In this document: positions 1-64,000 of the stretch, piece by piece | Position numbering within the stretch: the first letter of the stretch is position 1 | How the letters are laid out: each line of letters begins with the position of its first letter | Source: Rugalucina vietnamica | Taxonomy: Eukaryota > Mollusca > Bivalvia > Lucinida > Lucinidae | Direction: 5' to 3' | DNA: 64,000 nt | Assembly (NCBI GenBank): GCA_964017185.1 | Contig: OZ024870.1 | Coordinates: 60,924,812-60,988,811 of the forward strand | Position numbers and translations under genes: made by a program | Notes under the pieces: generated by a model | The model's input: only the letters and a program-made list of their open reading frames with translations | Database searches by the model: none | Told to the model about the DNA's origin: nothing

Positions 1-351
1 ACAATGATGGTTGATCTTACAGGTTCAATTGTATTACAATGCTTTGAGAAAACCGGCATTTTGCATCATGCTGATCTGCTTCTATGTACAACTTCCTGTG
101 ACCATTCTGACTAGACTATCTGTTTATCACATCTAACAATAGTTTTGTAGAAAACAAAATATGACTGGAATGAAAAAACCTTGCCATAACATATGTTTGA
201 ACCAAATCACTTCGATTTGATCTTACATGTCCCAGTCAACAATTTTCAGTCCTGTTGGGATAGAACCATTGTTCCATGGTAGTAAATAGTACTATGAGTG
301 GCTGTAAGTGTCTAGCTCATAGACATTTCCCCAGATCTCTCTCTCTTCATA

Positions 352-629
352 CATCATGAAAACATGTCCATGAAATGTATACCCCCTTAAACCCCACTTT
401 TATATAGAAAAACTGGGGTTTGCAGGGGTATACCTATTTTTCTTATTTTTGCTCCAAAACATAGACTGTGGTACTCGCAGAGGCGGTTCGAACAGAGGCG
501 GTTCGAACGTGTATCCACACCTATGTTTTGAGCAAAAATAAGAAAAATATCAAACATTTTCTACTGAAAATTTTCCTTTTTTACAACTTAAAAAATCTCT
601 GTATATTGCATGGACGTGTTTTCGTAATG
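352..629 (+). repeat. D-family inverted-repeat element, copy 1
   Basis: Left CATCATGAAAACATGTCCAT, right CATGGACGTGTTTTCGTAATG. Inverted termini of about 27 bp. Interior marks: ACCCCACTTTTATATAG, GGGGTATACCTATTTTTCTT and a TTTTGAGCAAAAATAAGAAA stem. Confidence 0.75.
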
Positions 630-931
630 TAGGCCAACCGTTAAGCCATCATGCTACCACAAAAGAATAATTTTAGTTGCAAAAATAATACATTGTATTA
701 CTCTTAAAAAAATGTTCATATAATTCATACAAGACTTATTGCACTGAAAAATTGTGATAGATATTCTTCAAATAGTCCTTGAAGTTGAAGATGAATTGCA
801 AATTTTCTATGCTTAAAAAACCTACAGCAAATCCTATAACACATTAACCTTTTGCAAGGTGTTTCAACCACTTAGGATTTTTTATGGTATCACATTACCC
901 TGTATTACCTTAAATATTGGGATTCCTAAAA

Positions 932-1140
932 TGAGCTGCCTCATGGGAAAACCAACAATCTGCATAGGCGAAAACAAAGACGCAGATCAGCTTCGCAGTA
1001 ACCGCTACTCAGATAGTATAGTTACTCTTCTACTTAAATCCGAAATTGCAAGCTTCTAGCTCTTTTCTGTGCTTGTACAGCCTGGTTTGTGTCGGACCTG
1101 TTTGGAAACCACATTGTTGGTTTACCCACGAGGCGGCTCA
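932..1140 (-). repeat. M-family hairpin element M1
   Basis: TGAGCTGCCTCATGGGAAAA start, ACCCACGAGGCGGCTCA end; 2-bp AA on both sides. The hairpin lacks its second half. Confidence 0.8.
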
Positions 1141-1278
1141 AATTATAACTTAAAAGTTTAGTATGCCAACACAACAAACTGATAATGATTCAGTACAAAC
1201 AGTGAATAATCGGTGCCACTGCCGTGCCGTTTTATCTTGTATAGTCAACTGTCTTTCTATTGAGACATTTCTTTCATT

Positions 1279-1512
1279 TGAGCCGCCTCGTGGGAAAACC
1301 AACAATGTGGTTTCCGACCAGGTCCGACATGAACCGACCTGTACAGTCACAGAAAAGAGATAGAGTCTAGAAATTTTGGATTTAAGTAGAAGAGGAACTG
1401 TACTATCCGAATAGCGAAAACAAAGGTGCTGATCAGCTTCGCTTACTGCGAAGCTGATCTGCGCCTTTGTTTTCGACTAGGCAGATTGTTGGTTTTCCCA
1501 TTTGGCGGCTCA
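1279..1512 (+). repeat. M-family element M2
   Basis: TGAGCCGCCTCGTGGGAAAA start and TTTTCCCATTTGGCGGCTCA end, TT on both sides. Internal stem GCGAAAACAAAGG-GC...CGCCTTTGTTTTCG. Lies downstream of the last endophilin exon, in or past its 3'UTR. Confidence 0.85.
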
Positions 1513-1765
1513 TTTAGTATGGCTAGGTTTGTCTGTGTTTGATTAAAACAAGCTTCTGTAAGACTTGGCATAATCATACATTCTATTTCTATGGAATGTT
1601 TGTCTTTGGAAATAAATATGTTGACAAATAAAATTAAGGGAATCCCAAAATTTAAGACAATATCAGCACTTTTATATTGTATGTGAAATAAAATACTTTT
1701 TACAAAATAAAGAATAAACAATAAGTACATTTAACAAACATTAAAACCCCATATATAATCTACCC

Positions 1766-1873
1766 TCATTCTAACACTTCTAAATATGTAGTTGGAACTT
1801 TTCCCTTTGATGAGCCCCGTTCAGCCATTAACCAATCAGGGTCCATGTTAGGTAATCTGTACACTGTTATTAA
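1766..1873 (-). CDS. SH3GLB: Endophilin-B terminal exon 9 (second half of SH3, stop)
   Basis: 108 nt including TGA. The acceptor is a strong pyrimidine tract (CTGTTTTTTGTTCCAG). It encodes LITVYRLPNMDPDWLMAERG then SSKGKVPTTYLEVLE. It contains the SH3 signature tryptophan (DPDWLMAERG), the glycine and KGKVPTTYL, where Pro and Tyr line the peptide-binding groove. Joining exon 8 gives LADE-LITVY, the family pattern. Length and C-terminus match endophilin-B. The 3'UTR lies below 1766; no clear AATAAA was found on the minus strand before the next M element at 1512. Confidence 0.95.
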   Translation of the reverse strand, partial: LITVYRLPNMDPDWLMAERGSSKGKVPTTYLEVLE

Positions 1874-2149
1874 CTGGAACAAAAAACAGAAAACAATTTA
1901 TGCATGCATACTGTTGTAAACTGTAGATCTTGGGATATGTCCAGTGGATCAAATGTGTATAATTAATTGTGTCTGGTACATGTATAACGCCTTCAGATAC
2001 TATTGCCTCAGTATAGCAATCTTAATGGGTACCCAAAACACTTGACTAAGTGGACGGCTTATAAAATTTCTCATGAAATACCATCTTCGTTTATTAAGGT
2101 ATCCATGCAAAAATATATCTCTTCAAGTAAATGAGGCTTGAAACATAAC

Positions 2150-2353
2150 TGAGCCTGTTTGTGAGAAAACCAACAATTTGGATTTCGACCAGGTCCGACA
2201 CAAACCGGGCTGTACAGTCACAGAAGCAGGCTAGAAGCTTGGAATTTCGGATTTAGAAAATAGAGGAATTTGTAATATCCGTGTAAAGAAAACAAAGGCA
2301 CTGCATCTTTGTTTTCGCCTATGCAGATTGTTGGTTTTTCCATGCGGCGGCTA
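2150..2353 (+). repeat. M-family element M3
   Basis: TGAGCCTGTTTGTGAGAAAA start; end GTTTTTCCATGCGGCGGCTA. The hairpin is shortened to AAACAAAGGCAC / CATCTTTGTTTTCGC. Confidence 0.78.
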
Positions 2354-3177
2354 AATTGGGAAAATGCATATGGAATTTTCTTTACATGTATTCATGTTAA
2401 AATTTATACCATACACTGTAAGTCTCCATGGAATTGCAGTTATCTCTGATTATTCTCTTTCCCTATACAGATGTTAGTGAATCCAGTTTTATAATTAACA
2501 CAGGTTAGGTAAGGCAACAAATAAATTATATTGAATAGGAATATGAAAAAAAAAAAATGCAAGCACTGACTGAAATGCTGCAACAATCCTTAAGTAACTT
2601 TGAAGGTGTTGCTAATTAGATAAGCGGGTGGTCTTTTGGCTATAATTTGCTTAGACTTTATGTTGCTTATCAAACAGCCATGTTTCATGTCTAACCTGAC
2701 CTTACATTTTACAAATTCATCCTATTAACCATTTTTGAAGCAATCCACAAGATGTAACAATTTTTGTTCGATTTTTAGAATCATAAACATGGTAACCAGA
2801 CATCAATGACATTTTACATCATCCAGGTAAAGTATAAATTTAGAAATATTTGTGAAGACACTAATCAAATTACAAGTGGTCCGCAGTGGTTTTCTCTTCT
2901 TTTTCTTTTGTTGATTCTGTGGATTTTAAATCAGTTAGTTCCACATGCACACCCAGTTAACTATGCTTTAGGCTGTTTCTCCACAAAATTATCATGGTTT
3001 CTTAATAATTATCATGGTATCTTTTTTTAACATTAACTTTGTCACATCTTGCAGTATGGTAACCGCAGTGGCATAGTAGTAGACTACTGGACTCCACAGC
3101 AAGCTGTCCTTCATGCCATGTAGTATCCTTGAGAGAAACACTTTAATGTTCCCATAGCACTAAACATACCCCAAAGT

Positions 3178-3435
3178 CATCAGGAAAACATGTCCGTGAC
3201 ATGTATACCCCCTTGAACCCACTTTTATATAGCAAAACTGGGGTATGCAAGGGTATACCTATTTTTCTTATCTTTGCTCCGAAACATAAGCGGTTCTAAC
3301 GTTTACCCACAATCTGTACCCACAATCTATGTTTTGAGCAAAAATAAGAAAAAATATCAAAATTTTTCTAGTGAAATATTCAATTTTCACAACTGAAAAA
3401 AATCTCTGTATATTGCATGGGCAAGTTTTCATAAT
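3178..3435 (+). repeat. D-family element, copy 2
   Basis: CATCAGGAAAACATGTCCGT start and GCATGGGCAAGTTTTCATAATG end. Flanked by pieces of a SINE-like sequence, which it appears to split. Confidence 0.72.
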
Positions 3436-4220
3436 GGTGGTGGCTCAATCCCAACATGACTAAAAATTATTGGATGGGATGTTAAGCCATAAGCAAAACA
3501 AAATCTTGCAAAAACAACAGGCATATTTAATCTCACACAAAATACACCCTCTATGCATTTCACATTGAAGCAGGGCACTTTGTTTAGAAACTTTGACATA
3601 AATACAGGAAGAAACCATGACGATGTATCAAAGAAACACCCCATATTTAGTCAACCAGGTGTGGAGAGAGACCCACTTATAACCTTTTATAGCCGCCATA
3701 AACCTCTAAAATGGCTTCTTCTGCAACATTAACCTCTGGCTGATAAAATATAAATGCATGTGTAGTAAAATCCTTTATTTTCTGCTATGTTATTAGAGAA
3801 TTTTATATGTTGTTCATTGTTGTTGTTTTTTTTCTTCTTTTTTTCTTCTTTATTCAGAGAAACTGCAATTCCATGGAGATTGGTTTTATCACACTCATAG
3901 AGAAAATTCTGTTTATATTGTGACAGCAAGTTTTATCTATACTATAAACATCTGGCAATGCAATATGGAGTGGTCAGCTTAAAGTAAGAAAGAATTTTTC
4001 TGTAAAATCAATTGAAAATACATGTATATATTTGCTAGGAAATATCAATCCAAGGTCCTCAATGGTTTTTGATGACCCCTTTATTGAAAGATAAGTTTTC
4101 AGACCAAAAATCTAAACAAGGTGTGGCGACAGCTAATTACTTGTTTTCATGAGAAGCTGATCCATTCTTTTATTGCTTAAAAATCATTCATCTATCATTA
4201 TTTTTATCAAATACAGCATC

Positions 4221-4467
4221 TGAGCCGCCTCCTGGGAAAACCAACAATGTGGTTTCCGACCAGGTCCGACACAAACCGACCTGTACAAGCACAGAATATG
4301 GCTAGAGGCTGGAAATTTTGGATTTAGAAAGAAGAGGGATTGTACTATCCGTGTAGCGAAAACAACGGCGCTGATCAGCTTTGCAGTTGCTTCGCAGTTA
4401 CTGCGAAGCTGATCTGCACCTTTGTTTTCGCCTATGCAGATTGCTGGTTTTCCCATGCGACAGCTCA
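4221..4467 (+). repeat. M-family element M4
   Basis: TGAGCCGCCTCCTGGGAAAA start, TCCCATGCGACAGCTCA end, TC on both sides. Stem GCTGATCAGCTTTGCAG / CTGCGAAGCTGATCTGC with one arm partly duplicated. Confidence 0.85.
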
Positions 4468-5076
4468 TCTATAACATTTTCTACAGACATATAACATTCA
4501 ATCATATTTAAGAATATAAGAAAGACTCCAAAATAATTCCCAACACAAAATAAAAATCACCACAAAATAAGTAAAGACAAGCATAAATAGGGTCGCAGTA
4601 TTTCTGCTAGAAAGTAAAAAGTTAAGTATAAATGCACACTTTCAACAACTAAAGACATGAGTTTCAAAACATTGAGGCCCTTCATTTTACTATCTTTTCT
4701 TTAAATTTTTAAAGAAGCAGAATATGCATAGCATGTTATTTTAGTTTCTTTCTGAAGCTCATAAATCAATAATATGCTAATATGAAACCCAAACCAATTT
4801 AATCTAAGTCAGGGTTCAAGCTAGTCATGAAATTTAAGGAAGAAGCTTCTTCTCTTCAATAAACGTTGGGAGAAATTTGGACTTGGACTTCAGATTTGCC
4901 TTTAGTTATAGTATCTATTATATTTTTCACTTCCCTCTCAGCTGAATTTAGGGCGAATTTTGATTGTTCAGAGCGACTATTTTTCCCTAGTCGCCCTGTG
5001 GCTCATTCCCTGGTACATGCATTTATTTTTGGTCAATAATCATTATAAAGCAGTAGAAACTGACAAAGACCCTATT

Positions 5077-5303
5077 TGAGCCTCGCCATGAGAAAACCGG
5101 ATTTTGCCTATGCGAAAACAAAGGTGCAGATCAGCACTGCGAAGCTGATCACCGCCTTTGTTTTCGCTTCACGGATAGTACAATCTCTGTTCTTCTTAAA
5201 TCCGAAATTTCAAGCTTCTAGACTGCTTCTGTGACCTAACAAGTTGGTTTGTGTCAGATCTGGTCAGAAACCCCGAAGACCGGTTATCTCGCGTCGCGGC
5301 TCA
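5077..5303 (-). repeat. M-family element M5, 38 bp from exon 8 donor
   Basis: Subfamily with AAAACCGG termini: TGAGCCTCGCCATGAGAAAA start, TCTCGCGTCGCGGCTCA end, TT on both sides. Confidence 0.83.
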
Positions 5304-5341
5304 TTTTATGCCTGCCCTTACAAAGAGACAAAGTCTGCTAC

Positions 5342-5561
5342 CTCATCGGCTAATAAATTTAATTCGGAGCTATCTGCAGCGTCGTAATCGTAAAGGACTC
5401 GTGCTTGTTTTTTGTCCACGGAAGGTGTTGCAGGCGTGACTTGTACGGCGGGTGGCGCGCTGGGCCGCAGGGGAGGATTAGGACTCAAGGACAAGTGATT
5501 TGAGGCACCGTGGCCCAGTGCGTTTGGGGCAGAGCTCGTCCCTACACCAGTTGCAGTAAAA
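5342..5561 (-). CDS. SH3GLB: Endophilin-B exon 8 (Pro-rich linker, first half of SH3)
   Basis: 220 nt; acceptor TGTCCTTTCTGTCCTTTCAG, donor GAG|GTAGCA. One base completes Ser, then 73 codons. Residues 1-50 form a Ser/Pro/Ala-rich linker (LSLSPNPPLRPSAPPAVQ), then the SH3 domain opens with KKQARVLYDYDAADSSELNL and LADE. ALYDY-type and acidic RT-loop motifs are present. The linker is compositionally unlike the vertebrate one, as expected for a disordered spacer. An M element ends 38 bp past the donor, at 5303. Confidence 0.95.
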
Positions 5562-5645
5562 CTGAAAGGACAGAAAGGACAGGAAATATTGGCATGCAAA
5601 ATGAGGATCTAATTAATATAAAACTACACAGCAGCGGCCATTTGA

Positions 5646-5828
5646 GCCCTTATCATGAGAAATACTGTCTTCAGGGTTTGTGTTAAGATTCAACATAAAC
5701 CAGGCGGTTCAGCTACAGAAGATGGCTATATGCCTGACATTTGTACTAGTACTACTACATAGTCAAAGAATCGCCTTTCCATTGATAGCTTTAAATTTAC
5801 ACAAAACAAATTTTCTCATGAAACGGCT
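5646..5828 (+). repeat. Degenerate M-family element
   Basis: TGAGCCCTTATCATGAGAAA start and TTTTCTCATGAAACGGCTCC end; GTCTTCAGGGTTT and CATAAACCAGGCGG survive, but the hairpin is gone. Confidence 0.5.
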
Positions 5829-6462
5829 CCTTTAAAACCTTGGGCCAGTGGATATATCTCACAGATTTGTAAAATGCAGAAACTGATAACAAAAACGTGA
5901 TTATCTTGTCTAATGACAATTTTATAGAGAACAGCTCTACACAAATGCCTTGTAATTAAGGCTTATAAAGTATCATTTTAGAAGAAAGTTTATTTTATAG
6001 AATGTATGTCTGGCCCAGGGTTTTAAAATGTATTAAGCATAGAGTATAAAATGATATATATCAGCACATGCAAAACCAGAAAAAAATCCCACTAAGGCTG
6101 TATGCCACACCTCAACATTCAATTTGAATGTAATCGGAGCCGAATCTTTGTAATTTTCAAATGACAAAACTTGTCTTGAAGTCAAGCACACAGCAAATTT
6201 TTGAGCGTTTCAACCAAATACATGTATAATCTCTCTCCCATGCAAACTTAGCAAAATGACATTGCATTCTTTATTCAAATAACAGAACAAGCAACACTGA
6301 TCAAACCCACTTCTTTTTTCTGGTCTACATGCATACCATAAATATCCTCAATTTTTAGAATCCTTATCATACAATAAATCGTCATAACATTCAAACAGAC
6401 TGACCCTTAAGAATAAATATACTGTTAAAAACAACAAGCTACATGCACAAACTCTGACAAGA

Positions 6463-6917
6463 GAGCATGATAGCCTAATATTAGTGCATCAGACTATGGG
6501 GTCTGGGGGTTCAAACCCAACCATCAGGAAAACTTGTCCGTGTAACATATACCCCCCTGTACCCCACTTTTATATTGCAAAACTGGGGTATGCAAGGGTA
6601 AACCTATTTTTATTTTTCCTCCAAAACTTAGATTGTGGGTACTCGTTAGAACCGCCTCGGTGAGGCAGACCTAACATGTACCCACAAACTATGTTTTGAG
6701 CAAAAATAAGAAAAATATCAATTTTGTTTTCTACTGAAAAATTTTCGATTTTTACAACTTATGAAAAATCTGTATATCACATGGGCATGTTTGCGTAATG
6801 AAGATACGTATGTCTTTGAGGCTGAGCAAGACACATTAACTCCCGTCAGTACTGGTTAATATCCAGGCTGCATCCTGATATAACTGAAATATTGTTGACT
6901 GTAACATGAAACCACTA
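6463..6917 (+). mobile_element. SINE split by D copy 3
   Basis: Head at 6463-6521 (GCATGATAGCCTAATATTAG, GGGTTCAAACCCAACC). Tail-like part at 6801-6917 (GAGCAAGACACATTAACTCC, TATTGTTGACTGTAACATGA). The D element sits between them. Confidence 0.55.
6522..6800 (+). repeat. D-family element, copy 3
   Basis: CATCAGGAAAACTTGTCCGT start, CATGGGCATGTTTGCGTAATG end. It sits directly behind a tRNA-like head (GGGGGTTCAAACCCAAC) at 6463-6521. Confidence 0.75.
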
Positions 6918-7424
6918 AACAAACAAACTCTGACCAGACTAATGGATGCTCGATTGATCTATTTTGCCATAATCTGTCCCTTTCAAATTGAGGAAATTTA
7001 TGGTATTTTTCAATTTGAATGCCAACATTTATATACAAATATACATGTTTAGCAACGTACCTCCCTATTTAATAATCTATTTGGTTTTGGTCAAGATTAG
7101 GGTGGCTGAAATAGGAGTTGGATTAAATGGCTGGCCATGCAGTTATATCAATGGTTTCTATTTCAACAAAATATGTGTTTATTATGTACAATAGGAACTG
7201 GAACAACTCATAGCAATATTCCATACTTTGGTGTTTGAAACACCCACACAGTTTCTTTGATTTGATTTTGAATGGAAAAAAATTAGACTTATTTCGTGTA
7301 CGGCTAAATTTTGCAATATGTTATATTGTTTTGTTTTTTTTCTGTTTGGTATAGCTAAAACTAGGCCTGTTGAGGTTAAATGTTTTTTTTACATCCTTCA
7401 AAAAAATCAGCTGATATTGTCAAA

Positions 7425-7514
7425 CCCAGCAGGCACATGATTGATGTCGATGCGACTTCATGACGTCGCATCGACGTCCATATGACGTCATTCAGACATC
7501 ATGTGCCCGCTGGG
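7425..7514. repeat. 90-bp palindromic mini-element
   Basis: CCCAGCAGGCACATGATTGA through GTCGATGCGACTTCATGACG to CATCATGTGCCCGCTGGG: inverted ends and an interior of inverted GACGTCGCATCGACGTC. Resembles short hAT-derived hairpins with CAGCRGGC termini. Sits in the endophilin intron between exon 7a and exon 8. Confidence 0.65.
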
Positions 7515-7807
7515 AAGTGGCTTCCCATCTGATGCCAAAGCCCATCACCACCAAACAGAATATGAAGCAAAACTTAATTTTTCAAACACTGTCAAAATAA
7601 AACTGGAGCCATTGACCTGCTGAAAAAAATCACTCAGCAAAGAGAAACAACCCTTATCACGCCAAATATGATTTGCTTTCAACAAAACAGGTGTAGTTCA
7701 GCACAAAATAAGGTTCTTGAAAAGACCAAAAAATTAATGCTTTCTCAGTGCTCAGTTCTAATGACTGTAACAAGCACCCTTGACCCTTCAAGCAAATTGA
7801 GAACAAA

Positions 7808-8043
7808 TGAGCCTGTGCGTGAGAAAACCAACAATTTGCATGGGCGAAAACAAAGACGCAGATCAGCTTCGCGGTAACCGCGAAGCTGATCAGCGTCTTT
7901 GTTTTCGCTACACGGATAGTACATTTCCTCCTCTACTTATTCCCAAATTTTCAAGATTCTGGGTTTCTTCTGTGACTGTACAGGCTGGTTTGTGTTGGAC
8001 CTGGTCGGAAACCCAAATTGTTGGTTTTGTCATGCACAGGCTA
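7808..8043 (-). repeat. M-family element M6, 13 bp from exon 7a
   Basis: TGAGCCTGTGCGTGAGAAAA start, end GGTTTTGTCATGCACAGGCTA. Perfect inner stem GATCAGCTTCGCGG / CCGCGAAGCTGATC. Confidence 0.83.
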
Positions 8044-8056
8044 AAATCCTAGATAC

Positions 8057-8140
8057 TTTTCTTCGGCCTCTGCCTCCTCTTGCTTAGCTTTCAGCAACCT
8101 GGAGAAAGCTTTCATAAAATTACTATCCTCCCCGCCTCTG
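8057..8140 (-). CDS. SH3GLB: Candidate alternative exon 7a of endophilin-B (linker)
   Basis: 84 nt (28 codons) with the same phase on both sides as the exon 7/exon 8 junction, so it can be included or skipped without a frameshift. It encodes RGGEDSNFMKAFSRLLKAKQ then EEAEAEE, a charged and probably helical insert between BAR and SH3. The acceptor is a tandem CAGCAG, which could give a one-residue choice. The donor AAAA|GTATCT is weak. If it is not used, the frame continues KYLGF and stops at 8041-8043, making a short isoform without SH3. That stop abuts the end of an M element, 13 bp from the donor. The codon-like composition and phase fit are direct observations; use as an exon is inference. 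Confidence 0.55.
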
Positions 8141-8235
8141 CTGAAAGTTCATGTCGAGTATAAACACATTCATTACTGTGATTATCTATCAGATTGCACC
8201 TTCTTTGCCTTCACCTTTAAAACATGAAGCCATTG

Positions 8236-8376
8236 AAATTTCGGATTTAAGAAGAAGGATAGAACTATCCATGCAGCGAAAACAAAGGCGCTGATCAGCT
8301 TCACGGTTACCGTGAAGCTGATCTGCGCCTTTGTTTTCGCCCAAGTATTTTCTGAGTTTTCTTATGCAGTGGCTCA
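8236..8376 (+). repeat. M-family element M7 (left part missing)
   Basis: Starts at AAATTTCGGATTTAAGAAGA. Hairpin GCTGATCAGCTTCACGG / CCGTGAAGCTGATCTGC and end TTATGCAGTGGCTCA. Confidence 0.72.
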
Positions 8377-8856
8377 AATGAGACTCTAACCCTAGTTGCA
8401 AGCATGTTAACTTCCATGTAAAATTCATGACAAGTACACACTCAGGCTATGTTGTGCTTTATGAAGTTTTTCAGGTCCAAGTGACCTACGGTAGTTTTAA
8501 ACTACTTTTTGACTTTTGAACATAAAACATTACCATCATAACTTTCATGCAGTGTTAGTAACAGCGTTTTTATGACAATAACATAGTTATTTATTAGTAT
8601 AAGCTAAGCACCATTCCTTATCAGCTAGAAAACGTTAAAATGTAAATGCTCAAACTATGAAATTGAAAAAACAATTTGTGAGTAAATCTCATCAAACATT
8701 TCCCTCTTTAGACATTATTCTTTTAATGTAACTGTGAATGGCTTCTAAATACTAATAACATACAAAGAATACATTTTTATATAGGGCAATTATGTAGGTT
8801 GAGTATCAATGTTGGTTTTCAATATAGGGATGGCTGCAAGCATAGTGGATATTGTA

Positions 8857-9106
8857 TGAGCAGCGACGCGAGAAAACCGGTCTTCAGGGTTTCCGACCAG
8901 GTTTAACACAAACCAGTCTGTGCAGCAACAGAAGAGGGCTAGATGCTTGAAATTTCGGATTTAGGAAGAAGAGAAATTGTACTATCTGTGTAGCCCAAAC
9001 CGTGTCGCGCAAACAAAGGCACTGATCAGCTTCGCAGTTACTGCAAAGTTGATCTGGGCCTTTGTTTTCGTAACGGCAAATTCCGTTTTTCTCAGGACGC
9101 GGCTCG
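8857..9106 (+). repeat. M-family element M8
   Basis: TGAGCAGCGACGCGAGAAAA start and CTCAGGACGCGGCTC end; AAAACCGG subfamily. Hairpin arms diverged. Confidence 0.78.
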
Positions 9107-9315
9107 TATAATTTTAGTATGCTCACCAGACCAGTCTTTCATCACTAAAGTTTTTTGTTAACTTTCTAGTTGGTTTGATACATGTTATGTGTCTGATGTT
9201 TCAGCTGAGTATGCTAGCATCAATCAGTCAAACCAAAATTTTCACATTGAATTTCTTGATTTTTAGAGAACAGTATCTGTTTAATTTTGTAGTTATAATT
9301 TTTCAAGACACCCAC

Positions 9316-9416
9316 CTTCCTAGTTGTTTTTGTAGATCAGTCATATACTGTTGACACTGGGCGTAGTACGTCATCTGGGCTTCGATAAAATCATTCAAAC
9401 AACGCAGATGGTGAGC
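9316..9416 (-). CDS. SH3GLB: Endophilin-B exon 7 (end of BAR domain)
   Basis: 101 nt, entered in phase 0, left after two bases of a codon; acceptor CCATTTTAG, donor AAG|GTGGGT. It encodes AHHLRCLNDFIEAQMTYYAQ then CQQYMTDLQKQLG, the last BAR helix and the most conserved piece of the gene. Spliced to 5561 the split codon becomes Ser (LGS-F), as in the family; spliced to 8140 it also becomes Ser and stays open. An internally shortened M element starts 38 bp upstream of the acceptor (9455). Confidence 0.95.
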
Positions 9417-9454
9417 CTAAAATGGAGGAAAAATCCAACTGATATTATCATAAT

Positions 9455-9633
9455 TGAGCCGCCTCGTGGGGAAACCAACAATGTAGAAGCTTGAAATTTC
9501 AGATTTCAGTAGAAGGTAACTGTACTATCCGAGTAGCGAAAAAAGGAGCTGATCAGCTTCCCGATTACCGCGAAGCTGATCTGCGTCTTTGTTTTCGCAT
9601 ATCCAGATTGTTGGTTTTCCCATGAGGCGGCTC
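9455..9633 (+). repeat. M-family element M9, 38 bp from exon 7 acceptor
   Basis: TGAGCCGCCTCGTGGGGAAA start, TTCCCATGAGGCGGCTCA end. Internally shortened: the GACCAGGTCCGAC segment is deleted. Confidence 0.82.
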
Positions 9634-10003
9634 ATAAATAGTTAAAGATGATCAAAGCATGAAAATGTTTGCATGCAATAGGCCCACACACAAGGTTTCA
9701 GAAACAATTATGTTAAAATGCCAGGCTGACGTCAGCTCAATTCCAAACTATCAACTCACCTTGTGAGCATTCTGGTGAGCTAAAAACTTTTTACTGTATG
9801 GAAAAGGTCTGCTGCTTCTAATACATCAGCACAGCACTTTTGTTGGTGACTTCCGTCAAATAGAAAACCTTTTTAGTTATGCTCAAAACAAAGACCACTT
9901 AAACAGCACTGTGACTGGCTATCAAGGAACCCGACAGAAATGGTGAAAATATGTCTTCTCTGATTGCCAAATCTGTGAAAAGTTCAGTGCAAAAATTTAC
10001 ATA

Positions 10004-10232
10004 TGAGACGTGAGGCGAGAAAACCGGTCTTCAGGGTTTCAGACCAGGTCCAACACAAACCGGTCAGTGCAGCCACAGAAAATGATTAGAAGCTTGAGAT
10101 TTTGGATTTAGGAAGAATAGCAATCGTACTATCTGTGTGGCGAAAACAAAAGTGCTGATCAGTTACTGCTCTGCTGGTCTGCGCCTTTGTTTTAGAATAG
10201 GCAAAATTCCGGTTTTCTCATGACGCAGCTCA
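10004..10232 (+). repeat. M-family element M10
   Basis: TGAGACGTGAGGCGAGAAAA start, TTCTCATGACGCAGCTCA end, TA on both sides; AAAACCGG subfamily with a decayed hairpin. Confidence 0.78.
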
Positions 10233-10254
10233 TATAATGCACATCGACAGTATT

Positions 10255-10490
10255 TGAGCCGCCTCGTGGGAAAACCAACAATGTGGTTCCCGAACAGGTC
10301 CGACACAAACTGGGCTGTACAAGCACAGAAGATGGCTAGAGACTGGAAATTTTGGATTTAGAAAGTGGAGGAATTGTACTATGCGAGTAGCGAAAACAAA
10401 GGCGCTGATCAGCTTCGCGGTTACCGCGAAGCTGATCTGCGCCTTTGTTTTCGCATATGCAAATTGTTGGTTTTCCCATGAGGCGGCTCA
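10255..10490 (+). repeat. M-family element M11, 3 bp past exon 6 donor signal
   Basis: TGAGCCGCCTCGTGGGAAAA start, TTCCCATGAGGCGGCTCA end, TT on both sides. Inner stem perfect: GATCAGCTTCGCGGT / ACCGCGAAGCTGATC. Close to full consensus length (236 bp). Confidence 0.88.
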
Positions 10491-10499
10491 TTTACTTAC

Positions 10500-10589
10500 A
10501 TGTGTGCTAGTAATTCCCTCTAACAACAGTTTTGTGATTTCAGCTTGTCTGTCAAACTCTGACTGAGCACTCCTCAGATCAGCCTCTGC
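10500..10589 (-). CDS. SH3GLB: Endophilin-B exon 6 (BAR domain)
   Basis: 90 nt, phase 0 at both ends; acceptor TATATTTGCAG, donor CAT|GTAAGT. It encodes AEADLRSAQSEFDRQAEITK then LLLEGITSTH, nearly identical to the family's 'SEFDRQAEIT.LLLEGI.STH'. The donor hexamer occupies 10494-10499 and the terminal inverted repeat of an M element ends at 10490, so only three bases separate the splice signal from the mobile element. Confidence 0.95.
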
Positions 10590-11222
10590 CTGCAAATATA
10601 GCGGAAAGTCAGGAATCTGTGCATATCAGAAAAATCTGCCACAACACTACTTCAAACGCAAGGACACTACACAGAAAGTAATATTATTACGTAGAGTAAC
10701 ATACATGGTATAATATTTACATTTTTCTAAAACCTCCTTAGATGAACCATTAGATGTTCATCTGTGTTCATACTTCCATGAACAACATTGTGTCACGCGA
10801 CGTGACGTAATCCAAACTTGACGCCAAAAAACATGAATCTCACCAATCTGATTGGACGTTGTAAACATCGACGCCGTTCTGCTGTTTGAACACACACTGT
10901 GTGTAGATTCTCTGTTTGCTGGTAAATGTGACCGCCTTGGCGATTTTTCAACAAGCGATAGCGAGAAATGAATGTAAATATAAGCAAGGAGTTTAATTTT
11001 TCTGGTGTTCATAGCTCCATGAACACCAGAAAAATGAAATTCATTTCGTAAGTAACTACGAAATGATGGCAATGCTTGCCCAGAACTGTCGCTCTGAAAC
11101 TAGAAACTTTTTAAAATGTAAATGATGAATGGCTGTCAGGATATTCCTTCGCAGTGAACTTTTATGTAGCTAATAGCCGAATGTCTTATTGAAAGGGACA
11201 GAAAATAGCTTCCTACATACAA

Positions 11223-13205
11223 ACCAGAGGACCAATGGTCCTGTAAACGCTCACCTGAGTCTGCTGCATATACCAATAAACATGTTTGAATATTATGGTA
11301 TTTAACCCCAGTGCAGGGGCAGATGAAGCCCTTGGGCCGTTTTCTTTTTTCAGAATAATCAATATTCTGTCCATTTGCCAATTTCTTGCTGGCTTTTCCC
11401 TTCAAATGACATTTTAACAGTTTTTGCCATTCAAATGCATGGGCAACCCATGTTGACCTTGCCATAAACTTGGTCAAGGTCATCACAGGGTCATGATTTA
11501 TATATACAATGTAGTACTATAGCCATGGATGCTTCACGCCAAGTTTCATTGAAGTCAATCTATTGATTTCAGAGAAGATATTTGAAGGGTTTTTACCATA
11601 TATGGGCATGGCGGCCATCTTGGTCATGTGACCTGATTATTAAATATATACATTGGTTCCCCCATCCTATAGATGCTTCACATAAAATTTGGCATCAATT
11701 GGCCAAGTGGTTTTAGAGAAGAAGATGTTTGAATATTATGGTAATATACATGTATATTGCCCCGGGGTGTGGGCATATGAGCCCTTAGGTCCATTTTTTG
11801 TTTCAGAATCATTAATATTTAGTCCTACTACCCATTTCCTGCAAGATTTTCACCTCAAATGACTTTTTAAAAGTTTTCCCCATTCCAATGCATTGGCGAC
11901 CTATGTTGACCTTGTCCTAAAATAGGTCAAGGTCACCACAGGGTCATGATTTATATATACAGTGTAGTACTTCAGCCATTGGTGCTTCATGCCAAGTTTC
12001 TTTGAAATCGGTCCACCAGATTCGGAGAAGAAGATTTTTGAAGGGTTTTTACCTTATATGGGCATGGCAGCCATCATGGTCATGTGAACTAGATAATTTA
12101 TATATACATTAATTCCCCCATTCCATAGATGCTTCACATAAAATTTGGCTTTGATTCGCCAAGCGGTTTCATAGGAGAAGATGTTTGAATATTATGGTAA
12201 TAAACATGTATACTGCCCCGGGGTGGGGGCAGATGATGAGTCCCTGGGATCCATTTTTTTTTCAGAATCATTAAGATTCAGTCCTACTGCCCATTTCCTG
12301 CAAGACTTTCACTTTAAATGACATTTTAAAAGTTTTCCCTATTCAAATGCATTGGCGACCTATGCTGACCTTGCCGTAAAAAAAGGTCAAGGTCATCACA
12401 GGGTCATGATTTATATACACATTGTAGTACTTGAGCCATCGATGCTTCATGCCAAGTTTCTTTGAAATCGATCCACCGGTTATGGAGAAGAAGATTTTTG
12501 AAGGGTTTTTACCATATATGGGCACTGCGGCCATCTTGGTCATGTGACCTGGATTATTTATATACACATTGATTACCCCTTCCTATTGATGCTTCACATA
12601 AAATTTGGCTTTGATTGGCCAACCGGTTTCAGAGGAGATGATGTTTGAATATTATGGTAGTATACATGTATATTGCCCCGGGGTGGGGGCATATGAGCCC
12701 CTGGGGTCCAATTTTTTTCAGAATCATTAATATTCAGTCCTACTGCCCATTTCCTGCAAGACTTTCACTTTAAATGACATTTTAAAAGTTTTCCCCATTC
12801 AAATGCATTGGCGACCTATGTTGACCTTGCCGTAAAATATGTCAAGGTCATCACAGGGTTATGATTTATATATACATTGTAGTGCTTGAGTCATCAATGC
12901 TTCATGTCAAGTTTCGTTGAAATCAGTCCACCAGTTCTGGAGAAGAAGATTTTTGAAGGGTTTTTACCATATATGGGCATGGTGGCCATCTCGGTCATGT
13001 GACCTGGATTTCTTATATACACATTGGTTCCCCCTTCCTATAGATGCTTCATATAAAATTTGGCTTTGGTTGGCCAAGCGGTTTCAGAGAAGAAGATCTT
13101 TGAAATTGTTGACGGACGGACGACGGACGGACGGACGGACGGACGGATGCCGGATCATGGCCATCCTATAAGCTCACCTTGTGAGCCTAACGGCTCAGGT
13201 GAGCT
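11223..13205 (+). mobile_element. Family A element 1 (pearl/Helentron-like)
   Basis: Starts ACCAGAGGACCAATGGTCC (small hairpin) and GCTCACCTGAG. Four ~455-bp tandem units follow (landmarks GTCAAGGTCATCACAGGGTC, ATGGCGGCCATCTTGGTCAT, TTGCCCCGGGGTGGGGGCA), then an ACGG/ACGACGG microsatellite (13105-13146), then a terminal stem-loop GCTCACCTTGTGAGC...GGCTCAGGTGAGCT. The 5' GCTCACCTGAG and 3' CTCAGGTGAGC are subterminal inverted repeats. No coding potential. Layout agrees with what is known of bivalve pearl and HINE/DINE-1-type non-autonomous elements (assignment is inference). Confidence 0.8.
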
Positions 13206-13206
13206 A

Positions 13207-14745
13207 ACCAGAGGACCAATGGTCCTGTAAACGCTCACCTGAGATCTGCTGCATATACCAATAAACATGTATGAATATTATGTATTTAATTCCAGTGCAG
13301 GGGCAGATGAAGCCCTTGGGCCATTTTCTTTTTTCTGAATCTTCAATATTCTGTCCATTTGCCAATTTCCTGCTAGCTTTTCCCTTCAAATGACATTTTA
13401 ACAGTTTTCCCAATTCAAATGCATAGGCAACCCATGTTGACCTTACCATAAACTTGGTCAAGGTCATCACAGGGTCATGATTTATATATACATTAAAGTA
13501 CTTTAGCCATCGATGCTTCACGCCAAGTTTCCTTGAAATCAGTCTATTGGTTTCAGAGAAGAAGATTTTTGATGGGTATTTACCATATATGGGCATGGCG
13601 GCCATCTTTGTCATGTGACCTAGATTATTTATATACACATTGATTCCCCTATTCTATACATGCTTCACATAAAATTTGGCTTTGATTGGCCAAGCGGTTT
13701 CAGAGGAGAAGACGTTTGAATATAGTGAAGGTATACATGTATATTGCCCCGGGGTGGGGGCACATGAGCCCCTGGGGTCCAATTTTTTTCAGAATCATTA
13801 ATATTCAGTCCTACTTCCCATTTCCTGCAAGACTTTCACTTTAAATTACATTTTAAAAGTTTTCCCCATTCAAATGCATTGGTGACCTATGTTGACCTTG
13901 CCGTAAAATAGGTCAAGGTCATCACAGGGTCATGATTTATATATACATTGTAGTGCTTCAGCCATCAATGCTTCATGCCAAGTTTTGTTGAAATCGGTCC
14001 ACCGGTTCTGGAGAAGAAGATTTTTGAAGGATTTTTACCATATATGGGCATGGCGGCCATCTTGGTCATGTGACCTGGATTTTTTTATATACATATTTGT
14101 TACCCCTTCCTATTGATGCTTCACATAAAATTTGGCTTTGATTGGCCAAGTGGTTTCAGAGGAGAAGACGTTTGAATATTATGGAGATATACATGTATAT
14201 TGCCCCGGGGTGGGGGCACATGAGCCCCTGGGGTCCAATTTTTTTCAGAATCATTAATATTCAGTCCTACTGCCCATTTCCTGCAAGACTTTCACTTCAA
14301 ATGACATTTTAAAAGTTTTCCCCATTCAAATGCATTGGCGACCTATGTTGACCTTGCCGTAAAATAGGTCAAGGTCATCACAGGGTCATGATTTATATAC
14401 ACATTGTAGTGCTTGAGCCATTAATGCTTCATGCCAAGTTTCGTTGAAATCGGTCCATCGGTTCTGGAGAAGAAGATTTTTGAAGGGTTTTTACCATATA
14501 TGGGCATGGCGGCCATCTTGGTCATGTGACCTGGATTATTTATATACACATTGGTTCCCCCTTCCCATAGATGCTTCATGTAAAATTTGGCTTTGATTGG
14601 CCAAGCTGTTTCAGAGAAGAAGATCTTTGAAAATGGTGGACGACGGACGGACGACGGACGACGGACGACGGACGGACGACGGACGGACGCCGGATCATGG
14701 CCATCCTATAAGCTCACCTTGTGAGCCTGACGGCTCAGGTGAGCT
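13207..14745 (+). mobile_element. Family A element 2, head-to-tail with element 1
   Basis: Begins ACCAGAGGACCAATGGTCC directly after the GAGCTAA end of element 1, with at most one base between them. Three ~456-bp units, an ACGG/ACGACGG microsatellite (14639-14692), and the same 3' stem-loop ending GGCTCAGGTGAGCT. Direct abutment of two copies suggests insertion of one into the terminus of the other or rolling-circle tandem transposition. Confidence 0.8.
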
Positions 14746-15692
14746 AAAAATGGGTTTTCCAAGCCTAAATGTGTTGCTTTATTAAGCTAAATGAGGCATT
14801 TTGTTAAAAAGCACCATAGTAATCTGACTCTCTGGCAATAGGAAAAACAATATCAAAACTTACTCTTCCTATAACATCATCCTAATGCAGCAGAAAAAAG
14901 AAAGAAATTTCATCAAAATTGGGATGAAAAAGTACTTCAATGAATTTAATAGAGAAAATACTTCCTATGATGGCATTACATGAATATTATGTGCAAATTG
15001 TTACCAACTAAACATGACAAAGGTGAATAGATTTTATTTAATGTACATGTATTAGTTTAATAATTTCTGCTTGTTCTTTTCTCCCTTTTAATTCACAATC
15101 CACTGTGTATGATTATTAAACTGATAAAACAGTCATCTTCTCATTTTTATTTTTACTATTCAGTAAGTTAATATAAATATATTTTTAATTTTCATACAAA
15201 CAAATTAATAATAACTAAAAGTTTGCATGCTTATTTGCTGACAATAAGTATACATGAATGTCTCGGTGGATAACTGTCTACATTTTCCAACATCACTTAA
15301 CAAAGTGATTGAAATAAAAACATCAAAGAAAATATTTGAAAACATTATGCATGCGCAAACTATAGCCTGATTTCAAACTTAAGTTACCAAGCAAATTTTC
15401 TAACTCAATATACATACATGTAGCTTCTTATAAAAGCTGATCACTGACTGAAGTTGAATTATGTTTAACCCACAGCAAGTCAATTACAAGTGACTTTTTC
15501 AAAATATATACAAATGTATCAAATGTCACAAACTTGGCATTCTACATTCATTTTTTTCAAACTATCTTTGTATCTATTTACTTATTTTTAATATAAATAT
15601 ATGAACTAAAATACACACACAATTAATTATTATCAACTGAAAATTAGTTTATATCCTATATTACAAAGTGAACTATTAACATGCAGTACAAC
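14746..15692. other. Intronic sequence, nothing recognised
   Basis: AT-rich sequence between family A element 2 and the 2.2-kb TIR element. No splice-bounded coding stretch, hairpin or repeat family was seen. Confidence 0.6.
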
Positions 15693-16340
15693 ATCATCAC
15701 ACCGTACATACGGCTCGTCAAATTCCAGCTGGTACGTCAAATTCCAGATGTTTATGTCAGCGCGTGCGTTTTGGCGGGTAAATTATTTTTGTTGTTTTTT
15801 CTTGTTTTATTATACTTTAACTAATGGTTTAAAAAGAAAATAATAATCGGCAGTCTTGTGTGGACATCCATGCATCAGTACATATAGGTGTCATGGTCAG
15901 CTTATCAGTGGATTGGCGAAAACATTGCACGAAAGTCTTAAAATGGCACGTTTTCAGAAAACAGCCATACTTTTTGCCATATATTTCCATAACTAGAAAT
16001 AATTGAAAGTCGCTTGCTCGAATATATATAGCTTAGTATCTATTTAAAAGCCTGATTTAAACTTTTGTTCAAATTAATCACTACTATTGATAGCGCAGCT
16101 CATTCTTTTGCACCATGTGTGATTTTACATGATACGAACCACGACAGTCGTTTTATACTTGAAAGACCAGACGGAAAATAGCTTTTGATACGTCAAATAA
16201 CAGACGTAAACACGACTTTGGATACGTGTCGCATCAGACGTGTTGAGTGCGATTATTTTAAATACCCATGGCACCCTGGCATTGCTTGGCCTTCTTAAGC
16301 GGTCAACTTAGCAGTATACGTTCAAAAATGGCCACCTTTA

Positions 16341-16569
16341 AGACACACGACGTTGATTCACTATATCAACATTTGCACAAAATGTTGAAACCGTAGAATC
16401 AACATTAAGACACACATTGTTAAAATAATATTAAAATAATGTTGTTTCGGTCAACCTTTAAACATTATTGAATCAATTCGATTCACTGAATCAACTTTCA
16501 TTCTACAACATTGTTTCAAAGTTGATTGAATCAACATTGGTTCGAAATTGTTTCAACTTTGTGTGTCTG
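16341..16569. repeat. Palindromic AACATTG/CAATGTT element
   Basis: Begins GACACACGACGTTGATTCA and ends TTGTTTCAACTTTGTGTGTC, an imperfect inverted pair. The interior is almost all alternating forms of TTGAATCAAC, AACATTG and their complements, so it can fold on itself over its whole length. Likely a small foldback element nested in the 15698-17888 element. Confidence 0.65.
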
Positions 16570-16920
16570 CTGTTTTGTTTCCACTCAAACACAATATAAC
16601 TTTATGAGAGTGATATAGTGGTTGGGGTTTGAAACCTGATTGTCTCAGTTCTTGATCCTTGGTTAATCTTATATTAAAGGCGCTGACAGTCAACGACCTT
16701 AACCACGGCCTGTTGTGCGGTCGTTTGATCTAGTGGGTAGTTAGTGCCCGTCATCCTCCAGAGGTTGTAAAGCATCAATTCAAACAATCAAAAACACATG
16801 TATTTGTTCCGTTGCTATAAAAATTAAATTCCATCAAAGAAACACATTGGTAAACAAATAAAGCACAGGTTATGCCATGGTGTTTCTAGGGCGCAGACTC
16901 AACCGAGCGAATGCGTGAAC

Positions 16921-17064
16921 ACACCTGATGCCTAACAACATTGGAGCATAAGGAAACCAACGACATTGGAGCATAAGGAAACCAACAATCAGGCACCTGA
17001 TGCCTAACAACATTGGAGCATAAGGAAACCAACGACATTGGAGCATAAGGAAACCAACAATCAG
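16921..17064 (+). repeat. Tandem duplication, two ~72-bp copies
   Basis: CACCTGATGCCTAACAACAT through GGAGCATAAGGAAACCAACA and ATCAG occurs twice back to back. Each copy itself holds two GACATTGGAGCATAAGGAAACC-like subunits. The two long overlapping minus-strand frames here arise from this repetition. Confidence 0.8.
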
Positions 17065-17893
17065 TTTGAACCCTGGTATGCTCAGGCACAGACCGCAAAG
17101 TTCAGTTCCGGCCCATGCCATACTGGATTTATAATCAAAATTAGGGGTATTCATATAAGTAAAGCTAGAAGCAATGCGCTATTCGTAAATAATTCCCCGT
17201 CTCATGGCGCTTATACATGTACGTGTACTGAGTCGCGTAGTGTTCTATTTGAATATTTAAAATTGATTTGCAGAAGCCATGTATCAGTTAAGTTATGTGG
17301 AATATTATCAAATGTTCACACTATCTGCTTTCATTTTTTGCCAAACGTCTATATAGTCAAAAGTACAATCAGCTTTTTGTTCATCAACTGGCCATCTTGA
17401 GTAAAAAAACGGCATATAAACTCGTTTAAAGACAGTCGTTTCACTTTATTTCCTTTCCAAGAAATGTTTTCTTTATGCAATTTATGGTTAGTAGCGCTGC
17501 AAATTAAACCATATACTGACTATTGCATAACAAAGAATTGTTTTAGTAGACCCGTATCATAAAATGTTGATCTACCATCTGGGTCATTCCGTTTCGGCCG
17601 TCTGTTATTTCACTTATCATATGACATTCGCCCGTCTGTACTTTGGCGTATTGTTTTTGTCGCCAAGCGACAGAATAAAAGGATAAATACACTGTAAAAG
17701 TTGATTATCAATGATCCTTCCGATGGAGATTGAAAAAATATAAGTCTCAATAAGATTATACCATGAAAAGTTTAGGTATTCTGTGTAAAATACAGCAAAA
17801 TAACTTACCCGCCAAAACGCACGCGCTGACATAAACATCTGGAATTTGACGTACCAGTTGGAATTTGACGAGCCGTATGTACGGTGTGATCAT

Positions 17894-18472
17894 ATTACCC
17901 CACCCACCTCAAGCGCAGCATACGGGTTGTCAGGAGGTAGGGTGACATTCATCGAGTTCTTCGAAAATTACAGAGAACATACAGATTAGTCAAAGACAGT
18001 AGAGACACTAAAAATACTCCACAGTGTTAGAGGTACATGAATCTATAATGTGTTACAGTGCTTTTGACATGCAAAAAGAAATATTGTTTTGTTAAAAGTT
18101 TCGAGACAAAAATAATAAGAGGTCTAGTCATTGCTTTACACATTTACAAAGAATTGAAACATAGAAACATTTTACACTTCAACCTCATTATAACATGCCT
18201 CTCTTTAAAGCATTTTTCGAAATAACACCGCTATGTCATGGCTCCCAAATTGATGACTGTACTACATGTATATGTCTACTACAGACCCCAGAGACAGCGA
18301 TCTGTAGTTACACTTTTTTGCATGTCTAGTCCCATTTACACATTTCTCTACACAACATCAAACAAAGAGGAGGAAAGACACTGGCAATTTATTCAGGCTA
18401 AATAAAGGTTTCAGAATGGCCAGAATGCCAGGCATCAACAACTGCTTCAAAATAGTCCATCTACCATCATAG
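17894..18472. other. Intronic sequence, nothing recognised
   Basis: Unique-looking AT-rich sequence in the endophilin intron between exons 5 and 6. Confidence 0.6.
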
Positions 18473-18640
18473 GTTGGTTTGATTTGATTCTAACAAACCA
18501 GTCAACAATTTTTTTTGTCAGAATGAATGAAACCAACACTTCCTGTACTAAATGTGCCTTGCTAAAAGACGCAAGTCAGTGGATGTAGGGAACTACTGAT
18601 TCACAGTCCTACAACTTACCACTAGGCCATCCCCCACCCC
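18473..18640 (-). mobile_element. tRNA-derived SINE, decayed
   Basis: Minus-strand GGATGGCCTAGTGGTAAGTT (A box-like) and a tail containing AAATTGTTGACTGGTTTG; the B box is poorly kept. Confidence 0.55.
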
Positions 18641-19136
18641 CTGCTAATGTGACATGAATGCAGCAAGTCTGAGCAAGAGTAAGTGAACACAATGAAAATG
18701 TAAACATTTTGTCCTGACGTTTCATGATGAAAAGCCACCACAAAAGCAACAATGACACATACTGCACCAACTTGAAGCTGTCAAAAAATGTTAAAACTAG
18801 GTACACCTAAATCTTTTTCCAAATTTTCTGCTTGGCAAAAGATGATTCGAAGAATCACTGATACATCTTGTTGTTTCTACACATTAAGACCCCATGTTGT
18901 GGAAATCTAAACAAGTGACAAAAATCAAAATTTTGTTGGAGAAATAAGAGAGATTGTTCGTCAACCATCATCAAAAATGTCGGATAAACTATTTGATTGA
19001 AATTGTATTAACATGGGGGTAAATCAAATGGTACTACCTGGGCTGTTGTCTGTCTTATTTGTATACCATTACATGCAAAAACCTGTTGTCCAAGTGTATC
19101 AACAGTCAGTCATGACTGGGACAACGGCCCTATATT

Positions 19137-19372
19137 TGAGCCACCTCATGGGAAAACCAACAATCTACCTAGGCGAAAACAAAGGCGCAGATAAGCTTCG
19201 CGGTAAGCGCGAAGCTGATCAGCGCCTTTGTTTTCGCTACTCTGATAGTACAATTCCTCCTCTACTTAACTCCAAAATTTCAAGCTTCTAGCTCTTTTCT
19301 GTGACTGTACAGGTCGGTTTGTGTCGGACCTGTTTAGAAACCACATTGTTGGTTTTCCCACGAGACGGCTCA
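19137..19372 (-). repeat. M-family element M12
   Basis: TGAGCCACCTCATGGGAAAA start and TTCCCACGAGACGGCTCA end, flanked by TATT on each side. Nearly perfect hairpin. Confidence 0.85.
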
Positions 19373-19664
19373 TATTCTAAGGCTGTTGATATACTCAGAC
19401 AACACTAGAATTTTGCATGTGATGGTATACAAATGACTCAAACAACAGCACAGGTAGCATTTTTGTGATTAACCCATGATTAAGATTCAAGTGTACCACA
19501 CAATTATAAAGAAATAAAAGAATGGTCGTGCAGGATGGTTGGACCCACCTCCATTTTCGCATAGGGATTGTTAGTGGGCATGGAATGACCCTTAAAATAC
19601 AAGTGAACATGATAAATCTATGTCATATGTCTCTTTTAGTTTTTTATGGTAGATAAATAGGGAC

Positions 19665-19733
<69 letters not shown>
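19665..19733 (+). repeat. (GAT)n microsatellite
   Basis: About 23 uninterrupted GAT trinucleotides. Confidence 0.95.
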
Positions 19734-20229
19734 CTTTTTTATAATCTTTTTTAATTATCAAAATATGGTTAAAGGAGGAGAAAAGTACACCTCAGATCGT
19801 TGAAAATAAAGTCCTAACTGTTACAGAGCTATGTTTCTGACATCTAGCTCTCGAGTTTTTTTTTTTTTGTTTTTTTTTTTTCGTTTTTTTTTTAAGATCA
19901 AACTTCTTTTTAGATCAGCTCCATTGTCTTGGCTGCATATTGCAATTCCTGCACTTCCTAAATCCAAAATGAGATTTTATCTAAGTTTTAATTAAAGCCA
20001 AGAAATCAAACTAATATCTAAGGGATGCATTTCTTTTTAAGTGTGTTTGATCCTGTTGAATTCTACATGCTCGATTCTTAACATTACTTAATGTTATAAT
20101 GCTATCAGCGGCGGAAAATCTTGTTTGAATATGAACACACCGGTTATCCAGAGATAACCATTGTGACTAGGAACAAACAACCAATGCTGAGGAATCAGAG
20201 AATATCAATAAGTGAAAATAGGAAGTAAA

Positions 20230-20503
20230 CATCAGGAAAACATGTCCGTGAAATAAATACCCCCTTATACCCCACTTTTATATAGTAAAACTGGGGTATG
20301 CAGGGGTATACCTATTTTTCTTATTTTTGCTCCAAAACATAGATTGTGGGTACTCGTTAGAACCGCCTCGGCGAGGCGGTTTAAACGAGTACCCACAATC
20401 TATGTTTTGAGCAAAAATAAGAAAAATATCAAAAAATAAATCACTGAAAATTTTTTACGACTTAGAAAAAATCAATATATAACATAGGTGTGTTTTCGTA
20501 ATG
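20230..20503 (+). repeat. D-family element, copy 4
   Basis: CATCAGGAAAACATGTCCGT start. It has the most complete internal palindrome: GTACTCGTTAGAACCGCCTC / GAGGCGGTTTAAACGAGTAC. End GTGTGTTTTCGTAATG. Confidence 0.78.
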
Positions 20504-20643
20504 ATACCTGTCTTGCTCGGTGGCAAGTTGTTCCGAGACAGGTATTTGCATCATACAGCCTCATATTAATTTCACCAGCATTGTTTGTTCTCATCATGTT
20601 GGTTTCTCTGGATAGCCAGTGTGACGAGTGGTATAATACTGAC

Positions 20644-20736
20644 CTGTGTTTGGGAAGCGACTGACTTGGCTTTTCGTAATCTGCTCTTTGTGGAATCTAA
20701 ATCTAATCTCTTGGTCTCTAAAATCTTCTTTTCTTT
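20644..20736 (-). CDS. SH3GLB: Endophilin-B exon 5 (BAR helix, basic stretch)
   Basis: 93 nt, phase 0 at both ends; acceptor TCTGCTTCCAG, donor CAG|GTCAGT. It encodes 31 residues, KEKKILETKRLDLDSTKSRL followed by RKAKSVASQTQ, matching the lysine/arginine-rich 'KRLDLD..K.R..KAK' segment of endophilin BAR domains. In vertebrate endophilin B1 the join to the next exon is where tissue-specific inserts are spliced in; no such insert was recognised here. An M element begins 38 bp upstream of the acceptor, at 20775. Confidence 0.93.
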
Positions 20737-20774
20737 CTGGAAGCAGATACCTGGTATTTTACATCTTTTTCATA

Positions 20775-21011
20775 GGAGCCGCATCGTGAGAAAACCGGAT
20801 TTTTGCCTAGGCGAAAGCAAAGGCGCAGATCAGCTTCGCGGTAACCGCGAAGCTGATCAGCGCCTTTGTTTTCGCTACTCGGATAGTACAATTCCTCTTC
20901 TACTTAAATCCGAAATTTCAAGCTTCTAGCTCTTTTCTGAGCTTGTACAGGCCGGTTTGTGTCGGACCTGGTCGGAAACCCCGAAGACCGGTTTTCTCGC
21001 GTCGAGGCTCA
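20775..21011 (-). repeat. M-family element M13, 38 bp from exon 5 acceptor
   Basis: GGAGCCGCATCGTGAGAAAA start, TTCTCGCGTCGAGGCTCA end; AAAACCGG subfamily. Perfect 31-bp-arm hairpin at about 20813-20876. Confidence 0.87.
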
Positions 21012-21109
21012 TAGAATACATTAAAAGAATATAATTTCATACACCCCAAAAGCAGTGTGTTAGACAGCTGTTTGAAGGAAACTTACAAGTCATATACGAA
21101 CTGCACTGG

Positions 21110-21290
21110 TATGTATCAGCTGTGCAGTTACTGTACAGCTGATCTGTGTCTTTTTCTATGCAAAAAAGCTGATTTTTTTGCCTCAAGGATAGTACAATTG
21201 CTCTGCTGAAATCTGAAATTTCCAGCTTTTAACCTTCTATGATTGTATGTGACTGTTTGCGTTTGGCCTGGTTGGAAATCTTAGTTGCCC
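21110..21290 (-). repeat. Degenerate M-family element
   Basis: Traces: CAGCTGTGCAGTTACTGTAC then AGCTGATCTGTGTC (hairpin), GGATAGTACAATTGCTCTGC, GGCCTGGTTGGAAAT. Confidence 0.5.
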
Positions 21291-21676
21291 CCCATCCAGG
21301 GTAAATAACTGAGGTCAACATGACAATCAGTCGTCCTTCGTAAGACTACTGATTGTTTGTAAACTGTTTACCAATATTTTGCATATACATGTAACTGAGT
21401 TTTCATTTTTGAAAAAGTGCAAGAGAGAATTATTCTGACGAAAGAATCTGCTGGATGCATTATGACATTTGTGCCGTGTTCAATAATCTAAACTATCTTG
21501 CACTGTCTTTAAAACTATTTTAGGACAGACAAAAGAAACTTTGGTGACAGATTGCGTCGTTATGATTCAGTAACAGGTTTCATGTCATAAGACGATTCTC
21601 GTCACAATTTACGACAATGATGACTAAGTGAGAAAACAGATGACAAAATCCAATACAAAACTGAGAAAACATACCA

Positions 21677-21885
21677 CGAGCCTATTTGACCAGTGTCGTG
21701 AGAAAAATCAAAAACATCACCCAGAACAATTATTGTATTCTCAAGAGCATCTTTGTTTTTGCTGCATAGAAAGTATAATCCATCTTCTAAGTAAGAACTG
21801 AATTTTCAAGCCTAAAAACATGTTCAGCTGCTAAATTGTTTGATTTGTGTAAGACCTCATCTGAGACACTAAAGAGAGGTTTGAT
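21677..21885 (-). repeat. Degenerate M-family element
   Basis: Traces: GTCGTGAGAAAAATC, CATCTTTGTTTTTGC, AGAAAGTATAATCCATCTTC, TTTGTGTAAGACCTCATCTG. Confidence 0.4.
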
Positions 21886-21905
21886 CATAACATGGTATAA
21901 CATGG

Positions 21906-22198
21906 CATCACGATAACATGTCCATGTAATGTATACCCACTCATACCCCACATTTATATAGCAAAACTGGGGTATGCTGGGGTATACCTAATTTTTTTCT
22001 TATTTTTGATCAAAAACATAGATTGTGGGAACTCGTTAGAACCACCTCGCTGAGGCGGTTCCGCGAGGTGGTTCGAACATGTACCCACAAGCAATCTTTT
22101 GAACAAATTGAAAAATATCATAGTTTTTCCAACAAAATTTTACATTTTTGCAGCTGAAAAAAATCTCTGTATATTGCATGGGTTAGTTTTCATAACGG
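21906..22198 (+). repeat. D-family element, copy 5
   Basis: CATCACGATAACATGTCCAT start, GGGGTATGCTGGGGTATACC interior, diverged right end TTGCATGGGTTAGTTTTCAT. Lies about 200 bp from endophilin exon 4. Confidence 0.7.
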
Positions 22199-22394
22199 TA
22201 TGATCAATGTTGACTTCATGTATTTGTAACAATGTTATTTCTCTGAAAAACACACATCGAGGTATGGGTAAGACTACGAAATGCCCGACACAGGCATATC
22301 TGATAAGACCCTACAGCTTTTTTTTGAGAAGTGGATAAAAATTAATTCCCTAAATCATTATTTAATTACGACCTTAATAAAGTAACAGACAAAC

Positions 22395-22528
22395 CATTAT
22401 AGTTTTCATATCTCCTTCCAGGAAGTTCTTCAGTGGCTGCAGGAAGTTATTTGCCGTAGATTGTACAAACTCTCGGTGTGCATTGCCGATCAGGATCTGT
22501 GTCTGGCCGGTCTTCACTAGAGCATTGC
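22395..22528 (-). CDS. SH3GLB: Endophilin-B exon 4 (BAR domain)
   Basis: 134 nt, acceptor CCATTTTCAG, donor ATG|GTTTGT. Two bases complete the Gly from exon 3, then 44 codons read NALVKTGQTQILIGNAHREF and end NFLEGDMKTIM. This is the family's 'NALIK.G.....G...RE...A.NFL.PL..F.EGD.KTI' block, the middle of the BAR domain. The exon follows a 26.5-kb intron. A diverged partial second copy lies just upstream in the intron (about 22618-22692). The closing Met sits where the family usually has Ala; the phase-0 join to the next exon supports this border. Confidence 0.92.
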
Positions 22529-22617
22529 CTGAAAATGGACAAAATACAAACACATGGCATTGACGTTTAATGCAGACTGCCTTAGAACCCCTCTGTATGA
22601 GTTGCAGATCATCAAAT

Positions 22618-22692
22618 TGTCCCGTGTACAAACTCATTATGTGTGTTGCCTAAAAGAATCTGCATCTGGCCTGTTTTCACTAGGGCATAACC
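22618..22692 (-). pseudogene. Partial diverged duplicate of endophilin-B exon 4
   Basis: Reading on the minus strand after a good acceptor (CTGTCCATTTCCAG), 24 codons mirror exon 4: YALVKTGQMQILLGNTHNEF against NALVKTGQTQILIGNAHREF. Similarity includes the intronic bases just before the acceptor. Many nucleotide differences are synonymous (GCC/GCT, AAA/AAG, ACA/ACC, ATT/ATC, CAT/CAC). Homology stops after EFV; the frame closes about four codons later (TGA). It lies about 90 bp upstream of the true exon 4, so it is a tandem exon duplication cut short. It may be a dead exon or a once-alternative one. A truncated M element sits about 20 bp further upstream. Confidence 0.75.
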
Positions 22693-22712
22693 TGGAAATG
22701 GACAGAAATATA

Positions 22713-22869
22713 TTAGCCACATCATGAGAAAACCGGATTTTCGTCTATGTGAAAACAAATGCGCAGATCAGCTTCACAGTTACTGCAAAGCTGATCTGCG
22801 CCTTAACTGTGAAGCTGATCAGAAGCTGATCAGCACCTTTGTTTTCACTGCTCTCGTGTCGCAGCTCAT
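22713..22869. repeat. Truncated M-family element next to exon 4 duplicate
   Basis: TAGCCACATCATGAGAAAAC start, hairpin partly tripled (AAGCTGATCTGCGCC, GAAGCTGATCAGAAGCTGAT), then a jump to TCTCGTGTCGCAGCTCA; the unique segment is missing. Confidence 0.72.
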
Positions 22870-23514
22870 ATATGGGGATTTCTGACTAGGACTGAGCTGT
22901 TAGGCTATCACATGGTATATGGCAGAGGTGCACCATGCCGGGGATTTTTGTAGACATATATTTTCTGAAAGCCAGTACCCGAAGCTACTAAATGCCGCTT
23001 GTTAGCACTCTGATTGCTGGGGCTTTATCGTGCCAGAGCGTGTTACGTACGTTACCGATGTATGATTTTTAAATTCAAGCTGCTAAGGGGATCACCAAGA
23101 TTTATGACAAAAAACAAATATGTGACAAGAACTTTGCATTTAAATATGTAGCAGAGATGTTACCTAACCTAACAGGACCAAATTCAATAACATTTAGATT
23201 TCATGACTACTGGTACAACAGAAGTAACGTAAATAACTCGTGTAATTTGGCATATCGACCGTGTTTCGTTTCTTATAGAATATAGCTTAGACCAAATACC
23301 AAAATACAATTTCTATTATAGTTATCTACAGTCCTTGCCCTTTAAAATGACATATGGAAGAGCTCTCTGTGATCTTCCATCACTCCACAGATGCTGATTG
23401 TCTTCCCCTACCCCCATTTAAATAGTATGTCCATTAATAAACATGTCCCAGCAGAAAGAGAACAAAGACAATTCCTTTCCTGAACAACATCCAAGTTTTC
23501 GAAATAAAACTTCC

Positions 23515-23925
23515 ATAGGTATTAAAAGCACACGAAAAATCAACTACAGACCATGTTTCATGATAATGGTAACATATTTTACATAATGTCATGGTAACGT
23601 ATGTAACAATATTGTATTTTCAATATAAAATAATATACTTATGATTAATTGCAGATTATCATTTTTCTCTCACAGTTATTTCAATTAGGAAATTAAATTT
23701 ATTGTATATCTGTCCTAAAAGGTATTAAAACACACAAAAATCAACTACAGACCATGCTTCATGATTACGGTAACATATTTTACGTAATGGCATGGTAACG
23801 TACGTTACAATTTTGTATTTTATCTATAGAATCAAATACTTATAATTTATAGCAGATTATCATTCTTCTCCCATAAATATTTCAGTAAGTAAATTAAATT
23901 TACTGAATATTTGTTCTAAAAATGA
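23515..23925 (+). repeat. Diverged tandem duplication, ~203 bp x 2
   Basis: GGTATTAAAAGCACACGAAA, AATCAACTACAGACCATGTT and TGGTAACATATTTTACATAA at about 23518 recur at about 23721 with a few percent change. Both copies include GCAGATTATCATT and AAATTAAATTTA. No coding capacity. Confidence 0.75.
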
Positions 23926-24539
23926 AAGAAATGAGAGCCAAAAGGGCAAAAATCGCTCACCTGATAATAATTAAGTCTGAAAAGGATTACATCAGTAACT
24001 GGAATGGAATAACATTTATTTATTGCGGTTCTATTCTGCTAAAATACATTTTTGCGTATTCACACTATTGTATAGTTCTATTATGATCGTAGACTCACGT
24101 CACATATCGGTTATAAAACTGAATGACTCCCCTGTTGCGATTGGTCAAATACATTCACTTCCTTCATAATGTTAATGGTAAAGCTGTGATGTCAGTCTAC
24201 TACGATCGGTATAATATATATTACGTATCAAATGGACCATAAAGTGAAGGCTCTAAAGAACATTATATTAGCTGAGTCAGCAGCTATTTCACTAAAGGTG
24301 GCCATACAACTACCTGAACCTAACTACTTCCGTGTGACTTCAGAAATCGACACCAAAACCTAAAACAAATACATGTAGGACCACAAAAGAAATACAACTT
24401 TGGGACGTTTGTGAAGCAATGTAAAATTGTGTATTCATGTGGATTTGCTCATAAAATGCAGCCATTATTTCACAATAAAACTAAAACTACACCACAGATA
24501 CAGCCTGTATATGCTTTCTAAGTATTAGTGCCTAATTGT

Positions 24540-24625
24540 CAATTTAGTTTTTCCCACCTCGGTTTTGGAGTGTGAATTTCTTTCTGATAGCGCCTTTTCC
24601 TGACCATTGCCTACGTGTACCGTTT
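24540..24625 (+). repeat. 85-bp direct repeat, copy 1 (pair at 28627-28712)
   Basis: AGTTTTTCCCACCTCGGTTT and CTGATAGCGCCTTTTCCTGA then GCCTACGTGTACC match 28627-28712 in the same orientation. Both lie in the 22927-29921 element, one on each side of family A element 3. Confidence 0.7.
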
Positions 24626-25648
24626 TAGGATCACAGGTAACATACCGTAACTGAAACTACTGACTGACTGACCATCTGATTACTGGTTAACCACTCAGGT
24701 CTGAGCCTGTCCAGGAAAAGTGGTTAAGTAAAGCCATTCATACATACATATAAGTCTCAATGGTTTAGTTGGGTGGTTATATTTGAAGCAATTTTTGGAT
24801 GTCATGACGTCTTAATTTTGGGTATGTCCCATAAAATGGAGGCAACGTCCCGACATGACAATAGCTGTTGACTGGGACGCCGAGCATCAATTCAAACAAA
24901 CAAAGAAACTTTGGAGCAAAAGAAAACTGCCATATGAACCTCAGTGGACTGAGCAAAGACATACGAAGGGTCTGGCCCCAGCCCAGCCTATTTAAACAAT
25001 ATTTCCAGACACGCCAGTAATGTGAATTTTCATCCCTTACTTACATATGATCACATATGAACATTTACTTCTTACAGATAGTGAAGATGCTATAGAATGG
25101 CCACACTTACAAATTCACAGTTTTACGTGTAACATGATTTATCTTGGCGCTCAAGGGCAGCTTATGCCGTTGTTCAAATGAGATACGATCAAAGATGTTA
25201 CCGCTAGAGTAACCATAGTACTTTCACCCATTAATTGGAAACCGGAGTTCTGTTCTGATCTGGTTCTTCCTTTAATATGCATTTAAACTGCAGAACTGTA
25301 TCCGTCTAATTAAAATACATGTAGCTTGCGGTATCGCAGACAGTAAATGCGCAAAATGACAAATTTTCATGATAAAGAGGGCAGCTATTAAGTGTTTTCT
25401 GTCCCATAACCACCATTGTTGCTTGCTACTAATTGTTTTAAAGTGATTCTTTCTTGATGTTAGATGGAGTAGATATAATATATTTCCTTTGTTGCCGTTT
25501 TTGTTTTTGACCATAATTGTAACCAGAGGACCAATGGTCCTGTAAACGCTCACCTGAAACCCCGAGATATATACCAATAAACTTGTTTGACTAGAATGGT
25601 AATGTACATGTATATAACCCCAGGGCCAGGTCAGAGCAACCCCTGGAG

Positions 25649-26848
25649 CAGTGCTCCAGATAGCGTCCGTACAGCCGTAATTTACGGACTTCATTCTACC
25701 AAATACGGTAGAAATTGAATTTTTGTCAGTACCAAATACGGGAACGAAATGACCGTTACTGTTCGGTAATAGTTTGTTGGCAGTACCCTAAAACGGATTT
25801 TGTACCAATAGTCGTTTTGACTGGTTTAACAAACTTTACTTTTATTCGCTGTTTTCGTGGACGCGTGGGGTAAATATTCGTAAACCAGTCTAGAATCGAA
25901 ACTGAAAGTAGAACAAACGGCGCAATGGCGAAACAGCTTTCCAGCCTGAAAGTTTGCAAGACAGAAATTAGTGAAAATGAGCCTAGACAGGTGGTGGCTT
26001 CGCTCATCAACAGTATCATTGATACTGTCATTCAGCTTGCGGTTAAAAAACAGAAAAGGCACACTGGTTGCGGGACTGGTTGGTACCGATCAATCTGAGT
26101 TTAAATAGAATGTTTTCCCCATTTTGCTAAATTCAAACACCTGAGAAATTGATTGACTCAGTATCTGAAGAAAAGAAAAGAAAGAGGCTATGAGTTGTTT
26201 ACTGGTGACACGCCAAATACACAAAACTCCACCCATTTTAAAGCTGACACATAACTTTGAAGCCAGAGTATGTAACCTATATCTATGGTCACTAAAGGGA
26301 AAGGTTGTGCATTGGACGCTGACACTAAGTCAAGACTTGCAAGTCTTTATGAGCCAATGTACTCCCCCCATCTTCCCTTTTACTTCTGCCTTGCCCATAT
26401 CTTTCAATAAGCCTGGGTTATTTGGGAGGGGTGAAAAATCAAATGCAAAATACAGGGGAACCTATGCCCAAATTTTTCACAGGGTTGGACTCTTTGTTTT
26501 TTTATTTTTATTATTTTGTTTTTAATTATAAGGGGGCGAGAAGAAAATGCAAATTTCAGGGGAACCTATGCCCAATTTTTTTTTTCAGAAATATAAGAGT
26601 TGACCAATAATGCTGTCACAAGGAATGTACTATGTAAACGTAACAAAGACATGCACATTAACTTTATTCTCAAATCTCAATTTACATTATTTAAATATTT
26701 ATACATGTGTAAATAGCATACTCAAACGGTCAGTGTCCATGAAGCAGATTAGTCTTGGAGCAGATACTGAAGCCAAAATCTTGATACTGACAGGCTCAAA
26801 TTTCGACCAGTACTGTACTGGCTGAGCTAAAAATTATCTGGAGCACTG
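25649..26848. mobile_element. hAT-like element, 1200 bp
   Basis: 8-bp target duplication CCCTGGAG at 25641-25648 and 26849-26856. Terminal inverted repeats CAGTGCTCCAGATA / TATCTGGAGCACTG. CAG-start termini and an 8-bp duplication are the hAT hallmarks. It carries a short possible exon at 25925-26101 but no full transposase, so it is non-autonomous or an internally deleted copy. Confidence 0.88.
25925..26101 (+). CDS. Possible 58-codon exon inside the hAT element
   Basis: Plus-strand frame starting MAKQLSSLKVCKTEISENEP and continuing RQVVASLINSIIDTVIQLAV then KKQKRHTGCGTGW before a stop. It has a plausible amphipathic helical character, an A at -3 upstream of the ATG, and lies where a first exon would be in a hAT element. 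No homology is recognised; it could be an N-terminal exon of a lost transposase or a chance frame. Confidence 0.3.
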
Positions 26849-28849
26849 CCCTGGAGTCAATTTCTTTTTGAAAACATAAAACCTCAGTCCATTTGCCAAT
26901 TTACTGCAAATTTTGCCCTTCAAATGACATTTAAACAATTTTCCCCATTAAAATGCATGCGCGACCTATGTTGACCTTGCCGTAAAATAGGTCAAGGTCA
27001 TCCAAGGGTCATGATTTATATAAATTTTGTAGAGCTCCATTGCATGATGCTTCATGCCAAGTTTCAAAATCATAGGCCTTCTGGTTCTGGAGAAAAAGAT
27101 TTTTAAAGGTTTTTGCTATTTATAGCCATGGCAGCCATCTTGGTCATGTGACCTTGACCATTTATACATGCTTTCATTCCCACTTCCTAACAATGCTCCT
27201 CATAAAGTTTGGCTTTGATTGGCCAAGCAGTTTCTGAAAAGAAGATCTTTGAATATCACTGTAATATGTCATGTATATTGCCCCGGGGGTGGGGGCAGAC
27301 AGACCCCTGGGGTCCAAATTTTTTCAGAATCATCAATCTTATGTCCATTTGCCCATTTCCTGCAAGTTTTTCCCTACAAATGACATTTTAACAGTTTTCC
27401 CCATTCAAATGCATGAGCGACCTATGTTGACCTTGTCGTAAAATAGGTCAAGGTCATCCCAGGGTCATGATTTATATGAACTTTGTAGAGCTCCAGTCAC
27501 TGATGCTTCACACCAAGTTTCAAAATCATTGGCCTTCTGGTTCTGGAGAAGAAGATTTTTAAAGGTTTTTTCTATTTATAGCTATGGCGGCCATCTTGGT
27601 CATGTGACCTTGACCATTTATATAAACTTTCTTTCCCTCTTCCCAAGGATGCTTCATATGAAGTTTGGCTTTGATTGGCCAAGCGGTTTCAGGGGAGAAG
27701 ATGTTTTATTATTATGGAAATATACATGTATATATCCCCGGGGCAGGGGCAGACAACCCCCCAGGGGCTAAAATTTTCCATTAACATTAATCTTCTGTCC
27801 ATTTGCCTATTCCCAGTAAGTTTTACCCATTAAATAGCATTTTACCATTTTTTCCCATTCAAATGCATTGGCGACCTAAGTTGACCTTGCCGTAAAATAG
27901 GTCAAGGTCATCCTAGGGTCATGATTTATATAAACTATGATGGGGCCAAGTCCCCGATGCAACATACCAAGTTTTGTGGAAATCGGCCCACTGGTTCTGG
28001 AGAAGAAGATTTTTAAAGGTTTTTGCTATTTATAGCCATGGCCGCCATCTTGGTCATGTGACCTGGACCATTTATATAAACTTTTGTTCCCCCTCCCTAA
28101 GGATGCTCCACATGAAGTTTGGCTTTGATTGGCCAAGCGGTTTCAGAGGAGAAGATCTTTGAAATTGTGAACGACGGACGACGGACGGATGGACGGACGA
28201 CGGAGCATTGGTATACTATAAGCTCACCTGTGAGCCTTCGGCTCAGGTGAGCTAAAAATTCACGGTAAAGAAAGTTTCGAATTAGCTATAGCACACTCAC
28301 TCAAAAACCTTGATGACACCAATCTTGACGTCAATAGACATATCTGCAAGGCTAATGTAGCTTCAACAAGTTTAGCCCTATAGTGCCTTGTTACACACCA
28401 GCTGTAAGGCTATGTCACATAATCATGGCTAAAATTAATCAATCCATCTTCACATTTCGCTTGCACAAATATGACGAAGATTGATTGTTCTCTTGTAATA
28501 TCTAGTGAATTGATTGATTGAAAGACTGATTTTTAGTAAAGTTAAGGTAACTGAGTGGCCACCTATTGGGAAAATAGCTGCTCATTCGGCTTACGAAATG
28601 TTTTCATGGTATAAGTACCTGATTGTTAGTTTGTTTTTTTCCCACCTCGGTTTTCGGAGTGGGAATCTTTTTCTGATTGCGCCTTTTCCTGATCTTTGCC
28701 TACTTGTACCTTTTTAGAATTATATAATGTTGACCAAAAACACTGAAACCGTTTTAGAGCCAAAGTTCTGAAATCTAAGATGTGTTTTATATTTTTCAGA
28801 TTCATAAGCGTTTAGAAATCTCAGCCCTTTTTTTATGAGTGGAAATGAC

Positions 28850-29560
28850 TTTACGGCACTTACCGTTATCTACGCTACCATATAACAAGACACTAGGCCA
28901 CATGCATTAAGGTGCCGCTGTGTTAGTATTAGGCTTGTAACCATTAAAACAATGGCGAATTTAAACTGAAAATGCGTCATTGAATTGAGTTTTACCCCCA
29001 ATGACCCTTCAAGAAAGTATATTATGTATTTTCAAATATGTATATGTCAAATACATGTATGTAGTCAAGCAAGAACGATACAAGTTTCACTCAACGGGAT
29101 ACATTTGCAAACAAAGTCCAAACATTGTTGGTTAAATAATTTGGACAGCAGACTTACTTGCAAACACTTAATTCATTAGTTCAAAGCAAATCCTCACAAC
29201 CTATTTCACCTCAGCCCTCTGTATGCTAAGAATGTTCTTACGGTATCTTGCCATTATCTACATTACCAATGACAAACCACTCGGTAACAATCAATAGATG
29301 TCATTGGTTTATGATAAGTTTACCATTTAGACAATGTCAAGTTTAAACTAGAATGTATCGCTGAATTGTACTATTCCCCAGTGTCCCTTTGAGAATGACT
29401 AAGTATGATTAAGTTTTACACGTAAATATGTGTGTACTGGCAAGTGGGGACGACACAAGTTTCAATATATGACATGCAGCTGCAAACAAAGTACAAACTC
29501 TTGAGTGAACTAATATGGATAACAGACTTTATTCAAAATTATTTCCATACAATCAGTTTG
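28850..29560 (+). repeat. Diverged tandem duplication, ~380-bp units
   Basis: Paired landmarks: TTACCGTTATCTACGCTACC (28861) against TTGCCATTATCTACATTACC (29246), and ACGATACAAGTTTCACTCAA against GACGACACAAGTTTCAATAT. The 188-codon frame at 29432-29998 crosses the second unit and the element terminus. Confidence 0.55.
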
Positions 29561-29969
29561 TTTATTTGCGTTAGAAATTCGATGTACTGTTTGTTCATGT
29601 GGAACGTCTACTGCATATTTTGTTACATACGTTACCATACGTGGTACAATTATGTTCATAGAAAAGCATCTGTTTTAGCATATTTTTCCTATTTGCTAAT
29701 TTTCGTGTTTGTTTTAACACAAAACTTCATAAAAAATATACCAAATGTTTATTTTATGGCGATTCTCATGAAATTGGCAACATGTCACGTACGTAACACA
29801 TTCGAAAAGCCGCTACGTCCAAACGCCCCAACGGTCAGAGTGCTAACAAGTGTCATTTTGAAGGGAATTGGATGGGCTTTCAGAAAATTATACCCTACAA
29901 AAATCCCCGGCATGGTGCACCAGGGTCTATTGGCTCCTCAACGTCTATGTGTAATCATAGATGAGTTAA

Positions 29970-30137
29970 GAGGCTGGAAATGTAAGACTCAGAGCTGAGA
30001 CGAAAAGGAACTGTACTATCTACACTGACAAAACAAAAGATGCTGATCAGCTGTACATTTAGTATGATTTACAGTACAGTTGAGGAGTCTTCCTTTTTGA
30101 ATATGCAAAAAGTATGTTTCCACACGATATAGCTCAT
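29970..30137 (+). repeat. Degenerate M-family element
   Basis: Traces: GGCTGGAAATGTAAGACT, GGAACTGTACTATCTACACT, AACAAAAGATGCTGATCAGC and a closing TAGCTCA. Confidence 0.5.
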
Positions 30138-30441
30138 ATATTTCCAACATTATGAACTTTATTTTAGACAACTGCTAGAAATTAGATATTTTAAAAGACC
30201 CTGAAGTAATTTTGTGAGTTGTTATTCAGTCAGATTTGTCTGGCCAAAGAACACATACATGTAGGGAGAAATGGTGAGAAAATAACTGAATTTCAACAGC
30301 TTCAGGCTTAGCATTGCCTAATCAGGAAGTAAAGGATGATACTATAAATTGATAGTAAAAGTGCTAATCAGCAATCCTCAATGAATGTGAAAAGGAATGA
30401 TCTTCATTCACTAGCACCCATTTCCCTGAGGATGACAGACA

Positions 30442-30815
30442 CACTGGGTGCTTCCTTAGTCCCGATATAAAAAGGTTTTGTTTGACTTTTTGGTACCGGA
30501 TTTTTTTCTACTACGTTAACAGAGTAAATCTCGACAAAACAGAGTTGCCAATAACATCAATTTGATAATCTGTATCCCTTCTTAACTGATCAAATAAAAA
30601 TTTACTGTAAAATTGCATTTAAAGCACTATTTTATGACTTGAAATTTTTTCAATGACGTCATAAATGAGAATCAAATCAAATCGTTGACCAAATTCTAGG
30701 AATTATTGTAGAAAAAAAATCTGATACCAGAATCAAACAAAGCCAAATCCTATCGGGACCTATAGTAAAAGTCAAACAAAACCTTTTTGTATCGGGACGA
30801 AGGAAGCACCCAGTG
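30442..30815. mobile_element. 374-bp MITE with ~45-bp TIRs
   Basis: CACTGGGTGCTTCCTTAGTC then CCGATATAAAAAGGTTTTGT and TTGAC at the left. The exact-to-near inverse sits at the right, ending AAGGAAGCACCCAGTG. Flanks AGACA / AGACT suggest a 4-5-bp target duplication. Non-coding. Confidence 0.78.
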
Positions 30816-30932
30816 AGACTAAATGAAAATAAAATGATCTTTCTCTTTCCTCTCATTGTTTTGTTGCACAGATTGAAATGTACTAAATGGTATTTCCTGC
30901 TTTATGTTTGTCTAATCGATGTCATCGATTAA

Positions 30933-31169
30933 TGAGCCGCATCGTGACAAAACCGGATTTTTGCCTATGCGAAAACAAAGGCGCAGATCAGCTTCGCGGT
31001 AACCGCGAAGCTGATCAGCGCCTTTGTTTTCGCTACTCGGATAGTACAATTCCTCTTCTACTTAAATCCGAAATTTCAAGCTTCTAGCTCTTTTCTGAGC
31101 TTGTACAGGCCGGTTTGTGTCGGACCTGGTCGGAAACCCCGAAGACCGGTTTTCTCGCGTCGCGGCTCT
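30933..31169 (-). repeat. M-family element M18
   Basis: TGAGCCGCATCGTGACAAAA start, TTCTCGCGTCGCGGCTCT end, AA on both sides; AAAACCGG subfamily. Hairpin perfect; nearly identical to M13 and to M20 reversed. Confidence 0.88.
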
Positions 31170-32325
31170 AATGATATTGATCATAGAATCTGTGTTAGTG
31201 ATCAAACTCAATAAGAGTAGACATTCCAATAACTATCGGGGTTCCTCTTAGTTCTGCTTTATAGCTCTCTCATTATTCTAGTGAAAACTCCTAGGAGCTT
31301 CTCAAATCCATATTTCTGAAGGCTTATAATGACATTTTCAGCAATAAACAAATCATATTTTCTCTGATGCTTCTAGACATCCAAAATATTGCTTTAATAC
31401 CAACATTTCTCTACTCTGGTCCTGTAAATTGGTCCAATAAACGCTCACCTGAGATCAGAGATATATTTCAATAAACTTATTTGATTATGAAGGTCATATA
31501 CATGTATATAGCCCTAGGACAGAGTCAGAATACCCCCTGGGGTTAATTTCTTTTTCAAATTCATAAATATTCTGTCCACTTGCTCATTTCCTGGAAGTTT
31601 TTCCCTCCAGTCTCATTTTAACAGTTTTCTGCATATGTGACCTATGTTGACCTTGCCGTAAAATCTGTCAAGGTCATCATAGCATCAGGATTTATACACA
31701 CATTGTAGTACATATCAATTTTCGTTGCAATAGGTTCAGCAGTTCCTGCGAAGAAGATTTTTGAAGGATTTTTACCATATATGGGCATGGCGGCCATCTA
31801 GGTCATGTGACCTGGTTTATTTATCATCACATTAATCACATTGGTTCCCCCTCATCCAGATGTTCCCTTTAAAATTTGACTTTGAATGGGCAAGCGGTTT
31901 TAGAGAAGATCTTTGAATATTATGGTCATATACATGTATAATGCCAGACAGACAGACAGACAATTTTATTAAGACTTGAACTATACAGTTCCTCATCCAC
32001 AATACATATTACAATATTTGTCATGTAGTCAAAGTGTACAATATACAATATAACATCAATAGAATGTCAATATCCATACGGAGGATGGCTACAAATTCTG
32101 CAGCCGTAACTTTCGCAATTCAAAAGCATGGTATACATAGCGAGATAATCTATCAATTGTCTTTGCATTATCAGAGTTCAACAAGTCTATGAATTTAGCG
32201 ACTGAAGGATTCCGCCAATAATATGCACTTATGAACTTCGCTCTAAGGTCAGTATATATGTTACATATGAAGACGAAATGATATTCGTCCTCTATATCAC
32301 CATTAGAACAAAGATGGCTGATTCC

Positions 32326-32922
32326 TGTCTAAACGGTTTCTGCCGTACCTGCCCGTCTCTTGGCAATGGTTTATCGGGAATATAATCGAGACTATCAATA
32401 GATTGTATACTTCTATCTTGTTCGATATAATCCAATTTGTTCGCGACACGACCATTGAAATCCCCTATAATCATCACCACTCCAAGCTTCTCAAAGTCGT
32501 TAATATCGTTTTGCAAAGTTTGAAACAAATCGCATTGAACAATATTAAATATTGGGGACTCTTCTCCCCACATATATACTCCACAGAGATAGACATCCTC
32601 AGGTAGAGAGAAGAAAGTTTTATCCAATTTTACCCAAATTATCGTATTGTAATTATTCCTCACAATCGAAATACCATCTTTTAACCCGGTTTTGTAATAT
32701 AACACTATACCACCACTATTACGTTTTGCATTCCGATGCCTGAATTTTCGATAGAAATTGTGCTTTACATATCCGCTAAACTCTATATCACTGTTTTTAC
32801 TTGTCCATGATTCGAGTAGAAAAATAATATCGTTATCCCTCAACACATTTGCAAAATTTTCGTTTTCACGTTTTTCTGACGTAAGACCGTTACAATTCCA
32901 CGTTAGTATCGAAATACCACCC
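32326..32922 (-). pseudogene. LINE ORF2 endonuclease fragment
   Basis: Minus-strand frame opening ISILTWNCNGL, then DNDIIFLLESWTS (catalytic Glu motif), SGGIVLYYK, and VMIIGDFNGRVANK (the GDFN catalytic motif) near 32470-32440. These are hallmarks of the APE-type endonuclease of CR1/L2/Jockey LINEs. After DKPLPRDGQVRQKP the frame runs into unrelated sequence at the deletion junction near 32325. Confidence 0.8.
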
Positions 32923-32933
32923 TCCTGTACTTC

Positions 32934-33643
32934 CTAAGCGGGTACTTTCCCATACGCTCCATCAGTATAAACTTCTCCGTCAACTATCAGTTTATTATAT
33001 TTAATATATGCGTCCTTGCCATCGTCCTTTGCTTTTTTCAAGATAGGGACTAGTTTTTTTCTATATGCGACTACGTTAGCTGGATACTGATCGTGCATAA
33101 ATTTAGCAGTACCTTCCAATTTCTCCTTTAGCGATTTGACGAATGTTTTATCCTTAGTGCTAGCAAACACAGCCAATATTTTTCTGTGCTGATTTACCAA
33201 CCGTTGGCCGATCCTATGCGCCCGTTCTAATTTAATATCAACGAGCCGCTCAGGTGGGACCTCCAAATCGTTTGCCAGGAAATTCCAGGCGAAGTATTTG
33301 GGCCCGCACCCATACCCATGGAATTATAAGCCATCTGTCCAGGCAACATTTGTTGACTGTTTTGCTGATATAGCTGGGTACCAACCGGACCAACAGGGGA
33401 ACCAAATACGTTATTGTTCATATTGTCTGTATACACCGGTACCGCAGACGAACACAATGGTTGTATAGAATTCAATAATGGCTCACCTGTCCCTTTAGGC
33501 GATGGAGTTTGTAATCCGGTTTTCGCCTCTTTATTAGATTTTGAAGTCTTGGCCGAGTCCCCTTGACTGCTATTTTTACGCTTTTTTCTCGCTTTCTTCT
33601 GTTTCCTTTCCATTAAAACAAAAGTCCCATATTCTACGAACAC
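32934..33643 (-). pseudogene. LINE ORF1 (nucleic-acid-binding protein), frame-broken
   Basis: N-terminal part 33643-33227: basic start (ERKQKKARKKRKNSSQGDSA) and a Gln/Asn/Pro-rich region. The C-terminal part, 33266-32934 and slightly before, lies in another frame: LERAHRIGQRLVNQHRKILA and KFMHDQYPANVVAYRKKLVP, the typical C-terminal domain of L1-type ORF1 proteins. The frame change near 33290 plus the apparent absence of the central RNA-recognition part suggest a second small internal deletion. Stop at 32934; the endonuclease frame starts about 10 bases later. Confidence 0.75.
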
Positions 33644-34280
33644 TAATGTCCATACGTAGCAAAATTCACAAAATTACATCCAAGAATTTCGTAATTATAT
33701 CGATAATTTTGTCCCTCGATTTTCATTGCACATCTATACACTCTGACCACATAACGGTCGCCTCGGGGCAGGGGCAGACCCACCCCTTGGGTCCGAATTC
33801 TTTTCAAAATCTTAAATCTCCAGTTAATTTACCCATTTCCTGCAAGTTTTGCCCTTCAAATCCCAGTTTAACAATTTTCCCCTTTCAAATGCATGGGCGA
33901 CCTATATTGACCTTGCCATAAAATAGGTCAAGGTCATCGCAGGGTCATGAATTAAATAAACTTTGTAGAGCTCCATTGTCTGATGCTTAAGGCCAAGTTT
34001 CAGAATCATAGGCCTTCTGGTTCTGGAGAAGGTCTCTGCTACTTATAGCCATGGTGGCCATCTTGGTCATGTGACCTGGACCATTTATATAAACTTTTGT
34101 TCCCCCTTCATAAGGATGCTCAACATGAAGTTTGGCTTTGATTGGCCAAAGGGTTTCAGAGGAGAATATCTGTGAAATTGTTGACGGACATGACCACGTA
34201 TGACGATCGACAGAGGCAGCAGCATGGCCATCCTATAAGCTCACCTTCTGAACCTTCGGCTCTGACAGCTCAGGTGAGCT

Positions 34281-34734
34281 AAAAAACCTTGTATCATAAG
34301 AGCACTGACAAGAAATGATTTGTCCTATTTCTGCTGACACCTCAAGCTCTCAAGAGTGCCAACTTAACATAACTTCAGCTCTAAAAGGTTAATGGGAAGT
34401 CTTGACATACAGGCATCAAGATAGGGAAAATTACTTTTCCAATTATTGCAGGATTATCCAATTTTGATTGGGACAAAACATGGTCAAACAGACAAATGCT
34501 CAGCTAAACACTGGAGTATTCTAACTGAATAGGACGGAAACATTTTTCACCTGTAAACACATTTTCTTTTATCGTGTTTGTGAAGCCCACTGCGTCACCA
34601 GAGCCAAAAAGTCCATTTTGAATAGATATTTTGATGACAACTCTTACATTTACATTTTTTCTCTCTTTGCAGTTTGCAAGTGTCTTGCATTCATTTTTTC
34701 AAACCATTTACCATATACATGTTTCAGATAAAAG
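34281..34734. other. Intronic sequence, nothing recognised
   Basis: No coding or repeat signal identified. Confidence 0.55.
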
Positions 34735-34862
34735 CCACTCAGTACAATTACTCTACTTTCTAAGTCCAAAATTTCAAGCTTCTAGCCATCTGAGATGGTA
34801 CAGACCAGTTTGTGTTGGACCTGTTCAAAAACCGCATTGCTGGTTTTCACACTAGACGGCTC
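34735..34862 (-). repeat. M-family half element
   Basis: CAGTACAATTACTCTACTTT, AAATTTCAAGCTTCTAGCC, GTTTGTGTTGGACCTG and end TTCACACTAGACGGCTCG; the hairpin half is absent. Confidence 0.65.
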
Positions 34863-35019
34863 GTTTGGTCTTGCTCAGGGCATGTGATCAAGTTCTTGTA
34901 GGTAGATGTCATTTAATGATGGATGCAATTTAATTAACAGTTGATTGGTAATATATCTTATACGTAAGAAACTACTTTACACATCCGATAAGTATAAATA
35001 AATCTGCAGCAAATACCGG

Positions 35020-35205
35020 AAACAACCCCACTTGGTATTGGAACCTACTCAAGAGATCTGGGATTCGATCTCCACTGGCAATGGTTTGTATCCTTCAGTA
35101 AAACATCTTACATCCCCATTATAAAAATAAGTTCTGATAAATACCAATATCAATGTGACTGAAAATTGTTGCATGGGATGTTAAACCGCAGAACAAACAG
35201 AAGAG
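35020..35205 (+). mobile_element. SINE-like fragment
   Basis: B box-like TGGGATTCGATCTCCACTGG, then the common tail GAAAATTGTTGCATGGGATG TTAAACC. Confidence 0.5.
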
Positions 35206-35286
35206 AAGTTCCGTTCCACTGACCCAACTCACAAAATCTTTGGACATTAACTCATTTAAGCCTGGCGTCCTTTTTATGGGACATAG

Positions 35287-35353
35287 GCAAACAGAATAGC
35301 CCCAGATGTGACGCCGCAGAACGTGGCGTCCCATCTGGGGCTATTCTGTTTGC
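35287..35353. repeat. 67-nt near-perfect hairpin
   Basis: GCAAACAGAATAGCCCCAGA pairs with TCTGGGGCTATTCTGTTTGC, with an inner ACGCC/GGCGT stem. Wider inverted similarity (CATTTAAGCCTGGCGTCC near 35247 and GACGCCCGTAAAAATG near 35402) suggests the core of a small foldback element at about 35240-35480. Confidence 0.7.
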
Positions 35354-36082
35354 TTAGAGAATTTTCATCGAAAAATTGAATAAAATTTAAAAATCACTCC
35401 TGACGCCCGTAAAAATGAAAGTGGACTGACCCAAATGATAATGATGGGAAATTCCATTCGTCAAATATGGGTTAATTTTACAGCATTTCCAGACTGGCTG
35501 AGACAGACCATGACACAACATTAACCCAAATTAGCAATTAAATCCCAACAGGGAATACAGGATGGAAATACTTATTGTAAACAGTAGTGTTTTATTGAAT
35601 TCATCCATTACTGGTCTTAAGAAACGATAGCCACAGCACGAAACATACTGAAAATCTGACAAAATAGCGCTTGTAAAATGAGAATGCTTTTTAATGCTTT
35701 TTATATACTTGGCAAAGTTCAAATATAACCTTAAACAAGACTTTTCATGTTTTGTTTTGTTTTTTGCCTTTAATCACTGCTACAATTAAAGATGTCTTCT
35801 AATAATTTGGATGTCAATCAGAATTTTCTCATGCTAGTAAGTTTTGCCTGTCTAATAATGGAACGTTTTTTCATGTGGGCTGTCGGTATTTGTTAGAATA
35901 TCAGCCAATATTGGAAAAATGTTTCGCTTGATGTTCCAAGGAAATGAGGCAATTTTTTTCTTCTTTTGACAAAGATTAATCCTTATAATCCTGGCATTTC
36001 AGTTAAGGGGCATTGGCAATTCCTGTAGTTTTCATGACTGTCGTATACTTAAGCTGGGTTTAAACCTGGCAAATTTGTTTGT

Positions 36083-36215
36083 TTTGTGGTTTAATGTCCA
36101 AGTCAACAATTTTTAAGTCATGTTGGTATGAAGCTACCGCTTTCTTGGCATTAACCAGTACTATGAGAAGTTGCTCAAGGCCATAATCTGGTAACAGTGG
36201 GGTCTGAATTTGAAG
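36083..36215 (-). mobile_element. SINE tail fragment
   Basis: TTTAATGTCCAAGTCAACAA and CATGTTGGTATGAAGCTACC, matching the SINE tail elsewhere in the window; a similar fragment lies at about 215-340. Confidence 0.45.
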
Positions 36216-36437
36216 CAGACACTGGAGCGAGTTAGCACTGTTGATAATAATACATTTCTTTCCAAAAACTGTAGAACCCCCCAATTTTTACAGATTTTCA
36301 ACCACAATAGGGAAAACAATATTATTTTTCACAGCCAATATGCCTGTAACTGCAGAAAATCATCAATGATAGTTAGAAATTGCATGCAGACATGAATGCA
36401 ATAAAACTGGCACAGCAGGGAATCATAAAGCTAACAT

Positions 36438-36950
36438 CATCAGGATAACATGTCCGTGTAATGTATACCCCACTTTTATATGAGCCTCGACGCGAGAAAA
36501 CCGGTCTTCGGGGTTTCCGACCAGGTCCGACACAAACCGGCCTGTACAAACTCAGAAAAGAGCTAGAAGCTTGAAATTTCGGATTTAAGTAGAAGAGGAA
36601 TTGTACTATCCGAGTAGCGAAAACAAAGGCGCTGATCAGCTTCGCGGTTACCGCGAAGCTGATCTGCGCCTTTGTTTTCGCCTAGGCAAAAATCCGGTTT
36701 TCTCACGATGCGGCTCATATAGTAAAACTGGGGTATACCGGGGTTTTTTTTTTTTCTTCTTATTTTTTATCCAAAACATAAATTGTGGGTTCTCATTAGA
36801 ACCGCCTCCCCAAGGAAATTCTAACATGAACCCTCAATCAATGTTTTGAGCAAAAATATTAAACATATAAACAAAAATTTTCTAACAAAAATTTCAGTTA
36901 TTACTGCTAAAATAATTCTATGTATGTTGTATGGGCATGTTTTCGTAATG
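36438..36950 (+). repeat. D-family element, copy 6, interrupted by M20
   Basis: CATCAGGATAACATGTCCGT start, CATGGGCATGTTTTCGTAATG end at 36950. The M element 36481-36718 is inserted inside at ...TTTTATA / TATAGTAAAACTGG, giving an internal reference for the M target site. Confidence 0.8.
36481..36718 (+). repeat. M-family element M20 inside D copy 6
   Basis: TGAGCCTCGACGCGAGAAAA start and TTCTCACGATGCGGCTCA end; AAAACCGG subfamily, intact hairpin. The uninterrupted D consensus (CTTTTATATAGCAAAACTGG) shows that exactly TA was duplicated on insertion. Confidence 0.9.
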
Positions 36951-37212
36951 TTTAACTGTCAGAATAGATAACAACTGTTTATTGATTGATTATTCACTCC
37001 TTCTCCTCCCACACTATAAACAAATCTCATGCTCCAATAAAATAATAATGAAAAAATAACAACTCTCTTAGGCATGGTGCAAGCACTGCTTGAGGCTGGG
37101 TAGTGAAACTTCAAACTGTAGTAAAACTGAACACAAAGTATGGTTTGTACAGATTTGGCTAGTGCAACAGTCGAGATTTGTTTGAGCTAGGGCGCAATAG
37201 TTTTAGGTTATT

Positions 37213-37418
37213 TGAGCCGCCTCATGAGAAAACCGACAATCTGCATATGCGAAAACAAAGACACTGATCAGCTTTGTTTTCGCTATATGGATAGTACAAT
37301 TTCCCTTCTTCTTACATCCGAATTTTCAAGCTTCAAGCCTGCTTCTGTGACTGTACAGCCTGCTTTGTGTCAGACCTGGTCGGAAACCACATTGTTGGTT
37401 TTCCCACGAGGCGGCTCA
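37213..37418 (-). repeat. M-family element M21
   Basis: TGAGCCGCCTCATGAGAAAA start and TTCCCACGAGGCGGCTCA end, TT on both sides. The hairpin loop is deleted (AAAGACACTGATCAGCTTTG). Confidence 0.82.
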
Positions 37419-38027
37419 TTTCATTGGTTGGTTTCATGTCTCACACGTTAGACTGGAGAAGCCTGGGACTGAAAGCTTGACCCCTGGTTTACAAGGCAAG
37501 TGGCTTATTTCACTACACCATAATAACATAAATGTTCCCTTCTCAGTGCAACATGCTGTACATATATTTGACGAAAGGGCCTGTAACATGTGTTGTAGCA
37601 AAGCCTGACATGTTTTATTGATGAAAATCTTTGTGGAGTAAATTAATCAGGAAGTTATTGCAACACTGTGTGCACAACAGAAAATCAAAGAAGTAATTAA
37701 ATCATGAGATTCCAATCTGCAGCAACACAATGATTGAACATAATTATCAGAACATTAGAACTTATTTAATGGGTGCAGTATGAAGTTTGAAGATTTTCAC
37801 TGTATAAATACTGTTTTTAGACAGACTTTCACTTTCTCTTTTTTTCTCAACAACAAATTTATATTTTGCATTTTAGGGTGATTTTAACAATTATTTGGTG
37901 TGTCCAAACATTTTTGATTTTTCAATTCTATGCTTTGTTCATGAAGCACCAAGTAGACATGTCACTGAAACCAACAACTGTACAGACTGGTCTACAACTT
38001 CATTCAGCAGCTGCCAGCCAGGCATAA
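37419..38027. other. Intronic sequence, nothing recognised
   Basis: AT-rich stretch between M21 and family B element 1. The 69-codon frame at 37895-38104 runs into the B element and is not credible. Confidence 0.55.
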
Positions 38028-41000
38028 TAAGAGCTGTCGCAGGACAGCGTAGCTCGCCTGACTTGTGCTTTGCCACTAAATCTATTAAAATCTATGACCC
38101 ATGACACTGACCTCAAGGTCACTTAGGTAGGTCGTGATAATACAGCATAAAACTTCAGACCAATATCTACCAACATGCAAAGTATCAACTAGATACATCA
38201 GCATGTTCAAGAGATATAGACTTCTAAAAACTTTAACCAAAAACTTTAACACAAAATTTCTAAGTCTATGACCTTGACCTCAAAGTCACCCAAGTGGGTT
38301 GTGATGGTACCGCATATAACTTCAGATCAATATCTACCAACATGCAAAGTACCAATTTGATCCATCAACATGTTCAAGAAATATAGACTTGTAAAAACTT
38401 TAACCAAAATCTTTAACACACAAAATTTCTAAGTCCGTGACCTTGACCTCAAGGTCACCCAGGTGGGTCGTGATGGTACTGCATAAACTTCAGATCAATA
38501 TCTACCAACATGCAAAGTATCAATTTGATCCATCAACATGTTAAAGAAACATAGACTTCTAAAAACTTTAACCAATAAGAGCTGTCGCAGGACAGCATGC
38601 TCGACTGCTTCTGACCTTTGTCAAACATAAGGCCAAACCCGACCAGTAACCCAAAGCATTATGCTCAGACATCTTTTTGCCTTGATGCAATAAGGCAAAA
38701 TCACTGAACCATGAAAGTTAACTATAACTACCTAAGATTTAAAGGTCTCACTCGTATTGTGAAAGAAGTGTGTTCATATACCAACTGAGTGCCAAGACAC
38801 AAGGCAAAATCACTGAACCGTGAAATAAGGTCACACTGACCTATAAGTATTTCAGGGTCAAAGGTCTGGTGAAACTTACTCATAATGTGAAAGAAATATG
38901 ATCATATACCCATTCAGTGTTGAGATATAAAGCAAAATCACTGAACCATGAAATTAGATCATAGTGACCTATAAGCATGTTTGGGTTAAAGGTCTGGTCA
39001 TACTCATTCATAATCAGAAAGAAGTATGAAAAAATACCAACTGAGTGTCGAGATATAAGGCAAAATCACTGAACCATGAAATTAGGTAACAGTGACCCAG
39101 GAATACTTTAAGGTCAAAGGTCTTGTCATACTCATACATATCGTGAAAGAAGTATGTTCATAAACCAATTGAGTGCCGAGATATAAAAGAAAATCACTGA
39201 ACCGTGAAATTAGGTCATATTGACCTAGGACTACTTTAGGGTCAAAGGTCTTGTCATACGCAAACATAGTGTGAAAGAACTTTGTTCATCAACCACTTAA
39301 GTGCCGAGATATAAGGCAAAGTCACTGAACCGTGAAATTAGGTCACAGTGACCTATAAGTATATTGGGGTCAAAGGTCTGGTCATACTCACTCATAATCT
39401 GAAAAAAGTATGAAAATATACTAATTGAGTGTCAAGATATAAGGCAAAATCACTGAACCGTGAAATTAGGTCACAGTGACCTAGGACTACTTCAGGGTCA
39501 AAGATCTTGTCATACGCAAACAAACTTTGAAAATAGTTTGTTCATAAACCATTTGAGTAACGAGATGTAAGGCAAAATCACTGAACCGTGAAATTAGGTC
39601 ACAGTGACCTATAAGTATATTGGGGTCAAAGGTCTGGTCATACTCACTCATAATCTGAAAAAAGTATGAAAATATACTAATTGAGTGTCAAGATATAAGG
39701 CAAAATCACTGAACCGTGAAATTAGGTCACAGTGACCTATAAGTATATTGGGGTCAAAGGCCTGGTCGTACTCACTCATAATCTGAAAGAAGTAAGAAAA
39801 TATACTAATTGAGTGTCAAGATATAAGGCAAAATCACTGAACCATGGAAAGTAGGTCAACCGACCCTTACCGTCATGACACACAAGTCAGTGTCACAAAG
39901 TCAAAAGATGAATGACCAACCATCTTCCTAAGTTGTTTCTATTAAGAAATAAAAAGAAAAAAATTTGGGGAGTTCTAGATTTTGACCTCTAGCCCCGCCC
40001 CCCCTGACTCCGATCCAGAGGTACGATGTCATGGAACCTCAAGTGTATGAAGTATGAATGCTTTATGATAAGTTGTTGTCAAGATATGGACTCTTTGTAA
40101 AAGTTACACAACAGTACATCTATTTTTTACAGTGTTCTAGTTTTTAACCTCCAGCCCCACCCCCCAGGCATGGACCCAGAGATCCGATGCCATGAAATGA
40201 AACTCAACCCTACAGGGTACCTATGGTCCGAGTATGAAAGCCCTCTGATAAAAAGTTTTCAAGATATAGACTTCTAGAATACTATATCACAGAAAAGCCA
40301 TTATTATTAATGGTGTTCTAGATTTTAACCTCTAGCCCCACCCCCTGGCATGGACCCAGAGATGTGATGCCATGGAATGAAAGCCGACCTTACAGGGTGT
40401 CAATGGCCCAAGCATCAATGCTTTCTGATGAGTGGTTGTCAAGATATGGACTTCTAGAAAACTTTAACACAAGAATTGCCATTTTTGAAGGTGTTCTAGA
40501 TTTTAACCTCCAGCGCCACCCCCTGGCCTGGACCCAGGGGCCCGATGCCATGGAATGAAAGCTAACCCTACAGGGTATCTATGGTCCAAGTATGAATGCT
40601 TTGTGATGAGTGGTTGTCAAGATATGGACTTCTAGAAAACTTTAACGCACGGGAACGCGCACGGGAACGGGAACGGGAACGGGAACGGGAACGTGGACGA
40701 CCGGGGTGACTGCAATAGCTCTATGCACTTCGTGCAGTCGAGCTAAAAACTTTAACACAAAATTTCTAAGTCCGTGACCTTGACCTCAAGGTCACCCAGG
40801 TGGGTCATGATGTTACAGCATAAAACTTCAGACCAAAATCTACCAACATGCAAAGTATGAACTTGATCCATCTACAACTTCAAGAGATATAGACTTCTAA
40901 AAACTTTAACCAAAATCTTTAACACACAAAATTTCTAAGTCCGTGACCTTGACCTCAAGGTCACCCAGGTGGGTCGTGATGGTACTGCATAAACTTCAGA

Positions 41001-41334
41001 TCAATATCTACCAACATGCAAAGTATCAACTTGATCCATCAACATGTTAAAGAAACATAGACTTCTAAAAACTTTAACCAAAATCTTTAACACAAAAGTC
41101 CGTGACCTTGACCTCAAGGTCAGCCAGGTGGGTCATGATGTTACAGCATAAAACTTCAGACCAATATCTACCAACATGCAAAGTATGAACTTGATCCATC
41201 TACAACTTCAAGAGATATAGACTTCTAAAAACTTTAACCAAAAACTTTAACATTTGAGCAACGCCGACGCTAAAGCCAACGCCGACGCTGGGGTGACTGC
41301 AATAGCTCTTCCTGTACTTTCGTACAGGCGAGCT
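38028..41334 (+). mobile_element. Family B element 1 (outer)
   Basis: 5' end TAAGAGCTGTCGCAGGACAG (hairpin CTGTC-GCAG-GACAG) with GTAGCTCGCCTGAC. Tandem ~167-bp units follow (CCGTGACCTTGACCTCAAGG, CCAACATGCAAAGTATCAAC), then a GCCGACGC-rich segment and a 3' stem-loop CCTGTACTTTCGTACAGGCG ending AGCT. It is interrupted by a second B element at 38576-40744. The ~23-bp ends echo family A in layout but not in sequence. Confidence 0.75.
38576..40744 (+). mobile_element. Family B element nested within B1
   Basis: 5' end TAAGAGCTGTCGCAGGACAG followed by CATGCTCGACTGC. Contents: ~130-bp tandem units (CACTGAACCGTGAAATTAGG, GGGGTCAAAGGTCTGGTC) and then ~190-bp units (GGTGTTCTAGATTTTAACCT, CAAGATATGGACTTCTAGAA). 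A (GGGAAC)n microsatellite (about 40655-40692) and the 3' stem-loop GCACTTCGTGC with AGTCGAGCT close it. Removing it restores the host repeat unit exactly, apart from an ambiguity of two A residues, so it inserted without a long target duplication. Confidence 0.78.
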
Positions 41335-41736
41335 AAAAAGGGTCTTCCATGACAGTGGTCATATTTTGTTATTGCTTAAAGAGCTTGTTAGCGCCCCAAG
41401 CAGCTTCTGCAACCAGTTTTTATAATCAGTTTAGTCATAGCCAAAGTTAAAGCAAACATTGATTTCCTATAGGTCATTTGGGATAGCACAAAAAGAATGT
41501 CAAAACTGATAGATTCGTACAGTTGAAAACGTTGTCCTCTACATATAGCCACATCTGTCATGCAAGGACAGTCAGTTTCTTATTAGTTACTGCATTTCCT
41601 GTGCAAGCCTCGTACAGGAAGTTTACCAGTTTTTACCCATTCTTTCACCTGTTGTTCTTCGTTCTTGAATATTTTAATAACAGGAAATTCAATCATTTCA
41701 AAATTTTCAATCAGATATATTACAAGTAGTATATAA

Positions 41737-42840
41737 TAAGAGCTGTTGCAGGACAGCGTAGCTCGCCTGACTTATGCTTTGCCACTAAATCTATTAAAAT
41801 CTAAGACCTATGACCTTGACCTCAAGGTCTCTCAGGTTCGCCATGATGGTACAGCTTAAAACCAGTACATGTATATACCAACATGATCCATCAACATATT
41901 CAAAAGATATAGACTTCAAAAACTTTAACCCAAAATATTTTTAACATAAAATTTCTAAGTCTGTGACCTTGACCTCAAAGTCACTCAGGTGGGCATGGTA
42001 CAGCATAAAACTTCAGACCAATATCTATCAATATGCAAAGTATCAGCTTAATCCATCTATATATTCAAGAGATACAGACTTACAAAAACTTTAACACAAA
42101 ATTTCTAAGTCCATGACCTTGACCTCAGGTCACTCAGGTGGGTCGTGATGGTAAAGCATAAAACTTCAGACTAATATCTATCAATATGCAAAGTATCAAC
42201 TTGATCCATCTATATATTCAAGAGATATAGACTTACAAAAACTTTAACCAAAAACTTTAACACAAAATTTCTAAGTCCGTGACCTTGACCTCAAAGTCAC
42301 TCAGGTGGTCCATGATGGAACAGCATAAAACTTCAGACCAATATCTATCAATATGCAAAGTATTAACTCGATCCATCAACATGTTCAAGAGATGTAGACT
42401 TACAAAAACTTTAACCAAAAACTTTAACACAAAATTTGTAAGTCCGTGACCTTGACCTCAAAGTCACTCAGGTGGTCCATGATGGAACAGCATAAAACTT
42501 CAGACCAATATCTATCAATATGCAAAGTATTAACTCGATCCATCAACATGTTCAAGAGATGTAGACTTACAAAAACTTTAACCAAAAACTTTAACACAAA
42601 ATTTGTAAGTCCGTGACCTTGACCTCAAGGTCACCCAGGCGGGTCATGATGGTACAGAATAAAAGTTCAGACCAATATCTACCAGCATGCAAAGTATCAA
42701 ATTAATCCATCAACATGTTCAAGAGATATAGCCTTATAAAAACTTTAACCAAAAACTTTAACATTTTGAGCAACGCCGACGCTAACGCCGACGCCGGGGT
42801 GACTGCAATAGCTCTTCCTGTACTTTCGTACAGGCGAGCT
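41737..42840 (+). mobile_element. Family B element 2
   Basis: 5' end TAAGAGCTGTTGCAGGACAG, about six ~165-bp units with GTGACCTTGACCTCAAAGTC, a GCCGACGC segment, and 3' CCTGTACTTTCGTACAGGCG then AGCT at 42840. It lies in the first copy of a tandem duplication described at 41720-47550. Confidence 0.78.
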
Positions 42841-43088
42841 AACAATTAACAAGAAACAGATCAAATACTACAGCAGTATTAAATTAATGACTAGTGTGCT
42901 TTAATGTGTCCTCCTAATGTCATAGGAAGCTGAAAGCGTCCTTTTAGCATATCATGGCACGCTGAAAGTGCCCTTTTCTTGAGTACTTTACCATTAACTT
43001 TTTAGGGCTGTGGGGTAAAACTGTGCCACCCAAAGTTTGAATCATAAAAAAATTGTAGTGGAACTCATGTAGTAGGATGCAAATCATT

Positions 43089-43325
43089 TGAGCCACGTCA
43101 TGAGAAAACCAACAATGTGGTTTCTGACCAGGTCTGACACAAATCGAGCTGTACAAGCACAGAAGCAGGCTAGAAACTTGAAATTTTGGATATAAGTGGA
43201 AGAGGAATTGTACTATCCGAGTAGCGAAAACAAAGGCGCTGATCAGCTTCGTGGTTACCGCGAAGCTGATCTGCGCCTTTGTTTTCGTCACTTGCAGATT
43301 GTTGGTTTTCCCATGTGGTGGCTCA
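43089..43325 (+). repeat. M-family element M22 (duplicate unit 1)
   Basis: TGAGCCACGTCATGAGAAAA start, TCCCATGTGGTGGCTCA end. Paired with M23 in the second duplicate, so it predates the duplication. Confidence 0.83.
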
Positions 43326-43377
43326 TATTACAAGTAGTAAGTGATAGTTCGTCTCTCACTAATGAGAAAGACCATCA

Positions 43378-45435
43378 TTATTTCTTGAATAGTGCTGATG
43401 TGTGTTGGTGAGTTCTTTGATGGCTGACTAGGCCAATTCTGGCTCTAAACTGTCGGTTGCAAGTAGAGGAAGTCAATGTCATAGAGTCTGCTGGTGGCAC
43501 ATTTGTTTTGGCTTTGCGCTCTCTTCGCTTTCTTTCAGCTTCACAGATTCTCTTCTTTTCATAGAGAGCTGCTCCTTTGTTGATGAGACCTTGCCACTTT
43601 GATCGCTCCTGTGCAGTCTGTTCCCAGGACCCCATTGGTATTTCGAAATCCTTCAGAGAGGCTTTGAGGGTGTCTTTGTAGCGTTTCTTCTGGCCACCTT
43701 GAGAGCGCTTTCCCTCCTGTAGTTCTCCATAGAAAACTTTCTTTGGAAGTCGTGCATCAGGCATTCTTATAACATGGCCAGTCCATCTTAGCTGTGCTAG
43801 CTTTAAGACTGTATGCATGCTTTGCATCCCTGCTTTCCTCAGGACCTCTGTGTCTGGAATCTTGTCCTGCCACTTGATTTTTAACACCTTTCTCAAACAG
43901 CTTAAGTGGAAATGGTTAAGTCTCTTTGCATGGCGTTGGTATACTGTCCAGGTCTCACATGCATACAAGAGGGTTGGCAGTACCACAGCCTTGTAGACTT
44001 TCAGCTTGGTGTCAAGCTTGATTCCATTTCGCTCCCAGACATTTGCACGGAGTCTTCCGAATGCCACACTAGCTTTTGCAATTCTGGCAGTGATCTCATC
44101 ATCAATATGCACTGCTCTGGAGAGAGTGCTTCCCAGGTAGGTGAACTTGTCAACAACTTTCAGTTTTTGCCCATTCACAGTGATGTTTGGTTCATTATAT
44201 GGTTTTCCGGGGGCTGGTTGGTGTACAACCTCTGTCTTTTTTGTGCTGATTGTGAGATCATAGTTATCACATGACTGTGAGACTTGATCCATGGCTCTTT
44301 GCATTTTTGCCTCTGTGTTGGCATTCTTATCCATATCATCTGCATAGAGGAGCTCATCTAGCACATCAGTCTGGACCTTAGTTTTGGCTTGCAACCTTCT
44401 GAGGTTGAATATGTTGCCATCAAAACGGTACCTGATTGGAAAACCAGTGTCACTGTCCTGAAAAGCATCCATAAGCATGGCAGAAAACATCATGCTGAAC
44501 AGTGTTGGTGCCAGAACACAGCCTTGTTTGACCCCATTTGTTACTTCAAATGGTTCAGAGAACTCTCCATCATTCTGCACACGTGCCTGCATGCCATCAT
44601 GAAACTGCCGCACCATAGCTATGAATCTGGGTGGACAGCCAAACTTGGCCATGATTTTCCAGAGTCCATCACGACTAACAGTGTCAAAAGCTTTGGTGAG
44701 GTCAACAAACGTCATGTATAGATCTACATTCTGTTCTTGGCATTTCTCCTGAAGCTGTCTTGCTGTGAAGATCATGTCTATTGTCCCTCTGTCTTTTCTG
44801 AATCCACATTGACTTTCTGGGATAAGTCCCGTCTGATCAAGATGAGCATTCAGACGATTCAACAGAATTTTTGCAAGTATCTTCCCAGCAATTGATAGGA
44901 GGGAGATGCCTCTGTGATTGTCACAGACTTGAGGATTTCCTTTCCGCTTGTATAGGTGGATTATGGATGCATCCTTAAATTCTTGTGGGATAGCCTCCTT
45001 CCTCCACATACAGTGAAACAACTCTGTCAGTTTCTCTGCCATGGGTAGCCCCCCAGCCTTGTAAACTTCGGCAGGAATTGCATCTGCACCTGGGGCTTTG
45101 CCAGATGATAGTTGTTGAACTGCTTTTCTTGTTTCCGTAACGGTAGGAAATTCATCTAACAGAACATTGCACTCTATCTGCGGAAGTCTGTCGATTGCAT
45201 CCTGATTGATGCTTGATGGTCGATTAAGCACACTATTGAAGTGTTCTGCCCACCTTTCCAAGATAGCTTCTTTATCTGTGAGAAGAGTGTTTCCATCTGC
45301 ACTGAGCAATGTGGTGGCTCCAGAACTCTTTGGACCATAAATGGTTTTCAGTGCATCATGAAATTTCTTCATGTCCTTTCTATCCGCAAAATACTGAATT
45401 TCTTCTGTTTTCTTCCTCAGCCAGGAATCTTGCAT
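43378..45435 (-). CDS. LINE reverse transcriptase (partial ORF2)
   Basis: 685 residues open from the first Met; the frame stays open upstream to a stop near 45605. Reverse transcriptase motifs are clear: KAPGADAIPAEVYK near residue 115, GISLLSIAGKI near 177, motif A FVDLTKAFDTVSRDGLW near 243, motif B NGVKQGCVLAPTLF near 300, and catalytic LLYADDMD with YADD at 364-367. A C-terminal segment (CNRQFRARIGLVSHQRTH) resembles the zinc finger common in this LINE group, but the first cysteine is Ser. The N-terminal endonuclease is not contiguous; its start lies inverted at 45725-46039. The intact reverse transcriptase suggests a fairly recent insertion, but this copy cannot make full ORF2. Confidence 0.9.
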   Translation of the reverse strand: MQDSWLRKKTEEIQYFADRKDMKKFHDALKTIYGPKSSGATTLLSADGNTLLTDKEAILERWAEHFNSVLNRPSSINQDAIDRLPQIECNVLLDEFPTVTETRKAVQQLSSGKAPGADAIPAEVYKAGGLPMAEKLTELFHCMWRKEAIPQEFKDASIIHLYKRKGNPQVCDNHRGISLLSIAGKILAKILLNRLNAHLDQTGLIPESQCGFRKDRGTIDMIFTARQLQEKCQEQNVDLYMTFVDLTKAFDTVSRDGLWKIMAKFGCPPRFIAMVRQFHDGMQARVQNDGEFSEPFEVTNGVKQGCVLAPTLFSMMFSAMLMDAFQDSDTGFPIRYRFDGNIFNLRRLQAKTKVQTDVLDELLYADDMDKNANTEAKMQRAMDQVSQSCDNYDLTISTKKTEVVHQPAPGKPYNEPNITVNGQKLKVVDKFTYLGSTLSRAVHIDDEITARIAKASVAFGRLRANVWERNGIKLDTKLKVYKAVVLPTLLYACETWTVYQRHAKRLNHFHLSCLRKVLKIKWQDKIPDTEVLRKAGMQSMHTVLKLAQLRWTGHVIRMPDARLPKKVFYGELQEGKRSQGGQKKRYKDTLKASLKDFEIPMGSWEQTAQERSKWQGLINKGAALYEKKRICEAERKRRERKAKTNVPPADSMTLTSSTCNRQFRARIGLVSHQRTHQHTSALFKK

Positions 45436-45724
45436 GTCCCTAAGCTTGGTCTGGACTGTCTTACAAATGTTGCTGTAGGCTGCTTTCTTTGATACTGAGC
45501 TAGTATCATCTTGACACAGGCGGCTCAGTTCTAATGGTCGTTTTCTGTGAGGAGAAGCAGTAAGCAGAATTCGGCAGTCGGCTGAGTGACTGAGCAGACC
45601 TATTTAGGACCGCACTGCTCACCCCCGTAGCATGGGGAAGGGGCTAGAAAAGGTGCCCTAAACAATTGCCTGCTTCAAACCCCCTGGCTGGTTAACCGCG
45701 ATCAGCGGGGATCCCCTTAAGCGG

Positions 45725-46039
45725 TTAAAATACAAAGAAAAAAGCTAGAGTAATCCCCTTACGGATTGGCGCATGGAATGTGCGCACTTTAATGGATAGT
45801 GCTGGGTCAGATAGACCACAGCGTAGAACGGCCCTTGTGGGCAGAGAACTTGGGAGGTATGATATACAGATAGCTGCATTGAGTGAGACTCGGTTCGCAG
45901 ATGTTGGGGAGATCAAAGAAGTTGGTGCTGGATACACCTTCTTCTGGAGTGGACGCAAAAGTGAAGAGAGGCGTGAAGCAGGAGTTGGCTTTGCCATCAA
46001 AACAGAACTTGTTGGTAAGCTGTCAGGATTGCCAAAAGG
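45725..46039 (+). pseudogene. Inverted LINE endonuclease N-terminus
   Basis: Plus-strand frame reading IRIGAWNVRTLMDSAGSD through IQIAALSETRF and FFWSGRKSEE, the start of an exonuclease-endonuclease-phosphatase domain (GAWNVRTL and the catalytic-Glu SETRF motif). It ends abruptly at the target duplication (46040) after about 90 codons. The preceding ~100 bp (CCCCGTAGCATGGGGAAGGG onward) are the LINE 5'UTR. It belongs to the same insertion as the reverse transcriptase at 43378-45435, turned round. Confidence 0.8.
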
Positions 46040-46287
46040 CAAGTAGTAAGTAACAATTAACAGGAACCAGATCAAATACTACAGCAGTATTAAATTACTG
46101 ACTAGTGTGCTTTAATGTGTCCTCCTAATGTCATAGGACGTTCTTTTTTTTTTGCATGTCGATGTGCTCTGAAAGCGCCCTTTTAGCATATCATGGCACG
46201 CTGAAAGTGCCCTTTTCTTGAGTACTTTACCATTAACTTTTTCGGGCTGTGGGGAAAAACTGCGCCAACCAAAGTTTGAATCATGAA

Positions 46288-47261
46288 CAAGAACTCCGCG
46301 GAGGTCGTTATCGCACCTGCATCGGGCAAAATACACATTACTATGCAAGGTTTCACACTCACAGCTATCACTGATGCAGAGAAAACCAAACTTCGACTTA
46401 AAAATTAACAAAGTCAATGGACCGTGAAATATAGGTCAAGGTCAGTGGGTCAAGGTGCGTGCTTGAAGGGTATGTTAAGGACAATTACTATGCAAGGTTT
46501 CACACTCACAGCTATCACTGATACAGAGAAAACGGAACTTCGACGTAAAAATTAACAAAGTCAATGGACCTTGAAATATAGGTCAAGGTCAGCGGGTCAA
46601 GGTGCGTGCTTGAAGGGTAAGTCAAGGACAATTACTATGCAAGGTTTCACCATCCTAGCTATCACTGATGCAGAGAAAACGGAACTTCGACGTAAAAATT
46701 AACAAAGTCAATGGACCATGAAATATAGGTCAAGGGCACCGGGTCAAGGTGCGTGCTTGAAGGGTATGTCAAGGACAACTACTATGCAAGGTTTCACAAT
46801 CCTAGCTATCACTGATGCAGAGAAAACCAAACTTCGACGTAAAAATTAACAAACCAAACTTCGACGTAAAAATTAACAAAGTCAATGGACCGTAAAATAT
46901 AGGTCAAGGTCAGCGGGTCAAGGTGTGTGCTTGAAGGGTATGTCAAGGACAATTACTATGCAAGGTTTCACACTCACAGCTATCAATGATACAGAGAAAA
47001 CGGAACTTCGACGTAAAAATTAACAAAGTCAATGGACCGTGAAATATAGGTCAAGGGCACCGGGTCAAGATGCGTGCTTGAAGGGTATGTCAAGGACAAT
47101 TACTATGCAAGGTTTCACAATCCTAGCTATCACTTATGTAGAGAAAACCAAACTTCGACGTAAATGTTGACGGACGGACGGACGAACGAACGAACGAACG
47201 AACGGACGGACGGACAGAAATTTGGACTCCTATATCGCACCCTGCTATAAGCAGGTGCGAT
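46288..47261 (+). mobile_element. Family C element (pearl/Helentron-like)
   Basis: 5' end CAAGAACTCCGCGGAGGTCG (hairpin CTCCGCGGAG) with TTATCGCACCTGC. Tandem ~146-bp units follow (ACTATGCAAGGTTTCACACT, AATATAGGTCAAGGTCAGCG), then an ACGG/ACGA microsatellite (about 47169-47215) and 3' GCACCCTGCTATAAGCAGGT then GCGAT. The paralogous empty site in the first duplicate (about 43045) reads straight through AATCATAAAAAAATTGTAG, confirming both ends and the lack of a long target duplication. Confidence 0.8.
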
Positions 47262-47303
47262 AAAAAATTGTAGTTGAACCGATTCAGTGGGATTCACATC
47301 ATC

Positions 47304-47548
47304 TGAGCCGTGTCATGAGAAAACCAACAATGTGGTTTACGACCAGGTCTGACACAAACCGAGCTGTACAGTCACAGAAGCAGGCTAGAAACTTGAAATT
47401 TTGGATATAAGTAGAAGAGGAATTGTACTATCCGTGTAGTTAAAACAAAGGCACTGTTTAGCTTCGTGGTTACAGCGGTAACCGGGAAGCTAGTCTTTGC
47501 CTTTGTTTTCGCACATACAGATTGTTGGTTTTCTCATAATGCGGCTCA
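47304..47548 (+). repeat. M-family element M23 (duplicate unit 2)
   Basis: TGAGCCGTGTCATGAGAAAA start, TTCTCATAATGCGGCTCA end; diverged hairpin with an extra GGTTACAGCGGTAACC palindrome at the tip. Confidence 0.8.
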
Positions 47549-47719
47549 CTGCAATGCCTGTAATTATCTATCCTATTACTCAGGCTATCAAGCTGCATTA
47601 CAAAGACTAGGATTTTAAAAATTTATCTCATTTAGTCAGACTGATCAATATGCTTGAATCACAGCTGGTATATACAGGTTGTATAGTCACTCAGTCAGTG
47701 TTTTATCAAGAGCAGATTT

Positions 47720-47992
47720 TGAATAACAATTAACAATCATTATTATTTTCATTCCGTTTAAAGTCCCATTCAAGATAATTTCAGCTCTGAAATGAGATGG
47801 ACCAATCAGTAGGTGGAGTGAAACTGGGAGAACAAGTAAAACACATGGCACACCCTCAAGCAGAACTTGGCTTGTATCATGTGTGCCCGTGTGGGATACG
47901 AACCCATGGCAGACACAGCAATGAGATGATTGAATAATTAAGCGTGGTAATGAAATACCTACACTCCTAACAACTTGGCAACGCAAACGGGG
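47720..47992 (-). mobile_element. tRNA-derived SINE
   Basis: On the minus strand a tRNA-like head GTTGCCAAGTTGTTAGGAGT and B box GGGTTCGTATCCCAC, then a body with TGAAATTATCTTGAATGGGA-type sequence. Not a tRNA gene: no intact cloverleaf. Confidence 0.65.
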
Positions 47993-48165
47993 TCCACTAA
48001 TTAACAATAAAGTTTGTCAATGTATTGAGAAAGTAGAAGTAGTTTAATATTAATTTCACTATGAACAGAACTTAGACTAATACAGATATATATGAGCTTT
48101 TAGAAACAACACTATTATCCAGTTAACCAAGCAATGATCAAACAAAAAGCCATCCTATTCCTAAC

Positions 48166-48401
48166 TGAGCCTCTGCGTGAGAAAACCAACAATTTGGGTT
48201 CCGACCAGGTCCCACACAAACCGGGCTGTACAGTCACAGGAACAGGCTAGAAGCTTGAAATTTTGGATTTAGAAAGAAGAGAAATTGTACTATCCCTGTA
48301 GCGAAAACAAAGGCGCTGATCAGCTTCGCAGTTACTGCGAAGCTGAACTGCACCTTTGTTTTCGCCTATGCAAATTGTTGGTTTTGACATGTAAAGGCTC
48401 A
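48166..48401 (+). repeat. M-family element M24
   Basis: TGAGCCTCTGCGTGAGAAAA start, GTTTTGACATGTAAAGGCTCA end; AAAACCAACAAT subfamily, hairpin GATCAGCTTCGCAG / CTGCGAAGCTGAAC. Confidence 0.82.
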
Positions 48402-48741
48402 ATTAGGTTTCTTGCCTTTCAACTGGTGACTTCATGGAATCAGAAACTTACATGGATGACTCATTTGTGCCCCAAATTATTCAAGTCACACATGAAGTGT
48501 TGTTGGACAGCAGAAAGATACTGCTGATTCTCAGGAGACTTGTCAAACAAGTCCAACTCTCGGTAGCGGACAATGGATTTTAAATGGTGCTTTCAGGCCA
48601 TAGCCCCCCACCTGGATCCATACATATAACTTAGTCATTGGCCCATTGTCTCAAGAGGATGGTTAGTAAACCGACAAAGCTGAAAGAAGGTGCAAGGTGT
48701 AGGAGGGAATTATTATTATTATTATTATTTATTTTTTTTAT

Positions 48742-48945
48742 TGAGTTTGACATCTCTTTCAAGATTATTTCAGCTCATCAGGCAAAACAAGAAAACCCAT
48801 GAGAAAAAAACAACTGGCTCAGGAAAACAGAACTTGGTTTGTCTCTCATATGCCTCAAACCTACACTAGACACAGTGCTAAGATGATGAAACTGTTAAGC
48901 ATGGTAATGAAATCCGCACTCTTAACCACTTTGCCAAGCGGGCTG
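48742..48945 (-). mobile_element. tRNA-derived SINE, same type as 47720-47992
   Basis: Minus-strand head GCTTGGCAAAGTGGTTAAGA then GTGCGGATTTCATTACCATG, shared with the previous SINE. Ends at a (TTA)n run (48711-48735), which is the likely tail. Confidence 0.68.
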
Positions 48946-49082
48946 CTGGAATTTAATTTGTGAACTCCAGAATGCATGTCAAACCATGCTACTGACTGAG
49001 CATTATTGTGCTTATATAACAAGTGTTCATTACAACTGTACAATGTTTAACATGGTAAATTGTTCCACAATAATGAACTCAC

Positions 49083-49211
49083 CATATGAAGTGCCTGGAC
49101 CAAACTCATTCCCAGCATCCACCATGATCTGTCCGAGAGTCTCGTGACCGTTGTTACGATCTCTTTTTCTCTTGTCTAGTTTCTCATATAATATCTCTTC
49201 CATACGTACAT
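49083..49211 (-). CDS. SH3GLB: Endophilin-B exon 3 (BAR domain)
   Basis: 129 nt, acceptor TTACTTCAG, donor G|GTGAGT. Phase 1 on entry and exit. The 42 whole codons read VRMEEILYEKLDKRKRDRNN and continue to NEFGPGTSY, with a split Gly shared with exon 4. This is the stretch of endophilin-B that carries the family's conserved 'AG.EFGPGT.YGNAL' segment in the BAR domain. The charged KLDKRKRDRNN stretch replaces a more neutral sequence in vertebrates. A D-family element begins 30 bp upstream of the acceptor (49242). Confidence 0.93.
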
Positions 49212-49241
49212 CTGAAGTAATAAGAAAATGACCAGAGTTTG

Positions 49242-49529
49242 CATTACGAAAACATGGCCATGCAATATAGAGATTTATAAAATTGTAAAAAAATGAAAAT
49301 TTTCAGTAGACTTTTTTTTTTTTATTTTTCTTATTTTTGCTCAAAACATAGATTGTGAGTACACGTTAGAACCGCCTCACCGCCTCGGTGAGGCGGTTCT
49401 AATGAGTACCCACAATCTATGTTTTGGAGCAAAACTAAGAAAAATAGGTATACCCCTGCAAACCTCACTTTTTCTATATAACAGTGGTGTTCAAGGGGGC
49501 ATACTTTTCATAGATATCTTTTCCTGATG
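49242..49529 (-). repeat. D-family element, copy 7 (reverse)
   Basis: CATTACGAAAACATGGCCAT at the left and the reverse complement of the usual start (TCTTTTCCTGATGG) at the right. A strong inner palindrome GAACCGCCTCACCGCCTC / GAGGCGGTTC is present. Begins 30 bp upstream of endophilin exon 3. Confidence 0.75.
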
Positions 49530-49625
49530 GTACATGTTATGATGTATGCAGTATTGCAACACAATTTGCAAATTAAAGTTCAATCCAAGTCCCAAATACA
49601 TATATTCAAACAGAAAAAAAAAGTT

Positions 49626-49810
49626 TTGCCAGTCAACAATTTTTCTGTCATGTCGGGAAAGAGCCAGCCGAGCGATCGTTTCATCAGGTATCAATCATCG
49701 CTCTGGGGAGTAAAGATGTGCCTTCTCAAGGACACATGGTGCCACCAGTGGGGATTGAACCAAGGTCCACTTGACTCAGAATCTGATGCTTTACCACTAG
49801 GCTCGCCTCC
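49626..49810 (-). mobile_element. tRNA-derived SINE, second type
   Basis: Minus-strand GAGCCTAGTGGTAAAGCATC (A box) and TTGGTTCAATCCCCACTGG (B box), tail with GACATGACAGAAAAATTGTT GACTGG-like sequence. Lies next to D copy 7. Confidence 0.75.
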
Positions 49811-50360
49811 AGAAAAAGTTAAATACAATGGACATTCTGGCAAGAAAAATGGCTAACTTTGCAAATATCTTAAATGCTTTAATATATGAATAAAGAATAA
49901 TTTCAAACCCCAAACCTGCCAATTGAACTGAAATTTGTCAAGAAACCATCACACTTTAGGCATTGTGGATAACTACGAAGTGTATCACCAAAATATTATC
50001 ACTTCAAGATTAACTGCTCTTTAGCTGGGTTCAGTATCTATGATGAGCCTGAACAGATGCTCTGAATACAGTGTTCTTGCAAAAAGTACAGGTCTCTAGG
50101 TTATAAAACATTTTTCATGCAGAGCTCAGCTGAGCATGAAATTTCATTTCCTCATAGATACTGTAATAGTCCAAATATATTGAAATTAAAGGTTTAGATG
50201 TCCAAAGCCTGTAATTTATCCTGTTTATAAATGTTAAAATGCCATAAAATGCCAACAATTGTTGGCATTTTAACATTTATGAGCAGGATAAATTTTAGTC
50301 TCAGCTGAGCTGAGCATGAAAAAGTTTCATAACCTTGGGACCAGATAAAACCATACATAC

Positions 50361-50502
50361 TTGGATTCGGCTCCAGAAGTGCCTCTGTTTGTTTGAGGGT
50401 TTTCTCGGTCCATATTTTTGTTTTCTCTGCTCTGTTTAGAAGATTTTCAAAGTGAGCATCTAGCTCAGTTTTCTCTGCTGAACCAAACTTTTCCTCAGTG
50501 AA
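50361..50502 (-). CDS. SH3GLB: Endophilin-B exon 2 (start of BAR helix 1)
   Basis: 142 nt. The acceptor is a T-rich tract ending TTTTTTGCAG and the donor is A|GTATGT. It is entered in phase 0 and left after the first base of a codon. The 47 residues start FTEEKFGSAEKTELDAHFEN and include KIWTEKTLKQTEALLEPNP, the beginning of the endophilin-B BAR domain (first long helix). The residue split at the exon end becomes Asn when joined to exon 3, as in the family. No in-frame initiator fits the family inside this exon, so translation must start in an upstream exon not seen here. No M or D element lies within 400 bp, unlike most other exons of the gene. Confidence 0.93.
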
Positions 50503-50965
50503 CTGCAAAAAAGAGACATAAATCCAAATAAGCCTTAATACTTAATATTGCAGTCATTACATTGATAGAAACTCAAATTGTACATGTATCAGCAAAAGAG
50601 GGAAATGGCAGCAGAAATACCTTCATGACAAAATCATCAAGAAAGAAATGTGTTGGATGTGAAGGTCAATCATAGGGTCTGCTTCAATACAAATTGCAAA
50701 TGATTCAATGGCTCAACATATCCATTTTACAGTGGATGGTATTATAGTAGTGACTCGGAGTTTCAAATGGCTGTTCAGGTAACTGGCACATGGAATCTTG
50801 GTAAACTGTTTCTTGTAACATATTCAGGTTAATTCACAATGCTAATAATTTGCTAAATTCTAAAAGAATTACAGAAATAAACAGATAAAATAAGCACATA
50901 TTGGCTGATTTGTCATTTTTTCTTTCACCTTCTGCTTCATGTGAAATACTGTGTCCTCTTTCAAT

Positions 50966-51200
50966 TGAGAATGTGTGTGAGAAAACCAACAATTTGGATT
51001 TCCGACCAGGTCGACACAAACTGGCCTGAACAGTCACAGAAGATAGCTAGAAGCTTGAAATTTAGGATGATGGAAGAAGAGGGACTGTACTATCCATGTT
51101 GCAAAAACAAAGGCGTGATCAGCTTCGCGGTCACCGAGAAGCTGGTCTGCGCCGCTGTTTACGCATATGCAGATGGTTGGTTTTCTTATGCAGCGGCTCA
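50966..51200 (+). repeat. M-family element M25
   Basis: TGAGAATGTGTGTGAGAAAA start, TTCTTATGCAGCGGCTCA end. The only M copy found upstream of endophilin exon 2. Confidence 0.8.
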
Positions 51201-51444
51201 ATTATCATTAAAGGCACCACTCTGTGAGAAAGTAGTGTTTCCCCTAGCCACTTTCAAAGCTAGCATTATTTAAAAGATGTAGATAATCTCTTTATACGGC
51301 ATACAAGCTCAACTGAGTATTACATGCCGGTGATAAAGTGAGTTGCTGACTGTCATAGTAACTGTGCATGTTGTTAATTAATAATAAATATTTCAATGGC
51401 TTATAACCAACTACACCATTCTGCTATACAAAGTTACAGACTTG

Positions 51445-51625
51445 TTTGTTTGTATTGGGGTTTGACATCCCAGTCAACACTTTTTCTTTCATGTTAAGAT
51501 GGAGTCAGTTTCCTAGGTTTAACCAGTAATGTCAGGAGTTATGTACCTTGCTCAAGGACACAATACGCTGCCACAGTGGGGATCGAACACAGGACCTGTC
51601 CATTTGCAGTCTGATGCTCTACCAC
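51445..51625 (-). mobile_element. tRNA-derived SINE, second type
   Basis: Minus-strand GTGGTAGAGCATCAGACTGC (A box) and GTGTTCGATCCCCACTGT (B box), then TCCTTGAGCAAGG and the GTTGACTGGGATGTC tail. Confidence 0.78.
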
Positions 51626-51731
51626 AAAATAGGACTGGCACAGTGAATGATTGCTCAGAATGCAGTAAAAAGACATATATAAAACAAGAAAACATTGATG
51701 CAACCGCCAATGCATCAATTCACTGGAAAAT

Positions 51732-54247
51732 CAGGGTTTAACACTAAAGGGAGTCCGGGAGTCTGAGACTCCCAAATCATTATGCCGGACTCCTTGTTTT
51801 TACTTGTAGGCAGTCCGACTGACTCCTTGAATCTGGGGGAAAAATCAAAATATGGCACCAAATTTATTTTCTTGTCTTTTTCTGCAGATTCTAAATGTCA
51901 CTTAAGTTAATATAGCTTTCAAATCACGCCAAGATTTGTTTTTATATTTTTCTACCACACAGTTTACTGCATTTAGAAAGACACAAAAATATTGGCTTTA
52001 AGAGAAAACCAAAGATTGGATTTCACACTTGATATAAACGAAGAATATTTTTAGAAACAATAACTTTCTAGTGAAAGTACTATTGAGAAGTGTATACTAC
52101 TTACCCTGAGGCTTAAGTTATCAACAGAAAAAAAAAATCAAATATTCTTATATTCAGGGTTCCAGTTACTGGGCTCTACGGCGAAAAAAATCGTCGAAAG
52201 TGGTCAGATTTCGCCTTATGTAACCTTGAAAGAGAAGTCGACTTCGCCCTATTTTTTTAGATTTCAAAACTTTACTTTCGATTTTGATCACAGTGATTCA
52301 CTCATTTGATTGTTTACAGCTCTCGAAATATGCTAGTTTTCGCCTCTCTCTTGCCCACGGCGACACAGCTGATTGTCAAGTGACATTAAACAGATTACCT
52401 TTATTGGTATAATTATCAGATAATTGCCTCAATAATCAAAACATGCACCTCTAATCATAATTTCACGCTGACATGTACACAAGTGTAAGCCGATTCATCA
52501 CCAATGCTGATTGGCTAATTGCATCACATGTCGAAAGCAACTTTGACAAGGGGTGGTTGAGAGGGCGGAGTCATAAATTATTGACAAGGAGACACACTAC
52601 TATGGTGTAATAATTGCAAATTATCCAGAGTTCTCGATAACTCCAATCTGGGCGTATTTTTACGCGTGTTTTTTGTTTCGTACGCCTAAAATTCACTGCT
52701 ATGGATTCTCGCTTACGCCATGTTTTTTCTGGTGACGCGTCCAAAATTTTCCATAAATTACGTGAAAAGATAAGCTACCGCGGAAAGATCAAGGCAGAAT
52801 AGCCGCAAGACATTGTTCAAAGATCAAGCAAGTGACTGACACGTGCCACTGATGTGGGGAAGCAAGTAGGCGTGAACTAATTAAGCCCTTATCCAATCAG
52901 AGCGCAGTAAACTGACAATCAAGTTTTTGTTGATGGTATTGGCCTGAATTGCCTTCAGGTGTGATAAAAAACACTCATTTATAAATTTTGGCTGCTTTAA
53001 CTTCTGTAAAGTTGACAGAATCGTATCAATTATTTTGCGACGTCTGGAAAAACAAGTATTGGCTTTTGTAAAAAAAAAAAAAAATTTTTTTTTTTTTTTG
53101 TTTTGTTTTGTTTACAGGATGTACAAATTGTAGGTGGAATCCTAGTTGAGAAAAAAGTTATTGAAATACAGTTATTGAAATATATTTATAAGGTAAAACT
53201 CCAAGTTTTCTTGGTCAAACTCCAAGTTTTCATTTCTGACTCCAACTTTTTCCAGTGATGGATTCTTAGAATCCTGTTTTCAAAATCCTAGTGAGAACTC
53301 TGTTATCTACTGTTAGCCTTTGAACTAGACTTTGGGAGAATTGATCGCTGTGATACTGTTTCGTTTTTATGAGCAAAATATGTTACAACCATCCATTAGC
53401 CGCATTTTTAACATTCAATAGGCTTGTACTTGTACTTGTGTTTCCTTGCAAAAATCCTGATTCAAATGCATTTTTCAGGCTTAAATTGCCAAAGAAACGC
53501 TCTATTTTTACTTTGAATTTTTGGCTGCCATAAACCGTATTGTTGCATATATATTATACTGCTATAGTGGCACACTTCAAACTAGTGTCTTCTCCTTAGA
53601 GACTTACATATAGAGACTTGTATGATAAAAATGCCTCACCCATCACTGTATTTACACTCAACTCATAGATCTGGACTCCTTCTCTGCCCACCAACCGCCC
53701 CTACACCCCCCCCCCCCCCCCACCCTCATGATTTAATGGGCTACTATAACACAACTGATATAAATGTTACTTGGGCCACTGGAACTTATTTAAATCTTAG
53801 AAAGTGAGTGTCCAGCACAGAAAGGGGCCATTGATCTTTATCGATGAGTAGTCAAGTCAAAGTCACTTCTCTTTGATGTCTGAAACTTCTCCCTGTTTGG
53901 GCTGGAAGGAGGAGTCACTTCTTTTTTTGTTTGTTTTTTTAATATTTATTTATTTATTGATCTTCTTGCTTTCTTGTTCTTTGTGCATTTGAAGTCAGAT
54001 AAGTAAAGACTTCAAACCTAACGCTGGCATCATGTTAACATTTGGGCTAAGTTTGAAGACTTTGGGTTTTGCATACAAATTGAGCAGAAACTTGTATGTA
54101 TACTGTTAAATCATGACAAATTGTGAAAAAAAGCTAATAACGTTTTCTCATGATTCAAGTTTGGACTCCTAAATTTGTGTTTGGAATCCTTTATTTCTGA
54201 AGTTAGGAGTCCGACTCCTAAATCTAAAAAGTTGGTGTCTAACCCTG
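51732..54247. mobile_element. hAT5-like element with CAGGGTT termini, nested host
   Basis: Left CAGGGTTTAACAC followed by GAGTCCGGGAGTCTGAGACT. Right, reverse-complemented, CAGGGTTAGACACCAAC then GGAGTCGGACTCC. 5-bp direct repeat AAAAT on both sides (51727-51731, 54248-54252). A CAG start with a 5-bp duplication resembles the hAT5 group (inference). No transposase identified; another TIR element (52626-53302) is inserted in it. Confidence 0.65.
52626..53302. mobile_element. Nested 677-bp TIR element, CAGAGTTCTC ends
   Basis: Inverted CAGAGTTCTC at both ends and a 5-bp repeat TTATC outside (52621-52625 and 53303-53307). It lies wholly within the 51732-54247 element and has the same duplication length, suggesting related transposition machinery. 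AT-rich interior with a poly-A/poly-T run near 53073-53098. Confidence 0.65.
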
Positions 54248-54335
54248 AAAATATTTTACACTAAGAAACTGTAAAATTTTAAAGGATCAACGGTCATAAA
54301 TGTCATAAAATTTAATATTTCAAAAATGTATTCCC

Positions 54336-54532
54336 ATCTTTCAGTTTGTTGGAGCGGACTGGCGCAGGGGTAGAGTGGTTGACTCCGGTCCCAGAGGTCC
54401 CGGGTTCAATCCTCAGCCGGGGCGCCTTTCGTAGTGGCCTTGAGCAAGTCACATTTCCACAGCTCCTGAGGTAATGGTCAGATGTTGATCGACTCAGTAA
54501 ACAGTAAAAAAAAAAAAAAAAAAAAAAAAGAT
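54336..54532 (+). mobile_element. tRNA-derived SINE with poly-A tail
   Basis: Pol III-type A box (GGGGTAGAGTGGTTGACTCC) and B box (GTCCCGGGTTCAATCC), then CCTTGAGCAAGTCAC and a 23-A tail. A 10-bp target duplication ATGTATTCCC flanks it (54326-54335 and 54533-54542). The long T-rich minus-strand frame here is not a gene. Confidence 0.85.
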
Positions 54533-54542
54533 ATGTATTCCC

Positions 54543-55378
54543 TGATCTCAATCCCATGTATTATCCCATGTATTTACCCCGCACGGATGCGTTACTAACA
54601 TGTTTATTGTTCTTTAAAAAAAAAAAAAACCTATTTTTGTCCGTTTTTAGCGGTTTTATTCTCGTTTAAAAACTTCTGGCTGTCATCCTTTCAGTGCACT
54701 AAATCGTCCGTATATGTTCGTAGGTTTACGCCGAAAATTGACTTCCGATCATTTCCTTATATGGAAAGTTAATTGTTCAATTAATATTTAATTGATCAAT
54801 TAGTATAATGTGGCACATGTGCAACATCACGATGACGTCAAACACCGCGCGCCGAAATCAAAATGGCTGACCTGATTGACGTCATTTGTAGAAATACGTG
54901 CACATCATTGGACAAGGCCAAATCTTGACCTTTCAACTGGAATAAATTATTGTTCGACGTCAGTTTCCATAACGTCGGCATATGTGTTCGGCTCGTTCCG
55001 GAAACGGCCCCACACAAGTAAAAACGATTGACAAACAGCTGAAAAATGAATCTGTTAAAAAAGAAGATGCAGAATTTTGTGGAGAAAACTTGATTGTTAG
55101 AAAGTTAAATGTGTGTTTCATCCAATGGCCAAGTGTCGGTCAGCATTTCTTTGTATTAACGGTGGAATTCTACAGTAGGCGAAATAATTGATGTGTAAAA
55201 ACGGCTTATTCTCACCATCTTGATTTACGGATGGATGCGAGGCTGAAAGTACATTCGGAATGGTGAAGAGACGTTTCGCTCCATGGAGATTGTACTCATC
55301 AGCTGAGTGTGCGAGTCTAGGATTCATAATGATTTCAGTTGTAAGAGAATAATTTTATTCTGACATTTTCTAAAAGTT
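54543..55378. other. Intergenic or 5' sequence with two CRE palindromes
   Basis: GATGACGTCAAAC and ATTGACGTCATTT (TGACGTCA-like cAMP response elements) lie 45 bp apart around 54833-54888, separated by GC-rich CACCGCGCGCCG and AAAATGGCTG (YY1-like). This could be a promoter of an unidentified transcript or of a mobile element. No first exon of endophilin-B was recognised beside it. Confidence 0.3.
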
Positions 55379-55473
55379 CAGAATCAGAATCAGAATCAGA
55401 ATAGTTTACTGGTGAAACGTCAAACTGACAATACTACACCAGGGGGGGGGGGATGGGGCTTGACCGGAGGGGA

Positions 55474-56312
55474 TTAGTCCCGAGCTCTCACAAGAGAAGT
55501 AAATTTAGACACACAATCATCTGACATTTCAGCAGAGGAGATCAGAGAATCAGGGAGTTCATTCCAATCTCTAATGGTCTGGGGGAAGAAACTGTGTAAA
55601 TAGGCATTTGTACTTGCTGAAGGTATCTGAAATGCCAAGGAGTGTTGATTCCTACAACGCCTATTTTTGGGGATAAGGTCATCCGTGGGTATTTTTGCTC
55701 TCCCTTTTAGACCTTTGTAAAGTAATATAATTCTATTATCCTTCCTTCTTTTCTGCAGGGATTCCCATTTTAGTTTTTTAAGGATGCCAGTCATACTACC
55801 TTTTTCATATGTATAGTTCCTAGTTACAAACCTAGCCGCACGCTTTTGCACCTTCTCCAAATCATCTATCAAACCTTCATAATGAGGGTCCCAAACTGAG
55901 CTACCATATTCAAGAATAGGTCTCACCAGACCTTTATAGGCAGCTTCTCTCACATCTTGGGGGCAAGAAAACAGATTTCGTCTCAAAAAACCAAGGGTCC
56001 TATTGGCTTTGGTACACACATTGCTGATGTGAGTATTCCATTTTAAATCCTTAGTTATTGTTACACCAAGATATTTGATACTCTCAACATTTTCCAACAC
56101 AGTACCCTCAAGCTTGTAAGAAGCCTGAATTTTACTAGTACGTTTATTTGTCAGCTGCATCATGTTGCACTTGACAGGTTGAAATCTCATACCCCATTTC
56201 CTGGCCCAACTACCTAATCGATCAATATCCTTCTGAAGTTTCACTGTATCCTCCACATTCTTAATTTCACGATAACAAACACAATCATCAGCAAAGAGTC
56301 TGATTTCCGATT
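55474..56312 (-). pseudogene. CR1-like reverse transcriptase, C-terminal part
   Basis: About 280 residues on the minus strand. FADD catalytic motif near the start, then DIDRLGSWARKWGMRFQPVK, IKYLGVTITKDLKWNTHI (thumb), LVRPILEYGSSVWDPH, KVQKRAARFVTRNY and a C-terminal FPQTIRDWNELPDSL. The block is full length to its stop at 55474 with no internal stop, so the inserting element is young relative to the LINE or the pair is recent. The nearby Met codons are incidental; this is the middle-to-end of ORF2. Confidence 0.88.
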
Positions 56313-58358
56313 CAATATCTGGGAACAAGACAACTCACCGACAAGACAATTCATCGACACGGTTTTTGAGACAATTCACCGACAGATTTTGAGACAATTC
56401 ACCGACACTTCTGAAGACAATTCACCGACACTTTTAATCAAAGTTAATGACTTGTAACTGATGATCTTGATTGGCGATCATACATTCCCCATTAATGCAA
56501 AGACAGTTTAATCACGTTTTCACCGACAGATTAAAGTTTTTTAAGGCAATTTATCGGCCCATAAAAATTTGAAAACAATTTTAAGACGATTCACCGACAG
56601 ACAGAATTAAGATTTGATAGAAAATATTTTCAGACAGTCCACCTGCATTTTAACTTTTAAAAGACTATTTTATGATATTTCATCACCAGATTTGAATTAT
56701 TTTGAAAGACAATTTTAAGACTTTCATCGCAATATAACATTTTGGAGGACATATTTAAGACCGTGAATTCACTGACAGATTTAAGATTTTAGAGACTATT
56801 TTTTTAACAGTTCACCGTCATTTTTAACTATTGAAAGGCACCTTTAAGACGATTTACTGACAGATTTAGATTTCAAAGACAATTCACCGACAGTTTTAAG
56901 ATTTAAAGATTTATGAGAATTTAGAAACATTCATTGACAAAGTTAAAATTTTAAAGACTTTCGGATAAAAAAAATTCACACTTCATACCGACAGTTTTAA
57001 GATGTAAAAGATTTATAAGAATTTAAAAACAAAAATTTGGAAGACTTTCATATAGGAATTTAAATGCAATTTAAAGACAATTTGCGGACAGATTTAAGCT
57101 TGTATTTACAAGTGTTGACATTATAGAAACTTCACTGACAGGTCTCTAATCTAATAAATTACTTTAAAGTGTCGTTACAGTAAACTCGCCGACACGATTT
57201 CTGAGACAATTCACCGGCAGATTTTCATAAATACATATGAAGGCATCTGACCAAAATTTAAAGTGTCATAAAATTAAACTCACCGACACGATTTTTCAGA
57301 CAATTCATCGACAGATTTTGATATTAAAATGCACGTGAAGGCATCTGATCACAATTTGTCAGTGAATTGTCTCAAAAATCGTGTCGGTGAATTTTAGTCA
57401 GATACCTTCATATGTATTTCAAGATCAAAATCTGTCGGTGAATTGTCTCAAAAATACATGTAATGTCAGTGAATTTTGGTCAGATGCCTTCATATGTATT
57501 TTAATATCAAAATCTGTCGGTGAATTGTCTTATAAATCGTGTCAGTGAATTTCGGTCAGATGCCTCCATATGTACATGTATTTCATACATGTGATGAGTT
57601 GAAAAGGAGCTTCAGGGAGATTTTTCTTTCATTTCAGGGAGGTTTTTGAAAAATGTATAGAATATATAGGAAACTTCCAGATCCATTTCAGGGAGATTTT
57701 GAATTTTGATTGAAAAATAGATATATTTTAGAAGAATTTTGATCAATTTTACGGCTCATTTCCTGGAGTCTCCCTGATGATGAGGGAGGTATCACATGTA
57801 TGGTATTTTAATATCAAAATCTGTCGGTGAATTGTCTCAAAAATCATGTTGGTGAGTTGTCTTGAGATATTTTATATTATTAAGCGACACTTATTAAGGT
57901 TCATTCAAGTCACCTCATATTAATCAAATCTGTACTAACTAATAATCGGTCACAGGCTAGTAATGACCATTAATTGCTCATGATTACCGATGATAATCAA
58001 CAGTTACAAGTCATTAACTTTGAACAAAGGTGTCGGTGAATTGTCTTCAGAAGTGTCGGTGAATCGTCTCAAAATCTGTCGGTGAATTGTCTCAAAAACC
58101 GTGTCGGTGAGTTGTCTTGTCGGCAATATACCGTTAAACTCCCCGCGGGGACCTTTTGTTTTTGACTTTTGAAAAAAATATTCTCTCTATGATTCATTGG
58201 GTTCTGAGTTGATCAGGGTTACTGAGACGCTTGCATCCATCGACTTTTTCCGTAAATACGTAAATGTACGAGAATTAATTTCCCGCTTTTTTTCAATTTG
58301 TTAACAGCGCGCACGTGAAAAGAAAAAGAAAACTAGAAATGCGTGTTTGTAAAACACT

Positions 58359-60156
58359 ATGCCCCCAACTGTATGCTTGTCCCTAAACTGGCAGCTTGTA
58401 TGATTCATTATTTCATTCGAATTAAGTGAAATTTAATTTCCTAAAAAAGCTGTTCGGTTGCCTTTTTTGCCTCCATCCAGAAACAGAATGTAAGCCTTTG
58501 CATACAAGTTAGAAATGGAGTAAAAATTTCAAAATTGAGTTATTTTGTCAAAATTTGATGGAAAGTCCTCAAAAAGTAATCAGGTGATCTTCTTCTCAGC
58601 CCCAACCAGTATACCAAATATGAAGGCTCTAACTTAAATACTTTTTCAGATATCTTGCACACAAGATTTTCAAATTTTATTTTAAAAGGGCCATAACTCC
58701 AAAAAATGCATACCTTGAACATGAAAATAAAAATGCCTGTCAACTATTTTTTCATGAGGAATTTGTATATGAAATTTCAAAACCCTAACATTCACTGTTC
58801 AAAAGTTTCAAATTTCACCGATAAGTGGAAAAATCAATCAAAATTTCAAAATTCTGTATTTTTGTAAAAATTTGACGGAAAATTCTCAAAAGTTAATCAG
58901 GTCATCTACTCCTCAGCCCCAACAAGTGTACCAAATATGAAGGCTCTAGCTTAAATACTTTTTGAGATATCTTGCACACAAGATTTTCAAATTTTGTTTT
59001 CAAAGGGACATAACTCAAAAAAGGGGCATAACTTGGCCATACAAAAAATACGGGTCAACTATTTTATCATGAGGAATGTGTATATGAAATTTCAAAACCC
59101 TAGCATTCACCATTCAAACGTTTCAAATTTTACCAAAAAGTGGAAAAATCAATCAAAATTTCAAAATTCCGTATTTTTGTAAACATTTGACAAAAAGTTC
59201 TCAAAAAATAATCAGGTCATCTACTTCTCAGCCCCAACAAGTGTGCCAAATATGAAGGCTCTAGCTCAAATACTTTTTGAGATATCTTGCACACAATATT
59301 TTCAAATTTTGTTTTCAAAGGGACATTACTCAGAAAAGGGGCATAACTTGGCCATACAAAAAAATACGGGTCAACTATTTTATCATGAGGAATGTGTATA
59401 TGAAATTTCAAAACCCTAGCATTCACCTTTCAAAAGTTTCAAATTTCACGGAAAAGTGGAAAAATCAATCAAAATTTCAAAATTCCGTATTTTTGTCAAA
59501 ATTTGACGGAAAGTTCACAAAAGTTGATCAGGTCATCTACTTCTCAGCCCCAACAAGTGTACTAAATATGAAGGCTCTAGCTCAAATACTTTTTGAGATA
59601 TCTTGCACACAATATTTTCAAATTTTGTTTTCAAAGGGACATAACTCAGAAAAGGGGCATAACTTGGCCATACAAAAAAATACGGGTCAACTATTTTATC
59701 ATGAGGAATGTGTATATGAAATTTCAAAACCCTAGCATTCACCTTTCAAAAGTTTCAAATTTCACCGAAAAGTGGAAAAATCAATCAAAATTTCAAAATT
59801 CCGTATTTTTGTCAAAATTTGACGGAAAGTTCTCAAAAGTTGATCAGGTAATCTACTCATCATCCCCAACCAGTATACCAAATATGAAGGCTCTAGCTCA
59901 AATACTTTTGGAGATATCTTGCACACAAGATTTTCAAATTTTGTTTTCAAAGGGAAATAACTCAGAAAAGGGGCATAACTCGGACAAGAAAAAAAATACG
60001 GGTCAACTATTTTTTCATGAGGAATACACACATGAAATTTCAAATCCCTAACATTCACCATTCAAAAACAAGGCGTTACACACGCACACACAGACAGACA
60101 GACAGACAAGCCCAAACCAATATGCCCTTCCAACTTTTTCAAAGTTGGGGGCATAA
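58359..60156. repeat. 316-bp satellite within small inverted termini
   Basis: Five tandem units, about 316 bp each for the last four, from about 58540 to 60061. Repeated landmarks: AATCAGGTCATCTAC, CTTGCACACAAGATTTTCAA, TATGAAATTTCAAAACCCTA. The block is enclosed by inverted TGCCCCCAACT (58362) and AGTTGGGGGCA (60143-60153), each next to TA, so it is probably its own TA-flanked mobile unit within the inner element. A short CACA/GACA microsatellite (60077-60108) follows the last unit. Long open frames here (such as 152 codons at 59277 and 59593) are by-products of the period. Confidence 0.8.
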
Positions 60157-60414
60157 AAAAGTGACCGTAAATTTAAACTTGTCGTCGACTGTTTCATGTA
60201 GATATATGTTTGCGTTGACGATGAGCTGTATACGCTTAAGTACAAATAAAATTTAGCGTTATAATTATTAATGCCACGCCTAATACATCCATTTTATTCA
60301 TATGTATTGTGTAACAGTAAACCTGTGACATATATCTACTCCAATCGTCCGAGATCTATAACTAATAAGACGAACAAATCGGGGAACAAATATAAACTAT
60401 GACAATTGCTTACG

Positions 60415-60789
60415 TCAGTGTCGCATTGCAGCATGCACATAATGCCTAACTGTCCCGTCAATCCATTCGTATCTTCTATTGGTAACATTCCACGCGTACA
60501 GATTATAGTTTGTATTTGGAAAAACAGTTTTTAACAAAACTTCGAAATGTCTGTACGCACTAGCGTCCCTTCCCAAATCTTGAAGTCGAGCCCACTCCAA
60601 GAAAATGTCCGGGTTCAGACCATTCACATACACAAAAGCCGAAATTCGAAGCCTATCCCAATGTTTCAAATGCTTAGTCCAAAAAAGGCGCCTAGTGGAA
60701 TATGGCCATTGATTTGCTGGTCCTATTATATCTTGAATCGTGCTCCAAGTTTCAAAAATTATCCTGTTGTTATTTCTACGTTCAGCCAT
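60415..60789 (-). CDS. Unrecognised 124-residue protein of the inner TIR element
   Basis: Intact minus-strand ORF. I choose ATG at 60789-60787 because a splice acceptor-like tract (TTTTTACTTTCCAG) ends 11 bases before it; an open frame from 60870 would add 27 codons through that acceptor. The protein starts MAERRNNNRIIFETWSTIQD. It is rich in Trp, Arg and aromatic residues (RRLFWTKHLKHWDRLRISAF, VNGLNPDIFLEWARLQ) and ends YEWIDGTVRHYVHAAMRH. It looks like a small folded helical protein without signal peptide or membrane segment. I do not recognise the family. It is the only convincing non-repeat ORF inside the inner element, so it may be element-encoded or captured. A donor-like CGTAAGC directly follows the stop. 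Confidence 0.5.
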   Translation of the reverse strand: MAERRNNNRIIFETWSTIQDIIGPANQWPYSTRRLFWTKHLKHWDRLRISAFVYVNGLNPDIFLEWARLQDLGRDASAYRHFEVLLKTVFPNTNYNLYAWNVTNRRYEWIDGTVRHYVHAAMRH

Positions 60790-61064
60790 TATCGAATATA
60801 ACTGGAAAGTAAAAACTGGTTTTAGCAAGGGACAGTAAACTTCTTGTATATATGAGTCATATATATCCATTGTTGTTTATTGATGTCCCTTGACAAAGGT
60901 AATGCACCGAAACTAGTCGGGAAATAAAGAAAATCAAATAATTCACTCTTGGAGTTTGATCTCTTTTACCATTTATATATGCAAATATTCCAATATATAT
61001 ATTCGTCTATAAAACGTTCAAATGAAAGGCGTGGTTGAAATATCCGTGCCGTATTTAGAAGGGG

Positions 61065-61345
61065 TTTGTTATGGAATGGTCTATAAAGACCGATGCTTTT
61101 ACGGAATAAACCTCAACCGTATACAATATTTTAATTTATGTACTATAAACAATATTTCAATCATGCGATTTATTCCGTTGTAGCCAAAACACAGACAGAA
61201 ACAGTCTCAGAAAAACATACCATATTTGTTATGGAATGGTCTATAAAGACCGACGCTCTTACGGAATAAACCTCAACCGTATACAATCTTAAACTTTTTG
61301 TAATATAAAAAATATAACAAGCGTGCGATTTATTCCGTTTAACAT
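61065..61345. repeat. 163-bp direct repeat (two copies)
   Basis: TTGTTATGGAATGGTCTATA then AAGACCGA-GCT-TTACGGAATAAACC occurs at about 61066 and 61229. Each copy is followed by ACCGTATACAAT and later by an inverted TTTATTCCG, so each unit can fold on CGGAATAAA/TTTATTCCG. It sits just before the palindromic array within the inner element. Confidence 0.75.
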
Positions 61346-61387
61346 AAAACATACACGGAATGAAAGTCAGAAATAAATCTTTTTTGT

Positions 61388-62947
61388 GGAATAGTGCCAT
61401 GCATAATAAGTTTCTCTTTGAAAGAAATCGTCGCTATATATATACTACCGTTATCCTCCCCGGGGAGGTTAACGGTACTATATATATATATACTACCGTT
61501 ATCCTCCCCGGGGAGGTTAACGGTACTATATATACTACCGTCATCCCCCCACCTCTATCTTCGTAAAATGATGCATTGTCAGTGATCGAGATTACGTTTA
61601 AAACACTTCCCCCAAAAGCTTTCCGAGCACCGTTTTCTCTGAAATTACTGCCCCCCAAGAAAACCCTCTTCCCGGGGAATCTTCCCCTTGCCATGCATAT
61701 TAAGTTTCTTTTAGAAGATTTCGTCGCTATATATATACTACCGTTATCCCCCCCGGGGGGGATAACGGTAGTATATATATACAGACGAATCTTTGAAAAA
61801 CAATCCTATAATGCCATGCATATTAAGTTTGTTTTAGAAGAATTTGTCGCTATATATATACTACCGTTATCCCCCCCGGGGGGGATAACGGTAGTATATA
61901 TATACAGACGAATCTTTCAAAAACAATCTTATAATGCCTTGCAAAGGGAAGATTTCCCGGGAAGAGGGTTTTCTTGGGGGGCAGTAATTTCAGAGAAAAC
62001 GGGGCTCGGAAAGCTTTTGGGGGAAGTGTTTTAAACGTAATCTCGATCACTGACAATGCATCATTTTATGAAAATAGAGGTGGGGGGATGACGGTACTAT
62101 ATATAGTACCGTTATCCTCCCCGGGGAGGTTAACGGTACTATATATATATATACTACCGTTATCCTCCCCGGGGAGGTTAACGGTACTATATATACTACC
62201 GTCATCCCCCCACCTCTATCTTCGTAAAATGATGCATTGTCAGTGATCGAGATTACGTTTAAAACACTTCCCCCAAAAGCTTTCCGAGCCCCGTTTTCTC
62301 TGAAATTACTGCCCCCCAAGAAAACCCTCTTCCCGGGGAATCTTCCCCTTGCCATGCATATTAAGTTTCTTTTAGAAGATTTCGTCGCTATATATATACT
62401 ACCGTTATCCCCCCCGGGGGGGATAACGGTAGTATATATATACAGACGAATCTTTGAAAAACAATCCTATAATGCCATGCATATTAAGTTTGTTTTAGAA
62501 GAATTCGTCGCTATATATATACTACCGTTATCCCCCCCCGGGGGGGATAACGGTAGTATATATATACAGACGAATCTTTCAAAAACAATCTTATAATGCC
62601 TTGCAAAGGGAAGATTTCCCGGGAAGAGGGTTTTCTTGGGGGGCAGTAATTTCAGAGAAAACGGGGCTCGGAAAGCTTTTGGGGGAAGTGTTTTAAACGT
62701 AATCTCGATCACTGACAATGCATCATTTTATGAAAATAGAGGTGGGGGGATGACGGTACTATATATAGTACCGTTATCCTCCCCGGGGAGGATGACGGTA
62801 GTATATGTATATATAGTACCGTTAACCTCCCCGGGGAGGATAACGGTAGTATATGTATATATAGTACCGTTAACCTCCCCGGGGGGGATAACGGTAGTAT
62901 ATATATAGCGACGATTTCTTTCAAAGAGAAACTTAATATGCATGGCA
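61388..62947. repeat. Giant foldback array of GC-centred palindromes
   Basis: The block begins GCCATGCATAATAAGTTTCT and ends with the reverse complement (AGAAACTTAATATGCATGGC). Inside are about a dozen palindromes of the type TACCGTTATCCTCCCCGGGG followed by AGGTTAACGGTA, or all-C/G centred variants, separated by ATATAT. Between them lies a longer inverted pair (about 61545-61690 against about 61935-62090). The whole arrangement is repeated at ~661 bp (the motif TTCGTAAAATGATGCATTGT recurs at 61560 and 62221). All reading frames through it (with IYILPLSSPG-like peptides) come from the palindromes. The core resembles the element's own termini (ACCGTTAAACTCCCCGCGGGG). Confidence 0.85.
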
Positions 62948-63304
62948 TAGTACCGTTATCCTCCCCGGGGAGTTTATCGGTATTATAGGAAAGACAACTG
63001 TTTTGATATAAATAAATTTGAACTTTATATCGTAATATTTGGTTAAAATTATGCTTTTGTGGACTTTTGAGCTGTCTGTTTCCATATCTGATATTTCTTT
63101 TTTTGACCAAGAAATTTACATAAATTCATGCGCGACGCATGCGCAGAAAATTTGCAAGCGTCTGAGTGATCATGATTATGTTCTTCCATCTTGTAAAAGT
63201 CATTTTTCAAAACATAAATTGAGCCCCAAAACAAAAGGCCCCCGCGGGGAGTTTAACGGTATATTGCCGTCTTGTCGGTGAATTGTCTTGATTCCCAATA
63301 TCTG

Positions 63305-63440
63305 AGGTGATATCATTTATATGCAACGAAAACAACAATGGGCCAAGAACGGTGCCCTGTGGGACACCAGATACAACAGGAGCCCAGTCTGATTTAACGC
63401 CATTAACCACAACTCTTTGTTGTCTATACACAGGTACAAA
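63305..63440 (-). pseudogene. CR1-like reverse transcriptase, upstream part
   Basis: Contains VVVNGVKSDWAPVVSGVPQG and TVLGPLLFSLHINDITSDI, reverse transcriptase motif B (VPQGTVLGPLLF). It ends where the foldback element with a 9-bp target duplication (CAATATCTG on the plus strand) was inserted. Recognisable reverse transcriptase sequence fades upstream of about 63440, so the LINE is 5'-truncated there. Confidence 0.8.
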
Positions 63441-63821
63441 CAATACGTCACAAACCACGTGGTCTATAAAATACAGGTAAGTCATGTGACTATCACATGA
63501 CCTTTTCTCACTTCCGGGTGGCAAAAAAGCGACCTCAGGTCAATGAATGTGTAATGAACTGTAATGTTTTGATGTATAAAAGTGTAAAATCATGTCGAAA
63601 TATTACTCATTCATAACAAATTAATTTCCAAATATGTTTGTTCATTAATTGATGCTTGTTTCTAATTTAGTATTATAAGTTTTTAGCGCTTCTTCACGTG
63701 CGGAATTAGAAAATATGAATTTAAAGGGTTTGCATCTCGGTGAAAAGATAAAGTATTCCCACGGTATAAATCATAAAGCAACATTTGTTCAATAATTTCC
63801 GTATTTGTTAAGCCGTCATTT

Positions 63822-63825
<4 letters not shown>

Positions 63826-63869
<44 letters not shown>
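63826..63869 (+). repeat. (CT)n microsatellite
   Basis: About 22 CT dinucleotides; the minus-strand RERERE peptide comes from it. A long poly-A run with two G interruptions follows at 63911-63949. Confidence 0.95.
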
Positions 63870-63871
<2 letters not shown>

Positions 63872-63919
63872 GAGCACATGATTTAAATTTGTTTTGCATG
63901 CGGTGAAATAAAAAAAAAG

Positions 63920-63950
<31 letters not shown>

Positions 63951-64000
63951 TACATTATCTTCATTCCGTGAAATAAATCTAATTTATTCACAAATTAAAA

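Follow-up and report, generated by a model that had tools for sequence, protein, structure and literature searches.

A foldback array of palindromes resembling the terminal inverted repeats inside Merlin transposons of Rugalucina vietnamica

Merlin elements of the lucinid bivalve Rugalucina vietnamica contain an internal array of GC-centred palindromes that share a core with the terminal inverted repeats (TIRs) of the same element and change along with them across four families, family 4 weakly. Judged from the DNA letters, the array is probably a cis-acting cluster of putative sites for a TIR-reading protein, located in the gene-control region of a two-gene Merlin. The array was analysed in a 64,000-nucleotide stretch of contig OZ024870.1 (the window) and in the genome (1.09 Gb, 47 contigs), in which repeat counts may be lower bounds.

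Element structure and classification

The element in the window spans 58122-63268 and is flanked by an 8-bp target-site duplication (TSD). Its TIRs are 41 bp long with one mismatch, not 38 bp as in an earlier account made from the window letters without database searches (the sequence-only reading). Apart from the array, its features are:

58114..58121, left 8-bp TSD, GTCTTGTC
58122..58162, + strand, left TIR, 41 bp, GGCAATATACCGTTAAACTCCCCGCGGGGACCTTTTGTTTT, 40/41 identical to the right TIR
58523..60067, 316-bp tandem repeat, 4.9 copies, within the element and separate from the palindrome array
60415..60789, - strand, ORF-A, 124 amino acids, conserved in sister Merlin families
61065..61378, 160-bp repeat, two copies, left of the array
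63111..63112, deletion junction, at which copies L015 and L019 have about 2.8 kb including the transposase gene
63228..63268, - strand, right TIR, 41 bp
63269..63276, right 8-bp TSD, GTCTTGTC

Assignment to the Merlin superfamily was based on a DDE_Tnp_IS1595 transposase, a TIR of 24-462 bp starting GG and a TSD of 8 or 9 bp. The domain is absent from the window copy itself. Because L015 (8496 bp) and L019 (6968 bp) contain an open 680-codon frame with DDE_Tnp_IS1595 (PF12762, E = 2.4e-20), the element, which also has a 41-bp TIR starting GG and an 8-bp TSD, belongs, by domain match, TIR and TSD, to a Merlin family, of which the window copy is, by the same comparison, a deletion derivative. 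Transposases of sister families gave 48-57% by tblastn, and the family-1 elements fit the Merlin features stated in the available part of PMC8101967 (TIRs starting GG, 8-bp TSD). hAT, P and Mutator had been considered early and were dropped once the Merlin-type transposase turned up. A viral or prokaryotic origin was also rejected, with 0 matches in viral contigs and one in a prokaryote contig (a Streptomyces record), fewer than a rough chance estimate; for P0001, none was confirmed in viral contigs. No Rfam RNA matched at the gathering threshold.

ORF-A of family 1 is 59-77% identical to that of three sister families, with pS of 0.75-0.94 versus pN of 0.16-0.28; pS and pN are given because dS was saturated and not computable in 7 of 8 gene comparisons. 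The genome contained 39 matches to ORF-A and 69 to the transposase. Relatives of ORF-A besides the family-1 copies matched at 41-79%, and ORF-A accompanies the Merlin transposase in several families. Nothing matched ORF-A in Pfam or NCBIfam, a profile of four ORF-A pieces gave no match in the PDB, and the best phmmer hit (E = 0.025) was taken as noise; the mean pLDDT of its structure model was 38.3.

The Merlin element is nested in another insertion with a 9-bp duplication, CAATATCTG, which is in turn nested in a LINE. The surrounding insertion (56322-58121 and 63277-63295) is foldback-like, with inverted arms of 144 nt (91%) and numerous copies of a GACAATTCACCGACA sub-repeat facing either way (20 matches in the window at ≤2 mismatches). 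The LINE reverse-transcriptase frame (55474-56321 and 63305-63539) is split by the nested insertions, and its rejoined flanks give 360 open codons. Elsewhere in the window, a fully open 685-codon reverse-transcriptase frame was found at 43378-45435 (RVT_1, E = 6e-34) and long tandem arrays at 11316-14631, 26872-28163, 38099-42763 and 46337-47164, with periods of about 455, 128-178 and 147 bp, some of them followed by GACG-type microsatellites.

Structure of the array

The sequence-only reading had located at 61388-62947 an array of about a dozen palindromes with AT spacers, arranged in a larger inverted repeat and repeated at about 661 bp. The location and each of these features were confirmed, and the true span is slightly wider: 61395-62990 holds 11 complete GC-centred palindromes of the type ACCGTTATCCTCCCC.GGGGAGGATAACGGT and one end site, joined by (AT)n, with the following parts:

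61395..62946, foldback array, ordered (PP B CC B') twice and finally PPP
Centres of the palindromes at about 61461, 61509, 61754, 61877, 62122, 62170, 62415, 62539, 62784, 62832 and 62880
61531..61691, + strand, module B, first copy
61938..62100, - strand, module B, inverted copy, 154/160 versus the first copy
62192..62352, + strand, module B of 661-bp unit 2
62600..62762, - strand, module B of 661-bp unit 2, inverted
62947..62990, end site, with one arm like the array palindromes and one like the TIR (GGGGAGTTTATCGGTAT)

The larger inverted arms measure 399 nt (89%) and 378 nt (90%), the two array edges mirror each other with 141-nt arms (98%), and the 661-bp repeat is identical at 658 of 661 aligned positions, with one gap. 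Near-palindromes, scanned at a threshold of ≥13 of 15 arm positions, had 21 centres in the window: 15 lay in the array, of which 10 were GC-centred and 5 fell at inter-palindrome AT spacers, and 6 lay elsewhere; ten equal-length Markov sequences yielded 0 centres in nine cases and 1 in one. The proposed likeness of the palindrome core to the termini was borne out by a search with a 21-bp TIR core (≤3 mismatches), which returned nine matches, namely the two TIRs and seven in the array, while 100 shuffles returned 0. Subterminal likeness beyond the TIR was not significant, 19 of 300 shuffles being equally good.

Family 1 across the genome

The palindrome half-site had 235 genome matches and the TIR core 42 (≤2 mismatches), with 0 for the reversed control of each. 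The TIR matches fell at 22 places (the window and 21 loci), of which 20 are complete elements and 2 are lone ends that lack palindromes. Since 233 of the 235 half-sites lie inside the 20 complete TIR-bounded elements, with 2 unplaced, the palindromes are not mainly outside, and the array belongs to the surrounding element, as had been proposed. Nineteen elements (the window copy and L010-L027) make up family 1, and the twentieth, L030, has diverged and contains 2 half-site matches. Frames inside L030 (2934-3467 and 6227-7348), with a GIY-YIG match at E = 0.00022, below the Pfam cut-off, are presumably Penelope-like.

Among the 20 elements, the TSD is a perfect 8 bp in 16 and 7/8 in L025, and none was found for L011, L014 and L030; GGCAAT is present at both ends of 19, one end of L014 being TTTAAT. 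Left of the array, over 355-700 aligned bases, the other 18 family-1 copies are 97.5-99.7% identical to L019, and by this measure family 1 is therefore young. The core layout PP-B-P-B' (PP-B-P(P)-B') occurs in all 19 family-1 copies, which makes a one-locus assembly artefact unlikely, and PPP followed by B' occurs in 18 of 19, the exception being the window copy. The letters permit an independent insertion of the array (61395-62946, with a 3-bp TAG duplication), a candidate set aside given the array in 19/19 family-1 copies and module-B cassettes in families 2-4. Palindrome number varies from 6 to 13 between near-identical copies, and these repeat-number changes may well be neutral.

With L019 as reference, the transposase is absent from 17 of 19 family-1 copies, 12 of which lack it through one deletion and 5 through another, and most of ORF-A is missing from 9 of 19. 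The array region is kept in 19/19 copies, 17/17 transposase-less derivatives included, and both ends are kept in 19/19, save for the last three bases of L014. Array retention amounts to some three deletion events and is by itself weak evidence, because positions outside the array (L019 1-300, 801-900 and 2101-2800) are also kept in 19/19 and the copies descend from few founders.

Related families

Besides family 1, four further Merlin groups were read at selected loci:

Family 2 (L041, L042), 5059-bp element, identical 30-bp TIRs, duplication TTGAATTC, ORF-A, array of 731-bp units
Family 3 (L043), transposase and ORF-A, a single TIR, array built of 410-bp units and continuing past the end of the sequence read
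Family 4 (L047; relatives L044, L050), 3308-bp element, duplication CAAATCTT, divergent transposase and ORF-A with sites between them
Fifth group (L048, L049; transposase 42%), 252-bp tandem array

No transposase was found in family 2 (L041, L042). In the part of the fifth group that was read, neither such palindromes nor a TIR were seen, and this group was left out of the TIR-by-array test. The more distant Merlin at L049:898-3212 has, upstream of the transposase, its 252-bp tandem array, which contains ACAAAYTTTCCCCTAT sub-repeats; L050:2347-3548 is a family-4 copy with extra DNA at one palindromic site and inverted arms of 353 nt (92%).

In families 1-4 the genes point away from the array. 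The sites of family 4 occupy the space between the two divergent genes, starting 237 bp from the ATG of the transposase and ending 153 bp from the ORF-A ATG; for the array of L019 the distances are about 0.5 kb to the ATG of the transposase and 2 kb to the ORF-A ATG, each ATG in these distances being the first in frame and not a mapped start. This position upstream of the genes and the Merlin identity were both missed by the sequence-only reading, which held in its account of element membership and likeness to the ends and was thus supported in part.

Module B identity is 84-86% in family 2, 73-74% in family 3, 76-78% in family 4 (with L050) and 80-86% in L030. Between families, BLAST-aligned pieces of module B differ by 11-17% with gaps excluded, and synonymous differences in ORF-A and the transposase amount to 0.75-0.94 per site. 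Several gaps have lengths not in threes, so module B is unlikely to be coding. In families 1, 2 and 4 its copies lie in opposite orientations on either side of central palindromes, and in L030 (3/3) and the part of family 3 that was read (4/4) they all point one way. From these alignments, module B is a conserved non-coding cassette inside the arrays.

Covariation of ends and arrays

The cores compared were:

Family 1, TIR ACCGTTAAACTCCCC-GC-GGGGA; array ACCGTTATCCTCCCC.GGGGA
Family 2, TIR ACCGTTAAATTGCC-AGCT-GGCA; array ACCGTTATCCTGCC(T/A)GGCA
Family 3, TIR TCTTCTGACCC-GC-GGGTCAGA; array TCTTC(T/G)GACCCGCG, spacer, GCGGGTC
Family 4, TCCTATTATTGAAGCC-GT-GGCACA in one TIR, the second being less similar; array TCCT(A/G)TTATTTGTGCC.GGCACA

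When TIR bases 9-34 were compared with the arrays of the four families, the diagonal was highest in every row and column. The true TIR-array pairing scored 107, the best of 24 (next, 83), where four families set a permutation floor of 1/24 and both the TIR cores and the single array copy representing each family were hand-picked, the family 3 copy being closer to its TIR than most. TIR-core matches (≤3 mismatches) in the array and elsewhere in the element numbered 24 and 0 in family 1, 15 and 1 in family 2, 12 and 0 in family 3, and 1 and 0 in family 4; shuffled cores gave 0 to 0.5 matches per core inside the elements. The family 4 match is weak (one site at 3 mismatches, three at 4), with imperfect TIRs, and family 3 is represented by one TIR and half-sites with a spacer of about 27-30 bases. 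That related families carry their own matching array versions suggests a single protein that recognises ends and array alike, and among the options listed in the sequence-only reading this covariation over four families favours transposase-binding sites.

Interpretation

If the array is a cluster of sites for the TIR reader, its inverted sites would share their recognition core with the TIRs of the element, at the place from which the genes are read outwards. The TIR reader, for which a transposase dimer is the likeliest candidate and ORF-A together with the transposase the other, would also bind the array, and the bound protein would control its own genes or would gate or titrate the transposition complex. 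Here we infer protein binding, the identity of the binder and the sign of the effect (repression, activation or titration). Counted against this explanation are the 2 kb between array and ORF-A in family 1 and a fifth-group array without such palindromes.

A narrower form, possible and put forward tentatively, is that the array serves as a dose sensor: a TIR-core operator array would control transposase and ORF-A, the TIR reader would gate its own genes while being titrated by every copy, including gene-less ones, and TIR and array specificity would be forced to change together as families arise.

Growth of the palindromes as a selfish satellite, by template switching and unequal exchange, with the repeats as passengers without function, seems unlikely. 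It would suit the variation in palindrome number (6-13) between near-identical copies, the likeness of B to B' (96-97%) and of the 661-bp units (99.5%), and the common occurrence of internal tandem repeats in Merlin (available part of PMC8101967); however, on this reading one would expect neither a match between array core and TIR family by family nor a module B that differs by 11-17% alongside near-saturated synonymous sites.

It is improbable that the array is transcribed into a long hairpin RNA yielding small RNAs that silence the element or its relatives. One strand of 61388-62400 does fold into a single long stem (-636.9 kcal/mol, a value that stands without a shuffle reference at that length), but the array is upstream of genes that read away from it, and TIR cores are not required by such a role.

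Stacking or conversion of end fragments, in which TIR pieces are copied inwards in each family, is slightly less probable again. This option of the sequence-only reading would account for the core likeness in every family and for the TIR-like arm of the end site at 62947-62990. It is disfavoured because the arrays of families 1 and 2 share ATCC (for AAAC/AAAT) and a shorter centre, features missing from both TIRs, which argues against simple recopying of the array from the ends; module B, absent at the ends, is moreover part of the cassette in four families.

Least probable is a cruciform DNA structure for replication, excision or chromatin in which symmetry, not sequence, counts: arm positions are symmetric in 2527 of 2699 cases over 180 family-1 palindromes and cores differ between families yet stay symmetric, but symmetry alone makes no demand for TIR letters, and families 1 and 2 both retain an outer ACCGTTA.

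Comparison with known elements

The piggyBac superfamily targets TTAA, and hAT elements (Ac, Tol2, Hermes) carry subterminal repeats, in which a short end motif bound by the transposase recurs many times. The hAT repeats adjoin the ends, whereas the present sites sit between genes and are dyad-symmetric. The foldback elements Galileo and Tm1 likewise have large inverted repeats built of sub-repeats, but there the long inverted repeats are the ends; the long terminal inverted repeats of the foldback type are lacking here, the ends being 41-bp TIRs and the foldback internal. piggyBat, of the piggyBac superfamily, resembles the present elements in having palindrome-containing transposase sites beyond the tip, an internal one of which restrains activity (PMC11707139); it belongs to another superfamily and has three sites near one end, whereas about ten palindromes form an internal foldback array beside genes here.

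Internal tandem repeats in Merlin are already known, in one case with an inverted copy, according to the available part of PMC8101967. There, the Merlin Sy.m_F1 of Symbiodinium microadriaticum likewise has a DDE_Tnp_IS1595 transposase, TIRs starting GG and an 8-bp TSD, and its 5′ tandem repeat, duplicated in opposite orientation, is akin to the present array. In contrast, that part describes no likeness between repeat and TIR and no joint change across families, and "palindrom" is absent from the main text; the present Merlins also differ from Sy.m_F1 in their second conserved gene. Curated mollusc Merlins average 1635 bp (PMC10294476, available part), and the present elements are 3.3-8.5 kb. 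Neither a TIR-like internal array nor a joint change of TIR and array in Merlin was found in the literature searched, which covered subscription papers in part.

Self-limitation of DNA transposons is an old question, and a shift in end recognition at family splits is seldom visible. In this genome, the Merlin elements carry a second conserved gene, ORF-A, and several families have ends and an internal array with matching cores, together with a non-coding cassette that has persisted as synonymous sites saturated. Whether such elements regulate themselves through internal sites resembling their ends thereby becomes directly testable, with matched sets of transposases and sites provided.
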